64,000 bases of DNA from Symbiodinium natans (Eukaryota; Sar; Dinophyceae; Suessiales; Symbiodiniaceae): contig CAJNDS010000412.1 of assembly GCA_905221605.1 (NCBI GenBank), positions 48,501 through 112,500 of the forward strand. Direction: 5' to 3'. Below, piece by piece: positions 1 to 64,000 of the stretch; within the stretch, counting starts at the first letter, position 1; every line of letters begins with the position of its first letter. The translations under genes were made by a program, and so were the position numbers. The notes below the pieces were generated by a model. The model made no database searches and was not told where the DNA came from. It saw only the letters and a list, made by a program, of their open reading frames with translations.

Positions 1-426
1 GGGTTTAGGGTTTAGGGTTTACTGAACCTTATCTGCCTGTTTCATCTTCCCTTGCCTCTGCTGCCGCTGCTCACACGTGTGCTTTTGGCCTTGTGGAGGG
101 GTTCGGCAGCAGCTGCAAGAAGGAAGAACCTAGCGTACAAACACTCAGCGCTGCTATGAGAGCACTGGCATAATTGCCCGCCAGTTGTGAACCAGTCACC
201 AAGAACCTCAGCAAACTTGAATGAAGGGTTCCCCCAGCTGCGGCTAAGAGCAATTGTAGGGGTTTCGTTTTTGTTTTGCAGTTTTGCTCTCCTTGCCTAT
301 TGTGCCTTAAAGCCCGCGTCCTCCTAACATATTGGGAGTTGAGGGTCGAGGGGGTCACTGTGAATTTGCTTTAGCGGGCCGTGGGACTACCCCCTTACAT
401 CTAAAGCACACGAAGAGAAACGGTTG

Positions 427-545
427 CCCTAAACCCTAAACCCTAAACCCTAAACCCTAAACCCTAAACCCTAAACCCTAAACCCTAAACCCTAAACCCT
501 AAACCCTAAACCCTAAACCCTAAACCCTAAACCCCAAAACCGTAA
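427..545. repeat. telomere-type (CCCTAAA)n tract
   Basis: About 15 copies of CCCTAAA, decaying into variants at the 3' side. The window itself opens with three TTTAGGG copies at 1-20. Unique sequence on both sides makes this an interstitial tract and not a chromosome end. Confidence 0.95.
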
Positions 546-589
546 ACCCTAAACACTAAACCTCAACCTTGGGGTTCTGGGCTACCGAG

Positions 590-2396
590 GCATGGAGCTA
601 CTCAAGGACGAAAACCCTGGAGCAAGGGAGGATGCCGCGGGCGCGCCCTTTTCTTGGGTCTTGGACGTTGGGGGTTCGGGTGTTCGGGTCTTAGAGTGGT
701 TTTAGTGTTGAGGGCTTAGGGTTTAGGGTTTAGATGCAAGGAAGGGTTTTGGTGTTGAGTCTGGCTGCACAAGTGTGCAAGGACTGCCGCCGAAGGTGTG
801 TGCACAGTTGTAGGTGTATTCACCCCCGGCTAATGCTTAGGGAAAGTTTAGGGCATGCCGCGATGCCTCAAATACCCATTTCAGTCAAAGAAGCAGCTGT
901 TTGTAAAATTCTGAAACCCACCCTGAAGTCACTTTGGGGCCAGGGGTCCTGGCCGCCCTGGCCAAGAACGCCGACAACCGCGTTCACATGGCAGACCTGG
1001 GTGCAATCCCGCTGCTCATCGAGCTTCTCGGGCCAGTGTTCGGAATGCTTTGGGTGCGGGGTCAGTCGCACCCAAGACTGCGCGACCCGATGCCCTTAGC
1101 AGAAGTAGCCTGAAATCGGACCCCAGCACCTTCATGGTCGAACCCCTAGCGCCGCAGAGGCTTGTGGAAGACCCGGCCGGAACAGCAGCAGCTGCACGCC
1201 CCTTGCCCACCAATGTTCATACTGAAGAGTATATAGCATTCTTCGAGGGTTTTCAGGCAAGGAAGCCACTGCAGCACCAATGTGTGAGCGGCAACGACGA
1301 TCCCAGGAAAGTATGCCGCCACGGCACTGGGTGAGCTGGCGGTGCGAAACTCCAAAAACAAGGAGACCATCGGCAAGACTGGTGGCATCCAGGCGCTAGT
1401 TGAGCTGCTAAAGGATGGTGTCTTGGCGCTTGAAGCCCTTTTGCACGTGCTTTTTGGTGATCCCTGTCTCCGGCGGCCGGCGCGCATCTAGTGTCCACGA
1501 CTTGGGAGCCGTAAGCCAGCACGTAGCACAGGTGACCATCAAGCACGTGGAAGATCAGCATCTGCGCTGTCGGAGCTTTGTCAGCTCAGCGACCACAACA
1601 AGGTGACGGTGGTTGGTGCAGGTGCCATACCATTGCACCTCAGCGCACTTAGATGTTGTGCTGCAGCTTTCGGCCCCCGGCAACGCGCGTTTCCGACGCA
1701 ACTGCTGTTTGCGTAATGTTGTGAGTTTTAAGGCCTGGTAGCGACCAAGCATGTCGTCAGGTAGTCCCACCCTGCCAGGGCCCTACAAAGTATGTTTCAC
1801 TGCCAAACTCAAACTCTGCCTTATAAGAGGAGCGCTGCCCTCAAAAGGTACCTTTTTGGATTGCCAGCCCTCCACTTTGGTTTGTTTTCCGGAAACAGTG
1901 CATTCCGTGATTATGCCCTACGCCTGGCTCAGACTGGTCGAGCTGCTGCGGGAAGAGTCGACAAAGAAGCCGGCGAAAGCAGTGCTCGCAAGCCTCGCGG
2001 GCGAGTTGGAGGCCATCAGCCACATAAGCGTTCCGGAACGATTCAGGGGGGTTCTTACGAAAATAAGGGACCCCGAATATGGACCCCCCAAACTAGTAGG
2101 ATTCCCTTATACTACGGACCCCCAAGAAGGTACCCCCCTAATTTCGAAAACCCCCATTCCTGTATGCCGATTCAAGCTTCTTCATGTGGGACATGAGCTG
2201 CCGACTTGCCCCAGGCTTTAAAAGGGAGCCCTTCTGAACCCTCTTTTGGCTCTCTTAACCGGGGACCTTATTCAGAGGGCCTATATCCCCCAGATTCCCC
2301 CTCCTCCTGCAGCCCCTGCAGGCCAACAAGAAGGCGATCCAGGAAGCGGCATCAGCAGCAAAGGTTGACTTGCTAGCTGCCGGCTTAAAGCTGTGA
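590..2396 (+). CDS. Armadillo-repeat protein gene, fragmentary exons
   Basis: Several short + strand stretches read as Armadillo (ARM) repeats, a helical fold used for protein binding. They are 590-650 (LLKDENPGAREDAAGA), 931-1035 (LAKNADNRVHMADLGAIPLL), 1287-1420 (ALGELAVRNSKNKETIGKTG then GIQALVELLKDG), 1558-1680 (LSELCQLSDHNKVTVVGAG), 1906-2020 (LVELLREESTKKPAKAVLAS) and a likely last exon ending in TGA at 2394-2396 (ANKKAIQEAASAAKVDLLAA). They lie in order and in several frames, as expected for exons split by introns. Between 1310 and 1312 one extra G separates GNDDPRK from YAATALGEL. This is either a frameshift or an alternative acceptor at 1306. A MITE sits at 2047-2157, and the first exon follows an end like that of the CTTGG...CCAAG element family. 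The gene may be decayed. The ARM identity is firmer than the exon limits. Confidence 0.55.
2047..2157. mobile_element. family A MITE (GGGTTYCGAAAATAAGGG ends)
   Basis: About 110 bp with inverted ends: GGGTTCTTACGAAAATAAGG on the left matches the reverse complement of the right end, CTAATTTCGAAAACCCCC. ATTC flanks both sides, suggesting a 4-bp target duplication. It carries no ORF. Related copies lie near 4820, 14524, 15632, 40893, 45379, 47793 and 47984. Confidence 0.7.
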
Positions 2397-2399
2397 AGA

Positions 2400-3880
2400 C
2401 GCTGTCCCCTGCAAACGGGTTCCCAACTTGGAACATTTTCCTCAGTTTTGTTTAGTCGGCCGCTCGTGCGAAATCATGTTGTTGCGTGTGCTTGGCGCGC
2501 TCACCAGAGTCAGGTGGGTGGCTACTGATTGGTTGGCTTCACTCATACAGCGAAGCACTTAAAGGTGCCAGCCAAAGAGTTGTCCAAGGCTGCACAAAGT
2601 CGGCACGCCGCCATTCCCCTGAAGCTGACGGCCTCTAAACTTACCTTAAGCCCTTAACCCTAAACCCTAAACCTCCCTCCAGTAAGCCCTCCGGAGCTAT
2701 TCGGGTGCCAAGAAACCCGAAGCCCTAAAAGGTAAGGAGTCTCTTCAAGCGGCCAAAGATGCTGCTTGAGAGGGACGTTTGGGAGACAAAACACGCAAGC
2801 TCTAAGGCCCCAATGAGCCCAAAGACCCCTGTATAAAATTAGGGCATATTCCGGAATCAAGGTGGGAATTTGGCTCTTTGAGGCGTTTCCATCCGAATTC
2901 TGTACTAGCCTAGCAACAAAAGAATCAAGAATCGTAGTATAAAAAAACAAAACAAGAACATGAAGATTCGTCGTACTTATCATGCTCTGCCAGCTCAAGC
3001 TGCCCGTGTTTCTCTTGTACATACCGTGCTTGGCCAGTCCTCTTGAGAAGTTGAGGGCCCGAGGCGCTCAAAACCACGCGCCCGATACCTGCGTTCTTTG
3101 TAGGAGGCAGCGCTTGGATCCTAGGGCTTTAGGGTTTCGGGTTTAGGGTTTAGGGTTTCGGGTTTAAGGTCTCGGGTTTAGGGTTTCGGGTTTAGGGTTT
3201 CGGGTTTAGGGTTTCGGGTTTAGGGTTTCGGGTTGCGGCCGCCGGCCCCCAAAACGCCTTCCTAGGAATCTCTAACGCGGGCAGGCTTGGGAGCCACGTG
3301 TCCAGCTCTCAAGATGAGGGTGGGCCAACCCAGGCAGGGTTTAGGGTTTAGGGTTTAGGGTTTAGGGTTTTGGGTTTTGGGTTTTGGGTTTCGGGTTTTG
3401 GGTTAGCAAACCTCAGGATATCAGGGACATTAGTTCGGTACCATACATACCCCGTCTATGAACACTGCCCCAAACAAGGATTAAATACGTACCTAATCCC
3501 CGGATTACCTACAAAGAGCCGGGAAATTTTCGGGGTTGCACAGGCTTCAGACGGGCTTTAGGGTGTACATGCGTACATGGCTTTAGCAGGGTTGACGGGC
3601 TGCTGGGCCTAAGATGGATGCCTACAGCTGCAGTGGCCATCGTGCTCGTGTGCATAGAGTGTAGAGTTCCGGAACACCGAGGTTGAAGGATGTTGAAGGA
3701 TGCATGGGCCACTAAGGCACCAAGGTTCTCGTTGCGATCATGAGAGTACCACCCCAGACAGTTTTGGGGTTACGCTTCACACCATCTCATAGGAATCAAG
3801 TTGGGAGTACATGCAACCCCGATCCGTAAACGTAAACCCTCAAACCCTAAACCCCAAACCTTAAACCACTCTGGCAGCAT
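2400..3880. other. no convincing gene; degenerate telomere repeats
   Basis: This stretch holds mixed TTTAGGG/TTTCGGG repeats at 3125-3235 and 3340-3410. A short open stretch at 2562-2650 (VPAKELSKAAQSRHAAIPLK) could be an exon but has no support. Nothing else is recognised. Confidence 0.5.
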
Positions 3881-3886
3881 GTGCAG

Positions 3887-3953
3887 GCTGATGCCTCGGG
3901 TCCTAGGGCAGCAATGGACTTCCACGAGTTTCTGGTGTGGGCTCTGGCCTCGG
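3887..3953 (+). CDS. exon encoding the second half of an EF-hand
   Basis: Reads ADASGPRAAMDFHEFLVWAL and ends at a consensus donor GTAAGT (3954). The pattern hydrophobic-DF-x-EF-hydrophobic is typical of the calcium-loop end and exiting helix of an EF-hand. Possible acceptors are the CAG ending at 3876 or at 3886. It may belong with the EF-hand exon at 5575, but the link is not proven. Too short to be seen as an ORF; called from motif and splice site only. Confidence 0.4.
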
Positions 3954-4538
3954 GTAAGTGGAGCTCGTGGATTACGATTTCAGGGCTTAGGGTGTAGGGT
4001 GATGAGGCCTGGATGTAAAAAAGGGTTTAGGGTGGGTACCTACATCCCCACCTGTAAGCTCAAGCTTGACGTCCAAAGACAGTGTCGTTGGTGGACTGAC
4101 GATGAGCTGCCTTTCTTGGCACGAGTTCTGTGCCTCTCGTTCATGGGAGTGCCAGCGCATGCAGTGTTGCAGCCGTGCATGTCAGAGCTTTCAAGGTTTT
4201 AGGACACCGGCCTCGCGCAGAGAGCTTTAGGATGATGCAGGGCTTCAATTTCTCTGGATTGTCCGACCTACCACCAAGGCACGGCGGCTGGAAGTGCAGG
4301 AGGGGAGGGAGGGTGGCGGGAAGTAGCAGATGCCCGAAGCCCACAATTAAGATCAATTAAGGAACTCTCGCTTACACACTTCTGAATGCCGTTTTCGATG
4401 CCGGCGGAAATGGGGAGTCGTGGTTAACAGTTGGCTTTGATTTTGCTGCCGTGTTCTGCATGTCCCGCATGCAGTGCTGGCTGCAGCCAAAGTGCGTTTG
4501 TGTGCTGAAAGCCCAGCCATTGCAACAGTTGCTCTAGA

Positions 4539-4661
4539 AAGGAGTTGGCGCCCATCCGAGAAGGTTTTGACCGGGTGGACAAAGCCCACGACTGCCTCGT
4601 GTCCGAAGGCATGGCCCGCACAGACAGGAACATCTGCCAAAGCATCTGCTGCAGGGCCGCG
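4539..4661 (+). CDS. candidate exon, unknown function
   Basis: After a pyrimidine-rich acceptor (TTGCTCTAG) the frame reads RKELAPIREGFDRVDKAHDC, then LVSEGMARTDRNICQ, and ends at TAG. The composition is protein-like (charged, no simple repeats) and no homology is recognised. It lies between the two EF-hand exons and may be part of the same gene. Confidence 0.3.
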
Positions 4662-5574
4662 TAGGGTGCCGAAGGATTCCATGCTGGCCGTATGGATCAA
4701 CACATAGTCTTGCTTCTGGCAGGTGAGTTCCTCGAGATGATCACTCCAGAATTGATGCGACCTGAGACCCAAAGCCGATTGAGTTGGCAGACATCCATGT
4801 GCTGGTATATGAAAAGCAAGGGATCCCTATAAAGAAGACCCCAACTGGCAGGATTCCCCTGTAATAAGGGCCCCAAGAAGGTACCCCCATGTTCTGCGGA
4901 GTCTTCGCCTTGATCACGTTCAGGTGCTTGGTATTCAGTGGGAAGCTGTCGCAGGTGTTGGCGGATGTGCGCGGCCCTAGCAGCTCTTGGATGTTGCCAC
5001 GCACTGGTCGTGCGAGAAGGGGGGGGGAGCGCGAAACCCTAAACCCTAAACCCTAAACCCTAAACCCTAAGCCCTAAACCCTAAACCTTAAACCTAAACT
5101 GCTGGTCCGAGGGCGGCATGCAACCGGGGCAGCTGCTCAGCTTCGACGATGCTGTCCGGGTGCTTCGGACAATGCGCCCGGAACCTCAGAGCTTTAGGGT
5201 TTAGGGTTTAGGGTTTGGGGTTTAGGGTTTAGGGTTTAGGGTGGTCACTTCTGCTTCCTGCGTCTTCCCAGTTTTTTAATGATTAACTGGTAATAAGAAA
5301 ATAAACAAGGACATAAAAGGTTAGAAAACTATAAGAGTGTTGAGTACTACTACAATAACCTCATAATAAGAAGACGAATATCATATTGCGTGTGGTCATG
5401 GGGTTCTCGTCTGTGTTGCATTTGCAGGTAGCACCGGCAACCAGACCAAGCAGGAGGTGAAAGAGTTGGAGGAGGCTTCCCCTTGCAGCACTCAGTGGTG
5501 TTGTCGGGTTTAGGGTTTAGGGTTTAGGGTGCAGGTCCTCGGGGGCAGAGCTGTAACGATCTCTGTGCCTTCAG

Positions 5575-5761
5575 CTGGAAGGTCTTCAGGTTATTCGACA
5601 CAGATGAGTCTGGCAAGATGGATGTCACAGAGATGGTGGATGTGCACCTGCCTTACTTCGACAGAGATGCTCCTGTGTCACATCACCTGCTGCGGGTTAT
5701 GATCGTAGCCAGTTGCAGTGCTGAAGGGCAGGCTTCGTTTTTGTTTTGTGCGCTGGCTTGA
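5575..5761 (+). CDS. EF-hand exon
   Basis: Preceded by acceptor TGCCTTCAG (ends 5574). The frame reads WKVFRLFDTDESGKMDVTEM. The loop D-T-D-E-S-G-K-M-D-V-T-E has acidic or oxygen ligands at positions 1, 3, 5 and 12, Gly at 6 and a hydrophobic residue at 8, so it should bind calcium. The frame stays open to TGA at 5759-5761, though the exon may end earlier. Loops of this kind occur in calmodulin-like proteins and at the C-terminus of dinoflagellate ion channels. A hydrophobic stretch at 4895-5000 could fit the latter, but that is speculation. Confidence 0.6.
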
Positions 5762-6051
5762 AGGTTGATGTACCTTGGCTACAGCAGCACGTTGGAGACA
5801 ACGGTGGAGCAGCTTGGACCAAGTTGTCATAAGACCCGCCGGTGTTGCAGCGTTGCAGCAGCCTTCCCATGCATGCTGTTCCGGATATGGCTCTGCAGGG
5901 GGGAACAGGCCTCAGACGACCACATGAGCCAGCCCACAGGATGCCAACTACACATGGTTACACAAATCTAGTTCATGTCACATGTTGGAAGTACAAGGGC
6001 CTCGTGCTTGTAGCAAGAAGACCCCGGTCAGCTGTCCATAGCCTTGCCGCC

Positions 6052-7438
6052 ATGGCAGATTCTCAAGGTGATCTGGCGGACGCTGTGCCTGCGGCGCCCG
6101 TTGCCGATTCCCTGGAGTCGTATCAGACCCAGAGCTCGCTCGGCTCACAGGGCAGCCTGTGCGCATCCTTGATGCATCTGACCGCAGCACCGGCAGCACC
6201 GGAAACCATCGGGTCAAGGTCTGGACCAAGAAAGGCTTGGGCGGACGTCCAGGATACCCCGCCCATGGACTCCCAAAACGAGCCGGGCGCAAGTCTGACG
6301 ATGGCATCGCAGACCGGGATGCTTTGTCATAGTTGGGCAACATTTTGCAATTTTAAGGGTACTTAAACCCAATAAGGAATTTACATGCTTAATGCTATCC
6401 CAACCATGAACTAGGATGGATGCGTCGGCATCAGGCAATGCCACGGACAACTCCTGGCAGAGTCCCCCAATGGAAGTGTGCCAACCGGGCCGTCTTACGC
6501 GCAAAGGGCATCTCAATCTTTCAGACTTGCAAGTTCCAGAGGAGGAGCCGGAGAAGTGTGGAGAGAAGCGCTTGGCCCCAGAGCCTTCGCAGCCGGCGAA
6601 GCGCAGGGCGGTCGAACACCAGAGCCTGCCGCGGGAAGAAGTTCGCGTTGATACACCTGAGAGCGAGTCTTGGGTGCTCTAGCCCTATTTTCGAAATATT
6701 CTTTGGTTTATGGTTTAGCAAATGTATGGGGTGTTGCAAGATCTGTAGCTCCTCTAAGATCTCTAAGCCCCAAGAGCTTAGCCAGCAAGGCCTCCTCAGG
6801 ATCAGCTCCAAGCTCAGCGCAACCACAAGGCTTGAGCTCGACGGCCGGCGCGTCAGCCGAGGTGCCTCGTAGCGGAAAATATGTGGGTAAGTAACCTGTT
6901 TTGTTCAGTTCTTGGTGTAGTTGGAATCCTACAAATAATTCTTGTACCATCTCGGAGTTTAGCTCCGAGTTCCCCCGGAGGACCATGACCAAGAAACCAC
7001 CCTGGAAGTAGAGCGCTGGCGAGAGATGTATGAGTATAGAGCATAGAGCCAAGCGGATGATGCGGTGTCGGCCCCCACATCTGCCTTGAAGTAGCTCGGG
7101 ATTCAGCAACTAATCGAACGGTCAAGTTGAGTGGTGATTCCCTGTGAGCCACTTGCTCCCTGAAGGCTCCCACCACCGAGTGGGAGCGTCAGAGGCAAAA
7201 GCGCGTCGACGTGGTTGCCAGGTTCAAGGAGGAGTCGGAAGAGTACCGGGCATTCGCTGCCCAGAGGGGGCGCGGGAGGGAGAGGTCAGATCCATGGACT
7301 CCCGACCCAACCGAGATCATCTCCAAGCGACGATGGGAGGTCAGATTCGGGGAGTGGAAGTGTGCAATTCGCACTTGGGCTGACCCCGCGGGTGATGCTT
7401 CGAACCATGAGGCCGATTTTGAAGCCATTGAAGCCTAA
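6052..7438 (+). CDS. histone stem-loop-binding-protein-like (SLBP) gene
   Basis: SLBP family proteins bind the 3' stem-loop of histone mRNA and act in its processing and translation. The start ATG at 6052 sits in GCCGCCATGG. Exons: 6052-6317; 6415 to about 6670; about 6741-6886 (ends at consensus GTAAGT); 7149-7438 with stop TAA. The first three encode an acidic, Ser/Pro/Ala-rich region. The last holds the RNA-binding-domain signature: RQRQKRVD near its start, then WTPDP (the TP motif), then SKRRWEVRFGEWKCAIRTW. That last run keeps the family pattern S-[KR]-R-x-W-[DE]-x3-hydrophobic-x2-W-[KR] with a closing W. The predicted protein is about 310 residues with a C-terminal domain. Intron 1 is a mobile element (6318-6414) and its removal joins two open frames exactly. 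The exon 2/3 junction is uncertain. SLBP identity rests on motif reading only. Confidence 0.7.
6318..6414 (+). mobile_element. introner, family I, copy 1 (GA-AG intron)
   Basis: The element CTTTGTCATAG...GAACTAG (6322-6414) has imperfect inverted ends of about 16 bp. It is flanked by a 4-bp duplication GATG at 6318-6321 and 6415-6418. Excising 6318-6414 (97 nt, donor GA, acceptor AG) restores a single frame across the junction (GGG|ATG GAT GCG). A second copy lies in the GH3 gene at 22491-22592. Confidence 0.8.
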
Positions 7439-7444
7439 TTTGGT

Positions 7445-8990
7445 TTAACGCTGCGTGGGGTGTCCCCGTCATGTCATGTAAATGTAAACAGGTTTGGTAG
7501 CGGTCATTTCCAGGGCCATGCGTCGGTGTGCACCATTAGCAGCTTGCCACAATCCCATGATCAGCGTTCAGCAGTTAAAGCTCTGAATCCCTACGTCTTT
7601 GTAACCCTGAGCCGCGCAGACCCAGAGCTCGTGCTCCATGCAATCCATGCTTCCATCAGGCAGCGATAGTTAAGCTTGGACATGCGGGGCCACGTGCACG
7701 CAGCGTCACGCAGCCTGGCATGCTTCGCTTAGTAAGTGGCACCGCCATTGCGAAGTCAGGCGTTGCTTTGAATGTGGTATTGGCCACATGTCAACTGGCA
7801 GGGCCCAGGGCCCTTTATGTAGCGCAGCATGCTGCGCAAGACCACTTCAGCAAGGAGGTCTCTCTCCGTGTAGTTTAGAGCTAAAGAGGTTTGAGTCTAG
7901 AGGCTACTTGGATGCCTGCCAGGTGATGGCGTGCCAGGATTCCAGATCAAGTGGCTCAGATGCTTCTGATATGTTGCAAAGTGAGTCCCCTCCCCCTGAT
8001 AGAAGAGCTCCCTGCCGTACCCGCTACTAATGTTCCCATTATTGAATATAGTACAGCAATGTACAGCACGAAGGCAGCTGAACCCTAGAGCCACTTGGAC
8101 CCGACCTCGCCATCTGCTTCGGGGATGTTACCCACCTGCGCTTGGCCGGGGTTATGCGCCAGTCGCAGCTTTGTGTACAGCCGACTTCTCACTCTTCGCG
8201 GCTAGCTGGCAGATGCATCGGACAAGTCAGCACGTAGAATCGCTCTCTGCCTTCGTGCAGTGTTCATCATCTAGCTCCAACCCAGATGCTGAAAAGAAAA
8301 CAGAGAGCCGGAGAACTTGCCTCTGACTTGACATGCATGTGCACCTTGCACGGCTCACGCTGAGGATGATGCGCCGTAGTGATGTTGATGGTAACGACGA
8401 GTCCGACACCAAGCGGCGGGGCTGTGGCACTCGTTGACCCGTGGAGCTGTGTCCCACGCATAAGCTCCGGCCACCCAGGCTGGACACACGGGAGTTTCTG
8501 GCGTGCATGCGCCAGCACGAGATCATGCAGTCCTGGGTCTGCCGCTTAGGGGCCACGGCTTGTCTGGTCCGTAGGCTACCATATATCCCCCTGGGTATTT
8601 TTGTTCATATAAAACCCAAGAGGATATTAAACATAGTTTTTTATTAAGGTTCTAAGGGGAGTATAGTACCGTGTAGAGCCTGAACGCCGAGGCTTTGAAG
8701 TCTGCGTTTGGCCAAGCAAGCGACGGTGGCACTTGTGCCTGGGCTTAAACGTCCAGCCGAGGGACTTGCAAAAGACTGGAGTATAGGGGCCTATTTGATT
8801 GGAGCGGTTTTTTGCAGCCCTGGAAAACAAAATTTGTCGAAGACTCCTGAACCCTAAGCAAAATCCCTGGCTTAAGGAATGATTGTGCCCCGCAATGTGT
8901 GGCCTGAGTGTTAGCTAGGGTGGCCAACAAAACTAAAAACCCAAGGGAAGTTACAGGGTCACTTCTGTGCTGCGACGCTCACTCTCGCAT
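7445..8990. other. no firm gene; one possible exon
   Basis: The ORFs here are short and look random. 8480-8545 reads RLDTREFLACMRQHEIMQSW after a CCCAG acceptor and resembles the exiting half of an EF-hand, but it stands alone. A small palindromic repeat covers about 8587-8660. Nothing else is recognised. Confidence 0.4.
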
Positions 8991-9015
8991 GGCAGGCAAG
9001 GTTCATAGGGTTTAG

Positions 9016-9117
9016 GGATACTTGAAGGTTCATGGGCAGTTTATAAGTCGGTATATCAGTATGATAACCGCGATTAAGGCACTTATAACCCTGCTTCTAA
9101 CTACTTCAAGCATGGCC
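9016..9117. mobile_element. family B MITE
   Basis: Starts TACTTGAAGGTTCATGGG and ends near CTTCAAGCA, with AT-rich GTA/TAC-rich stem sequence between. Other copies lie at 11281-11412, 15009-15320, 33439-33552, 38741-38846, 54047-54153, 56587-56700 and 52695-52860 (telomere-disrupted). Confidence 0.6.
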
Positions 9118-9913
9118 CCAGACTTCCGAACCCTTTCAAGAAAGCATGAGGCCATATTAGCAGGACTGAAAAACAGCCCCAACCCCCAAACCCGCAACCC
9201 TAAACCCTGAACCCTAACCTTACGGGTACCCTGAGACTAAGAAGCGCAGGCAACCACCTCGAGTTGGCCACGATTTTGCTGTCGCGCGGCGCCCGGCCTG
9301 GGGACTACGCAGCTCAAGGCTTGGGGCTCCTATGACCGAAGCTCAGTGGTTCTTAGTAGGGATTAGGTTCAAAAGGGTTTGGGTTGAGGGAACTACTCGT
9401 AGGTTCTTAGAAAATGGCCCTTCGTGGGCTCTTTTAACCTGGTTCCCCTAGTTCCCTACAAATCGCTAGTCAGCCAACCGCACTAACGGGATCATCTCAT
9501 ACTAGGAACTCCGAGGAGCCAAAAAGGCAACCCCAAGTACTGGTTCCGAAACTTCGCTACCTGAACATCTACGAAACCCGAAACCCTAAACCCCAGGTGG
9601 CTAAAAACCGTAAAGCAGAAACCTTAAACCCTAAAAACCCAAAACGCAAGTCATTCACCCTCTCAGCTCTACGCGCCCAATGCGCCTCAGAGCCCTTAAG
9701 GCCCCAAACGCCACACTGAAAAAGCCCCAGCACCCCTAGAAACCCCTATTAAGCCCCATAAACTGACTCGAGAACCCTAGAAACTTTATGAACTTGCCTG
9801 AAAAACCCTAAACCCTAAACGCTAAACCCTAAACCCTAAACCCTAAACCCTAAACCCCTTACTTTAAACCCTATATAGACCCTAAACCCTACAGCCTTGC
9901 TTGAGAACCCAAG

Positions 9914-9995
9914 GCTGGAGCTCTTCCCTGGCCAAGCCAAGCTCAACCAGATGCTGAAAGATCAGGAGATGGATGACTTGGAGGAGACTGGACAA
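9914..9995 (+). CDS. candidate exon (charged helix)
   Basis: After an AAG acceptor the frame reads LELFPGQAKLNQMLKDQEMD then DLEETGQ and stops at a GTTAG donor. It looks coding and may belong with the exons at 10.3-10.9 kb. No family is recognised. Confidence 0.35.
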
Positions 9996-10296
9996 GGTTA
10001 GAAGGGCTTAGGGTTTAGGGTTTAGGGTTTAGGGAGACCTAAGCGTTCCAGTCGAGTATGTAGCGCGTGTATGGCGTGTCAGCCAGCAGAGCTGATCCCG
10101 TTGTACCAGCAGCTGCTTTTTCTGGCATTCCCCACCCAGCCCAGATGGAAAAAAGGGAGACCTGAGGCAAAAAAGGGTTTAGGGTTTAGGGTTTGGAAGG
10201 GTTTCGGGCTTAGGGGGTTACGGCTTGCAGGGTTCGGGGCTTCCTAGGGCCCTCTTTGGCTGCATTAGGACTTAGGGTTTCAGAGACTTTCGGGGG

Positions 10297-10450
10297 TTGT
10301 GGGATGCACAGCAGAGCGTTGCCTGTGAGATGCGAAGAGCGTTGGAGGAGTTCGACTTCCGCCAGGTGTGCGAGCTCGCCAAGCTTTGCCGCCAAGCTGT
10401 TGCCAAGGCGCCGTGGGTGAAGGGTTTCGGGGCCATTTCCTTGTACCTCA
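10297..10450 (+). CDS. candidate exon, unknown function
   Basis: Reads CEMRRALEEFDFRQVCELAK then LCRQAVAKAPWVKG. It has amphipathic helical character and normal amino-acid use, and it then runs into a G-rich stretch. It precedes the homeodomain-like exon at 10726 and may belong to the same gene. Confidence 0.35.
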
Positions 10451-10725
10451 GTGGGGGGGCGAGTGTGGGGCAATGTGCGTACAGCTTCATTTTCACGTGC
10501 CCTTGTTGCTTTGGGCTCCCCGCCTCGCCATAGACCCTTTCCAAACGCTTTTAAATACCCCAGGGCCATGTGAATTGCATCATGTTCTAAGAAGGCTCCA
10601 TGAATTTCGAAAGTAGACCCTCTTTCTATACCACCAAAATGCTTGAGTCATTTTGACAGGAACCCCCAACAAAAGGGTACCCATTTTTGGGAACCCATCC
10701 CCTCCCCCCACCCCACATTGCGGCT

Positions 10726-10892
10726 TTACATGCGGCCTTCCGCAGAGGCCAACCGACAACGCGCCTGCTTCCCGCAGAAGCACGTGCAGACCCTGGAGCG
10801 GCTCTTCAAGGAGACGCGCCCTTCCGAGTACCCTAAACCCTCCGGGAAAGGCCATAGAGCTCCAGAATCACAAGGGGAGGTTCCCCAAGTAA
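10726..10892 (+). CDS. candidate exon resembling homeodomain helix 1
   Basis: One frame reads RQRACFPQKHVQTLERLFKE then TRPSEYPKP, like the N-terminal arm and helix 1 of a homeodomain (R-R-x-F-x5-LE-LF). A different frame, one base out of register, continues as KAIELQNHKGRFPK up to a GTAAGC donor. The change of frame falls at a CCCTAAACCC motif (10833-10842). Helices 2 and 3 (WFxNRR) are not found nearby. This may be chance, a decayed exon, or a different helical domain. Confidence 0.25.
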
Positions 10893-11234
10893 GCGCAGAG
10901 CTTAGATGAAGCTTCAAGGTGCGGGTTTAGGCTTCGGAACTTCGACCTTGGCTGGTCAACGCTGTGCGGGACTTTTGTTTCGGCTTCCATGATGTAGGGT
11001 TTAGGGTTTGAGAAATTGAGAAAGTCCCACAGGCCAAGATGCAAAAACAAAGTTTAAGAAAGGCCTTCTGTTTGAATCGGCAAGCATGCAACACAAACAA
11101 AAAAATCGCACAATTCAGGGGTCGAAATAATTACGAATAGTTTTCTTTTGTGGTCCCTTTATAGCTATACTGTAATCGCCCCCCAAACCCTATTCGAATG
11201 ATTCAGCCCATTAGGGTTTAGGGTTTAGGCACAG

Positions 11235-11591
11235 ACGCGATGCGACTCGAGATGCCCGGATGCACCACAGCCTGAGTAGGCACTTGAAGGTTCATGGGTA
11301 GGTATCCGAAGGTTCGTGGACAGCCATAAAGTAGGGCTCAAGGTAAGGTACCCTATTGTAAGCTTGGTAAAGTTGCTTATACCCTGCTTATATACCCATG
11401 AATCTCCAAGCAGGTGGCAACAGGCAAACGATTCCAACACCCATCAGCAAAACCATCTCAACAGAGCACACTGGGTGTCTTGCCAGAATTTTACAGTCTT
11501 TGCTTGGGACGGAGACATTTTTGCTAATGGCTTTGAGGCTTCGATTTGGGAACCGGAGCCTGCCTCGACTTGTCGGAAATCATCTTCGTGA
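11235..11591 (+). CDS. unknown protein, two exons split by a family B element
   Basis: Exon 11235-11279 (after CACAG; reads RDATRDARMHHSLS) joins 11414-11591 (RWQQANDSNTHQQNHLNRAH, then WVSCQNFTVFAWDGDIF, to TGA). The intron 11280-11413 is a GC-AG intron identical in extent to a B-family element. The join completes an AGG codon and leaves one open frame. No domain is recognised. The 5' end of the gene is not identified. Confidence 0.5.
11280..11413 (+). mobile_element. introner, family B (GC-AG intron)
   Basis: The element CACTTGAAGG...CCAAGCA is inserted at GG, duplicated on both sides (11279-11280 and 11413-11414). The donor GC is the second G of the left pair plus the first base of the element. 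The acceptor AG is the last base of the element plus the first G of the right pair. Confidence 0.65.
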
Positions 11592-11989
11592 ATTGGACTG
11601 ATCTTGTCGCACTCGTTCTGAAGTGACATGGCAGGAGTATGCTCCCTCTGGAACGATGGACAGGGGAGGTCGAATGCAGATTCGCTGTGTGCATAATGTG
11701 CGTTATCGTGCCCTCTAAGCAGAAATTGTGGGAGGGGGGCCTGTTAGACCCGCTGTCCAAGAGCCTGAACGATTGCTGGCAGGGCTGATCTGCTGCCTCT
11801 CTATCCTGGATCTGCCGATGAACACCATGCAGGACCCTGGTCGTGAACCCTAAAGCCTAAACCCAAAACAGTATTCAGGGCAGCCTATGAGACAGGGAGT
11901 CCCAAAAACCACCTGGGACCTCGGATGTGTTTCCAGGAGCGGGAAGACGTCTTATCGCAGCTGGATGCTGCAAGGCTGGGAGTGTGGGT

Positions 11990-12043
11990 TTAGGGTTTAG
12001 GGTTTGGGGTTTAGGGTTTAGGGTTTAGGGTTAGGGTTTAGGG
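11990..12043. repeat. telomere-type TTTAGGG tract
   Basis: About seven TTTAGGG units with one TTTGGGG variant. A short coding-like stretch just upstream (11938-11985, EREDVLSQLDAARLG after a CCAG acceptor) may be an exon. Confidence 0.85.
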
Positions 12044-12465
12044 TCCCTGAGGATTTACAGCTCACCTTAGCCCTTAGGGCCACACTGCCCTCCTTGAACC
12101 CTACTTACACCCTACACCCGGATGTGCTATTGCCTTACCGATTCCATCCGCCTACTTAACAAGTAGGCACGCGCATGTGTTTCAAGTTTTTGGTCTTTCG
12201 TCCCGACTTGTTACCCTGCATTGTGGCTGAGCTGCTCGGATACCAGGGACAGGGGCCGGGTAAACCTTAAACCGTCTTAGGCTATCCTACGGGAACTTGA
12301 GGGAAGAGGGTTCACTTTGGCCAATTGGGTTTCTCCTGAACCTCCTGGCCTTCTTTGGGGCTTATAAGGTTTTGCCCAGACATGTGGGTCTCTGAGCAGC
12401 CACAAGCCGGCCGAAAAAGAGCCTAAACCCTCTAAAGCCGTACACCTGCCATAGCACGCGCCTGA

Positions 12466-12589
12466 ACTCCTTGGTAGCCCAGTGTTACCCTTTTCCCCTT
12501 TTTTTGGGGGATTCAAGGTTCCCTTATAAAATAACCAACCCCAAAAAGGGTGCCCTCATTGAACTGTGGTTTCTGGGCTACCAAGACTC
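12466..12589. mobile_element. family E MITE with ACTC duplication
   Basis: A 116-bp element (12470-12585) with ends CTTGGTAGCCC and GGGCTACCAAG, flanked by ACTC on both sides. Because the duplication does not start with G, the splice rule seen in the other copies would not work here. Downstream, 12590-12690 is coding-like (RARYAAQAFGVEEARGPSCA). Confidence 0.75.
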
Positions 12590-13154
12590 GGAGCTGCGAC
12601 CAGTCGCGCCAGGTATGCGGCGCAAGCCTTTGGAGTTGAGGAGGCCCGGGGCCCGTCATGCGCAGAATTCAGGGATTTATTTTTATTTTTTGCTTCGATC
12701 TGTAGAGTTGGGTGTGACCTTGGGATGTGTCCCCCTTCTACTAACAGTCCTTAATTAGTAGGGATTCTAGTCCCCTGCCCCCCCCCGCCATGATAGTCCC
12801 CAAGGTGTGATCTATCGTTTTTTGTTATTGCTGCCACTTGCGAGACGCAGTTCTGGCTTTGATGAAGGAAGGCCCGTCTCCTAAGTCCTGGTGACCTCAT
12901 GGGTGGCTTAGGTGAGTTTCTCTGACAGCCACATGCTGACTTTCTACAAGCTGCCCAGCACCTAGCATTTCCTGCGTGCAGCAGACTGGGTGTGAGCGAA
13001 ATGAGGTTGTCCATAGGCTCTAAACCCTCAACCCTCAACCCTAAACCCTCAACCCTAGACCCTAAACTCGAAACCCTAAACCCTAAACTCTAAACCTACC
13101 ACGTCCTAAGAGGCTGGGAAGCCAAAGGTGACAGAGGCTAGGTGGGCCCTTGGA

Positions 13155-13251
13155 AACCCTAAACCCTAAACCCTAAACCCTAAACCCTAAACCCTAAACC
13201 CTAAACCCTAAACCCTAAACCCTAAACCCTAAACCCTAAACCCTAAACACA
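13155..13251. repeat. telomere-type (CCCTAAA)n tract
   Basis: Thirteen or more uninterrupted CCCTAAA units. A shorter, variant-rich tract lies at 13019-13098. Confidence 0.95.
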
Positions 13252-13549
13252 ATAAGGGATCAAACTCAGAAATAGTTTTCAGAGGCTTTTACGGGCCATC
13301 CTAGGAGGGCATCTATGACAAAGTCGGCCGACCATCACAAGCCGCGTAGGGCGGTGGCCTTGCTTCACAGGGTTGGTGCAGGATTTGAAAACAGGTGCCC
13401 CACAAGGGGCCCGACGAAAGGCTCAAAAAGCCTGAAGCTCCGAAGCCTTCGAATCCTTGAGAGCCCAAGGCTGCATTTGTTGCGGCTGGTGTGTGTCCGC
13501 CATCGGCGGGCTGTGATGGAGAGGGAGTTGGCAGCCGACGCCTGAGGGT

Positions 13550-13701
13550 TCACTTGGAGGTTCATGGTACGTATTAACCAGTGATAACTGTTCTTTGTCA
13601 CCCACTTATAAGCCCCTTAAGTGCCCTAATATGGTTATGAGTACAGTTATAAGCACAGTTTTAATCGGTTAAGAAGTACCATGAGCCTCCAAGCAGGTTT
13701 A
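13550..13701. mobile_element. family C MITE
   Basis: Starts CACTTGGAGGTTCATGGTAC, ends near GCCTCCAAGCA, and is flanked by GGTT. The body has the family's conserved core (CCCTTAAGTGC on one strand, GCACTTAAGGG on the other). Other copies lie at 15742-15887, 24860-25133 (with telomere repeats), 26486-26590 and 56817-56973. Confidence 0.65.
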
Positions 13702-14010
13702 GGTTGACGGGTCCAGCTGCAACGCGAGGGTTTGCCGACGTCCTAGCCGCATGTCCAAACTGCTTTGAAGTGCTGGGACATGTGGGTGGTTGTGAAAATT
13801 ATGATCCCATTTTGGGGTACCTTAAACATCTAAATATCAGGTGCTGTATTGTATAATAGGGATCATCTAAAAAGGGACCAGGTGCTGCATTATAAGAGGG
13901 ATCCAAAAAGGGGCCATAATTTTGACAACCATCCATGTGTGTTTACAGGCATCCTTCGAAAATGCATCGGATTGTCTTGGAAGTTACCAGCAGGGTCTGA
14001 GCAAGAAGCC
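13702..14010 (+). CDS. candidate two-exon segment, unknown function
   Basis: The frame before the family D element reads ATRGFADVLAACPNCFEVLG and ends CAT at 13781. The frame after it (from 13949, acceptor TTTACAG) reads ASFENASDCLGSYQQGLSKK. Splicing 13782-13948 (GT-AG, 167 nt) keeps one frame. An upstream stretch (13315-13545) may also be coding. No domain is recognised. Confidence 0.4.
13780..13939. mobile_element. family D MITE
   Basis: A 150-bp element with inverted ends (GGGTGGTTGTGAAAATTATG; the right end is its near reverse complement) and a 5-bp duplication ATGTG (13780-13784 and 13935-13939). Other copies: 22759-22940 (GH3 intron 2), 24125-24207 and 32045-32147. Confidence 0.75.
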
Positions 14011-14436
14011 ATTTGCTAAAGGGTTTAGGGTTTAGGGTTTAGGGTTTAGGGTGTGTCTTTGGCAAAACAGGAGAGGGGAACTGGGACCCGTACTCTACGG
14101 GCTTCTGAACGCATTCTCTGCACCGAGTTCACGCTTGAAAAGGCCAAGCCGCTCGCAAATGTTGCATGTCCTCACCGGGCGAATGGTTTCCTGATTCTCC
14201 ACAGTCTGGCAGCTCGTATGTGCCGACGATAATCACCCAACTGAATCCTCGTCTGGGCAGAATAATCACCCTCGTGTTGGACGTGGACCAGTAGGGAGGA
14301 GGGTTCGGGCTTCCTCTTATAGCTAGTTCTTAGTAGAGAATGAGGTGCCCTATATCACCCTATATATCCCCTGTAATTCCCCCAGTCCCCACTAAGAACC
14401 AGGGGGTCTTTCAAGGGTGGGACACCGGTCTTTCAG

Positions 14437-14647
14437 GCTTTCCTTCAATGGACTGCTGTGGAGCCCTTGAGAAGAAGCAACCCCAGAATTGCCCTCTCCC
14501 GCATGGACCTTGGACAACTTGGGGTTGACGAAAGTAAGGGACTCCGGTACCCCTAATATCGCGAACCCCCCATTTGGGCTGAGGCCTTGACTGCAGCAGG
14601 CATCGCTCAGACGGAGGTCATCGAGTTCCGTGAGGCGGTCTACATGC
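14437..14647 (+). CDS. candidate two-exon segment split by a short family A element
   Basis: Exon 14437-14523 (after TTTCAG; AFLQWTAVEPLRRSNPRIAL then SRMDLGQLG) joins 14584-14647 (ALTAAGIAQTEVIEFREAVY) in the same phase if the 60-nt GT-AG intron 14524-14583 is removed. That intron contains a shortened family A element. The protein is unknown. Confidence 0.4.
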
Positions 14648-14703
14648 GTTTTAGGGTTTAGGGCTTCGGGTTCAGGGTTTAGTTTTTGGGGATTCAGGGT
14701 ATA

Positions 14704-14805
14704 TCTTGTCCTCATGTTTGAGACTGTGCCTGTTGATTGGTTTGCTAGAGCATGTGAGTCCAGTCAGCAGTTTCTGGCAGCACCCACGGGAGTCCGGATG
14801 CAAAA
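14704..14805 (+). repeat. dispersed duplicate of 39768-39896
   Basis: Nearly the same sequence occurs at 39768-39896, which carries about 26 extra bases. Both translate to LVLMFETVPVDW in one frame, so this may be a duplicated exon fragment or a repeat. Confidence 0.7.
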
Positions 14806-15008
14806 AGAGATCCGGGGTATAGTTTCTCAGAGCCGGGCGGTACCCAACGGCCCGTTGCAAAAGGGCCGCAACAGAAAGGTAATTAATTGAGTCGCTGGGA
14901 GACAGCGAGAGGGGCAAGGGAGGGGGGTTGAATCATCAATCGTGCTTAATGATACTACCGCGGTCTTCGACTGGCATACACAGCCCCCGCCCTGCGGGCA
15001 GCTTGTCA

Positions 15009-15332
15009 GTACTTGAAGGTTCATGGGTAGTTATAAGTAGGGTTAAGTACCTTAATTAAGGTTGTAGTAATTAATTACAGGTTACCTCACTGAACAGTTC
15101 AACAGCCCTACTTACAACTACCCAGTCGCTTGTATATAGTAATTATAGGTTACCTTACTTAACAAGTCAACAGCCCTACTTAATAACTATCCATGAATGG
15201 GTAGCTTTATGTAGGGTTATAAGTTATAAGCACCTTAATTAAGATGATTATAATTATAGGTTACTTTACTTTGCAACTGAACTGCCCTACTTATATAATA
15301 ACTGCCCTAATTTGAGCCTTGAAGTATTGAAG
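15009..15332. mobile_element. cluster of family B elements
   Basis: Three B-type units in series (TACTTGAAGG start, three CCCTACTTA-type right arms, internal AATTAAG/TTAATTA palindromes). The cluster ends at TTGAAG directly before a coding-like stretch, so it may be one long intron built from several insertions. Confidence 0.6.
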
Positions 15333-15413
15333 GTCTTCCACAAGTTGGCCATGGAGAAGGCATGCAATACCGATGCCGGCGCGGCATCTGTACAGAAGGC
15401 GGGCAAGCGTTAG
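15333..15413 (+). CDS. candidate terminal exon
   Basis: Follows the B cluster at an AAG acceptor. Reads VFHKLAMEKACNTDAGAASV then QKAGKR and stops (TAG). It looks coding; no family is recognised. Confidence 0.35.
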   Translation, partial: VFHKLAMEKACNTDAGAASVQKAGKR

Positions 15414-15419
15414 GAATAG

Positions 15420-15516
15420 GTTTAGGGTTTAGGGTTTTTAGGGTTTTTAGGGGTTTTAGGGTTTTTAGGGTTTTTAGGGTTTAGGGTTTATGGTTTAGGG
15501 TTTCGGGTTTAGGGAA
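15420..15516. repeat. telomere-type tract with TTTTTAGGG variants
   Basis: TTTAGGG copies mixed with TTTTTAGGG and TTTCGGG variants. Confidence 0.85.
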
Positions 15517-15628
15517 GATCGTGGGAAGAGTGTCGATGGGCACAGCCGGACGCGCACAGGTCCCTGGCAGCCGCAGAAAGTCCGTGCCGTCGCCCGCGAC
15601 ATGCTGCAAGCTCGGGGTGCAACGACAT

Positions 15629-15887
15629 GGGGGTTTACGAAAATCAGTGGGCCCTAATATAGACCTCCCACATAGTAGGATTCCCTGATAAATAAGGACA
15701 AGGCACCCCTAATTTCGGAAACCCCCCAGAGGTCATCTCGTACTTGGAGGTTCATGGTACTTATGAACCAATGAAACTCTACTTATAACTGTAACCATAT
15801 TAGGGCACTTAAGGGGCTTAGAAGTGGGATATAGGTACGGTGATAATGGGTTAACAAGTACCATGAACCCCCAAGTAGGTCCAGCTT
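15629..15887. mobile_element. family A element followed by family C element
   Basis: A copy at 15629-15729 (GGGGGTTTACGAAAATCAG... to CGGAAACCCCCC), then only about 12 bp, then a C copy at 15742-15887 (TACTTGGAGG...CCCAAGTA). A coding-like stretch lies just upstream (15563-15630, VRAVARDMLQARGATTW). Confidence 0.6.
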
Positions 15888-16477
15888 TGCCCGATTAAAA
15901 CGGCAGTGACCAGCGAGAGCACTGAGCTTGGTGGGGCTGAGGGGAAGCTGTTGACTCCGTTTCGGCCTCCGCCAGCTTCCGCGCCACCGCCATGTATGTG
16001 GGTTTAGGGTTTAGGGTTTAGGGTTTAGGGTTGCGATCTTAGCAGGTGGTCAGCGCAAAGACTTTGAGATCTGGAGTCTAGATCCTCACACACGGGCTTG
16101 TCGTTGCTTTCAAGCTCAGACGGACCATCCACGTACTCATGCAGTCTAGGGCAACGCAACTTTGCTTGCAAAGGAGAGAATGAGTGATTTCGGGGCCCAA
16201 GTTTCATTGCTTTTTACGACCGAAAAAACTGTTCTGCGCCAGGCTATGAGGCCAATTTCGCCATCGCTGAGCTAAAGGCCACCCTGGATGATGTATTTAG
16301 GCTTAGAGGTTGATACCAATGTTTTGCAGTTCCTGCGCGAAGGGAGAGTTGTTTTCCTTGCTTCGAGATATTTCCGCATATGAGCCCAACTCGACCCTTG
16401 AGCTGAACATGCAAAGCAGCAAAAACCCACGTGCCAACAGCGGTGATCTCGGAACCATGGCGGATTATTGATGTGCC

Positions 16478-18013
16478 ATGGACAACCGTGCCCGCTCTAG
16501 AAGCCGTGGGAGGACGGAGAGCACGGATCCTACCCAGACTTGCTCTGAGCGGTGGGTACACGCATTTCGCGCACTTGCAGAGTTCGAAGAAGGAGCTTGG
16601 GCCGGCAAAGCCGAAGCCGAAGCCACCAGCCTGGGTCAAATCAAAGCAAGAAGACTCCAGCTGCTTCGGGAGGCTGGTGAGGCTTTGGGCTATCCGCCGG
16701 AGAGCTGGCTGTACTCTGCGGACGCTGCAGATGCTCACGAGAGACTTGAGCACGTGCCTGCAACTTTGAACGTGGAAGGCCACTTGGAGCCAGGTCGCCC
16801 AGGTCGAACCTTCTCCCCACGCGCGGCACAAGGTCGCAGCAGCTTCGAGCAGAACCGGCAGTACACACTTGAGAACCACATTGAGATGGTGCTCGACGTT
16901 CACCGCGTAGCTGCTTTCCAGACTTGCATCCATCGGGCGGCTCCTGGAAGGCGTGTGCTGGATGTTGGGTCCGGTGCATTCTGCCTGCTTGGCAGACTTG
17001 CGTTGAAAGCCGGGGCAGTCCTCGTGCACTGCGTCGAGCAGAGTTCGGCCAGCATGGCGCACGCGCGCGAGCTGTTCCAGATGGAGATGGCAAGGACGGA
17101 GTCGCCGCCGCTGCTGTGGCTTCGCCGCACACCTGCGACACTTTGCCCTGACCAGATGCAGCTCATGTTCCCGAGTCCGGAGGTGCGCCGATGGGAAATC
17201 CACGTGGAAGATGCAGCGGCTGCAGAGAGAGTGGTGCATGAAGTTGAGCAGCATGAGGAGGAAACTTCAGACTCGCACAGCTCTCGGGGCTCCTACTGTG
17301 GCACTGTGCTCCTGTGGCCAGATGATGAGGAGTTCCCTACAAGCTTAGAGCTCCACCAAGGTCTTTGTGCGGAGGTTCCTCTGCCTGGAGAGTACGACCT
17401 GGTTCTACATGAAGTTCTTGGGTACATGGCCAGCTCAGAAGGTGTGGTGCCGACCATCAGGGACCTACATGCCAGGCAGCTTCCGACGCGTGGCTGTCAG
17501 TTCATTCCGTCAGCAGCTGGAACATACTTTGCCCCAACAGCACGAATAGAGATGACGGATCTCGAAATGGCTCTACATCAACTCTTCAACGGAGAGGAAG
17601 AGCTGGCCGTGAAGACCAAATACAATGTACGCCATTTTGACCCTTCCAGCTTCCTATCGAAGCCTGAAGTTTTTGAGTGGTTTCAGTTTGACACTCCGGC
17701 GACTCTGGTAGACCAAGAGCGATTGGTAGAGTTCAGGACGGCGCGTGAGGGGTATTTTGACGGTCTGCATTTCCACTTGCTTATCGAACTGGACCCCCTG
17801 ACTACACTCAACGTGCTGACGGTCCCCACGACTTGGTGCACGTCGTACATTCGATTGCTAAGAGAGGCCGTCTTCCTCCCCGCTGGAAGCCTGATAACTT
17901 GTCAGTGCAGAGCAGCAAGCGGACCCACAGCCCAGTACTTCGTGGAGCTTTGGTTGGGACCGGCCACGGAGTCACCGCCACTTGCCCGCTTCGCGTGGTC
18001 GGGCTGCTCGTGA
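16478..18013 (+). CDS. protein arginine methyltransferase-like protein
   Basis: 511-residue intronless ORF. PRMTs move a methyl group from S-adenosylmethionine to arginine side chains. Residues about 160-180 hold motif I (VLDVGSGAFCLLGRLALKAG) followed by the acidic post-I residue in CVEQS. About residue 304-320, YDLVLHEVLGYMASSEG matches the PRMT double-E loop (E-x2-G, then E). A C-terminal beta-barrel-like region contains VPTTWCTSYI, which resembles the THW loop but without its His. An insert of about 70 residues separates the SAM-binding motifs from the double-E loop. The N-terminal 150 residues are not recognised. The first ATG of the frame follows a telomere tract by about 450 bp. Substrate unknown; a cytosolic or nuclear site is expected since no targeting peptide is seen. 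Confidence 0.75.
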   Translation: MDNRARSRSRGRTESTDPTQTCSERWVHAFRALAEFEEGAWAGKAEAEATSLGQIKARRLQLLREAGEALGYPPESWLYSADAADAHERLEHVPATLNVEGHLEPGRPGRTFSPRAAQGRSSFEQNRQYTLENHIEMVLDVHRVAAFQTCIHRAAPGRRVLDVGSGAFCLLGRLALKAGAVLVHCVEQSSASMAHARELFQMEMARTESPPLLWLRRTPATLCPDQMQLMFPSPEVRRWEIHVEDAAAAERVVHEVEQHEEETSDSHSSRGSYCGTVLLWPDDEEFPTSLELHQGLCAEVPLPGEYDLVLHEVLGYMASSEGVVPTIRDLHARQLPTRGCQFIPSAAGTYFAPTARIEMTDLEMALHQLFNGEEELAVKTKYNVRHFDPSSFLSKPEVFEWFQFDTPATLVDQERLVEFRTAREGYFDGLHFHLLIELDPLTTLNVLTVPTTWCTSYIRLLREAVFLPAGSLITCQCRAASGPTAQYFVELWLGPATESPPLARFAWSGCS

Positions 18014-18076
18014 CTGAAAGCCTGATGCTTGCTCATTGCAGATTCAGACTTGTAGGGTTAAGGTGCAACATAACGC

Positions 18077-18137
18077 TATGTATGCATGTATGCATGTATG
18101 TATGTATGTATGCATGCATGTATGTAGGTATGTTATA
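18077..18137. repeat. GTAT/GCAT microsatellite
   Basis: Runs of TGTATGCA and GTAT units just downstream of the methyltransferase stop codon, probably in its 3' untranslated region. Confidence 0.85.
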
Positions 18138-18308
18138 TAATATCAAAGGCAAGGGCAGTCTTACTAGTGTTGTACGTATTCACGAGTGGAGGAGGAAATC
18201 AGTGCACACGCTTGATTTGACAGCTCGCCGGGCAGGCTTTCTTGTGCGTTGGTGGCAAAGGGCCACAAATCTTCGCATGGATCCCCAGTCGGCACTGCAT
18301 TTCTTCAG

Positions 18309-18923
18309 CTCAACTTGCGCAAATGCCGAAAATGGTATGAAATTGTGCCAGTTGATGTGGTGTCTGAGGTGCAGGATGTGATGGACTTGCTCCTAGACTT
18401 GGGCGTGCCGCTGACGAGCAAGCAACAGATAGAACTACGGTTCCAGGCGTGCCTTGCAGGCACCACACGTCTTTCGAGCTCCCTTCACGCTGTGGCAGGC
18501 CACAGTCTTCGCGGCCCATCATAACGATGCCATATCCTCAGACTGATGCTGCCATCAGAAGCCCATGCGTGCCGAACCGCTTTAGGGTCTTAGGGTCGTC
18601 TCTGGCAAGAAGGGTTTCGCCAAAGGCTGAGAGGGGTCAGGGTGTACTGGCAGCAAGCTCCAAGGCTGTGGACTTTGCCACGTTCATTCAACTCATCAGG
18701 CGCTGGGAAAGCTTAGGGTTTAGGGTTTAGGGTTTAGGGTTTAGGGTTTAGGGCAAGAGAACAGCTCTGAGTAGGCTTGGTTCTTGGGAGGTGGATGCTG
18801 GACGTGAACCTGGGCGGCATCAACCGGAAGACCGCAGGGAACGGTGGTTCCAAGGGATTCCAGGCCAGCGGCATGTTGCCGGCCTTACCAGTTGAGAAGC
18901 TTCTAGAAGAGCTTATTCAGTGA
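18309..18923 (+). CDS. EF-hand-like gene, three exons proposed
   Basis: Exon 18309 to about 18476 (after CTTCAG) reads LRKCRKWYEIVPVDVVSEVQ then DVMDLLLDLGVPLTS. Exon about 18652-18711 reads SSKAVDFATFIQLIRRWES, the pattern of the second half of an EF-hand. Exon about 18788-18923 reads DVNLGGINRKTAGNGG and ends PVEKLLEELIQ with TGA at 18921-18923. A telomere tract (18714-18753) fills the second intron. The order and style fit a calmodulin-like protein whose calcium loop is degenerate or on an exon I missed. Exon limits are approximate. Confidence 0.4.
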
Positions 18924-18929
18924 AAGCTG

Positions 18930-20600
18930 TTCTAATCCAGTGACAACCTACAAAAAGATCACAGAGCACTTCTGGTTGGCAAGGTCAACAATCCGCATGT
19001 GCCACAGTGCCCCCAAGTCCATTGCGCTGGACCCCTCTCCAAACCACAAAACCCGTTTTGCAGTAGGCGTTTGAGCACTCCGCTACTCCTTAATCCCAAA
19101 ACTCCAACACGCTAGACCACAAGGCCCCAAACCAAGCCGCAAACTTGCTTTGGCTTCAGGCAGCATCGGCAGCCTTGTCCGTGTCCTTGCGGCGCTGAAC
19201 TCAGCGCGGGTTAAGTCTTTCATTTCTTTCATTGGTCCGGTTGGATTGCACCATACATATCGCCAGAGGCTCCGAATATCAGCCCAAGCCCGACGCGCAA
19301 TCCTGCAAAACCTGAATCGCATCTTCCCATGACTTGCATCAGGTCACGGTACACCGCGTCCAGACGTGCATCGCTATCCTGACAACTTTTGGGTCGACTC
19401 CGAAACACGGAGGCACCATGTCTATGCCTATGCGAGACCTGAGGCGCCATCAACCCTGAACCCGTGACGCTTATCTCTGGGAAGAAGTGTCCCCCCAAGC
19501 ACAGCTCCTAGGGGCCCTCAGGGGGCGAATTCTTACATGGTCGGCTCGGGAACGAGGCAGGCCAGCGGTCATTTTGCACAGCTGATCTTGGCCGGAAGTG
19601 CAATGCAAGGGAGGAAGTGCAAGCATAGGCAGCAGAGGCTTTGAGTGCCTGTTGGCTTGAGTTCCCTGTCCTTGCTCTGCATCTCCCCGGAGTACCGCCA
19701 CTATGCTGCATTAGAGCAGTTTCGAGTTGCTGGGGGAGCAGCACCATGCTGCTTGGGCTTGGTCCTAGGAGGTCTCAGTGCTGTGCTGCCTGCAAGACGC
19801 GGGTGTGCCGCACTGAGAAGTTGCAGAGACTTGGGCGGAAGTCTTTAATTGAGACTTCGCCATGTTCCTGCTATGTGAGATCTCAATGGCTCACGTTGCA
19901 TACACTGAAGTTCCAGTACTCATCACTTGCTTGAACCGATGCTGCCCTAGTCGGAGCCATTGAGTGCCGGAAGAACGTGCCAATTTTTTTGCAAGTTTTC
20001 AAAATCTAGGAATAGTTAGGACAACATGGCCCTTTAGAACGAAAAGAGCACCTGCAGGGGATCCCAGTCCGCCACAAGGGGTGTGGCTTTGCATGTATGG
20101 GCGTGTCACATGATGCCGAATCAGCTTCAAGATCCAAGCGCAAGACAGCCAAGCAACACCACAGCTTCCTGGTCAGTAGCGCAGGCTGCGTTAAGTGTGC
20201 ACTTGACCTCGAGCATCTTTGAATCACTGAAATGCAGTGGCAGCAAGGCGACAAGTATCTAGCAGCGGATGCTGGAATAGGATGCTGTAGTTCCTTCTCC
20301 AGTTATCGCATGTCATTTGACGGCCGATCGCGAGCAGGAGCCAGCAGCTAGAGCGGGTAGAGCAGGCAACTAACAGAAGCATGGAAGATACACGGTTGAG
20401 CATCGGAACTTGTGGCACATCCGATGGCGAGCATTGTCAGGCATGACCATCGAGTCCGCCATGGGAGGCACGCTGGACCTCGGTGGCTGCCTGATCACTT
20501 GTCATTGTTTCTTGCACGCAAATTCACGCATTCTGCCCTCGCAAGCTGTTGTGGCTCAAACACTTAGCCTGAACAGTGCGAACCGTTCTCCATCTTTCGT
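18930..20600. other. no convincing gene
   Basis: Only short ORFs in conflicting frames on both strands. One, at 19645-19848 +, is hydrophobic and Cys-rich but has no recognisable domain. No repeats of note. The upstream control region of the GH3 gene must lie at the right edge, but no motif stands out. Confidence 0.5.
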
Positions 20601-23259
20601 ATGAAAGGCCGACACATGGTCTGGCAAAGGTTCATTCTCGCTGCAGCCCTTGTAGCGAATGCAGAGGTATGTGATGAGACCGAGCATCATTTGCACCTAG
20701 TGCAAAGGCAGCTGCACCTCCTCCGGGCTCCAAGCACGACACGCACCTGGGAGGAGGCGAAGGCTGCGGCCCAAAACGTTGTAAGCCAGCTGGCGGATGA
20801 AGAGCTGTACAACCTGGTGCGCGGCAGCCACTTCGCAGTAACTGGCTCACCTGACCCTGGGTACTACGTCGGGAATACACCGGCCATCCCCCGATTCCGG
20901 ATTCCGGCACTGAAGATGCAAGACGCGGCGCAGGGCTTCCGCGATACGGAGATGGGCACTGGTGGCACCAGCACCTCCTTCCCGAGCATGCTGGCTTTGG
21001 CTTCAACTTGGGATGAAGACCTGGTTCGTTTAGTTGCCAGTGCCCTTGGCACAGAGTACAAGGGCAAGGGGGCCAACTGCATCTTGGGGCCGTCTATCAA
21101 TGTGCACCGCGCTGCGGCTGGCGGTCGAAACTTTGAGTACCTTTCAGGTGAGGATGGTCATCTTGGTGCAAAATTGACGGCTGCATATGTCAGGGGCGTC
21201 CAAGACCAAGGCGTCATTGCAACCGCAAAGCACTTTGCGTTCAACGAGCAGGAGACAAATCGCATGAGCATGGATGCCCGAGTCAATGAACGAATCCAGT
21301 GGGAGCTGTACTATTTGCCATTCAAGGCAGCAGCAGAGGCTGGCGCGGGTGCCGTGATGTGTGCCTACAACAAGGTCAATGGCACATATGCTTGCCACAA
21401 TTCTGAGATGCTAAAGGCCGACTTGCGTGGCAAAATGGGTTTCTCTGGGTTTGTCATGTCTGACTGGACAGCAATGCATTCGAAGGATGCTTTGCAAGCA
21501 GGACTAGATCAAGAGCAGCCGGGGCCCATCAAGAACGTGCCTGTGTTGGGTGTCTTCGGTGTGCTTGTAGACGACACGATCAGGACTTTGGACAGGTCAA
21601 CGGTCGAGACCGCCGCCTTGCATGTCCTCACCACCATCTTTCGCTTCCGGCTCGATCAAGACATGGGCTGCGCCCCTCCAAATTGCACGCAGGAGCTTCA
21701 GTCTGACCAGACAAAAGCCACGACGCGCGGCGAGCGCCACGAGGACATCGCTCTCCGGGCTGCTGGGTCGGCGATTGTCCTTCTGAAGAATGACCAGGAT
21801 CTCCTCCCCCTGAACAAAGCAGGGATTGGCAGGATTGCTGTTCTTGGCAATGCTGCCTCAGACGAGACGCACCGTACGTTTGTGGGGAAAGGCTCCGGCT
21901 ACGTCCAGCCCGACTCATCTGCCAAGACGCCGCTTCAAGCCATCGAGGCAAGAGCTGCCAAGGCAGGGATTCAAGTCGTCAAGCCGGAGGGTGCTAGCAT
22001 CGAGGAGGCGGCCTCTCTGGCTCAGTCGGTTGATGCCGTGGTCGTCGTCATTGGCGCCGATGCCACGGAGGGTGCCGACAGAAGCTCCCTGGGACTGGGG
22101 GAGGCCAACGATGCCATGATCAAGGCGGTGTCCTCCGAAGCACCCACCATTGTGCTGCTGCAGATTCCGGGAGCCGTCCTCATGCCCTGGCGCGGAGAGG
22201 TTGCGGCAGTTGCCACGCAGTTCATGGGTGGTGTGGCGACGGGTGCTGCCTGGGCCAACTTCCTCTTCGGGGACGTGGCCCCGCGTGGGAAGCTTCCGAT
22301 CATGATGCCGGAGACGAGCGCAGATGTCATCCCCGTCGGTCTGGATCCTGAAGTGGTGTACTCCGAGGGCCTGCTTACATCCTACAGGTCTCCGGTCCTT
22401 CGAGCGGCATTTCCTTTTGGTCACGGCTTGGCCTTCACTACCTTTGAGTATTCAGGGGCGGACCGGCTAGAGACGGACTGTCCTGCGGCAGTCTCTTTGT
22501 CATAGTTGGGCAACATTTTACAATCTTAAGGGTACTAAACCCAATAAGGAAGAGCAATTTACATGTTTAATCTTATCCCAACCATGAACTAGGTCTGTGT
22601 GTCACTCCTGGTGAAGAATGTCGGGCAGCAGCCTGGTGAAGAGGTTGTTCAAGCCTACATCCACTTCCCGGAGCCCACTGGAGGAGATGAAGCCTGGATT
22701 CGAGGAACCCCTGAGATCATGCTGAAAGCTTTCCAGCGGACGAAGGTCCTGCAGCCAGGCGGGTGGCTGCCAAAATTCTGATCCCTTTTGGGGGTACCCT
22801 AAAACAGTAGGTGCCGAATTATAATGGGTATCCAAAAAGGGGCCATAATCCTAAACCCTAAACCCTAAACCCTGCCAGCGTGTGCGCCAGTGTGAGAGTC
22901 GAAACCCTAAACCCTAAACCCTAAACCCTAAACCACCCAGGTGATTCCCAAACACTCCGCTTCGACTTCGCGAACAGCGACCTGCAGCTCTTCGCCTCTG
23001 GGCGTGGGTGGGTGCCGCAGAGCAGCTAGGCAGGCCTTTGGGATCGTGTATACTTTGCCTTATTGGGCTTCAGAGGATCTGATTGTTTTTTGTATATATA
23101 TATATATATATTTTATATTTATGTGCTTATTTTTTCAGAGGGTTTTACGTCTTACGTGTCATCCTAGGCAAGATCGAAGTCCGCCTCGGAGCATCCAGCA
23201 AAGACATCCGTCAGACGATCTCGGCAGACATCTCGATCGAAGTGGCGGTGTCTGAGTAA
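20601..23259 (+). CDS. secreted GH3 beta-glucosidase/xylosidase-type enzyme
   Basis: Glycoside hydrolase family 3, which removes glucose or xylose from the ends of beta-linked saccharides. Exons: 20601-22490, 22593-22758, 22941-23021, 23168-23256, stop TAA 23257-23259 (742 codons). An alternative last join (exon 3 to 23007, exon 4 from 23139 after TTTTTTCAG) gives 747. An N-terminal signal peptide is likely (VWQRFILAAALVANA). The TIM-barrel part has KHFAFNEQET and the nucleophile Asp in GFVMSDW. The C-terminal sandwich starts VLLKNDQDLLPL and has EGADRSSL, where the acid/base Glu is expected. The usual fibronectin-III-like tail is complete only after splicing: VKNVGQQPGEEVVQAY, LQPGDSQTLRFDFANSDLQL, then VRLGASSKDIR. 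Introns 1 and 2 are mobile elements. All key residues are present, so it is probably active, acting outside the cell or in a food vacuole. Confidence 0.88.
22491..22592 (+). mobile_element. introner, family I, copy 2 (GT-AG intron)
   Basis: The element CTTTGTCATAG...GAACTAG (22495-22592) is flanked by GTCT at 22491-22494 and 22593-22596. Excising 22491-22592 (102 nt) joins GCA to GTC TGT GTG in frame and recovers the GH3 tail domain. Unspliced, it places TAG in frame after codon 634. Confidence 0.88.
22759..22940 (+). mobile_element. introner, family D (GC-AG intron) with telomere repeats inside
   Basis: The left end GGGTGGCTGCCAAAATT matches family D. The right end is replaced by CCCTAAA copies and closes with CCACCC. 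Flanks are AGGC on the left and AGGT on the right, a 4-bp duplication with one change. Splicing between AG and G[CT] in both copies gives CAG CCA GGT GAT TCC, which restores the conserved LQPG motif of GH3 tails. Confidence 0.75.
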
Positions 23260-24340
23260 GCGGGGCACTTTCATATTATGAACTCAGATGGGCGGCCAAG
23301 GGTTCACCATTCCCCTTGTCCATACGGCGTGGCAATGGGCCATGCTCTTTCGCTGGCTTTTGGCATCTTCTGGCCAGGACGGAATGTGGCCAAGATCGCG
23401 CAGAAAACGACCTGCTTGCTGTGGGGGAGCGGGGGGCGGCCTCATAAGATCCCTGGACCCCCCCCCCCCTTCCCCCCAACTTTTTTCCTGCTTCTAAAAA
23501 CATCCTCAGAATAGCCCCCCCAAGTTTTCCTGCTTTTAAAAAACATACCTAGAAGAGCCCTATATAGACTGGCCCTGCTGAAGTCTGTCAGGCGCCTGAG
23601 TCGCTCTGCGTCAGATCCACGGGTTGGGCCCTCAGAGCCTGGTGCCCCCTTCGGTGGGCCCCGGAGCATTCTCGGGATTTCTCGGGTCACGGGTCGCTCG
23701 TAGAATTCTCGTGATTCAGGAAGCTTGAGACTTGAGGCCCTCAGCCCCTTGACTTTCAATGCCCCGCCCCACCTAGTGCCTCGCTTTTTCCGAAGATGTG
23801 CTTAACTCTAAACTGAGGGTTGCTCGAAAGCTCCTGGTCTTCGAGTTATACTGAGACGACCATTACATGATTGAAATAAGGATCCGCGAAGGGGCCCGCG
23901 AAAGACAGTTCACTTCTGCGCGAAAGCTTTCTGTTATTGCATGCCATCACTCTTTGGTACAGACGATGCCACTGACAGTGTGTGTATATACTAAAAGAAA
24001 CGGCACAAGAGATGGGGATGGTTGCAACCTGCACCCAGAATCTAGCAACTACTATCGGAGTCCGAGAAAGTCCGCGATGGGGCCCGCGAAAGACAGCTCA
24101 CTTTTCGCTTGTCAACATTCTGGTCCTTTGCTGGATCCCTATTATCATACGGCACGTACTATGTAGGGTACCCCCAAAAGGGATTAGAATTTTGACAGCC
24201 ACCCATTTAGAACAACCGCCAACATGCTGCTCTGAGGCGTATGAAAAGGCCGACTGAGGAGGCCAGAGGGCCTCACAGTAGGGGTCCACAATTTCGACTT
24301 CAAGAAGTCATTGTGTAAGAGGTTTGGGATGTGCTATGAA
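23260..24340. other. no convincing gene; short repeats
   Basis: Contains a C-rich run (23459-23478), a locally repeated unit with CCTGCTT(C/T)TAAAAA (about 23487 and 23530), a second repeated unit GGGGCCCGCGAAAGACAG (23891 and 24078), and a partial family D element (24125-24207). The ORFs are GC-rich shadows. Confidence 0.45.
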
Positions 24341-24422
24341 GGCCTCAACCCTAAACCCTAAACCCTAAACCCTAAACCCTAAACCCTAAACCTGCAAGTC
24401 AGCTGCAGGGTGGCTATTTCAG

Positions 24423-24574
24423 GAGTGTGGGCCTTGGGTGCTTCCGTCATTCGCGAGCAGTGCGGCAAATTCATTGCTACTACGACCGTGTTGGGGACGC
24501 TATGTCATCTTCAGCTTGACGAACCAGCGCTGCCATTTGTACTTCATGAACGTCGTTGCTCTCCTCACGTCTAG
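24423..24574 (+). CDS. candidate terminal exon
   Basis: Follows CTATTTCAG. Reads VWALGASVIREQCGKFIATT then TVLGTLCHLQLDEPALPFVL and stops at TAG. Composition is protein-like. A competing ORF in another frame starts at 24438. Unknown function. Confidence 0.3.
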
Positions 24575-24859
24575 AGAAACAAGCAATTCAGTAGTCCGGC
24601 TGAGGGCAGATGGAGTTGTTTGGCTTTTCTCCTGTTCAGTGTATGGTATCTAGGATCAGTGCTTTGGACTCCGAGGACCTAAACCTGCAGGCTCTTTCAA
24701 AGACCCTCAAAAACCACGCGCAACTTCCCAACCACCTACGCCAGCCCTAAACCCTAAGCCCTACACCCTAAACCCTAAACCCTAAACTCTAAACCCTAAA
24801 CTCTAAACCTTTGTATGGGAGGTGGTGAAGAAGTTCTTGGCCCCACAAGACTCCAGCAT

Positions 24860-25133
24860 CAACCAATTATAAGTGTACTTTTCGGAGTTTAGGGTTTAGG
24901 GTTTAGGGATTAGGGTTTAGGGTTTGGGGTTCATGGTACTTATTAACCAAGTATAAGTGTACTTATAGGAGTTTAGGGTTTAGGGTTTGGGGTTTAGGAT
25001 TTAGGGTTCAGGGTTCAGGGTAACTGTACTTAGAACTGTACTTATAGCCATATTGGGGCACTTAAGGGGCTGATAAGTGGGTTATAAGTGCAGAGATATT
25101 TTGTTAATAAGTACCATGAACCTCCAAGTAGGC
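24860..25133. mobile_element. family C element with two telomere-repeat insertions
   Basis: The block ACCAA(T/G)TATAAGTGTACTT...GGAG occurs twice (24862 and 24947), each followed by a TTTAGGG tract. The rest of the C element (core GGGCACTTAAGGGGCT, end CATGAACCTCCAAGTA) follows. Confidence 0.65.
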
Positions 25134-25331
25134 CGGGCGGGAGGGGCCAATAAGACCTTGCAAGACCAACGAAACCCTTCATCCAAAAAACCCTGTGTTG
25201 GAGACTGAATCCCCCAAAGCCTTCCGCACCCTAAATCCGAATTGCCCAAATACTACCCCCCCCCCCCCCCCCCCCGCGAACCTCTACGTTTTTTAAGGCT
25301 AGGCCCTTGGCATGACGCACATACCTTTGGG

Positions 25332-25410
25332 CGGTTCCCCCTCATACTAACAGTCCTTAATGGGGAGGTACCATAATCCCTGTGAAGTACTGTTAGTATG
25401 AGGGGGAACA
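25332..25410. mobile_element. family H palindromic element
   Basis: GTTCCCCCTCATACTAACAG on the left and CTGTTAGTATGAGGGGGAAC on the right are perfect 20-bp inverted repeats around a short spacer. Related elements lie at 44418-44512, 53168-53325 (telomere tract inside) and, in part, at 12727. Confidence 0.8.
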
Positions 25411-25821
25411 TCCCAATGTTCGCCTCTTTCCGCCTTGGCTCTCGCAGGCAAGGGCCAGACGCTGCCGAGCCAAAGCCGAAGTGGAAGCCGGTGGCAAATC
25501 AACGTGTAGAAACAGGACTTGGGCACCCCAAGTACTGTTGCTACTCATTGATTCTTCGGGGTGTTGTGGAAAGCAAGCTTTGACCTAGGCCGCCCAAAGC
25601 GAGACGTGCAATGCACTTTCCTAGCGTTGAACATGATCAATTAGGTTCTTTGAGGCTGATGGCGGAAGGATCGCAAAAAAGAGCTGTCAGTATTAAAATA
25701 GGAAAGCTGACACTTCTGTCATCAGCACTTGGTAGGATCGATCGGGCCCTCGGGAGAACTTGCGATTTTTATACTGCCACGCCTGCCTGACCATGCAGAC
25801 GGGATGGGCCGCGGTGCTAGC

Positions 25822-25901
25822 GGGGACCATGGATTGTAATAAAGTGGACCCTCTCTGATTCTGATCAGAGCGGGTCCACTTTGCGACAATCCATGGTCCC
25901 C
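25822..25901. repeat. long near-perfect hairpin
   Basis: The arms GGGGACCATGGATTGT and ACAATCCATGGTCCCC pair perfectly. Inside them is a 4 x 4 mismatch loop and a second perfect stem (AAGTGGACCC with GGGTCCACTT). The total is 80 nt with a 20-nt loop. Confidence 0.85.
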
Positions 25902-26005
25902 TCGATGCTTCAGAGGAGGGAAGGTACAACACCTGTCGCAACGAGAATTTGAATGAACATGTGCTACCTCGAAGCTGGCCATTTCAACACATGCAGCTGT
26001 ATAGT

Positions 26006-26452
26006 TCATAGTATCAAATGTGGTGCACATCTTGAATGGGAAGGCTGACCAGACGTGTTGCACACATGCTCCACTTGTGGCCGCCACGAGACGTGATGGC
26101 CAGAGGGATAGCACTCAGCCAAGCGTCGGCCTCTACCGACCTGGACTCGACTGTCCATACAAGGAAACTGTCCGTGAGTCCCACGTCGCGTACAGTTTGA
26201 AGCCGAAAACCAGGCGGCATAGTGAATGGAGCTTGCTTCGAGTGCTGGTATGTGCCAGCCCCACATGGTGGACAAAGAGCCCCAGATCGCAGCATGATGC
26301 TCTGCTTTGCTGGGAGGAGTTAGTTCCATCTTAAACAACGGATTGCCCGTGCGCGGTGCATATGTGGCAGCCAAAATAGCCATGTAATTCTTCAAGCCGC
26401 CCCTGTCATACATGTGACATGTTGCAGTTTCAAGCAACAGTTCCATCACCAT
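26006..26452 (-). CDS. hypothetical ORF, 148 codons
   Basis: One of the few minus-strand ORFs not lying over a known gene. The first half (MELLLETATCHMYDRGGLKN) looks protein-like. No domain, no splice signals and no neighbours support it. Confidence 0.15.
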   Translation of the reverse strand: MVMELLLETATCHMYDRGGLKNYMAILAATYAPRTGNPLFKMELTPPSKAEHHAAIWGSLSTMWGWHIPALEASSIHYAAWFSASNCTRRGTHGQFPCMDSRVQVGRGRRLAECYPSGHHVSWRPQVEHVCNTSGQPSHSRCAPHLIL

Positions 26453-26589
26453 CCCTTCCCAGTTTTAGACCGGGTGTTTCAAAGCGCACTTATTAACCTA
26501 TAACCATGTTAGGGCACTTCAGGGGCTCAATAAGTGGGTTATAAGTACTGGTTATAATTGGCTAATAAGTACCATGAACCTCGAAGCAG

Positions 26590-29005
26590 GCCTGACACCG
26601 CCCGATGTTACATTGCATGGTTACCATAGGAAAAGTCATCATACGCATGGTGAGATGGCGGCGGCCTCGGAGTTGAGCAGCTGCTTTTCAGGGTTTAGGG
26701 TTTAGGGTTTAGGGTTTAGGGTTTAGGGTTTAGGGTTTGCCTTGATGCGCCACCTGGCAAAGTTTGGCTGAACCCAGGCCATGTTAGCACAGCCTCCGCG
26801 AAGTTGGACAGTTGTGCCTGGGATGGGGTGGGATGGGGTACATGCAACACATCCTTCTGTGGCATCACGTCCTGTTTGGGCAAATGTTCGGTGTAAGCCC
26901 TAAGCCCTAAGCCCTAAGCCCTAAACCCTAAACCCTAAACCCTAAACCCTAAACCCTAATAACCCTAAACCCTGGGGCAGGATGACAGGGACCCCGCCAC
27001 AGCGAAGGTTGGTCCTACGCGAGATTGAATTGGTTGAATGATGTGCGACTCATCCACCGATGTTTGCCCTAAACCCTAACCCTAAACCCCAAACCCCAAA
27101 CCCTAAACCCTAAACCCTAAACCCTAAACCCTAAACCCTAAACCATTATCTGTGGCAGTACACGGCTTTCTTCGGCTCCAATTTTGCAGAGAAGATCCGC
27201 CTCCCCGCGAGCTTGGGGCCAAGAGCTGCAACGAGATGCAACGAGGCATACTTTCTAGGGTTTAGGGTTTCGGGTTTTGGGTTTAGGGTTTAGGGTTTCG
27301 GGAACCCAGGATGCCAAGTGAATGCATGTGCTTCCATGAAGGCGGATGATCTGAGAGCTTCGCGAAATCAGACCACCCGGCGGCGCACTTGTCAATTAGC
27401 CTGATCAGGCTCATTCATGTAAGGTCCTAGGCGGGCTGAGCAGGGATTGAGATTGGTCCCGTGTGCTCCGTTGTGCAGGAGCTTAGTTTACATTCGTTGT
27501 TTCTGAGACGCGGCGGTAAGTCAACGTTGTGTGTCTCAAGATGCCGAACTCAGACTGGCCCAGTATCTGTTTGTCGATTGGTATGCCATACACCTAGGTC
27601 GTCTCGGAGCATCCGAAGTTCTGCGGCTTCATGCACGAAAGCGGAGTACCCAGTTCTCTTTCAACTCTCACTTAACTGCCGCCCCAAGTGTGATAGTGCG
27701 TGCTGGTAAGGAGAACGGACGGAGTGAACAAGGCCGTTCTGCTAGTATGACTTCTACTGCCATAACAGGCGCTTTTGTGTAAATGTGTGTTGCGCCAATG
27801 GTGTGCATCCGATGACTGTCGAAGGTGTTGCGACGAACGCAGCTCCAGACTTCAGTCCCGCAGAGGTACGGCCAGCTTCGCCGCGCGCTTGATTTTGCAG
27901 TTGTCTGGGATGTCTTTCCTTTGGGCGTCAGGACGCACAACAACAGGTACCCTGCATTACCTGTTGGGCTACAGGCTTGCATTCTGGCTTCTTTGGCATG
28001 AAGTGGCATCATCGTGCCCCTGCGCAGACTCCTTTTCCAGGTACCGAGCCGAGGGGTGCAATGAGCCGCAGAACCTCTTCAAATCGCTTGCGCAGCCCAT
28101 TCTCCCAGATTTCTACACCACACGACACGACACGACTCTACGCACTACACTACACTACACTAAGGATATTAGAGATCCCAAGCCCTTGTCACGCCCAGCG
28201 CCATGGAGATCTCGTGGACGTGATGGCTGCCACGCCCGCAGGGCCACCGCAGGTCTTCGCGCCGCCAGCACCAGGTCGGCTAATTCTTTCAGGTCAGCGG
28301 ACAGCCAGGTAGAACGAAGAGCGCGGGCTTAATCCCCAAACAGGAAATGTTTGCCGGATTGGACGGCCGGTGCAGCGTGGCTTAGGTTTTCACCGGCACG
28401 AAATAACACTTGTAGGGAGTCATGGGCTCGCAGCTGTTGGTGTCTCTCTTCAACGCAGACCGAAGAGCAGATTCAGTACCGAGATTGAAAGCAATGAAAT
28501 TGAAAGCAATGCCGCCTTCCTTCCCTGGTGGCTTCCACTAGCACTTGAGCTGCTCACACTACGAGAACTGTCTCTACTTAGTACATTGAGCGACCTCATC
28601 GCTGCAACTAGGATATCTTCTTGTGACGGCACCTCATGTTAACCACGAGATGGCGCCTACCGCTTCATGATGACGATGACTCCTGAGGTCCTGGAGCCTG
28701 TAGTCGCTTAGATGTTGCGAATCTCCCTCTTATCCCGTTCCCAGCCGCCGGCACAGGTTCTGAACTTGACTTTGGGGCCCCAGTGTGTGAACTAGAGGGT
28801 GGACTCGGTGTTTTTTTTTGTGTGTGTGTGTGTGCTTTAGTATCAGGGCTTAGGGTAGAGGATGTGTGAGTCTGACCTCAGATGCCTGAAGAGGGCCTTG
28901 TGAATTTTGAAGGTGGCCCCGGTGCCCCTACCAGCGGCCGCCCCCAGAGGCGGCGGGGGTCCGAAGTCAGGGTTGCGGTGGGAGAACAAAAAGTGGGAGA
29001 ATCGG
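26590..29005. other. repeats and weak ORFs
   Basis: Telomere tracts at 26692-26741, 26895-26972, 27067-27145 and 27256-27302. Two + strand open stretches might be exons: 27531-27700 (AQYLFVDWYAIHLGRLGASE) and 28200-28285. A CACTA microsatellite lies at 28125-28162 and a GT run at 28819-28834. Nothing is recognised. Confidence 0.4.
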
Positions 29006-29010
29006 GAAAT

Positions 29011-29133
29011 AGGGCTAGGGATGCCCGGTAGTACCCTTATTTCCCTTTTTGGTAGGTTTAGGTTCCCTTATGAAGCCCTTTAAGCGAAAAAGGGCACCCT
29101 TTTTCATCCTAGGTTACTGGGCAACCTAGAGGG
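29011..29133. mobile_element. family E variant with AGGG duplication
   Basis: The element 29015-29129 starts CTAGGGATGCCCGG and ends TGGGCAACCTAG, flanked by AGGG on both sides. Its ends match the CT...AG rule, but the duplication does not begin with G, so it is not expected to splice like an introner. Confidence 0.65.
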
Positions 29134-29139
29134 GTTTCT

Positions 29140-29350
29140 GAGCTCCGTGGATGGCCAAAATCACAGTAGCAGGAGTACTAGACGTAGCGGTTGTACTGTG
29201 TCGTAGGCAGTCGATGATGAGTCGTAGGAGTGACAGCCGTCATAGTAGCAGCAGCAAAGTCGCTGAAAGTAACAGTGTAAGGCGTAGAAGTAGCAAGAGT
29301 AGCAGTAGTGCTGACGGTGGTAGTGTCGAATGGAGGCTACAGCGAGGGGG
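29140..29350. repeat. degenerate GTAG/AGC triplet repeat
   Basis: Imperfect AGTAGCAG-type triplets over about 190 bp, ending in a G12 run. The Ser-rich ORF across it is probably a by-product. Confidence 0.6.
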
Positions 29351-30515
29351 GGGGGGGCGAATTACACTTTATCACTAACGCAGTACTGGTAACCGTGTTG
29401 GTCGCAGCCCTCTTGTGGGTGTAGCCATGCAGTAGCAGAATCGCAACGCGAGTCCATAGCAGAGTTCCATACTTAGCAGCATCGCCCGGTGACTGAAACA
29501 AGAAGGAGTTTTCAACACGACACTGTCGACATGTTGCATCTACAGCACCCAAAGAAGGTGTCATCATCAGGCAACAACCAAGAAGACAGCGCGGTGCAGC
29601 ATCATGACAGACAGCAGTCATAGGATAGGCTTTGAGGGCAACTGACATAGACAGGGTATCGCACAGATGGAGCCTGTACACAGAAACCCTAACCCCCTTT
29701 CGCCTGGGCCCTATTCCCACGTCTCAAATCCTCAAGAGGAGGGCACGTTCTACCGGGCTCCCGAAGCAGCGGTACTCGGAGCAGGGCGAGGCCGGGCAAG
29801 GTTGTCTAAACCTTAAACCCTAAACCCTAAACCCTAAACCCTTTTGCAAAGCAAACATCTGCCGATGCCTCCAAGCACTGGTGAACCCTATAAGTCCGAA
29901 GCCTTATGGGGGGTTTATGAACTTGACGGTACCTTCTTGAAGTCCCTGGTACAAGGGAATCCTACGATTTTTTTTGGGGGGGTCTCAATTCGGGTGCCCT
30001 TATAAACAGTAAACCCTAAACCCTAAACCCTATCCTTAAACCCTAAACCCTAAACCCTATCCTGAGGTTGCCCTCTGATGCAGGGGTGGGGGTTGCTTGG
30101 CTGGTTGCACTAGCGTGAAGCCTGCTGCCGCAGAGAGTGCTTGCAGAAACCCTATCCCTAAACCCTAAACCCTAAACCCTAAACCCTAACCCTAAACCCT
30201 AAACCCAAACCCCTAACCCCTAAACCCTAAACCCTAAACACCGAAGCCCCGGAGGCAGTGAACCCTTGGCTCGACCCACCAGAGATCCGGGCTCCCCGTG
30301 GCCGGCGTTGGACTCACAAAGGGCCGGCCCTGAGTTCCACACTGCGTCGGGAGGCAAGGTGGAGCTCCGGTTATTTTTGGGATGGTTTTTGGGGGTTCAG
30401 GGGTTCAGGGGTTCAGGGGTTCAGGGTTCAGGGTTCAGGGTTTAGGGTTTAGGGTTGAGGGTTTAGGGTTTAGGGTTTAGGGTTTAGGGTTCAGGGTTTA
30501 GGGTTTAGGGTTTAG

Positions 30516-32646
30516 GGTGTTGTTTTCGTGGGCACGAAGGTTGGGGCAGTGTTGGCTTGGGCAGGGAAGCCTGCGCAGGTGCGAACGCTCCTGCATGGCA
30601 AATACTTCGAGAACGACTTCTCGGGTTGGCAGATGCCGTTTCCTTTTGAGCTGACGAGTGGAGCCCAGTGTCCCTAGGTAGGCCCCTGTGGGACATTTTG
30701 TACTTTCCCTTGTGGGATTTTAGAGGGTCCTGTTCTGAGTATGTTCCTTACGGGCAATTTAAGAGGATCACATTCTGAGAATGATCCTTCTGGGCTTTAG
30801 AGGATCATATTCTGAATTGTGATATTCCGGACACATCTTTCAGGGGGTTTTAAAGAGCCATCCGAGGTCCCATCTGCACCTTGGGGGAGTGTGGTGACGT
30901 GAACTGTCCCACATACCGGCCGAAGTACCCCGAAGTGAGGGCCGCCATCGAGGAGGTGGTCGTCCAGCAATCCTTGCAACTGCTGGCCCAGCCAGAAGCT
31001 AAAGGAATCAAGACCTACGTGTCCGTGGGTGCTGGACTGCTGGCCCAGGATTGGATCATCCTAGAAAAGATGAGAGCCGCGGCTGTGGAGTTGCAACCTT
31101 GCCGCGCCGTGTTTGTGGAGCTTCGAACAGCTTCCCCGGCTTTGGCGTGTGAAGGTCGTAGATTCACCGCCGAGGACGGGGGAATTGACCTGTCCCAGCT
31201 GGGTTTCGCATCCCCCTTGGGCCCGGAGTTCTCTTTCTCTGCTTTCGTCACCTTCGAGGGCGCTTCCTGTTGTGGCTCTCGCCTTTTCGATTTTGGGAAT
31301 TTTGATGGCGAGGATGAAGAGGAGCAGGACAACATCTTCGTGGATGTTCTCCCAAGCCCAGGTGGAGATCCTGCCGCACCCGGCACACTAGTGTTTAATG
31401 TCCGACGAGGAAGCGGGGACGATGTCCAGATGATTGCAGCTGGAGGTGCTTGGGTGGCTGGCCAGCCGCACCTCTATCTCTTCAGCGTCAGCGCGACCGG
31501 CATGATGCGTATTTACATAGATGGGCAGCTGGCCGTCTCACAGCAAGGTCACCCTCCCAAGCGACTGGAGCGAAGGCAGCTGTATGTGGGCAAGTCCGCA
31601 GCGTCTAGTGGCATCTTCTGCGGCGAGATGCGAAAGATCCAGGTGTGGGACTACTGCGTGGACAGTGCCAGTGTTGACGGCGTGTTTGCAGACGAGACCG
31701 AGCGTGCCTTGACGCAGTTCACCTCCTGGTTTGCTCCTTGGTAGCCCAGTGGTACCCTTTTCCCTAAACCCTAAACCCTAAACCCTAAACCCTAAACCCT
31801 AAACCCTAAACCCTAAACCCTAAACCCTAAACCCTAAACCCTAAACCCTAAACCCTAAACCCTAAACCCTAAACCCTAACCTAAACCCTAAACCCAGTGG
31901 TACCCTTTTCCCCCCTTTTGTTTTGGGTCATGGCATCCCTTCTAAAGTAATTAGAACCCCAAAAAGGGGTTGCCCTTAGTCTAATATTTAGGGTTTAGGG
32001 TTTAGGGTTTAGGGTTTAGGGTTTAGGGTTTAGGCTCATATGAGTGGTTGTCAAAATTATGGTCCCTTTCTGGATCCCATTATAATATGGCACCCAATAT
32101 TTAGGGTACCCCAAAAGGGATCATAACTTTGACAGCCACCCCTAGTATGGTTCCTAGGGTTTAGGGTTTAGGGTTTAGGATTTAGGGTTTAGGGCTACCA
32201 AGGCTCAGGATTTGACGGTCTACACGTTCGCGAGCTTGGCTTCCTACGCTGCGGCCGTGGCGGAAGATCGCCGCTTCGAGGCAGACCTCTTGCTGCAAGT
32301 CGATGTGCATGAGGAGACTTGGTAGCCCAGTGGTGCCCTTTACTTTTTTCTTTTCTTTTTTTTTTTGGGGGGGGGTGGGTGGGTTTTGGGTTCCCTTATA
32401 AAGTAACCAACCCCCAAAAAAATGGGTGCTCTTATCAGAACATGGCTATGCTGGGCTACCAAGGAGATCGATGGCTACGACGACTTCGTGAAGAAGGTGC
32501 TCAGCCCGCAGGGCCTCGCGCTAACGTTGGGAGGGCCCGGGAAGAGCTGGCGAAGGCAGGGGGCCAAGGTCCTCGAATTCCCGGTGCAGAATGAGATCTT
32601 AGAGAAGATTCGGGCGCGAAGCAAGCTGCTGGACTGTTTTGCTTGA
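30516..32646 (+). CDS. LamG-like jelly-roll domain protein, four exons
   Basis: Exons: about 30516-30669, 30867-31732, 32203-32313, 32464-32646 (stop TGA 32644-32646). The frame is continuous across all three joins. The large exon holds a concanavalin-A/LamG-like domain (FSFSAFVTFEGA, SRLFDFGNFDG, then HLYLFSVSATGMMRIYIDGQ and MRKIQVWDY), a fold that binds sugars or proteins. Before it lie FSGWQMPFPFELTSG and a Cys-containing linker (CPICTLGECGDVNCP). The C-terminal 100 residues (VHEEIDGYDDFVKKVL...) are not recognised. The 5' end is missing; 30258-30360 may hold an earlier exon. All three introns are CT...AG elements with 4-bp duplications. No signal peptide or membrane segment is visible in what is here. 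Confidence 0.75.
30670..30866 (+). mobile_element. introner, family E-like (GT-AG), 197 nt
   Basis: The element CTAGGTAGGC...GCCATCCGAG (30674-30866) is flanked by GTCC at 30670-30673 and 30867-30870. The interior holds about three copies of a roughly 40-bp unit around GAGGATCA-ATTCTGAGAATG. The join completes TGT CCC ATC in frame. Confidence 0.75.
31763..31893. repeat. telomere-type (CCCTAAA)n tract inside an introner
   Basis: About 18 units with one TAACC variant. The 17-bp sequence AGTGGTACCCTTTTCCC of the host element is present on both sides. Confidence 0.95.
32045..32147. mobile_element. family D MITE nested in a family E introner
   Basis: The ends GAGTGGTTGTCAAAATTATG and CATAACTTTGACAGCCACCC are inverted repeats of the D type. 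Confidence 0.75.
32314..32463 (+). mobile_element. introner, family E (GA-AG), 150 nt
   Basis: The element CTTGGTAGCCC...GGGCTACCAAG (32318-32463) has perfect 11-bp inverted ends and is flanked by GAGA at 32314-32317 and 32464-32467. Removing 32314-32463 gives CAT GAG GAG ATC GAT in frame. Confidence 0.85.
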
Positions 32647-32782
32647 ACAGAACGTTTAAACTTTAAACCCTGAACCCTGAACCCTACACACTCTAACCCT
32701 ACACCCAAGGTTGAAACATCTTTAGTGAGTATCATCGGCTAACCACAAAGTCTTACAACTGTTGTGAGAAGCAGGAGTTTCA

Positions 32783-32876
32783 CCCTAAACCCTAAACCCT
32801 AAACCCTAAACCCTAAACCCTAAACCCTAAACCCTAAACCCTAAACCCTAAAAACTAAACCCTAAACCCTAAACCC
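32783..32876. repeat. telomere-type (CCCTAAA)n tract
   Basis: About 13 units with one AAAACTA variant. Confidence 0.9.
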
Positions 32877-33655
32877 TTTCAAGAACAACCAAGGCTGCCC
32901 TGGGTCTTCTTCGGCCCTGGCAAAGTCGGGCACAGCCACTTCTGCGAGGAAGAGAGCCGATTCATGCGCCTTTCCGGCTGGCCATCAGGCGGCGCGCGAC
33001 AACAAAGGAACTAGTTGTTTCGGGCCATCAGGAGTTCAGGGCATGTTTGTGCTCCAGAGTTTGCAGCAGGCTCTAGAGCTCTAAACTCTGAACCCTAAAC
33101 CCTAAACCCTAGACCCTAGACCCTAAACCCTAAACCCTAAACCCTCTAATTCCCAAGAGCCATGCAGATGCCCCGGGACCGCCTAAGTTGACGAAGCACC
33201 AGGTCGCTATGGGAGGCGACGCCGAAGTTTTCGAGCGGAGCGATGTTGAATCTGCTTCCCATTTTGTATTGATAGGGTTTAGGGTTTAGGGTTTCGGGTT
33301 TAGGGTTTAGGGTTTGGGTATTTAACGTAGTCGACGCAGTGATCTCACAAGGGCCATGACGCCAGCATGTCGAGTGCAGCGAAAGCGGCGCCAGCAAGAG
33401 CAGGAAGTACCTTTGCGTTCAGGAGTTGGTAAATCTGGTACTTGGCGGCTCGTGAGTAGTTCTATGTAGGGTGATAAGCACCCTACTCGAAGATCATAGT
33501 CTGGTTGCCTTATTCACAACCCTACTTATAACTGCCCATGAATCTTCAAGTAGGCCGACATCATGAAGCCAAAGCCTTGCTCCGCAAGTGCAACGTTGCC
33601 AAACCAACTCCCCGAGCCCTGAATTTCCCTGAACTCAAGGGATTCAGACTCGTAC
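32877..33655 (+). CDS. unknown gene; exons around a family B introner
   Basis: Likely exons: 32877-33011 (PWVFFGPGKVGHSHFCEEES), 33163-33277 (KLTKHQVAMGGDAEVFERSD), 33330-33437 (VQRKRRQQEQEVPLRSGVGK) and 33554 to about 33655 (RHHEAKALLRKCNVAKPTPR, ALNFPELKG). The last join is strong: the 116-nt GT-AG intron 33438-33553 is a B element, and the codon TCT G|GC CGA continues an open frame. The end runs into another repeat with CGTACCCCTAAGG. No domain is identified with confidence. Upstream exon phases were not resolved. Confidence 0.45.
33438..33553 (+). mobile_element. introner, family B (GT-AG)
   Basis: The element TACTTGG...CTTCAAGTA (33439-33552) lies between GG and GG. The donor is G plus the first T of the element, and the acceptor is the last A plus G. 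Confidence 0.7.
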
Positions 33656-34235
33656 CCCTAAGGTTGTACCCCTAAAGGTTCCCCTTAAGATACTCCGACT
33701 ATGGCCCTTATATTCCTTCAGGGATCCTTAAAAAGGGGCCCCAAAACTCAAGGGTACAACCGTAGGGGTCCAAGGTAGAACCCCTAGAAGATCGGGCCTA
33801 AGCCTCAGAGCAGCCCGAGGCCGTCGTCCACTGGCCGCCTTCAGGCCATTTCCTGCATGTCCATTCTGTCAAACCGGGGCCCATTTTGGGCCTCAACAGC
33901 CCTAAACCCTAAACCCTAAACCCTAGACCCTAGCCCCTAAACCCTAAACCCTAAACCCTAGACTAAAACCCTCCTGAGCCCCTGAGGCCGGTGCTGCGTC
34001 GCATGCAGAATCGTACCGGCGAGGGCCCGGGCCCCCGGTCTGGGGTTGAGGGTTGAGGGTTGAGGGTTGAGGGTTTAGGGTTTAGGGTTGAGGGTTGAGG
34101 GTTGAGGGTTGAGGGTTCGGTGTCCTGTTGCAAGAGAGGGGTTCGACGGTCTGCCGAGGCCTGTGGTAAAAGGATGTTAGATTTGTCAGTGTGTATGCAC
34201 GAGGGGTATGCGCGAGCAAGGGATGGGTTGATCTG

Positions 34236-34329
34236 GTTTAGGGTTTAGGGTTTAGGGTTTAGGGTTTAGGGTTTAGGGTTTAGGGTTTAGGGTTTAGGGT
34301 TTAGGGTTTAGGGTTTAGGGTTTAGGGTG
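34236..34329. repeat. telomere-type (TTTAGGG)n tract
   Basis: Thirteen TTTAGGG units. A tract of TTGAGGG variants lies at 34042-34118. Confidence 0.95.
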
Positions 34330-34452
34330 TGTCTTAAACTCGGCGAAGAGCCTGACAGCTGTTTCGTTTTCCTGGTTGTCTAACTTCTGGGGTGCTGCCT
34401 GTAGGAGACTGTAAGATCTTTAGGCCTACGGTTCTAAGAGTGGCTTGGGTTT

Positions 34453-34740
34453 TTGAACGGGTTAGGGTTCCGGGGTCTGAATTTGTTGGCAAATTCGACA
34501 CATGCCCATGTGGCCCTGTTTAGCTCACTCATGCTTGGTATCGAGGGTCGCGTGTGTAGCCAATCTGGCTTAAGCGGCATCATGTGCGACCCAGTCGTCA
34601 CTTTGCCGGCTGTCAATCGAACTCTTTCTTGCCAGCTGAACCTTACGGACCAGAATGTGACGGATGCTTGGACTTTTACGGTGCATGAGCGGTCGGATTG
34701 TTTTGTCACCCTAATCCCCACAGCCACACCCCAAACCCCA
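34453..34740 (+). CDS. candidate exon, extracellular-like
   Basis: The open frame reads LMLGIEGRVCSQSGLSGIMC then PAVNRTLSCQLNLTDQNVTD and HERSDCFVTLIPT. It has four Cys and three N-glycosylation sequons close together, as in extracellular domains. It runs into telomere repeats at both ends. No family is recognised. Confidence 0.3.
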
Positions 34741-35012
34741 AACCCTCGCCCTCAGTTGCTCAGACTCAGAGACAGCCGAGTAAACCCCAAACCCTAGACC
34801 CTAGACCCTAAACCCTAAACCCTAAACCCACCTGATGAACTTGAGAGTCCTCTCATGTCTCACCCCCAGATCCTTTCTTCGAGAGCCTCAACTCCCGTCA
34901 CGCCAAGTACCCTCAACCCCTTGAAACCCCTGAGGGTTTAGGGTTTAGGGTTTAGGGTTTAGGGTTTTGAGGCTTTCGCCCTGCGCCCCCGACTGGCCAT
35001 AAACTAGCTCGC

Positions 35013-35290
35013 AGAGACCATGTCCATTTCTAATCATGCACCACCCACCTCTTAGCACCCAAACCATAGCAACCTATACCTCAGCCTTCAACTCACCCCA
35101 ACGGCCCCAGCCCAAGACCCAAATGATGAGAGCCATACCATAGAACCACGCATAACCCCAACGAAAATGGCATACTCCACCCCATAGCATGCCCCGCCCG
35201 ATAGAAAACCCATTACAACCAACCCGAAACCCCTAGCCCTACAAAATGGACATGGTCTTCTCAAATAATCTATCTATACTGTTTAGGAAT
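35013..35290 (-). mobile_element. family J element, copy 1
   Basis: About 260 bp, similar to the reverse complement of 37535-37818. The ends carry AGACCATGTCCATTT and AAATGGACATGGTCT as inverted repeats. The interior is rich in CCCA and CATAGC. No ORF. Confidence 0.65.
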
Positions 35291-35524
35291 AAGGTTGCCA
35301 CGGTAATGAAGCAACAGATTTGAGAGTAATACCTACATCACACTAGTGGTGCTTCGGCATGTTTTTCGGCGCCGCTGCGACGTCTCAGTCCAAGTTCAAG
35401 AGTCTTTGATTGCCTTGCCTTCTCTCATAGCACAAAGCATCAACTACTTGTCCACATGGGCGTCTTTCCGCATCAAGCGCGCTGTTTCTGGACCACACCT
35501 TCCGGTATGCATCCCACAGTCGTT

Positions 35525-36646
35525 ATGAAAGCTGTCCTGGTACTTGCCACATTCTCCTGTACATTCAAGACGGCAAGGAGCTTTTTTCTGCCAGTCCCCG
35601 CTGGCTACAAGCATGTTCCTGTGCTGTGTCAGTCGCGCTTCGCTCTGCCGCAACTTCAACGTGTTGGATGCTTGACCAGAAACATGCCTAGATGGACTAA
35701 GACTGCCACCTCCCCACCACCCTACGGGAAGTTTCGAGTTTCCTGCAACCGTTATAGCAATTGTGTCACGAGGAAAGGTGGCTTGATAGCCTGCAGTGCA
35801 TGCACCGGACATGGGCAGTGTGTTGTGCCAGCAGATTTGGGACCAGTTTTGGCAGTTGCCGCTGGCGGTGAGCATACTTGTGCAGTGCGGGCAGATGGTC
35901 GGCTCATCTGTTTTGGATACGACGGAAGTGGGCAGTGTGACGTGCCAGCACACTTGGGACCAGTTTTGGCAGTCGCAGCTGGCGGTCGTCATACTTGTGC
36001 AGTGCGAGCAGATGGTCGGCTCATTTGTTTTGGATGGAATAACGATGGGGAGTGTGATGTGCCAGCAGATTTGGGAGCAGTTTTGGCAGTCGCCGCTGGC
36101 GTTGATCATACTTGTGCAGTGCGGGCAGATGGTCGGCTCATCTGTTTTGGACGGAATGGCGATGGGCAGTGTGATGTGCCAGCAGATTTGGGACCAGTTC
36201 TGGCAGTCTCAGCTGGCAGTGATTATACTTGTGCAGTGCGGGCAGATGGTCGGCTCATCTGTTTTGGATACGACGGAAGTGGGCAGTGTGATGTGCCAGC
36301 TGAGTTGGGACCAGTTTTGGCAGTCGCCGCTGGCGCTGATCATACTTGTGCAGTGCGGGCAGATGGTCGGCTCATCTGCTTTGGACGAAATGGCGATGGG
36401 CAGTGTGATGTGCCAGCAGATTTGGGACCATTATTGGCAGTCTCAGCTGGCAGTGATCATACTTGTGCAGTGCGGGCAGATGGTCGGCTCATCTGTTTTG
36501 GATACGACGGAAATGGGCAGTGTGATGTGCCAGCAGATTTGGGAGCAGTTTTGGCAGTCGCCGCTGGCGTTGATCATACTTGTGCAGTGCGGGCAGATGG
36601 TCGGCTCATCTGCTTTGGACGGAATGGCAGGTGCCGCTGGCGGTGA
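35525..36646 (+). CDS. secreted RCC1-like repeat protein
   Basis: The frame is open from 35456, but the ATG at 35525 starts a good signal peptide (MKAVLVLATFSCTFKTARSF). After about 90 residues come seven nearly identical 39-residue repeats (HTCAVRADGRLICFG with GQCDVPADLG). These are short RCC1-type beta-propeller blades in a form common in dinoflagellates. The repeats alternate in two types (GRNGD and GYDGS). The eighth is cut by a 44-bp deletion (between about 36626 and 36634) that shifts the frame to an early TAG. The true frame resumes as GGDHTCALRADGRL in the next frame until 36845. The gene is therefore either truncated or recently broken. Function unknown; not a nuclear RCC1. Confidence 0.75.
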   Translation: MKAVLVLATFSCTFKTARSFFLPVPAGYKHVPVLCQSRFALPQLQRVGCLTRNMPRWTKTATSPPPYGKFRVSCNRYSNCVTRKGGLIACSACTGHGQCVVPADLGPVLAVAAGGEHTCAVRADGRLICFGYDGSGQCDVPAHLGPVLAVAAGGRHTCAVRADGRLICFGWNNDGECDVPADLGAVLAVAAGVDHTCAVRADGRLICFGRNGDGQCDVPADLGPVLAVSAGSDYTCAVRADGRLICFGYDGSGQCDVPAELGPVLAVAAGADHTCAVRADGRLICFGRNGDGQCDVPADLGPLLAVSAGSDHTCAVRADGRLICFGYDGNGQCDVPADLGAVLAVAAGVDHTCAVRADGRLICFGRNGRCRWR

Positions 36647-36720
36647 TCATACTTGTGCATTGCGGGCAGATGGTCGGCTCATCCGTTTGGATACGACGGA
36701 AGTGGACAGTGTGACGCGGA
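35806..36720 (+). repeat. 117-bp tandem coding repeats
   Basis: The marker CATACTTGTGCAGTGCG recurs at 35873, 35990, 36107, 36224, 36341, 36458 and 36575 (exactly 117 bp apart), then at 36648 after a 44-bp loss. Copies alternate, giving a 234-bp higher-order unit. Confidence 0.9.
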
Positions 36721-36984
36721 CAACCGCTGATCATGCAAAAAAAGAGATTCTGAGTGCCAAGGTACCTAAACCCCTAAAAACCCCTAAACCCCTGAACCCC
36801 TTCGCCTGTCTAAATACAGTAGCTTCACCAGCATGGCCCCCTTGACCCCACAAGTCCCCAGAACCAAAAGTTGGAACTGCAATCTCGAAATCCTATGAGT
36901 ACCAGTGTCGGGATAGCCCAAAACCCTAAACCCTAAACCCTCGTACCACCCAAGCCTGCAGCAATTCAAACCGTAAATACTGCC

Positions 36985-37555
36985 TATCGTTGCCTTCCAC
37001 TTTATCAGTCAAAGTTTAGGTTCGGCGGAAGGTCAGCAAATAAATCATGATCATGGTAATATCTTTTGAAGTCGTAGCTTTGGTCCTCCCTTTATTTCAA
37101 GTCAGCGAACCGAAGAGATACGGGGCTTGATTTATGAGTAAGAGGTTCAAACGGTGTAGTCCGTATGTTTGATTGTTTGTAGATATCCATTCCTAAAGGG
37201 TCATCAGATCCATTGTATATCCACGCCTGCAGAGACATCGCTAATATCAAGAACAAAGCGAGAGATGAACCTGTCACACGAGAAGAGTTTATGGAACAGT
37301 TTGATTAAGATCTAAACAATAGTAATGATGTTTCATCCGAAAACAACAACTTCTGAGCCAATGGAGAAAAAACCGAAGGACACAAACAGTTTAAACACAC
37401 TGCCTACGAAGATATACGGAAACTAGTAGATGATAATGAAGGGAACAACGCAGCAAATTCAATTGAGACCAAGCCCTTAAGATTTTATAGATTCTCACTA
37501 CATGTTGACATTACCTTACCCCTAAACCTTATTCTTAGTATAGATACACTATTTA
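36985..37555 (+). pseudogene. AT-rich block with a broken coding-like stretch
   Basis: Clearly richer in A+T than its surroundings. From about 37208 the + frame reads PLYIHACRDIANIKNKARDE then PVTREEFMEQFD, stop (TAA), DLNNSNDVSSENNNF, stop (TGA), then HTAYEDIRKLVDDNEGNNAA. The Asn/Asp/Glu/Lys-rich use is unlike every other gene here. It may be a decayed foreign or mobile-element gene. No family is recognised. Confidence 0.35.
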
Positions 37556-37818
37556 AGAAAACCATTTCCATTTTCTAGGGTTAGGGATTTCGGTTTGGAC
37601 ATTATGGGCTTTCTACGCAGTGGAGCATGCTATGGGGTTGAGTATGCTATTTTCTTTGGGGTTAGGGGTGGTTCCATAACATGGTTTCTCATTATTTAGG
37701 GTTTAGGGTTTCTTGGGTTGGGGTCTTTCGGTGAGTTGAAGTTTGAGGTAGAGGTTGTTATGGTTTGGGGGCTAGGGTGCGGTGCATGATTGTAAAATGG
37801 AAATGGTCTCTTCTAACC
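37535..37818 (+). mobile_element. family J element, copy 2
   Basis: Inverted relative to 35013-35290, with shared GTTATGGTTTGGG, GGTGCATGATT and AAAATGG(A)CATGGTCT-type ends. It contains TTTAGGG repeats at 37697. A C10 run follows at 37819. Confidence 0.65.
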
Positions 37819-37964
37819 CCCCCCCCCCACCCTCCCCCTCATTGCAAGGACTTGGGATTGCACAAGCAGGACCTGTCGGGATTCCGACGCAAGGCTGGAT
37901 TCAGTGCTGTGATGCAAGGCTGGCGAGGGCCTGAACTTCCGATTTGACTTTGTTTAGGGTTCAG

Positions 37965-38156
37965 GGTTTAGGGCACCATAACTTCGACCCGGCGTGGAGG
38001 CCAGTAGGAGCAAGGCTCCGTGCAAGAGGCTCACCACAAAGGTGCTGGGAAGACATGGCCGCACGGGTTTGCAAAGCCAAGCCCGGAAGCCCACGGAGGC
38101 TGAGAAATCTTAGCCGACAGCATGGGACGCGCAAAAGCCTGGGTGCGCTGTTTTAA
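37965..38156 (+). CDS. candidate exon or small ORF
   Basis: Reads DPAWRPVGARLRARGSPQRC then WEDMAARVCKAKPGSPRRLR and stops (TAA). It is basic, with no known domain, and lies 125 bp before the first LRR exon. Confidence 0.25.
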   Translation, partial: GLGHHNFDPAWRPVGARLRARGSPQRCWEDMAARVCKAKPGSPRRLRNLSRQHGTRKSLGALF

Positions 38157-38282
38157 CACTGCAATTCAATATAGTAATATCTCATTATATCCGTATTAAA
38201 CAACATTAAAGCTGTGACCATATACATGTGTATATATATATAATATCAACAGCACTGTTGTTTTTCCTCTTCGACCAAGCAA

Positions 38283-40640
38283 GGAGTGGTGGACCTGTCG
38301 CAAAACCAGTTCACCCACGAGGCGCTCCACTACATCCTGCCCTGCTGCCACTTGCCTGTTTAGGGTTTAGGGTTTAGGGTTTGGGGTTTAGGGTTTAGGG
38401 TTTAGGGTTTACCTAGGGCCTGGTTTAGGGTTTAGGGTTTAGGGTTTGCCTAGGGCTTTTGGGGCTTAGGGCTTCGGGCTTGGAATTGAGGGTTAAGGGG
38501 CACCGAACCCTACAATGCCTGCGAGTGGCCAGTAAACCCTAAGCAGGTTCGAGGGTTGAGTAATGCCCATGGACAGCAAGCCGTTTAGGGTTTAGGGTTT
38601 AGGGTTCAAGGTTTGGGGTTTAGGGTTTACATACACTGCGAGACGCCGTGGTGTATCATGTGCGGGAACATGAGCAAAACTGCTGTAGCCCTGTCCCTGC
38701 TCCAAGGCGCAAGAATTCCAGGACCGCTCCGTCAACCCGCTACTTGAAGGTTAGCTATAACTAGGCTTAGAAGTACCCTAAAGGTTACAATACAGGTTGC
38801 CTTATTCATAACCCTACTTATAGCTACCCATGAGCCTCCAAGTAAACCCGAACCTTGACCCTGAATCGTGAACTCTACCTCTCGTGTCTACCAGGTGCCG
38901 AGAGTAGGTGTTATCCGCGCGATCTGTGCTTGCGAACATGCGGACCACCTAGACTTCTAATCGTATGGGAAACCCTAAACCCTAAACCCTAAACTCTAAA
39001 CCCCCAAAGCCTTGTGCGAGAGTGAGCGACTAAACCCCCACAGGTGCGGCTGGACTGCTTGGCGGGTGGCAAAAAAAACCTAAAAAAACTACAGTTAGAG
39101 GTTGCGTCCGCACCGCCGCACAGGGATCAGGTGCTGGGCTTCAGTTCGGGCATGGAGCAGCTGGAAGATTCAAGAAGTGTTCAAGGGCATTTCCGGAAAT
39201 AGGGTTCAGGGTTTAGGGTTTAGGGTGCCTCAATCAGGATGATATTAGATTTTGGGGGTCTACAGGGGGGGGGGGGGTGCCCTGTTGTGCGAAATACTCT
39301 TGTAGGGTTTGGCATGACAGTACGGTCGCCCTCAAGCCATAAGTACTTGTCCTTGTCGTTCCCGACACCCTTCCATCTGGCAGCAGGGTTTAGCAACAGC
39401 TAAACCCCAAACCCTAAACCCTAAACCCCGAGAAATCGCCCTGCGATGCGGATTCGCCCCAGCTGTGCAGGAGGGAAAAAACTGAACCCTAAAACCCTAA
39501 ACCCCAATGCTGGCAGGACTGGAGATCCTGAAGCTGCACAAGAATCTAATCGGAGACCTCGGTGCGGATCAGCTCGCAGACTTCTGCAAACAAAGCACCA
39601 CACTTCGAGCCTTGGCGCCCACAGATTTGGCTCAAGGGTTTGGGTTTGGGTTTAGGGCTGAGGGCTGAGGGCTTGGGGCTTAGGGGTTAGAGCTTAGGGC
39701 TTAGGGCTTAGGGTTTAGGGTTGAGGGTCATGCTTAGGGATCTCCTTTACGATGTGTTGCGAGATTATCATCTTGTCCTCATGTTTGAGACTGTGCCTGT
39801 TGATTGGCTTGCTAGAGTGGGAGTCCAGTCAGTAGCATTGGAAGCCTGTGCTTGGGCAGTTTCTGGCAGCACCCACGGAATTCCGGATGCAAAAGGGTTA
39901 CCTACTCTTACTTGTGTGCTACGAACCATGATATTTAGCACCCATAAAAAGGCACTACCGGTAGCAGTCCAGGCAGCTGCGGAGAGAACAGAATCTGTGC
40001 CGATGGGCGAAGATAGTACTAACGATTGTGATAAGAAGTGCAGGAAAGAAGAGCGCGCAAGAAGACAGCGCGCGCGCGCGCGCGCGTGCGAGCTTCCTTT
40101 GTTAAGTTAGTGATAAGGAGCCCCTAATGCAATAAGACAACTATTCAGTGTTTTCGTATACTCCTTCGCAACCAAAGCAGTTAAACCAATTAAATCTACT
40201 GGACGTCTGGGCATCTTGAAACAAGACAATGACTGGAAAGACTTCTCCTAAAGTAAAGCGGAGATGATTCTCCAGAAGATATAGATGCAGAATGAGTACC
40301 TTTCAGTATAATATATTAACCGTCTAGTACAGACTTTCTATTCTTCATCTTTTCTATCTTTGAAGGTATTGGGCTTTTTCTGGGTTCTGGGATATGAGAA
40401 GGGTCACTTGATCTTCTACAGACAAGCTCTGCTACTAATGAATGCAGGAGAGTTGCATCTGTCTCACAACCGATTCACTGCGCACGGGGCCGTGATCATT
40501 GTCCACGCCGCGGAACGCTCCAGGACCAGCAGAATGCTGCTGGGTACTTCGCTTGTTTCCTTGGCCACATGTGGGGCGGGTTGCTTCGGATGCTTTCATG
40601 GATTTTGTGCAAGGGACCTTCACGGACCCTCAATGCAATG
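38283..40640 (+). CDS. leucine-rich-repeat protein gene, scattered exons
   Basis: Three stretches match the ribonuclease-inhibitor type of LRR (LxLxxNxLxxxGa). They are 38283-38357 (GVVDLSQNQFTHEALHYILP), 39510-39610 (LAGLEILKLHKNLIGDLGAD then QLADFCKQSTTLRAL) and 40448-40550 (ELHLSHNRFTAHGAVIIVHA). Each is bounded by plausible AG acceptors. They are separated by telomere tracts, a family B element (38741-38846) and the 39768-39896 repeat. They fit one long-intron gene, though they could be remnants of more than one. LRRs of this type mediate protein binding. Confidence 0.5.
39768..39896 (+). repeat. dispersed duplicate of 14704-14805
   Basis: Shares CTTGTCCTCATGTTTGAGAC, TGTTGATTGG and TTTCTGGCAGCACCCACGG with the other copy. 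It lies in an ORF (39721-40110) that ends in a (GC)n run. Confidence 0.7.
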
Positions 40641-40892
40641 GTGCAGGTGGGTTTTAGGGAAAATCGGGCTCAATGTGCTCCTTTGGAGGGCCTCCCTGCG
40701 AATGCTTTAGGGTTTAGGGTTTAGGGTTAAGGGTTAAGGATTAACCCTTAAGGGTTTAGGGTTTCTAAGGGTTGCGACAGTGCGACAATGGTGTAGTCAA
40801 AGCTACAAGCTACCGGAGTGAACCTCCGGTGCAGTACTGTAGCGTCATGCCTTAGGAGGACGCGAAAAGTTGTACCGAGACACAAAGGGGTA

Positions 40893-40975
40893 TTGCCCAA
40901 AAAAGGGGTACCCCTTTTATACCCAATAGAAGGGACACCCCAAAGGGGTACCCCCATTTTCGGGGAACCCCCAGA
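40893..40975. mobile_element. family A-like element
   Basis: Short palindromic element rich in GGGGTACCCC, ending TTTTCGGGGAACCCCC. Confidence 0.5.
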
Positions 40976-41195
40976 TGGCCGTTGCAGGAGCCTGTGTCGA
41001 AGTCCACTGTGGCTTCGTGCGCGCCTCGGGGCGAGGGGGGCTGGGAGGATGGGTTTTTTAAGAAGTCTGGAAGTGAAAAGTAAAAGTACAAATAATGGTG
41101 CTACAGTCCCTTTCGGCGAGTTTGCTTCCACGACTCTAACTTTGCTGGGATGCAGTTTTGCACTTCCAAGGTGCCTCAAGCACATGCAAAATCAC

Positions 41196-41380
41196 AGTCA
41201 ACACTCAGTCAACACTACAGTCAACACTACGAAAGCCCTGGGAAAACCAGCAGATTCCACAATTCAGTCGTTTTGAAGGAAATATACAATTCTTTTAGCT
41301 TCTGAATGTCCAGAACAGCAACATGCTGGATTTTCCAGCGTTTTGGCAGTGTTGGCTGTAGTGTTGACTGAGTGTTGACT
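41196..41380. repeat. 32-bp inverted repeat made of AGTCAACACT units
   Basis: Left arm 41196-41227 and right arm 41349-41380 differ at one base. A related direct repeat (AATGTCCAGAACAGCAA) occurs at 41306 and 41434. Confidence 0.8.
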
Positions 41381-41604
41381 GTCATTTCGCACGCATTTGC
41401 TGAATTACAGGAAATACAGTTTTTGGCTTCTTAAATGTCCAGAACAGCAAAATGCTTGGCAGCGTTGACTTTAGCGTCCATTCTAGATGGAATGAATTGC
41501 TGCGTCGTGTGTCCCGAGTCCAGGCGCCCTAGACCAGGGTGGGCGGGCGCTGTCAGCCAGTTACTGTAGGTGCGCAAGAGATGCAAAAGCACTTCTGCCC
41601 TTCG

Positions 41605-41833
41605 GTGGATGGACGAAATCTTGCACCACTTGTACATGCGTACTTCAAACGATTGAGGCATCAAGCCCCGCACCCCCTGCTTAACATTGGCGGCTAGGAC
41701 TACTTGAGCGGTGCAAGATTTCGGCCATTGGAACAAATCCGGCCAGTAGCTTTTCACAGCTAATGTTAAAAAGGGGGCGCGGGGAACAAAAAAAAAAAAC
41801 TCTGAAAAGCGGTGCAAGATTTTGCCCATCCAC
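41605..41833. mobile_element. MITE-like inverted repeat
   Basis: GTGGATGGACGAAATCTTGC (41605) and its near reverse complement at 41808-41833 (23 of 26 bases match) bound 229 bp. A third partial copy lies at 41711. A long minus-strand ORF here is probably a by-product. Confidence 0.6.
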
Positions 41834-42042
41834 AGTAGTAGTGTGCTAATAGTAATAATGGGACAAGCTGAGGCTTGGAGAGAAATGCGGTGGAGCATCC
41901 GGATCAAGTCCGAGACCCAGAGATGGAAAGACCAAACCGTTTGTTTTTCCGAGCATGGGCCCTGCGGTAAGGGATCTTCAGGGCCCAGGACACAAATCCG
42001 GCTGACTTCTATATATATATATACAGACATATATGTAATTAT

Positions 42043-42417
42043 TTAGTGTTTATATATGTCTATAAAAACATAAATAGCTATGTATGTGTATATCATAGTA
42101 TTGTGTGTGTGCTTCTGCTTGTCGAGGTGGCTGATGCACTGCAGCAAACGCTCAGTGTTTGCTTTCGCGTCGACAGGAGACCAGGGTGGTGCTTTCAGGC
42201 AAATCTTATCCAAGTTACCCTTGCTGTGCGCGAGGACATCCTGCAATAGCACGCGTTGCGCCCAAAACTGCAAAGTGCACCTTCCGTACTTCCTGCGGCA
42301 GAACATCTTGCGGACAGATTCAGGCTGATGGGCCGCTGTCTTTTGGGTGCCGACTTGTGGACAGCCAGTAGTAGAGACTAGTAGTGCTTCATTGTTATGA
42401 TGCCGCGTTGCACACAA
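42043..42417 (-). CDS. hypothetical ORF, 124 codons
   Basis: The middle part (RRKYGRCTLQFWAQRVLLQD, AKANTERLLQCISHLDKQKH) looks protein-like, but a + strand frame over 42115-42249 (VEVADALQQTLSVCFRVD) is about equally good. The C-terminal end is in an AT microsatellite. Strand unresolved. Confidence 0.2.
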   Translation of the reverse strand: MCATRHHNNEALLVSTTGCPQVGTQKTAAHQPESVRKMFCRRKYGRCTLQFWAQRVLLQDVLAHSKGNLDKICLKAPPWSPVDAKANTERLLQCISHLDKQKHTHNTMIYTYIAIYVFIDIYKH

Positions 42418-42496
42418 CCCGGAAGGCGGTGGGAAGTCAGCTTATGGTGAACCTGGCGATTCGAGCTGCGTAGCTGCTGTTCCAAGCAAGCGACTG

Positions 42497-42703
42497 TTGC
42501 AATGCTCTTGGGAGGGTGTGGTGGCCGCCGTGACAATGCCAGATGATGTCAGCGAGAACTCCATGACATGCTTTCCAGCCGGACCGATGGTTGTGGCGCC
42601 GCCCGGACGTGTACTCAAGCGGCGACTATCAAATCGCCATGTTCCGGGACTACCGCAACCAAGCAGCTTCTTGCAACTAGTGGAGAGTTGTGGGGGGAAT
42701 TGA
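42497..42703 (+). CDS. hypothetical ORF or exon
   Basis: Reads WEGVVAAVTMPDDVSENSMT then PGRVLKRRLSNRHVPGLPQP. Protein-like composition with no recognised domain. Confidence 0.25.
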   Translation: MQCSWEGVVAAVTMPDDVSENSMTCFPAGPMVVAPPGRVLKRRLSNRHVPGLPQPSSFLQLVESCGGN

Positions 42704-43229
42704 AAAAAACGCATGTACAGACGGCTTTGGGCTGGCTTGTCGATCCACCGCCCAGGTGCCGACAATCTTTCCAACTGGTGCCAGACGGCTTGGGATGCAG
42801 GCGCACGTTGTAGGGTTTAGGGTTTAGGGTTTAGGGACCTGGATGCAAAAAACAGGGTTTAGGGTTTAGGGTTTAGGGCTAGCCTGGGCTAGGGGGGGGC
42901 TCCAATCGGCTCCAATCACTGCTGCTGAAGGCAATCCATGCAAGCGCAGCAATACAAAGACCAATGAAGAGCAGGCTTTGGTCCGCATTTCTCATGCATG
43001 CCTTTGTTCCCCGAAGCTCGAAAAACACATAATGTACTTACTATCGAGATTATTACTCTTATCATCATTATCATCATCATTATTATTATTTCTTGTCAGC
43101 GTCTTGAAAGACAGCCAGTTGCCTTGCGCCCCGAGGCTTGCCCAAAGAGTCTTCTCAAGCCCTTTTTTGCGTCGGTGGCAGGCCTTCCGTGTGCCGGTAG
43201 CCTGAGTTTTTTTTGCTGTTGCCAGGTCC

Positions 43230-44205
43230 CTACCCTAAACCCTAAACCCTAGACCCTAGACCCTAAACCCTAAACCCTAAACCTGCTGTAAGAGGTGAGC
43301 CTTTGGATGCTCCAGCCCTCGATGCCGTCACGTTACCGCCTTTTCCACCCTTGCCCCACATCCCGAAGCCGCAGCAGACGGAGGAGGCGGCAGGGGAGCC
43401 AAAAGCTTCGGGTTTAGGGTTGTATAGGGTTTAGGATTTCTTAGGGTTTAGGGTTTAACGGGGTAGGGGCAAGCGTTCCTTGCGTCACCTGGTCTGTCCG
43501 ATTTGCGAGGAACCGTAAGGTTGAGTTCTGACTAGCAATGCGGTTCGCCGGACCAATTGAACCGTGCCGGAAAAGAATCACAACAAGTAGTCCGGACAGT
43601 CCGGAGGCTTTCAAGCCTTCAGTAGCCTTCAGCCTGAAGCTGAAGGCGCAGTCCCCGGACCAACTCTTCCCAATGTTGGTTTAAGGGCTCATACACTACC
43701 GAACTGAACTCCTCCGGGCTGTTGCGAATCCCCTAAACCCTGCTAAACCAAAAGCCCTAAACCCTAAACTCTAAACCCCAGATTCAACCCCAAACCAGGA
43801 TGCCACAGCAACCAGCCGGTGCTTGCTGAAGCCACGGAGAGTTGACCAGGCCGCCTGTGCGGGGGAGATGTGGAGCTTCCCCAAAGAAGGGTACTTACTA
43901 TTTTAGGGTCTTTCTAAGCCCAGTTGCCAAAAGGGTCTTCTTAATGGGGATTCCGCTGTGTTGGGGGGCGTGTCCTAAACCCTAAACCCTCAATCCTAAT
44001 AAAGGGACCCTTTTTTGGGAAATGCCCGTGTTCTGGATCCCCAGCCGCGAAATGTGGCAAAGTTGCCTCTACAAGTTTCAGTTCCGAAACCAGGCAGTAC
44101 AAGAGCCGCAGAGAGCGACAAGGATCTTTTTCTAGACTGGATCCCTAAGCCCTGAACCTGAAGCCATAAACCCTAAATCCTACACCCCAGGCATAAAGTC
44201 CTCCC
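43230..44205. other. repeats, no convincing gene
   Basis: Telomere tracts (43227-43285, 43424-43460, 43977-44000), GTCCGGAC-type palindromes at 43490-43680 and low-complexity sequence. Nothing is recognised. Confidence 0.5.
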
Positions 44206-44286
44206 CAGTGAAGGCTCAGGGTGAAGAAGGTCTACAAGAATCTTGGGAGCCCAGTGGTTCCCTTTTTTTCTGTTTGGGGGGGGGGT

Positions 44287-44325
<39 letters not shown>

Positions 44326-44951
44326 GGGGGGCGGGAGGGGTGGGCTCTGGGTTTTCTTATTGGGGTCCTTATAACGTGGGAATCCCACGGTTGGAGGGGG
44401 GTCTATTTTAGGGGGGATGTTCCCCATTATACTAACAGTCCTTAATCGGGATTCTTATCCTAAGCACTACTAAAATCCCGATCAAGGACTGTTAATATAA
44501 GGGGGATTATCCCTAAACCCTAAACCCTAAACCCCAAGCCCTAAAGTTGTTAGTTGGGGCTTGCGAAGGCGGAGTTTTGACATAGCAACAGAATAGGGAG
44601 TCTTTTTAAGAAGAAGATGAAGCCCGCGGAGCGGTTCGCCCAGCTAAACCCTACACCCTAAACCCAAAAAATCCGGCAAAGCCTGAGCCCTGATTGTAAT
44701 ATGCTGACTGGGCTACCCAGCAGCCACCACAAAGCCTAAACCCTGGAGTCGAGACCCCAAATCCTAAGCCCTAAGCCCTAAGCCCTAAGCCCGAAACCCT
44801 AAACCCTAAACCCTAAACCCTAAACCCTAAACCCTAAACCCTAAACCCTAAGCCCTGATTGTAATGTGCTTTCTGGGCTTCCAAGGAATCTGTGGTGATG
44901 GCCAAGGTGGATGAGCTTTCTGCTTGGCATGAAGAGCTTAAGGCCGGTTGA
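44206..44951 (+). CDS. candidate two-exon segment split by a 648-nt introner
   Basis: Exon 44206-44237 (after CCCCAG; KAQGEEGLQ) joins 44886-44951 (ESVVMAKVDELSAWHEELKA, stop TGA or donor GTTGA). The frame is kept. Charged helical peptide, unknown function. Both pieces are short, so support comes mainly from the matching duplication. Confidence 0.45.
44238..44885 (+). mobile_element. introner, family E (GA-AG), 648 nt, heavily invaded
   Basis: The ends CTTGGGAGCCCAGTGG and CTGGGCTTCCAAG are flanked by GAAT at 44238-44241 and 44886-44889. Inside are a run of 34 G (44291-44324), a family H palindrome (44418-44512) and telomere tracts (about 44515 and 44795-44853). Confidence 0.7.
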
Positions 44952-45257
44952 CGATGGGCCTCAAGGTTTTTAGGCTTGCTGGGTGTAGGGTTTAGGGTTT
45001 ACGGTTTTGGGTTTAGGGTTTAGGGTGGGTTAAGGTCATAAGTTACCAGCTTCACATACATCACTCTACGCAGGTTTTACTGCTATTGTGACCTAAGCGT
45101 ACGCTCCTTAGCAGCAACCTAGTTTATGGTTCAGCGCTTTGGCCTGCCTTTGAAGGGCACGTCGCATACGGGAGGGCCCCGTGCGAATGCAGAAGACCCC
45201 TAAACCCTAAACCCTGAACCCTGAACCCTGAACCCTGAACCCTGAACCCTGAACCCC

Positions 45258-45651
45258 AAGTGGAGGCTCGGGAGAAATACCTCCACCTTTGCGAAGATAC
45301 CGTCCGCGAGCTCCTGCTGTCCGAAGTGAAGTCGAACACTTTGGATGTTGATGTGGCCTGGCTGCGGCAAAGAGACATGGGGGTTTAGGATAGTGGTACC
45401 TTTTTGGGGCCTTACAAAAACTGGATCCTACTATTTGGGGGTCTGTATTGGGGGTCCCTTGTTGTCGTAAACCCCCACATACTGAGCGAAAGCTCTCTGG
45501 ATACAGCTTTAGAAACCCAGGCGGAGGTGCTTCGAGACCCTACACTCTCCATGCCCTAAGCCCAAGGATGAGGTGTATTTGGACAAGGAGAAGTTCGCCA
45601 TGCGACAACTTGAAGCTTGGGCCAACGGCCAAGATGGCCCCATGGCATGAG
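45258..45651 (+). CDS. helical protein exons, unknown function
   Basis: 45258-45378 reads EAREKYLHLCEDTVRELLLS then NTLDVDVAWLRQR. After a family A element the frame resumes as DILSESSLDTALETQAEVLR (about 45480-45545). A third stretch at 45560-45651 reads DEVYLDKEKFAMRQLEAWAN and stops (TGA). Removing element plus duplication (102 nt, ACAT on both sides) gives one frame, but no standard splice pair sits exactly at those points. A GT-AG alternative is 45383-45520. Strongly helical and charged. Confidence 0.45.
45375..45480. mobile_element. family A MITE with ACAT duplication
   Basis: GGGGGTTTAGGATAG...GTCGTAAACCCCC between two ACAT copies (45375-45378 and 45477-45480). It interrupts a coding frame. 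Confidence 0.7.
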
Positions 45652-46233
45652 ACTAACTGAGCAGAGACGCTGGTTGTAAACGTGTGCTGGCAAGGCCACA
45701 TAGGACAGCTATCTGCCATCATAGCCACCTTTCAAGATTCCGTGCGTCAGATGCTGCGAGGATTTGGTCTAAGGGTTTCTCGTGGCAGCGTCTACAACTT
45801 TTCAGGCATAGCATGGTGCAACGCAGCGCGATCTGATGTGCGGATGGACGCGAGCGGAGAAGCGAGGCGATGCTCGCAAGATGCACCTGTTTGCGACCGT
45901 TTCCGAATTCGTTGGCAGTTATCCTCCCCGATGCTGCACTGGTTGCTTGCCCAACCAACTTGCAAAAGCAAGTTCTGGACACTGAATGTTCTAAGCGGAA
46001 CAGAACAGACCGGGCTTGCAGACTAGACTGTACAAAATCTCTGCAAACAGTTCAAGCCTCATTTTCGCCTTGCAGAGGCTGCGCCGGAGAGGCAACTCGC
46101 ACTTGGGGGATGGCGTGGGCCGTGGAGTTGGCACACGAATTGAGAGACCTGAAAATCTCACCCGAAAAGCCCTAAACGCTAAACCCTGGACTTTGGATCG
46201 TGTGTACCTTGCCCGGCTTGTCCGAGTGTGAGC

Positions 46234-46509
46234 GAGTATATAAACCCTAAACCCCAGACCCTAGACCCTAAACCCTAAACCCCAAACCCTAAACCCCAAC
46301 CCCGAAACCCTAAACCCTAAACCCTAAACCCTAAACCCTAAACCCTAAACCCTAAACCCTAAACCCTAAACCCTAAACCCTAAACCCTAAACCCTAAACC
46401 CTAAACCCTAAAACCGAAACCCTAAACCCTAAACCCTAAACCCTAAACCCTAAACCCTAAACCCTAAACCCTAAACCCTAAACCCTAAACCCTAAACCCT
46501 AAACCCTAC
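46234..46509. repeat. long telomere-type (CCCTAAA)n tract
   Basis: About 275 bp, with variant units in the first 80 bp and two near-perfect blocks of about 15 and 11 units. It is one of the longest in the window. Confidence 0.95.
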
Positions 46510-46699
46510 GCCGAGCTGCCCAAAGGCCCGCCTCTCTGGCAAAGCCTGTGAGACTGCCTTGTCACCCTCTCTAGTCATCTGAAAGAACGAACGAGCTATA
46601 GTCTGCCAATTAAAAGGCCCGGATGCTTCAACGCCTCGAGAGTGCTGTCCCTGAACGTGTGGCTGCGGAACAGGACCACTGTCCGACATGTACATGTAT

Positions 46700-47010
46700 G
46701 GTACCTAAGTATACTATGTGTGTCGATATATACAGTAAGATAGTATCATGTGAATACATACAAATATACATGGCCACTTCTCCAAAAATACCGATAAATA
46801 GATAAATAAATATAAATGTAAATGTAATATACATGTAAACATAAATATAAATATAAATATAAATATAAAATAAAGATAAACAGAAATATATGTATGTATA
46901 TATATATATATATATAACATACATGTATATGTATATACATATGTATTTAAGTAAAATAAGAAAAACAACTATATTTAAATAAATAAATAAATAAATATAT
47001 ATATACAGTA
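46700..47010. repeat. AT-rich microsatellite block
   Basis: TATA, AAATATAA, TACATATG and AAAT runs. The minus-strand Tyr/Ile ORFs over it are artefacts of composition. Confidence 0.85.
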
Positions 47011-47037
47011 TTAAAGGACGTGTTAGAAGGTCCCGAC

Positions 47038-47295
47038 ATGTTGTCTGCTGGCAGTACCGGGTGCGTCGGGAGCAGATGTGAAAAAGCTGAGGGCCAGGCC
47101 GATGCCGGAGCGATGCTCAATTCTTTTACCCGATTTTACCAGCAAGAGTTGGCCAAAGAAGATTCTGAGCCACTCGATGTACGCACGGCCGGAAAATTGA
47201 CCTGTGCTGTGCTCCAGCATGACCTTCTTGCGGCAGGATGGGCGGTGAACCTGGATTGTGGCAAAGTATTACCACAGCGATTGCAGTTGCTGTAG
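47038..47295 (+). CDS. small unknown ORF or terminal exon
   Basis: Reads NSFTRFYQQELAKEDSEPLD then VRTAGKLTCAVLQHDLLAAG and ends at TAG. Good amino-acid balance, possibly a last exon; the region before it is AT repeats. No family is recognised. Confidence 0.4.
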   Translation: MLSAGSTGCVGSRCEKAEGQADAGAMLNSFTRFYQQELAKEDSEPLDVRTAGKLTCAVLQHDLLAAGWAVNLDCGKVLPQRLQLL

Positions 47296-47764
47296 TTCAG
47301 AAATCGGATAGGATTTACAAAGATGTAGCCGAGCTACTTCGTTGATTGAATTGGGGTTAATCTTATGATCCAAATCATGGGCCGTTTGGGGGGTTCTACT
47401 TAGGGTACCCAAATTGCACCTTGAACTCACCATAAACCCTCCCTTCCCCCCTTCCCTTCCCCCCCTTTCCCCTCCTCCCCTCCTCCCCCCCCCCCGGCCC
47501 CCTGAGGACACCGGCAAAGAGAAAGAAGACGGCCCAGAGCGACCAGAGGCATCACCTCCCGATTCAGGGTTTATTCAGGGTGTAGTTTCTAGGGTCTAGG
47601 GTTTAGGGTTTAGGGTTTAGGGTTCCCAGCTCCTGGTTCAAAAAAGGTTGGGAATCTAATCTTACATTCGGGGTTTCGGGTTGAGCCTTCTTCCGTCTGG
47701 GTGTGTGTGTGTGTCTCAACTGCACATACCATCGTTGGTGTTTCCGAGTGCGTAGCAGCGTGGC

Positions 47765-47982
47765 ATGCTTTGGAAGAAGCTTTCGGCAAACTGGGGGTTT
47801 CCGAAACTAGGGGTACCTTACTGGGGCCCTTTTTTAGGGAGCCCCACTTGGTCCTTATTATTTAAGGGAACCCTACTATTTGGGGGTCAATCTTCGGGGC
47901 CCCCTTATTTTCGTACACCCCCCAACTGCGTCAGGTGGCCGGAAGAAGCTACGAACGATGATGGGACCAGGAGATCAATGCG
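47765..47982 (+). CDS. candidate exons around a family A element
   Basis: 47765-47796 (MLWKKLSANWG) joins 47935 onward (WPEEATNDDGTRRSM) by a GT-AG intron of 138 nt with the frame preserved. The product is unknown and short. Confidence 0.3.
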
Positions 47983-48085
47983 GGTTTCCGAAAATAAGGG
48001 ACCCCCGATATAAACCCCCCAAAAGTAGGATCCCCTTATAATAAGGGCCCCAATAAGGTACCCCCAATTTTGGAAACCACCAGAT
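47793..48085. mobile_element. two family A MITEs in opposite orientation
   Basis: Copy 1 (47793-47923; GGGGGTTTCCGAAACTAGGG...CGTACACCCCCC) is flanked by AACT. Copy 2 (about 47984-48083; GGGTTTCCGAAAATAAGGGA...TTTTGGAAACCACC) has the reverse body order. Confidence 0.75.
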
Positions 48086-48684
48086 GTGTTGAGATTGGTT
48101 TATGGGAGTTGGGTTGCCGCTAAGGACTAGACTCAGGAACTTAAGGCTTGGGCATCACAAGACGGAAGACCCCATGAGAATTGCCGTGCCGCTATGCGTC
48201 CGAATTCTGTAACATGACCGTTAAATCTGTTATGAGCTGCTGATAAGTGTTGTCTTCACTTATGGTTTAGGGTATAGGGTTTAGGGTTTAGGGTTTAATG
48301 TAAGGTTTCTTCAGTGGGTTTTACGAAGCTTGGAGCTGCGCCGTGCCCTCAGACGTCCAGGGATAGGGATCAAAAAAACTTAAAAAGGATCAAAAAGAAA
48401 ATAAAAGGGATCAAAAAGAAAATAAAAGGATCAAAAAAAAATAAGGCCGCGATCGACGACCCTCTCACACGAAACGCGTCTCGAGGTGCCAAAACTCGAG
48501 TTTTGGTTCGTTTTCAGAGCAGGATTGACGACCCTCTCACACGACACGCATCTGAGGCGCTAAAACCCTGAGTTCTGGCACGTTTTCCGAGTAGAACTCT
48601 TGGCTTCCCGGCTTCTTGGCTTCTTGGCTTCCTGGCTCTCCTCGGCTTTTAGCTTTTTGGCTTCTTGGCTTCTTGGCTTCTTTT

Positions 48685-48992
48685 TTAAATCGCACAAGCT
48701 TGCTTCAACGCATACGCGTGTATCGAAAGCCATGATGCGAGGATTGTGTTGCAAATGGGGGGGGGGCCCCCCCCCCCCCCCCCCAACCCCCCGGCTTTTT
48801 AAGTCCGCAAGCTTGCTCCGAAAAATAGGCGTCTGTTCGAAATTAATGATGCGAGCATTGTGTTTGTGTGTGGGGGGGCGGGGGCTACACCCCGCCCCCA
48901 GACCCCCGCTTTTTTAAATCGCGCAAGGTTGCTTCAAAGCACACGCGTCTTCTCGAGACCCACGATGCGAGCATTGTGTTTGCAACTGGGGG
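48685..48992. repeat. three ~115-bp tandem repeats
   Basis: Each unit has TTTTTAA-TCGC-CAAGCTTGCT, then ATGATGCGAGCATTGTGTTTG-like sequence, then a G or C run. Starts are near 48685, 48795 and 48908. Confidence 0.75.
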
Positions 48993-48996
48993 TCTT

Positions 48997-48997
48997 A

Positions 48998-49058
<61 letters not shown>

Positions 49059-49062
49059 GCTC

Positions 49063-49142
<80 letters not shown>

Positions 49143-49176
49143 CCTGCGACTACGACTACTGCTGCTGCTGCTGCTC

Positions 49177-49223
<47 letters not shown>

Positions 49224-49275
49224 GCTACTACCACTACCACTACCACTACCACTACCACTACCACTACTACTACTC

Positions 49276-49329
<54 letters not shown>

Positions 49330-49407
49330 GTACTACTACTACTACAACAACAACTACTACTACTGCTAGTACTACTACTACTACTACTACCACTACTACC
49401 ACTACTA
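48997..49407. repeat. (CTA)n / (TAC)n microsatellite
   Basis: About 410 bp of CTA triplets with some CTG, CTC and CCA variants. It gives long poly-Tyr, poly-Leu and poly-Val reading frames that are not genes. Confidence 0.95.
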
Positions 49408-49995
49408 GATTATATATTATATACTGTTTTTTTATCTGTCATTGATTATATATTACCATTATTATGTATTTTATACTTAAAATTAAGTCTTAGATATTAA
49501 ATATCATGTATCATATATATATATATATTAGACATTAAAATTACGTCTTATATATTTTATGTTATGTACGAAAAAATGAAATAGTTTATATTATATGATC
49601 TTACTTCATAAACTATTATATTACATACTATTATATTATATTATATTGTATTATATTATATTTTTAAATTAATTATATTGTATGACATAATATAATATAA
49701 TTTAGTATAATATAAAAATATATTATTACTATACTTTTTTCTTATATTATATATATTATTATTATATTATATTATACTTTTTATGATGTATTTTATATCA
49801 TATCTTACAATATATTCTTTTATATATTATATTATATTGCCGTTTAAATGGTTTTTTTATATTTTTATATAATCCATGATAATATAATATATTATATTAT
49901 CTAGTACATGATATGCTATGTAAATATTAATATGAATAAATAATATTAATAATAATATTAGCACGAATATTAAAACATATATATAGATATGCATA
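49408..49995. repeat. strongly AT-rich segment
   Basis: Almost only TATTA, ATATA and TTATAT words over nearly 600 bp, in the centre of the composite element. No gene. Confidence 0.85.
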
Positions 49996-50369
49996 ATATA
50001 TTGGTCGATCGCGTCGGGAACAACGTACCAAAACTCGAGTTTAAGCGCCTCGAGAGGGTTGTCGATCGTTCTCCGAAAACGTACAAAAACTCGAGTTTTG
50101 GCGCCTCGAGATGCGTTTCGTGTGAGAGGGAGGGTCGTCAATCGTGCCCGGAAAACCTTTCCAAAACTCGAGTTTTAGCACCTCGACACGCGTTTCGTAT
50201 GAGAGGGTCCTCGATCGGGTTTCGAAAACGTACCAAAAATCGAGTTTTAGTACTCGAACGTTCGAAGTTTATTTTCTTTTTGATCCTTTTATTTGTTTTT
50301 TGATCCTGGGCTGCGTTTTTTTTTGATCCTTTCATTTTTTTTGATCCGGCAGCCCCAGACGTCCAAGTC

Positions 50370-51240
50370 CCAAAACACCCCAAAACACCCCAAAACCCCT
50401 AAACCCCAAAAACCCCAAAAACCCCTAAACCCCTAAACCCTAAACCCCAAACCCCAACTTGAAGGCTCACGGGTAGTAAGGTAGCCTATGTGAGTAGAAC
50501 CTGAAGGCAGGCGCAGAAGTCCAGAGGAAAAAAACAAACCTGAAGTTAGAAGGGAGGTTCCTGAGAAGTCGAGTTGGGTATCGAGAAGTAGAGTTAGGGC
50601 ATGCTAGAGTGAAGCATGTTAGTGCCAGGAAACGTGCACGCTATAAAGACGTTGCAATCGTAGGCGCCGGGTTTGAAACTTGCGGTCTTTAGGAGCCTAG
50701 CTCAATGACTCCAAATTACTTTCGTATGTTGAAAAAAGGGTTTGCAAGATTTGTATTTGGAGGGGTTGGGGGTTGAGGCGGTGCCGGCTTGGGTGTAGGG
50801 TTGGGGTTTGTAGGGCTTGGCCTCCCCTAAACCCTAAGCGCTATACCCTAAAGCGTGGTTCTTCCAGCTATGTGGGTGCCAAAATGTTAGGGTTTATGTA
50901 AGGATTCATGGTTTAGGGCTGATAAGGTTTCGGGCTTATAGAGCCCGAGGCTTGGACCACACGGACTTCGGATTCCTCCCAAGCCCCAAAGATCCGAAGG
51001 TCCGACACAGATGCACCCCAGATTGCTCAACCACTAGAGCCCATGGTGTAGAGATGGCGTTTGAAGGGTTGAGGCTTCCCAATCCTTACTGTGCTAGTAG
51101 GTGGAACGCAGGAAATGGAAGGGCAAGCAAGCCAACAAATGCATTCACATGTATGTATTATGTATGTATGTAGTCTGTATGTAGCATGTATATGAATGTA
51201 CATGAATGTAGATGTATATATGTGGTGCGATCTATATGTA
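50370..51240. other. no convincing gene
   Basis: CCCCAAAA/CCCTAAA variants at 50383-50450, a partial family B element at 50453, scattered short ORFs, and a GTATGTA microsatellite at 51150-51240. Confidence 0.5.
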
Positions 51241-51241
51241 G

Positions 51242-51460
51242 ATGCATGTTCTACCTTACGTTGGATTTGGCTCTGGGGGCGGCATTGAGCTTCGAAGCTT
51301 CAGGAGCTCCCCGGAAACTTTGGCTGACTTCTTCAGCTGCAGAAAGGCCGTGTCTCCACGCCGGAGGCAAGCTTGGGCGTTAAGGTTTAGGCTAACGCCG
51401 CTCATTGCGGCCGCGAAGGTTTTGGCATGTTTCAGGGAATTTCAGTCGTGTTTTTTTTTT

Positions 51461-51493
<33 letters not shown>

Positions 51494-52063
51494 ACGTCCA
51501 TTCATATGGCGACCCTGCACCAAACATCGGTATTTACAGCGTTTTTGCCCGGATGTTTGATGCCTGTGGGACAAAACGCGCGGTTACAAACGTTCATGCG
51601 CTTGGCGCGGAGAGGCCGAAAACTCTGGCATTTACAGCATCTTTCCTTGTCTTTACAACATATTCACAAGCGGTCGCAAGCGTTCATGCCTTTGGCGAAG
51701 ATGCCACCACACTGGTATTTGCAGCGTTTTTGCCGCTCCGTACACATTTTTCTCTTTCTGCAACCAGAACGCTGTGCGCAGTGTTTACGCCCGAAAGAAG
51801 CGTTCATGAAGCAAGGACTTTTTTGGGTGCGATTTGCGCGTATCGAAAACATCGCTGTGCGCAGTGTTCTGGTGCGCGCGAACACCAATCCCATGGCGGC
51901 AGTGGCGAACTTGAACAAACGCAAAACACGTCCCGCGAACACGATGCTGAAAAACCGCGAGTTTTCCACGTGTTCCTGCGTCCGACTCCAAAACGACACG
52001 CGCAAAACACGCGGAGCCCCAATGAACGGCGTTGCCTTCAGGCTAAGGGTTCATAGGGTGTGA
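51242..52063 (+). CDS. hypothetical long ORF over a T20G21 tract
   Basis: An open frame of 273 codons starts upstream of the T20 (51451-51470) and G21 (51471-51491) runs. A second + frame (51427-52056) is also open. Downstream DNA shows degenerate repeats (TATTTACAGCG-like words near 51529, 51630 and 51716; GCGTTCATG near 51588, 51681 and 51802). That explains open frames in several registers. No domain is recognised. More likely a repeat than a gene. Confidence 0.2.
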
Positions 52064-52861
52064 AAGTTGAGGGTTTACAAAAAAAGGGGAGCCGGAGCTC
52101 CAAGGAAGGGCTTATGCCAAAAGGGCGCTGTTGGTTCTTTGCGTTCGGAAGGGTAGTGGAGCTGCTCGATGGTTTCAAGAAGCAGACGGAGTAACTCCAC
52201 GATCTTCGTAGCCGAAAGGCCCTCTAGTGACTCGGTTGGTGATGATGCGGTTGGGATCCGCCATACCGCACCAGAAAAACTGGAAACCTTTCGGCCTGTA
52301 AACTGTAGATGTCCAGGTGTGCGCGAGCCGCATGCCGAGCGCACCAAACAGCTTCGACAGTAAGAGCCATGGCTTCGGTAGAAGGCCCTCTACCCTAAAC
52401 CCTCAACCCTCAACCCTAAACCCTCAACCCTCAACCCTAAACAACTTTAAACAGATGAAGCTGTCCCTGTCTCTTGCCGGGAGGTCCCCCGTGACTCCGA
52501 CGAAGACGGCAGCTAGCCAGCTTCCTAGTCAGGACCGATTGGAGCTTCCCTATCATGGGTTTAGGGTGTGGGGTGTCCATGACATGACAAAAGGGCTCAG
52601 CATGAATAAGGATTATTTTGGGTAGAGTCAAGTTTGACGACAGAAGCCCTAAACCCTCAAAGCGAGTGTGAGGGCCGAAGCCCTTCTTGAATTCCTGCAG
52701 GTTCATGGGTAGTTAGAGAAGTCGGGTTCTAAGTACCTTGATCAAGGTTACAGAATATAGGTTACCTGAGGATATATGATATAGGTTACCTGTTTTGTAA
52801 CCCGAAACCCTAACCCTAAACCCTTAACCCTAAACCCTAAGCCCCTACTTGTAACTAGCGA

Positions 52862-53064
52862 TAAACCCTAAACCCTAAACCCTAAACCCTAAACCCTAAA
52901 CCCTAAACCCTAAACCCTAAACCCTAAACCCTAAACCCTAAACCCTAAACCCTAAACCCTAAACCCTAAACCCTAAACCCTAAACCCAGTCGGGTGGCAA
53001 AAAAACCCTAAACCCTAAACCCTAAACCCTAAACCCTAAACCCTAAACCCTAAACCCTAAACCC
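52862..53064. repeat. long telomere-type (CCCTAAA)n tract
   Basis: About 26 units split by 15 bp of unique sequence at 52988. Confidence 0.95.
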
Positions 53065-53167
53065 TTCAAGTGCAGGAGAGCCCCTCAACTCCAACCCGCG
53101 GCCTCGGCCACGTGCACGGATTCCGAGCTCCGCTCCACGGCATCAGGCACACGCAGAGTTACCTTGG

Positions 53168-53325
53168 GATGTTCCCCCGTGTACCAAGCTCCTTTACTAG
53201 GGGGTTTAGGGTTTAGGGTTTAGGGTTTAGGGTTTAGGGTTTAGGGTTTAGGGTTTAGGGTTTAGGGAGTATAGTGCCCCCGATTAGAATCCCTAGTAAG
53301 GACTGTGAGTATAGGGGGGAACATC
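53168..53325. mobile_element. family H element with a telomere tract inside
   Basis: GGATGTTCCCCCGTGTA on the left and TATAGGGGGGAACATCT on the right are the family H ends. A TTTAGGG tract (53203-53268) fills the middle. Confidence 0.7.
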
Positions 53326-53339
53326 TCAAGAGTTACTCC

Positions 53340-53660
53340 CCAGAAACATAAAGAGAGACGATGTTAACTACAAGACAGTATATCATGGAGTGCGAAGCAA
53401 ATCGTACAGGATTGTTTGTACATGTGCATGTAATATGCTGAAGCGGGCAAGCGGCCACATGTACAGTAGCTAGCAAGCCGTCCGAAGTACATGCTTAATT
53501 AAGTGTAAAGATGCTGTCATGGAGACGCCCTTGGCATTTTCAAGCTGTTTGCTCTCCCTTGTGCGCGAGGCTCCGCGCACTTTGCCTTCAATCAACTCCA
53601 GAGGATGACTTTGAGGGTTTAGAGCAAGTTAAAACAGGCTTTGTTTCGGCCTAAGCGAGT
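53340..53660. other. nothing recognised
   Basis: Unique sequence without coding character; some ACATGTAC palindromes. Confidence 0.4.
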
Positions 53661-53807
53661 TAACAGTGCTTAGGAATCAACCATGCCAGGACCGAGCCAA
53701 AGACCGAAAGAGAAAGCGGCCAGCGCTTTACGGCAGCTCACGTGGCGAGCACACATGCGCTGTGACATGCAAGCGTGGTGTCATAAGGTGCCCCTGTTGT
53801 CCTGCAA

Positions 53808-54046
53808 GTGTGCCTAAGGAAGTCGAAGCATGGCAAGGCTTTGGCCCAGCAAAAGGCGAGGCAGCCAGAGGCCCCGGAAAAGCCTTCGGGCAAGTTGCGC
53901 AGATCCTGTGCGACAGCGCCGGGCATGGCCCCGATGGTACGCGAAGCGCCAGCCAAGACCCAGCCGGCGGAGAACAAGGAGGCCAGATGCCGCAATACTT
54001 CCCGTCGATTGAGTACCTTGAACGTCGCGGTTGCAGTGGGAAGCGT
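53808..54046 (+). CDS. candidate exon, basic and Ala/Pro-rich
   Basis: Reads KHGKALAQQKARQPEAPEKP then NTSRRLSTLNVAVAVGS, ending where a family B element begins with GTACTTGAAG (GT donor). Two other + frames are also open, so the choice is uncertain. Confidence 0.3.
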
Positions 54047-54153
54047 ACTTGAAGGTTCATGGGTAGATATAAGCAGGGTTTCTAAGTAAGGTAACCTATG
54101 AGAACCTGAACTAAGGTACTTAGGACCCTACATATAACTACCCATGAACCTTC
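54047..54153. mobile_element. family B MITE
   Basis: TACTTGAAGGTTCATGGGTA ... CTACCCATGAACCTTC; the right end merges into CCCTAAA repeats. Confidence 0.75.
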
Positions 54154-54664
54154 CCTAAACCCTAAACCCTAGCCCTAAACGCTAAACCACCAAAAAAACA
54201 CTAAGAGCAGGAATCTTCAAGTGGCGCAGGCAGTGCCAAAAGCCCTCCATCGAAAGATCAACTGTACATCAGGGCGGGGACTTCCACTCCCGCTTCAGGC
54301 TATGAACCCTAAACCATCCTAAACCCTCAACCCTAAACCCTAAACCCTAATGGTTATTTCGGTTTTAAACTGCTTAACTGTTTGACTGTTGAAAAGCAAG
54401 TGACACAGTCCTTGTCGAAGGCCACGAAAATCACCAGAGCTTTAAGTCGATGCGTTCCACCGAACGGGTGCTTTTTACTTGCGTGCCCCTAGCGGCGCGC
54501 GATGCTTCCAGAGCCCTAAGGCCTAAACCGCCTAAACCCTAAACCCTAGACCCCAAACCCTAAACCCTAAACCGTGTCACAAGGTCCCTTGTCTGTTTTG
54601 GGGAGCTAAGCCCAAGAACTTTGAGCCTGCGAAAAGAAACCTCAAAGTACGCGTGTATGTCGTA

Positions 54665-54780
54665 TGTTTATATATATATATATATACCTTTATATATATA
54701 TATGTATACAGATATAACTGACCATGTAGCTATCCATCTGTGTATACATACTATATATGTGCATATTTTATTATCTTAAG

Positions 54781-54816
<36 letters not shown>

Positions 54817-54845
54817 GTATATGTATATGTCAACATGTCTATACG
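54665..54845. repeat. TA microsatellite block
   Basis: Alternating TATATA and TATG units. Confidence 0.9.
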
Positions 54846-54988
54846 TATAGACGGGCGCTTGTTCGCATTCTCGGAAAACCATGTCGGATCCCGCACGTCG
54901 CGACATTCCCATCTCTTGTAACGTGTGCGAGAAAAATGTCACAATTGACCGTGCCAGCCGAGACCTATCCTAAACAATTCTGTGACTT

Positions 54989-55336
54989 GTGCGCGTCAAT
55001 GTTTCGTGCAGGATGCACAGCAACCACCTCCGACTGGTGAGTGCGTTTGGATGCCCAGCCTGCCGAGGGTGGTTTCCTTCGTGCCAAGATGATTTCCACA
55101 GTCCTAAAAGTGGTTGCTCTGCTACAGTAGCAAAGCCTGAAAGTGACAGGCGCCTACAGCACAACCAGGCAGAAGTCGAAGCAGGAATGCCCGCAGAACT
55201 TTCTAATTCCATGCCTCATGTTACGTGCCCTTGTCGCCGCAGGAGCAAGACGCGGGACGAGCGCATGCACCCGAAGCTCTGCTCGGTCATGTTCCATGCC
55301 GCCGCGGCGGCCCCGATGCCTTCTGCTTTCACATAA
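54989..55336 (+). CDS. hypothetical ORF, 115 codons
   Basis: Reads RLVSAFGCPACRGWFPSCQD, with a C-x2-C motif, then a charged region and CPCRRRSKTRDERMHPKLCS. A minus-strand ORF covers part of it. No known domain; strand not settled. Confidence 0.25.
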   Translation: MRVNVSCRMHSNHLRLVSAFGCPACRGWFPSCQDDFHSPKSGCSATVAKPESDRRLQHNQAEVEAGMPAELSNSMPHVTCPCRRRSKTRDERMHPKLCSVMFHAAAAAPMPSAFT

Positions 55337-55471
55337 AAAATCAGGCTGCACTCCGCGGAGTTCCAAGTTAAGCATTGCTTCCAGGCATGTGCTCGTCGAG
55401 CCCCAGTCCCCATCGACAGCAGCAATTCCCTGCCGATCGCTCAGGGAAGCAGATAGGCAGACACACGAAGT

Positions 55472-55729
55472 GTGGAGCTGGCGGCGGTAGGCGTGATGCC
55501 CGAGTCTGCATGCAATGACTACATGAGGCCTATCAAAGGTGAAGATGCTGAACCCAGCTTCGAGTCTTTTGGGACCCAGAAGGCGGCCCGAGAGGCTTGT
55601 CAAGTCAACATAGTTGGTTATGAGCTTCTGGCGGAGAGGCCTGCAACCTGCGTCCGCGCGTCAAGCTCCGCACCCCCGCAGAGGCTCCTCGCGTCTGGAC
55701 CCCACAGGGAGATTGCCTACTGGATCTGA
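55472..55729 (+). CDS. hypothetical ORF or exon
   Basis: Reads ACNDYMRPIKGEDAEPSFES then AAREACQVNIVGYELLAERP. It seems coding by composition; function unknown. Confidence 0.3.
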   Translation: MELAAVGVMPESACNDYMRPIKGEDAEPSFESFGTQKAAREACQVNIVGYELLAERPATCVRASSSAPPQRLLASGPHREIAYWI

Positions 55730-55861
55730 ATACTTCTGAGGTTTTCTGAGAGCTGCCAGTCAGCCGAGGTGAAACGACACGCAGAGGCTGCGGCTGCAGA
55801 ACGCAGCTGAGTGGGAATGCGAACCCCATGGACCTCTTACCAGCCTCCCCGCACTTCACCT

Positions 55862-55972
55862 TAGCACCTGGCAGTCAGTGGAACTTCGCGTTCTCGACCT
55901 CCAGCGCTTGCGACCGATTGCCCAGGCCCAGAAATCCCATGTGGTCATGGATGTTTCTGCCACAGCGCCTGC
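55862..55972 (+). CDS. candidate exon
   Basis: Reads STWQSVELRVLDLQRLRPIA then QAQKSHVVMDVSATAPA and ends at a GTGGAG donor. The frame directly after the donor (VEAKFIVAYREPDLDQGL) is also open, so the boundary is uncertain. Confidence 0.35.
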
Positions 55973-56279
55973 AGGTGGAGGCGAAATTCATCGTTGCCTA
56001 CCGGGAGCCTGACCTTGATCAAGGTCTGCCCGTAGTGCAGAGATTGATTCCTCTTCCCGAAAGTGTGGGCGGCTGGCGGACGGCGTCCAGTGACCCTAAA
56101 CCCTGAACCCTGAACCCTGAACCCTGAACCCTAAACCCTAAACCCTAAACCCTAACGCGAGGTGAATCGTCGGCGCGGCTTCTGATTATCGTTGGGCCCC
56201 TGGGGGTCCAGCACTGGCAATGGTTTGGTGAGCTCGGACACCCCTAAACCCTAAATCCTAAACCCTGCGGCCCTCAGAT

Positions 56280-56435
56280 CATGCAGCAGAAACCCTAAAC
56301 CCTAAACCCTCAGCCCTAAACCCTAAACCCTCAACCCTAAACCCTAAACCCTAAACCCTAAACCCTAAACCCTAAACCCTAAACCCTAAACCCTAAACCC
56401 TAAACCCTAAACCCTAAACCCTAAACCCTAAACCC
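56280..56435. repeat. telomere-type (CCCTAAA)n tract
   Basis: About 21 units with a few CCCTCAA variants. A run of CCCTGAA units lies at 56096-56135. Confidence 0.95.
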
Positions 56436-56586
56436 AAGTAAAGTGCAACCAGCACATCGTGGCACACATGCGGATGCAAAAGCTTGGGTTCTGGACCCCC
56501 GGCTCTTGAGAAGCAAGGATCAGCATGCAGCCGCCGAACGGGCCCTGCTCTTAGTACTTCTTTTGGTGTTTAGGGTTTAGGGTTTA

Positions 56587-56700
56587 GGGAATTCTCATGG
56601 GTAGTTTTAAGTAGGGTTCTAAGTACCGTCATTCCGGTTATCATAGAGGTTACCTTACTTGGAACCCTATACTTTGAACTACCCATGAACCTTCAAGCAG
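56587..56700. mobile_element. family B element ending at an exon
   Basis: TCTCATGGGTAGTTTTAAG ... CTACCCATGAACCTTCAAGCAG; the last AG is the apparent acceptor of the following exon. Confidence 0.65.
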
Positions 56701-56817
56701 GTGAAGTCAACCTTAGAAAATCAGAGGCGAGTTTGGGGATGCTCTGCTTCAGTGGGCCGAGAAAATACCCATATTTCGTCGACCAGATACTTCCGGAGGT
56801 GCTGCAGTGCTGCGCGA
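56701..56817 (+). CDS. exon lying between two MITEs
   Basis: Reads EVNLRKSEASLGDALLQWAE then KIPIFRRPDTSGGAAVLRDY. It starts exactly after a B element and ends where a C element begins. Protein unknown; it may be part of the gene continuing at 57216. Confidence 0.5.
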
Positions 56818-56973
56818 CTACTTGGAGGTTCATGGTACTTATTAACCAATTGTAACTGTACTTATGACTGTACTGATTACCATATCAGGGCACTTAAGGG
56901 GGTTATTAGTGGGTAATGTGGGGTTCTAAGTACAGTTAAAACTGGTTTATGAGTACCATGAACTTTAAAGTAC
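56817..56973. mobile_element. family C MITE
   Basis: TACTTGGAGGTTCATGGTAC ... GAGTACCATGAACTTTAAAGTA with the conserved GGGCACTTAAGGG core. Confidence 0.7.
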
Positions 56974-57215
56974 CGGCTATGCCAGCAGAAGGGTGTGAAT
57001 TTGGTGTGTGCAGGGGGGCGGCGAAGGTTCAAGGGGGGCTAGGATGATGTTTACGCAGGTGCAATGGTTAGGCTTTCATAGATACACCTGATTCCATCAT
57101 CCTAGCAGATTCTCTAGCATGTTGTCAAAAAAACACAAGCAGCCGAAGATACTTCTGCAGCACGCGGCAACATGCGCCTTAAATGGCTGTAGAAATGGGA
57201 AGTTAGGCAGGTCTG

Positions 57216-58475
57216 ATGGAACTGAGCTTCTGGAGTTGGCTGTGTAGCGACAACAGTGGGGTTTTGCTGCGCCAGCGGATTCCTGAAGTCGCATTGTTCT
57301 ACGGCTGTCGCTTCGAGGCGTGGTATCACAACGTGACGGGCTTGGTTGCAGAGCGACCGACTGGACCGATCTCCAGCCTCCTGGAGCGATTTAAGGAAGT
57401 CTCCGAACCAGATCGGCCCATCGCCATCCTCAGGCACGAGTGCAAGGGCAACCCGCGAGAGGGAATCCCGGGTGGCGCCGTCGTACCCGTCCTCTTGAGC
57501 CTGCAGCGCTTTACAGAGATCCTGCGCGAGGTGGTTGAGGGACGGATCGTCAACCTCAAGACCGGGAGCCTGTCCGGGCTCTGGACGCTGCAGTCCTACG
57601 TCGAGCCACGCTATGGGCTCCGATTCCTGAGCGTGTACACCTGCAATGCGCAGCTGGAGGAACGGCACGACGCCTTCTCCCGGCCGTTCAAAAAGTGCTA
57701 CTTTCCAGAAGGCAGCTCATGCAGCTCGGCGCCGGAGCCCGAGGATGAGAAGAGCTCCGAGAAGTTTCGGCTCGATGCGCCTCAAAGGGATGCCATCGAG
57801 TCTAAGGCCCTGGGAATTGTGCGCTATGCGCACCGGTTTCACAAGCTGGACCTTGAAGGGATCCTCTTAGAGTTCATTGTGGATCGGAGTGGCCGACTGA
57901 CCTTACATGCCTGTTGGTCCGCCTCGATCTGCGACGCCCGCGACTCCAGAAGGTTTCGATCTGCATGGCCCGAAAAGCAGGGGCGAGTGCAGGAGATGCC
58001 GAGGACCTTCAGCGTTCCACGCTTGGAGGAGAGCTTTGACATGGATCTTGACGCCCCAGACAGGCGTTGCGGCTCACCCAGGAAGAATGCCGCGACTCCA
58101 AGTTGCACAGAGCCAAGGGCGCGAGCTCGACCAACTCCTCCTCTACTACTGGAATTCTGGCAGGGTGACGATTTTCTGGGAGAGGCCTCCTTCGGGCGCC
58201 AAGGCTCCGGCTCATGCTCCGAGCTTCGGGTCCTGAAAGTCCTCCCCCTGGGACACAAGCCTCCTTTGAGGTCGGATGGCCGCAAGATGCTCGCAGACGC
58301 AACAGGGGAGGCCCTCGCCGTGGTGTCCTTGAGGCCGAGTGCCGAAAACAGTGACCTCTGGAACTTCAAGCTCGGAAGAGCTGAAGGCCTCCCGGTTGCA
58401 GACCACGAGGAGAAGGTCCACGCAGTGCTGTGGAGACATGGTCGCAGGCTGAAGTCAGGCTGTCAATGCTCGTAG
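57216..58475 (+). CDS. unknown conserved-looking protein, 419 codons
   Basis: Long open frame with no low complexity. It may be an internal or last exon: a CAG acceptor lies 6 bp before the first ATG. Features: RFEAWYHNVTGLVAERPTGP and SLSGLWTLQSYVEPRYGLRF in the first half, a helical middle (about 185-235) with LLEFIVDRSGRLTLHACW, a Pro/Arg-rich linker (about 280-315), then a beta-rich end (PPLLLEFWQGDDFLGEASF). The C-terminal part vaguely recalls a C2 domain, but I do not claim it. No signal peptide or membrane segment. The high GC and open length make it a real gene. Confidence 0.7.
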   Translation: MELSFWSWLCSDNSGVLLRQRIPEVALFYGCRFEAWYHNVTGLVAERPTGPISSLLERFKEVSEPDRPIAILRHECKGNPREGIPGGAVVPVLLSLQRFTEILREVVEGRIVNLKTGSLSGLWTLQSYVEPRYGLRFLSVYTCNAQLEERHDAFSRPFKKCYFPEGSSCSSAPEPEDEKSSEKFRLDAPQRDAIESKALGIVRYAHRFHKLDLEGILLEFIVDRSGRLTLHACWSASICDARDSRRFRSAWPEKQGRVQEMPRTFSVPRLEESFDMDLDAPDRRCGSPRKNAATPSCTEPRARARPTPPLLLEFWQGDDFLGEASFGRQGSGSCSELRVLKVLPLGHKPPLRSDGRKMLADATGEALAVVSLRPSAENSDLWNFKLGRAEGLPVADHEEKVHAVLWRHGRRLKSGCQCS

Positions 58476-58915
58476 CTGTAGTGTGGCATATATGGTGCAG
58501 CGTTGTTAAGCCCCTCCCCGCCTCCCCCCCAATGGGTTGGGTTTCGGTGTGGGTCCCCCCCTGTTACAGGGGGGTGGGGTGAGTGGAGGGGGGGGTTTTG
58601 GGTTTCAAGGTTTTAGCGTTTCTAAGGGCGCCTGGTGCTTTTACGGGATTGTTTCGGGTTGCAGAGTTTAGGGTTAGGGTTGGGATGCGGAAGGACTTAG
58701 GGTTTTAGGGTTTGGGCAGGGTTTGGGGTCTATGGTTCAGGAAAGTTTAGGGGTTGCGTGAGGGTTTTGGGTCTAGGGTGGGGTGGGAGGAGGGATGGGG
58801 GGGGGGGGATAATTACCATGGGAGGGGGAGCATCGACACGGCGACACGGAACCGTGCGTAGGCAGAATGCTTGTGGGGCTAGGCGGGCGTTCGGACGTGT
58901 GGTTGTCTTGTACCC
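58476..58915. other. intergenic or intron, G-rich
   Basis: Pyrimidine/purine-rich runs (CCCCTCCCC, GGGGGGG) and degenerate TTTAGGG-like words. It ends in a good acceptor, CTTGTACCCAG, at 58917. Confidence 0.5.
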
Positions 58916-58917
58916 AG

Positions 58918-59980
58918 GACATGGCAGAATCGCGCCTATGCAACGGTGTGGAGCTCGTCAGACTCGGAGGCGGTGGAGGAGTTTGTGGATGGCTGCTGGG
59001 CCACCGTCCACGTCTGGAATGGAGAGTCTGTGGAGTTGACGCTGCCTGCAAGGACCCTTGAGCCTGCCCCAGACATTGATGCTCAATCTTCAAAGGCAGC
59101 ACGACTCTCTCCGGCACCTTCTCCCAGGCAGTCCCCAAAGTCCGAATGCACGTTGGATGAGGGCCTGAGGTCGTACGATCACGTTTGTGGCGCCGAGCTG
59201 GCAGCCCATTGGGGCATGAGTGAGGATGGCATGCGTGGGCATCTGCTGGCAACACAAATCTGGCAGCGCATGAAGCTGGACCGCAGCAACCGCTCCGGGC
59301 TACTCAAGCGCTTGGCTCAGCAAGTGGTGAGCTTTCACAACATGCAGCGCCAATGGGAGCTTTATCTCGAAACCAGCCAGCAGAAGCGAAAAGACATGAC
59401 GGCGGACTGGGCAAAGCAGGACAAGGCGCTGCTAGATGCAAAGGAAAGGCGCGACGCGGCCACAGAGGCTCACAAGAAGAGGATGATCGCGGCGTGCCGC
59501 AGGATGTACTCGGAGTATGATGAGTATCGAGCCCGCGAAAGCGCAGAAGCCGCCGCGCTGGCAGAATCTCATCAAAGGATCCAAGAGCAGCAAGCCAGAC
59601 TAGCAGACCTCACAGACAAGGGCCAGCACTTTGCCGAGTCACTGAAGCAGGTGCGGTGTAAAGTGGATGACCTGCTTGCCGAGGATGTCCGATTGCGCCA
59701 GCAGCTTGATGAGATGCGTGCGCAGCACATGGCATCGCGGCATGCCAGCATGAGGTCAGCAGCGGATGATCTCGCGGACCTAGCCGAGATCAAGTCAGAT
59801 CTGGCACGTAAGCAGAAGGCAGCGCGGAATGAACACAAGCACATCTTAAAGATGGAGGACTTCATTCGGCGGGTTGCCAATCAAGACGCGAAGTCCCTGC
59901 GAACTGGTGGGGGCTTTGTGCTGAATAGCATGGCGAAAGCCGAGGCGCAGTCTCTAGTGCAAGAATTGTTCTTGGAGTGA
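58918..59980 (+). CDS. coiled-coil protein, last exon
   Basis: The frame opens after acceptor TACCCAG and runs to TGA at 59978-59980 (about 354 codons). No clear ATG exists in frame near the start, so the 5' end is on an earlier exon. Residues near 10-30 (FVDGCWATVHVWNGESVELT) form a small beta-rich unit. A Ser/Pro linker follows, then a helical region. From about residue 130 to 335 there is a long Glu/Lys/Ala/Arg-rich coiled coil (RRMYSEYDEYRARESAEAAA, LRQQLDEMRAQHMASRHASM). It is probably a cytoskeletal or scaffolding protein; partner unknown. Confidence 0.65.
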
Positions 59981-60299
59981 AGCCAAGCTAAGGAGCAGCT
60001 TCTGCCAAAGAACGAGAGAAAAAGGGACCGCACTGTGCACAGAAGGTTCTGAATTTGGATGATCAGCATACAGAGTCTCAGAGACGGGTAGAAGCGTATG
60101 ATACAGTTCCGGAAATTATGTCGTGCTTGGGCGTGGCGTGCTGAATCAATGAACCGCCTGCGCCCAACTTGCACCACGGCGACGGTCGCCAGAGGTCGAC
60201 CTGGAGCGTCTTCAGCGGCAGACGCTCGCCGAAGACAGCCAGGATACAATCAACGTGGCCACGTGCTCAGCCATGTGAATGCTACTGTATGTAGGAACC

Positions 60300-60384
60300 C
60301 TCAACCCTAAACCCTAAAACCCTAAAACCCTAAAACCCTAAAACCCTAAAACCCTAAACCCTAAACCCTAAACCCTTAACCCTC
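60300..60384. repeat. CCCTAAAA/CCCTAAA tract
   Basis: Includes several 8-bp CCCTAAAA units, unusual among the tracts here. Confidence 0.9.
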
Positions 60385-60394
60385 AGCAGCTGAA

Positions 60395-60787
60395 GCCTGA
60401 GGTGCAGGTCCATGGCAGCGGAACCTGGCTGACCCTGGTGACTGCGCCTCATTCACTTCACGCCACGGCGGCAAACTTCCAGCCACCGACACGGCGACAG
60501 TGCCAGGCGAAGGAGGAAGCCCGGTGGCTGCAAAGATACAAGGCGCATGCAGAGCGACTTGCCGACATGTTTGGGGGCACATTGTGGTTTACCATAATTT
60601 GATTTTTTCAGAGTCTAGCCGAAGATCCTTGTGCCTCGAGAACTTGCCCATGCTTTGTGCAGTTCACGTGGTCGAATCATTGCAGGGTGGGGCTTCCGCT
60701 GGCGAGCTCAAGGCTATAGCAGTCAGAGTGGCAAGCAGCGGCGCGGTGTGGATGCCACTTCATGTCAAAATGAGGCGGCTTGAATGA
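60395..60787 (+). CDS. unknown gene, two exons proposed
   Basis: 60402-60580 reads GSGTWLTLVTAPHSLHATAA and QCQAKEEARWLQRYKAHAER then LADMFG. A likely acceptor ATTTTTTCAG ends at 60610. After it the frame reads RRSLCLENLPMLCAVHVVES then ASAGELKAIAVRVASSGAVW and stops (TGA, 60785-60787). The donor was not identified. No known domain. Confidence 0.4.
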
Positions 60788-61299
60788 TGGCACGTTGCCT
60801 GATGAAGTTGCGGCGCTCTTACAGCTGCGTCGAGTTAAGAGTTGTGGAAATCATCGTGATTGAGGTTGTAACTCACGTTCCCAACATCCTCGGGACCATG
60901 TTGGCACCGAGGGATCTCAAAGCAGCGCCGCCCTTTTAATCACTTGCGTCTGAAGCGGAGGTGCCCCCTCCTCCAAGAAGGCAAAGCGCTATCAACCTGA
61001 ACAAAGGTGTTGGCTTCAGCCGATGCCACCAGTGTCGACGGCAAACCTGCCCTTCCGCCTGTCGTGCTGCACGGCACCTAACTTGCTTTGCATACTGCGC
61101 TGCAAGTCTTTGTGTTTGTCCGCCCTTAACACGTGATTGTTAGCTTTTGCACGGAGCCATTCTCCCCACCGGATCGGTCAGAGACTGCCACTGCCCCAGA
61201 TATCCCACAAGAATATCCCTGGAGCGCTGGTTTTTGATGGAAAGTGACATGTTGATTTGTTTTGTGGCGGGGGGGGGGGGGGGCGGGGCGGCCAACAAA

Positions 61300-61573
61300 T
61301 TTGCAGCTTACGTGGAATCTTGAGGCACATCCTCGCTTTCAAAGCTTGCCGGGGCGCTATCAAGTTTGGAGATTCGCTGTCACAGGCACATTCGGCATGT
61401 CTTGTTTAGCCGCTTGCTTTGAACACCGCTGTGCGGACCAAACCCTGGGGAGTGCCTGTTGGCATGAACATTGCGCAGGTGCAGATTCAAGCATTGCTTC
61501 GAGATTTGAGCTCGTGCAAGTTTCCATTTCAGTCCCAAGCTTGGTGATCTCGCCAGACTCTAATAAACCTTAA
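61300..61573 (+). CDS. hypothetical ORF or exon, Cys-containing
   Basis: Reads LTWNLEAHPRFQSLPGRYQV then FGMSCLAACFEHRCADQTLG. It follows a G-rich run (61268-61288). Balanced composition; no family recognised. Confidence 0.25.
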
Positions 61574-61574
61574 A

Positions 61575-64000
61575 TCCTAAACCCGAAACCCTAAACCCTA
61601 AACCTCTTAGCCGCTTGAGTCGCAGAGGTGCGCGCATGGACGTCCGACGGTGTACCCACTGCACATGGGTGCCGAGCTTACTTGCAGGGAACTCGTCAGT
61701 CCCCTTCGCATGGGCGGCGCTTAAAGAACCAACCCAAATCGAACAAATGCGACTCCCGAAATGGCCCTTATAAAGGAAGCATGTTTCATTTTTGGGGTGT
61801 GGTTCTACAGCAAGTAGTAGAAACGCGAAGCTTCAAGGTACGTGGTTTGCCATGAGTCGTTGAAGGTTCATTTGGGGGTTTAGGGTTTAGGGCCCTCCCT
61901 AAACCCTAAACCCTCAACTTTTGGCGAAACGATTTAGGTCACAGGTAGCTGGTCTATTTCTTCTGGCTGGTAAGGGTTTAGGGTTTTAGGGTTTAGAGTT
62001 TAGGGTTTTAGGGTTTAGGGTTTCGGGTTTAGGGTTTAGGGTTTTGGGTTTTGGGTTTTGTTTGTTCTGATTGTTAGTCTTCCGGCTTTGCTACTGTAGA
62101 TTTACATCGCACAGTGGAGCTTGTACTATTATCCCCGTTGTAGCTGAGAAGTAAGACGAAACAATCCTGAGGTTTCATTGAGGTTGCGGGGCTTAAGTCC
62201 GACGTCGAGAGTTCACGAACATGAATTGTTTCGCTAAACCCAAAACCCTGAACCCTAAACCCTTACCCGTAAACCCTAAACCCTAAACCCTCCTGCACCT
62301 CAACATACCTCAACCCTACAAGCTGCCAGGCTCGGCAAACCACAGGTGGAGCAGGCCGACTGGTCCAGCACCACTTCAAGGCTGGACGACCGCTGAGGTT
62401 TTGGGCAATTTGACGCAATTCCCGGGTCGGATTTAGGGTTAGGGGTTTAGGGTTTAGGGTTTCGGGTTTAGGGTTTGTTTGACTTAGGACGGTGGTCAAG
62501 GGCCAAGGGTGCGAAGCCATTTTCTGGGGGCTCGGTAACAATCGAAAGTCACCGAGGTCGCATCTGTAGCATGATCCAAAGTTTGGAGACATGGTGAGCA
62601 TACATCAGGCACCGAATGCCAGAGCACGACCATGATTAGGGTTTAGGGTTTAGGGTTTAGGGTTTAGGGTTTAGGGTTTAGGGTTTAGGGTTTAGGGTTT
62701 AGGGTTTAGGGTTTAGGGCAGACAGAACACACATGTGAAGCAAGAATCGCCGTCACCGGGCTTACATTCTCTTCGTTTCTCGCGTGATTTGAGATTTGGT
62801 TGTCGATAAATCGGAGATGTTAGGAGCTGGCTGCAAGGGAAGAAAAGGTTCAAGCTTAGGATATTCCCCCGTGCATTAGGGGTTTTTGACGCGGATCATA
62901 CTAAGGAAGTACCGTACTTTCAAGTACCTTGTGGACTTGCTGCAGTATCTGTTCGTATACGTTTTAACACACAACGCAACGGTTTAAAAGGTTTCAGGTG
63001 CCAGGGGCACGGCGGGTTTAGGGTTTAGGGTTTAGGGTTTAGGGTTTAGGGTTTAGGGTTTAGGGTTTAGGGTTGAGGAGTTGAGGAGTTGCCTGGCAAG
63101 CTTATGTGAAGTAGGGTTCATGCTAAGGTTTTGGTGAGGGTACACAGGTTTTGTTTAGGGATATTTGTGAGTCTCTATGCGCTGTCCTCAGGGAATACTC
63201 ACAATAAGAAACACTACTTCGCATGACATGGGTTTGAGCAGCTCCTCGGAAGCCATCTTCACTTGTCCAACAACGGCGGCGCTCGACACATCAATAATCA
63301 AATATCAGCTGCTTGGATGCTGCCCGCACCCTAGAACAATACCAGTGCAATTCATACAGGCGTCTAAATGACATGCCATCCCTCTTTGATCCCTACACTT
63401 CATTTGTCATTCCTTGGTTCCTCCATAGTGCCCATTCTAATTCACAATGTAACGATATGACGCTCTAAGCCCTACAAAGCGGTGGTCGTTTGAAAGGTGC
63501 ACTTTGCCAGCAGACTCGAGGATGTTCGCCATCCGAAAAGCACTAATTCGGCAGCGTTGAAATTGAATGCAAAACCGAAAATTCGAGGCATGAAATCTTG
63601 CTCCAGCAGGCAATGAACATTGCTGCGGTGTATTGAGCGCTGACTTAGGCCGTTTCGACCATCGCGCAGAAGTCGGCAAAAGCCAGGTCCTGTAAGTGGT
63701 CAATCGCGTCCACTCTGTTGAGGTTTGGTGGAGTCGGTCGGATTCGGTTGGTTTAGGATTAGGGTCTTGGGTCTGCCCCGTGACGACAAGTCCAAAACCT
63801 TCAGCCAGGAAGATTTTTGAGCAGTCGGAATATTGCGTTTCAGGGATGGGACTGGATGCATGATGGTTTCCATGAAGATGGTCACCTAAATAGATCTAGG
63901 GTTTAGGGTTTAGGTGAAAACAGAGAGCGCTTTAGAGGAACCCAAATAGAGACCAACCCCAAATATGGTCGAGTCTACTCTGCTTTGGTTCCGAGTTAGG
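61575..64000. other. repeat-rich end of window, no firm gene
   Basis: Telomere tracts at 61573-61604, 61877-61913, 61971-62060, 62233-62292, 62435-62476, 62637-62717, 63014-63075 and 63898-63915. A partial family H end lies at 62866. ORFs at 63177-63371 (+) and 63437-63703 (-) show no domain. Confidence 0.5.
62637..62717. repeat. telomere-type (TTTAGGG)n tract
   Basis: Eleven uninterrupted TTTAGGG units. Confidence 0.95.

Follow-up and report, generated by a model that had tools for sequence, protein, structure and literature searches.

Our analysis indicates that the three introns in the recognisable part of a LamG-like gene of Symbiodinium natans are introners, which came from two transposon-like families and which take their donor from the duplicated target and their acceptor from the element itself; we put the probability of this reading at about 0.94. 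The gene lies on the + strand of the window, that is, the whole stretch of 64,000 nucleotides that was analysed, on a contig of 3,396,986 bp (C1) in the 759-Mb assembly of 2543 contigs that served for the genome searches. Four exons are recognisable, the last of them ending in a TGA stop at 32646, and the spliced protein matches Pfam Laminin_G_3 (E 1.5e-7). When the three elements are removed, the coding frame is restored at every join and the joined exons form a single stop-free frame to this TGA, in agreement with the preliminary description, in which all three joins kept frame. Upstream of intron 1, the frame meets a stop in TTTAGGG-type repeats near 30520, leaving the 5' end of the gene undefined, so that a further intron upstream is likely; "all three introns" therefore means the three within the recognisable part. 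Since a mean of 14.7 introns per gene is tabulated for S. natans (PMC10666404, Table 2), three introns per about 1.3 kb of coding sequence are not an unusual load. Elsewhere on the + strand, the window holds unbroken ORFs for a glycosyl hydrolase family 3 protein (20568-22502) and for an RCC1-repeat protein (35330-36643).

Each of the three introns consists of one copy of a 4-bp duplication and an element that starts with CT, ends with AG and has inverted ends, and the second copy of the duplication, perfect in every case, follows directly at the other edge (Table 1). Intron 1 (30670-30866) is GTCC plus a 193-bp element (CTAGGTAGG...CCATCCGAG), whose inverted ends are imperfect, followed by the second GTCC. 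Intron 2 (31733-32202) is GCTC plus a 466-bp element (CTTGGTAGCCC...GGGCTACCAAG), then the second GCTC, and intron 3 (32314-32463) is GAGA plus a 146-bp element (CTTGGTAGCCCA...TGGGCTACCAAG), then the second GAGA. Direct reading thus bore out the duplications around CT...AG elements that had been described before. Because the duplication stands on both sides, a cDNA would read alike for several cut positions; the GT/GC/GA...AG register was chosen by the known dinoflagellate rule, and the sequence alone does not force it. In this register each donor (GT, GC or GA) is the dinucleotide with which its duplication starts and the acceptor AG is the end of the element, as had been proposed, and these are probably the junctions that are spliced. 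Intron 2 owes its length to TTTAGGG-type arrays within its element. There, a CCCTAAA array has on either side a copy of the same stretch of about 20 bp of element sequence (CCCAGTGGTACCCTTTTCCC; 31745-31764 and 31893-31912), which looks like an insertion of telomere-type repeats accompanied by a duplication.

Table 1. Parts of the LamG-like gene and of its three introns, in window positions.
Feature	Position	Strand	Remark
5' GTCC copy of the target duplication, putative donor GT of intron 1	30670..30673	+	
Family A element, body of intron 1, putative acceptor AG at its end	30674..30866	+	
3' GTCC copy, opening bases of exon 2	30867..30870	+	
Exon 2 of the LamG-like gene	30867..31732	+	bears the Laminin_G_3 match
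5' GCTC copy of the target duplication, putative donor GC of intron 2	31733..31736	+	
Family B element (CTTGGTAGCCCAGTGG...GGGCTACCAAG), 466 bp, body of intron 2	31737..32202	+	
3' GCTC copy, opening bases of exon 3	32203..32206	+	
Exon 3 of the LamG-like gene	32203..32313	+	
5' GAGA copy of the target duplication, putative donor GA of intron 3	32314..32317	+	
Family B element, 146 bp, body of intron 3	32318..32463	+	nhmmer E 1.8e-27, this copy being among the 46 used to build the model
3' GAGA copy, opening bases of exon 4	32464..32467	+	
Exon 4 of the LamG-like gene, stop codon included	32464..32646	+	

The preliminary description had assigned all three introns to one element type and had read them as a burst of intron gain, and neither claim was supported. 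Introns 2 and 3 belong to family B, with CTTGGTAGCCCAGTGG as their common left end and GGGCTACCAAG as their common right end, while intron 1 belongs to family A, which has a different interior and relatives of its own. A 16-mer from the left end common to introns 2 and 3 has 2867 exact matches in the genome (reversed control, 0), and a family B 19-mer searched at up to two mismatches has 8822 (control, 3). Among 94 family B copies that were read (92 of the first 100 listed and two in the window), a right end and a duplication with at most one mismatch are present in 55, and in the other 39 no right end with matching duplication was found within 900 bp. The family B consensus, made from 46 delimited copies, is 112 bp long. 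Family A has the left end CTAGGTAGGCC... and, in other copies, a right end near GGCCATCCTAG, and is found at 40 other places of the genome. Reading of seven other copies gave nine alignments, of which six, from six of the seven copies, run from the first base of the element, two reach its last base (L004 and L005) and one does neither.

Similar sequence thus occurs at many places and fills introns end to end; the filling was read directly in the three window introns and in the paralogue intron described below, and comes from the coding model alone in six family B copies. Family B also has the build of a MITE, namely inverted ends and a target duplication of fixed length, and this outside genes as well: the 4-bp duplication is exact in 35 of the 94 copies, and 41 of the 55 two-ended copies score as noncoding. 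A single burst that struck the window gene is improbable. All three of its recognisable introns are introners, as a burst would have it, but they come from two element families, and the copy in intron 3, the only one of the three to which the dating applies, diverges from the consensus by 8.9% against a family median of 9.2% (n=54), so that it is average-aged and its insertion does not look fresh.

A generic scan of the window for CT..AG elements with an exact 4-bp duplication and 11-bp inverted ends (at most two mismatches) found 8 places, four of them families A or B and four neither, whereas 20 Markov shuffles gave 1.2 on average. Only intron 3 was detected among the three introns, because the ends of intron 1 are too imperfect and because the right end of intron 2 abuts masked TTTAGGG repeats. 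Further family B copies, all scoring best on the + strand, lie at 12470-12585 (duplication ACTC, which cannot yield a GT, GC or GA donor), at 29023-29129 and at 44242-44885 (duplication GAAT). A family A-like element with the duplication GAGG at 13138-13304 is possibly another GA-donor intron, and a CT..AG element at 47817-48057 (duplication GTAC, ends CTTACTGGGGC/CTTATTGGGGC) is outside families A-C. Moreover, a fourth CT...AG family (CTACTATTTGCTTAAGAACCCC...) was seen with apparent 4-bp duplications (TAAT and TAAG) at loci L075 and L011, with a duplication matching at three of four bases at L034, and in decayed form at L059. A home-made gene finder run on the window was rejected: not one of its 32 predicted introns had a direct repeat of at least 4, and it missed the three studied here. 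We therefore claim no base rate of introners among introns.

A paralogue of the window gene (G000:C2322) aligns with it at 47% identity across nearly the whole protein, and two weak further matches on C2391 (33%) cover the LamG part alone. The alignment with the paralogue is gap-free around all three joins, save for an insert of 36 codons, which is an intron of the paralogue itself. At the positions of introns 1 and 2, the paralogue sequence continues straight across. Its own intron (L099, 1710-1817) sits 9 nt upstream of the intron-3 position in the coding sequence and consists of GTTC, a 104-bp element starting with CTTAGGGG and ending with AG, and a second GTTC. The window elements are thus absent from all three matching positions of this one paralogue, which supports the original view of the introns as transposon-like insertions with a donor from the duplication and an acceptor from the element's own end. 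The paralogue element represents a third family, family C. Of 308 candidates 40 were scored, and they gave 41 matches, the element itself counted, many of which span it from base 1 to base 104. Since the two genes, where they align, have four introns at four positions, four separate insertions are indicated, and the paralogue introner beside the intron-3 position represents an apparent near-parallel intron gain.

It is unlikely that the paralogue is a retrocopy stripped of its introns, in which case its missing introns would not show that the window gene gained any. Genes of dinoflagellates are reported to undergo retroposition commonly (PMC11453091) and the frame of the paralogue is continuous over the first ~350 aligned residues, but the window introns themselves are elements with duplicated targets, which require an intron-free target; if the paralogue were a retrocopy after all, only the argument from the paralogue would be weakened. 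Transposons, as is generally known, frequently sit within introns, so that the introns might be old and the elements later arrivals placed at their edges by chance. This is hardly credible, because each of the three introns is occupied by its element over its full length, with the 4-bp duplication coinciding precisely with the splice edges, and because the paralogue is without introns 1 and 2 and carries, 9 nt away from the intron-3 position, an element of another kind.

As to how introners would create such introns, we propose that short non-coding transposon-like elements of the two families insert into an exon and duplicate a 4-bp target, presumably mobilised by a transposase acting in trans. 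The transcript would then read G[T/C/A]NN-CT...AG-G[T/C/A]NN, and the spliceosome would use as donor the dinucleotide that opens the upstream duplication and as acceptor the one that closes the element, so that splicing out the element would give back the coding sequence that preceded the insertion. In coding sequence, copies would persist when the duplicated 4-mer happens to start with GT, GC or GA.

The duplications of family B copies are varied (TTAA, TATT, CCCT and others), so insertion is not aimed at donors. When two-ended copies were classed by codon-use scoring of their joined (spliced) flanks, a duplication beginning with GT, GC or GA was present in all 8 copies with coding flanks by the 3' copy and in 7 of 8 by the 5' copy, two of these 8 being the window copies, and one or two of them could score as coding by chance, since the same threshold was passed by 2.9% of 2910 randomly joined flanks. 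Among the other two-ended copies (55 in all), such a duplication was present in 9 of the 41 that are clearly noncoding and in 1 of the 6 with intermediate scores. An independent codon model, trained on window and paralogue ORFs only and applied with the window copies dropped, gave 6 of 7 coding copies versus 10 of 46 (p=0.002), or 5 of 7 versus 10 of 46 by the 5' copy (p=0.015); under this model the coding-scored copy L037 (CAAA) breaks the donor rule.

The same preference is evident genome-wide. Upstream of the 2867 exact copies, the 4-mer is G[A/C/T]NN in 865 cases versus 396 for the mirror pattern NN[A/G/T]C, and the non-donor control is flat (GGNN 91 versus NNCC 112; Fisher p=1.2e-10 for the contrast between the G[A/C/T] and GG classes). 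An excess of GT, GC and GA with a flat GG control therefore argues again for insertion that is not donor-aimed and for splicing that acts as a filter. The net excess of 469 in 2867 copies (16%; 543 if scaled by the GG control) gives an estimate of the number of family B copies working as sense introns. The first 100 listed G[A/C/T]NN copies begin with GT in 49, GA in 26 and GC in 25 cases, a mix that differs from the GC-rich one published for S. natans intron donors (GT 23.6, GC 58 and GA 18.4%; PMC10666404), and not all such copies are introns.

Family B copies also lie in same-strand blocks. Neighbouring pairs 1-200 kb apart share a strand in 134 of 142 cases among 447 listed places, which are the first-listed ones from six lists rather than all 2867, four of the lists having been chosen by flanking bases; among the first 100 listed places the count is 71 of 82. 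For family A, 13 of 49 places lie within 200 kb of a listed family B copy, and the strand agrees in 13 of 13, the window's own intron 1 included; a pattern search of family A for the neighbour test gave 15 copies, too few for a test of its own. For family C, 9 of 40 places are near a listed family B copy, and all 9 agree. A control MITE, probed with an inner 20-mer of the element (990 copies), has 54 of 100 listed places near a listed family B copy and agrees with it in strand in 27, and its own neighbouring pairs are on the same strand in 21 of 34. A first strand control, GTACCATGAACCTCCAAGTA (5011 copies), was dropped as an inverted end that is often found on both strands of one element. An ordinary cut-and-paste MITE is expected to have no orientation relative to its neighbours and should not form such blocks, and in this point family B departs from the MITE pattern.

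Where the strand of the surrounding gene can be called, the elements are mostly sense to it: at four settings of rising strictness, 19 of 22, 16 of 19, 14 of 16 and 12 of 13 loci agree, the calls being made with the codon model from window and paralogue ORFs only. This test replaced a first one (6 of 6 called loci, of 89), whose model was partly trained on the same loci. Long ORFs agree with the element strand at six family B loci (L021, the overlapping L029/L030 counted once, L036, L054, L082 and L097) and disagree at two (L031, and L061, which is partly masked). Within the window, five family B copies score best on the + strand, and all seven long ORFs kept are also on +. The blocks hold as well for copies with flanks noncoding on both strands (49 of 56 pairs less than 400 kb apart) and, among noncoding-flank copies, for those whose upstream 4-mer is not G-first (38 of 41 pairs), both by the first codon model. 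GG-first copies (all 91 listed) share a strand in 8 of 8 pairs closer than 400 kb and in 9 of 11 closer than 1 Mb, and they agree with the nearest listed family A, family C or NNCC copy within 400 kb in 14 of 14 cases. The surroundings of 46 insertion sites that did not score as coding revealed no asymmetric target motif, the strongest column reaching 0.27 bit.

These blocks arise either by purging of antisense copies even outside exons or by insertion oriented with transcription. Dinoflagellate genes are described as lying in co-oriented clusters (PMC11453091), and gene-strand switches are reported to be commoner in Symbiodiniaceae than in Amoebophrya (PMC7789003), so that such tight blocks are not fully expected from gene order alone. 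We give about an even chance to selection, by which antisense copies would be purged from transcribed DNA and the noncoding survivors would lie in introns or untranslated regions. Selection would fit the orientation of families A, B and C against that of the control MITE, and the mostly sense position of copies where the gene strand is callable. On the other hand, both ends of the element read ...AG, so an acceptor comes in either orientation; GG-first copies, which are unable to give a GT, GC or GA donor, are equally oriented; and in noncoding transcribed DNA an acceptor would be expected to be more harmful in the sense than in the antisense orientation. It is conceivable, though somewhat doubtful, that the insertion of introners is itself oriented with transcription, nearly every copy landing sense to the local gene block. 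Such insertion might be coupled to the transcribed strand, an R-loop or the direction of replication, or might proceed through an RNA copy of the spliced element.

The window gene offers a clean worked example, in which the origin of three introns with GT, GC and GA donors can be followed down to the single base. It also gives the reason for the initial G of exons that follow such introns: only a duplication that starts with G can supply a donor. The AGG acceptor motif is given for 97.1% of S. natans model introns (PMC10666404, Table 2), and intron gain by introners may account for part of this rule. Moreover, the strand blocks make it testable whether the strand is chosen at introner insertion or wrong copies are removed by selection.

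The splice-site design is already known from Symbiodinium microadriaticum, and the strand blocks are the part that merits follow-up. Like the S. microadriaticum introners of family 1 (Gozashti et al., 2022; PMC9860276, Fig. 2B legend), the introns studied here have a 4-bp target duplication, inverted ends, a 3' splice site AG within the element and a 5' splice site from the duplication. Unlike in that account, one gene here holds two families and its paralogue a third; the likeness drawn here is one of description. Strand blocks are not mentioned in that description (PMC9860276), and the literature consulted on introner orientation yielded nothing on them, which is not to claim their absence from print. 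Dinoflagellate introners are summarised as abundant and diverse (PMC11453091), with families in five dinoflagellates (Roy et al., 2023, as summarised in PMC11453091) and, in Polarella glacialis, 12,253 introner-made introns and 15 families of at least 100 (PMC11453091). Our elements are comparable to these, which by that summary comprise many families and thousands of introner-made introns. They are also like the introner elements of Amoebophrya A25/A120 (Farhat et al., 2021; PMC7789003), which are described with inverted repeats of 8-20 nt, direct repeats of 3-5 nt at the edges and no internal transposase. The introners of Amoebophrya, however, are described as a subset of introns with non-canonical splice sites, whereas those of S. 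natans would be spliced at GT/GC/GA...AG.
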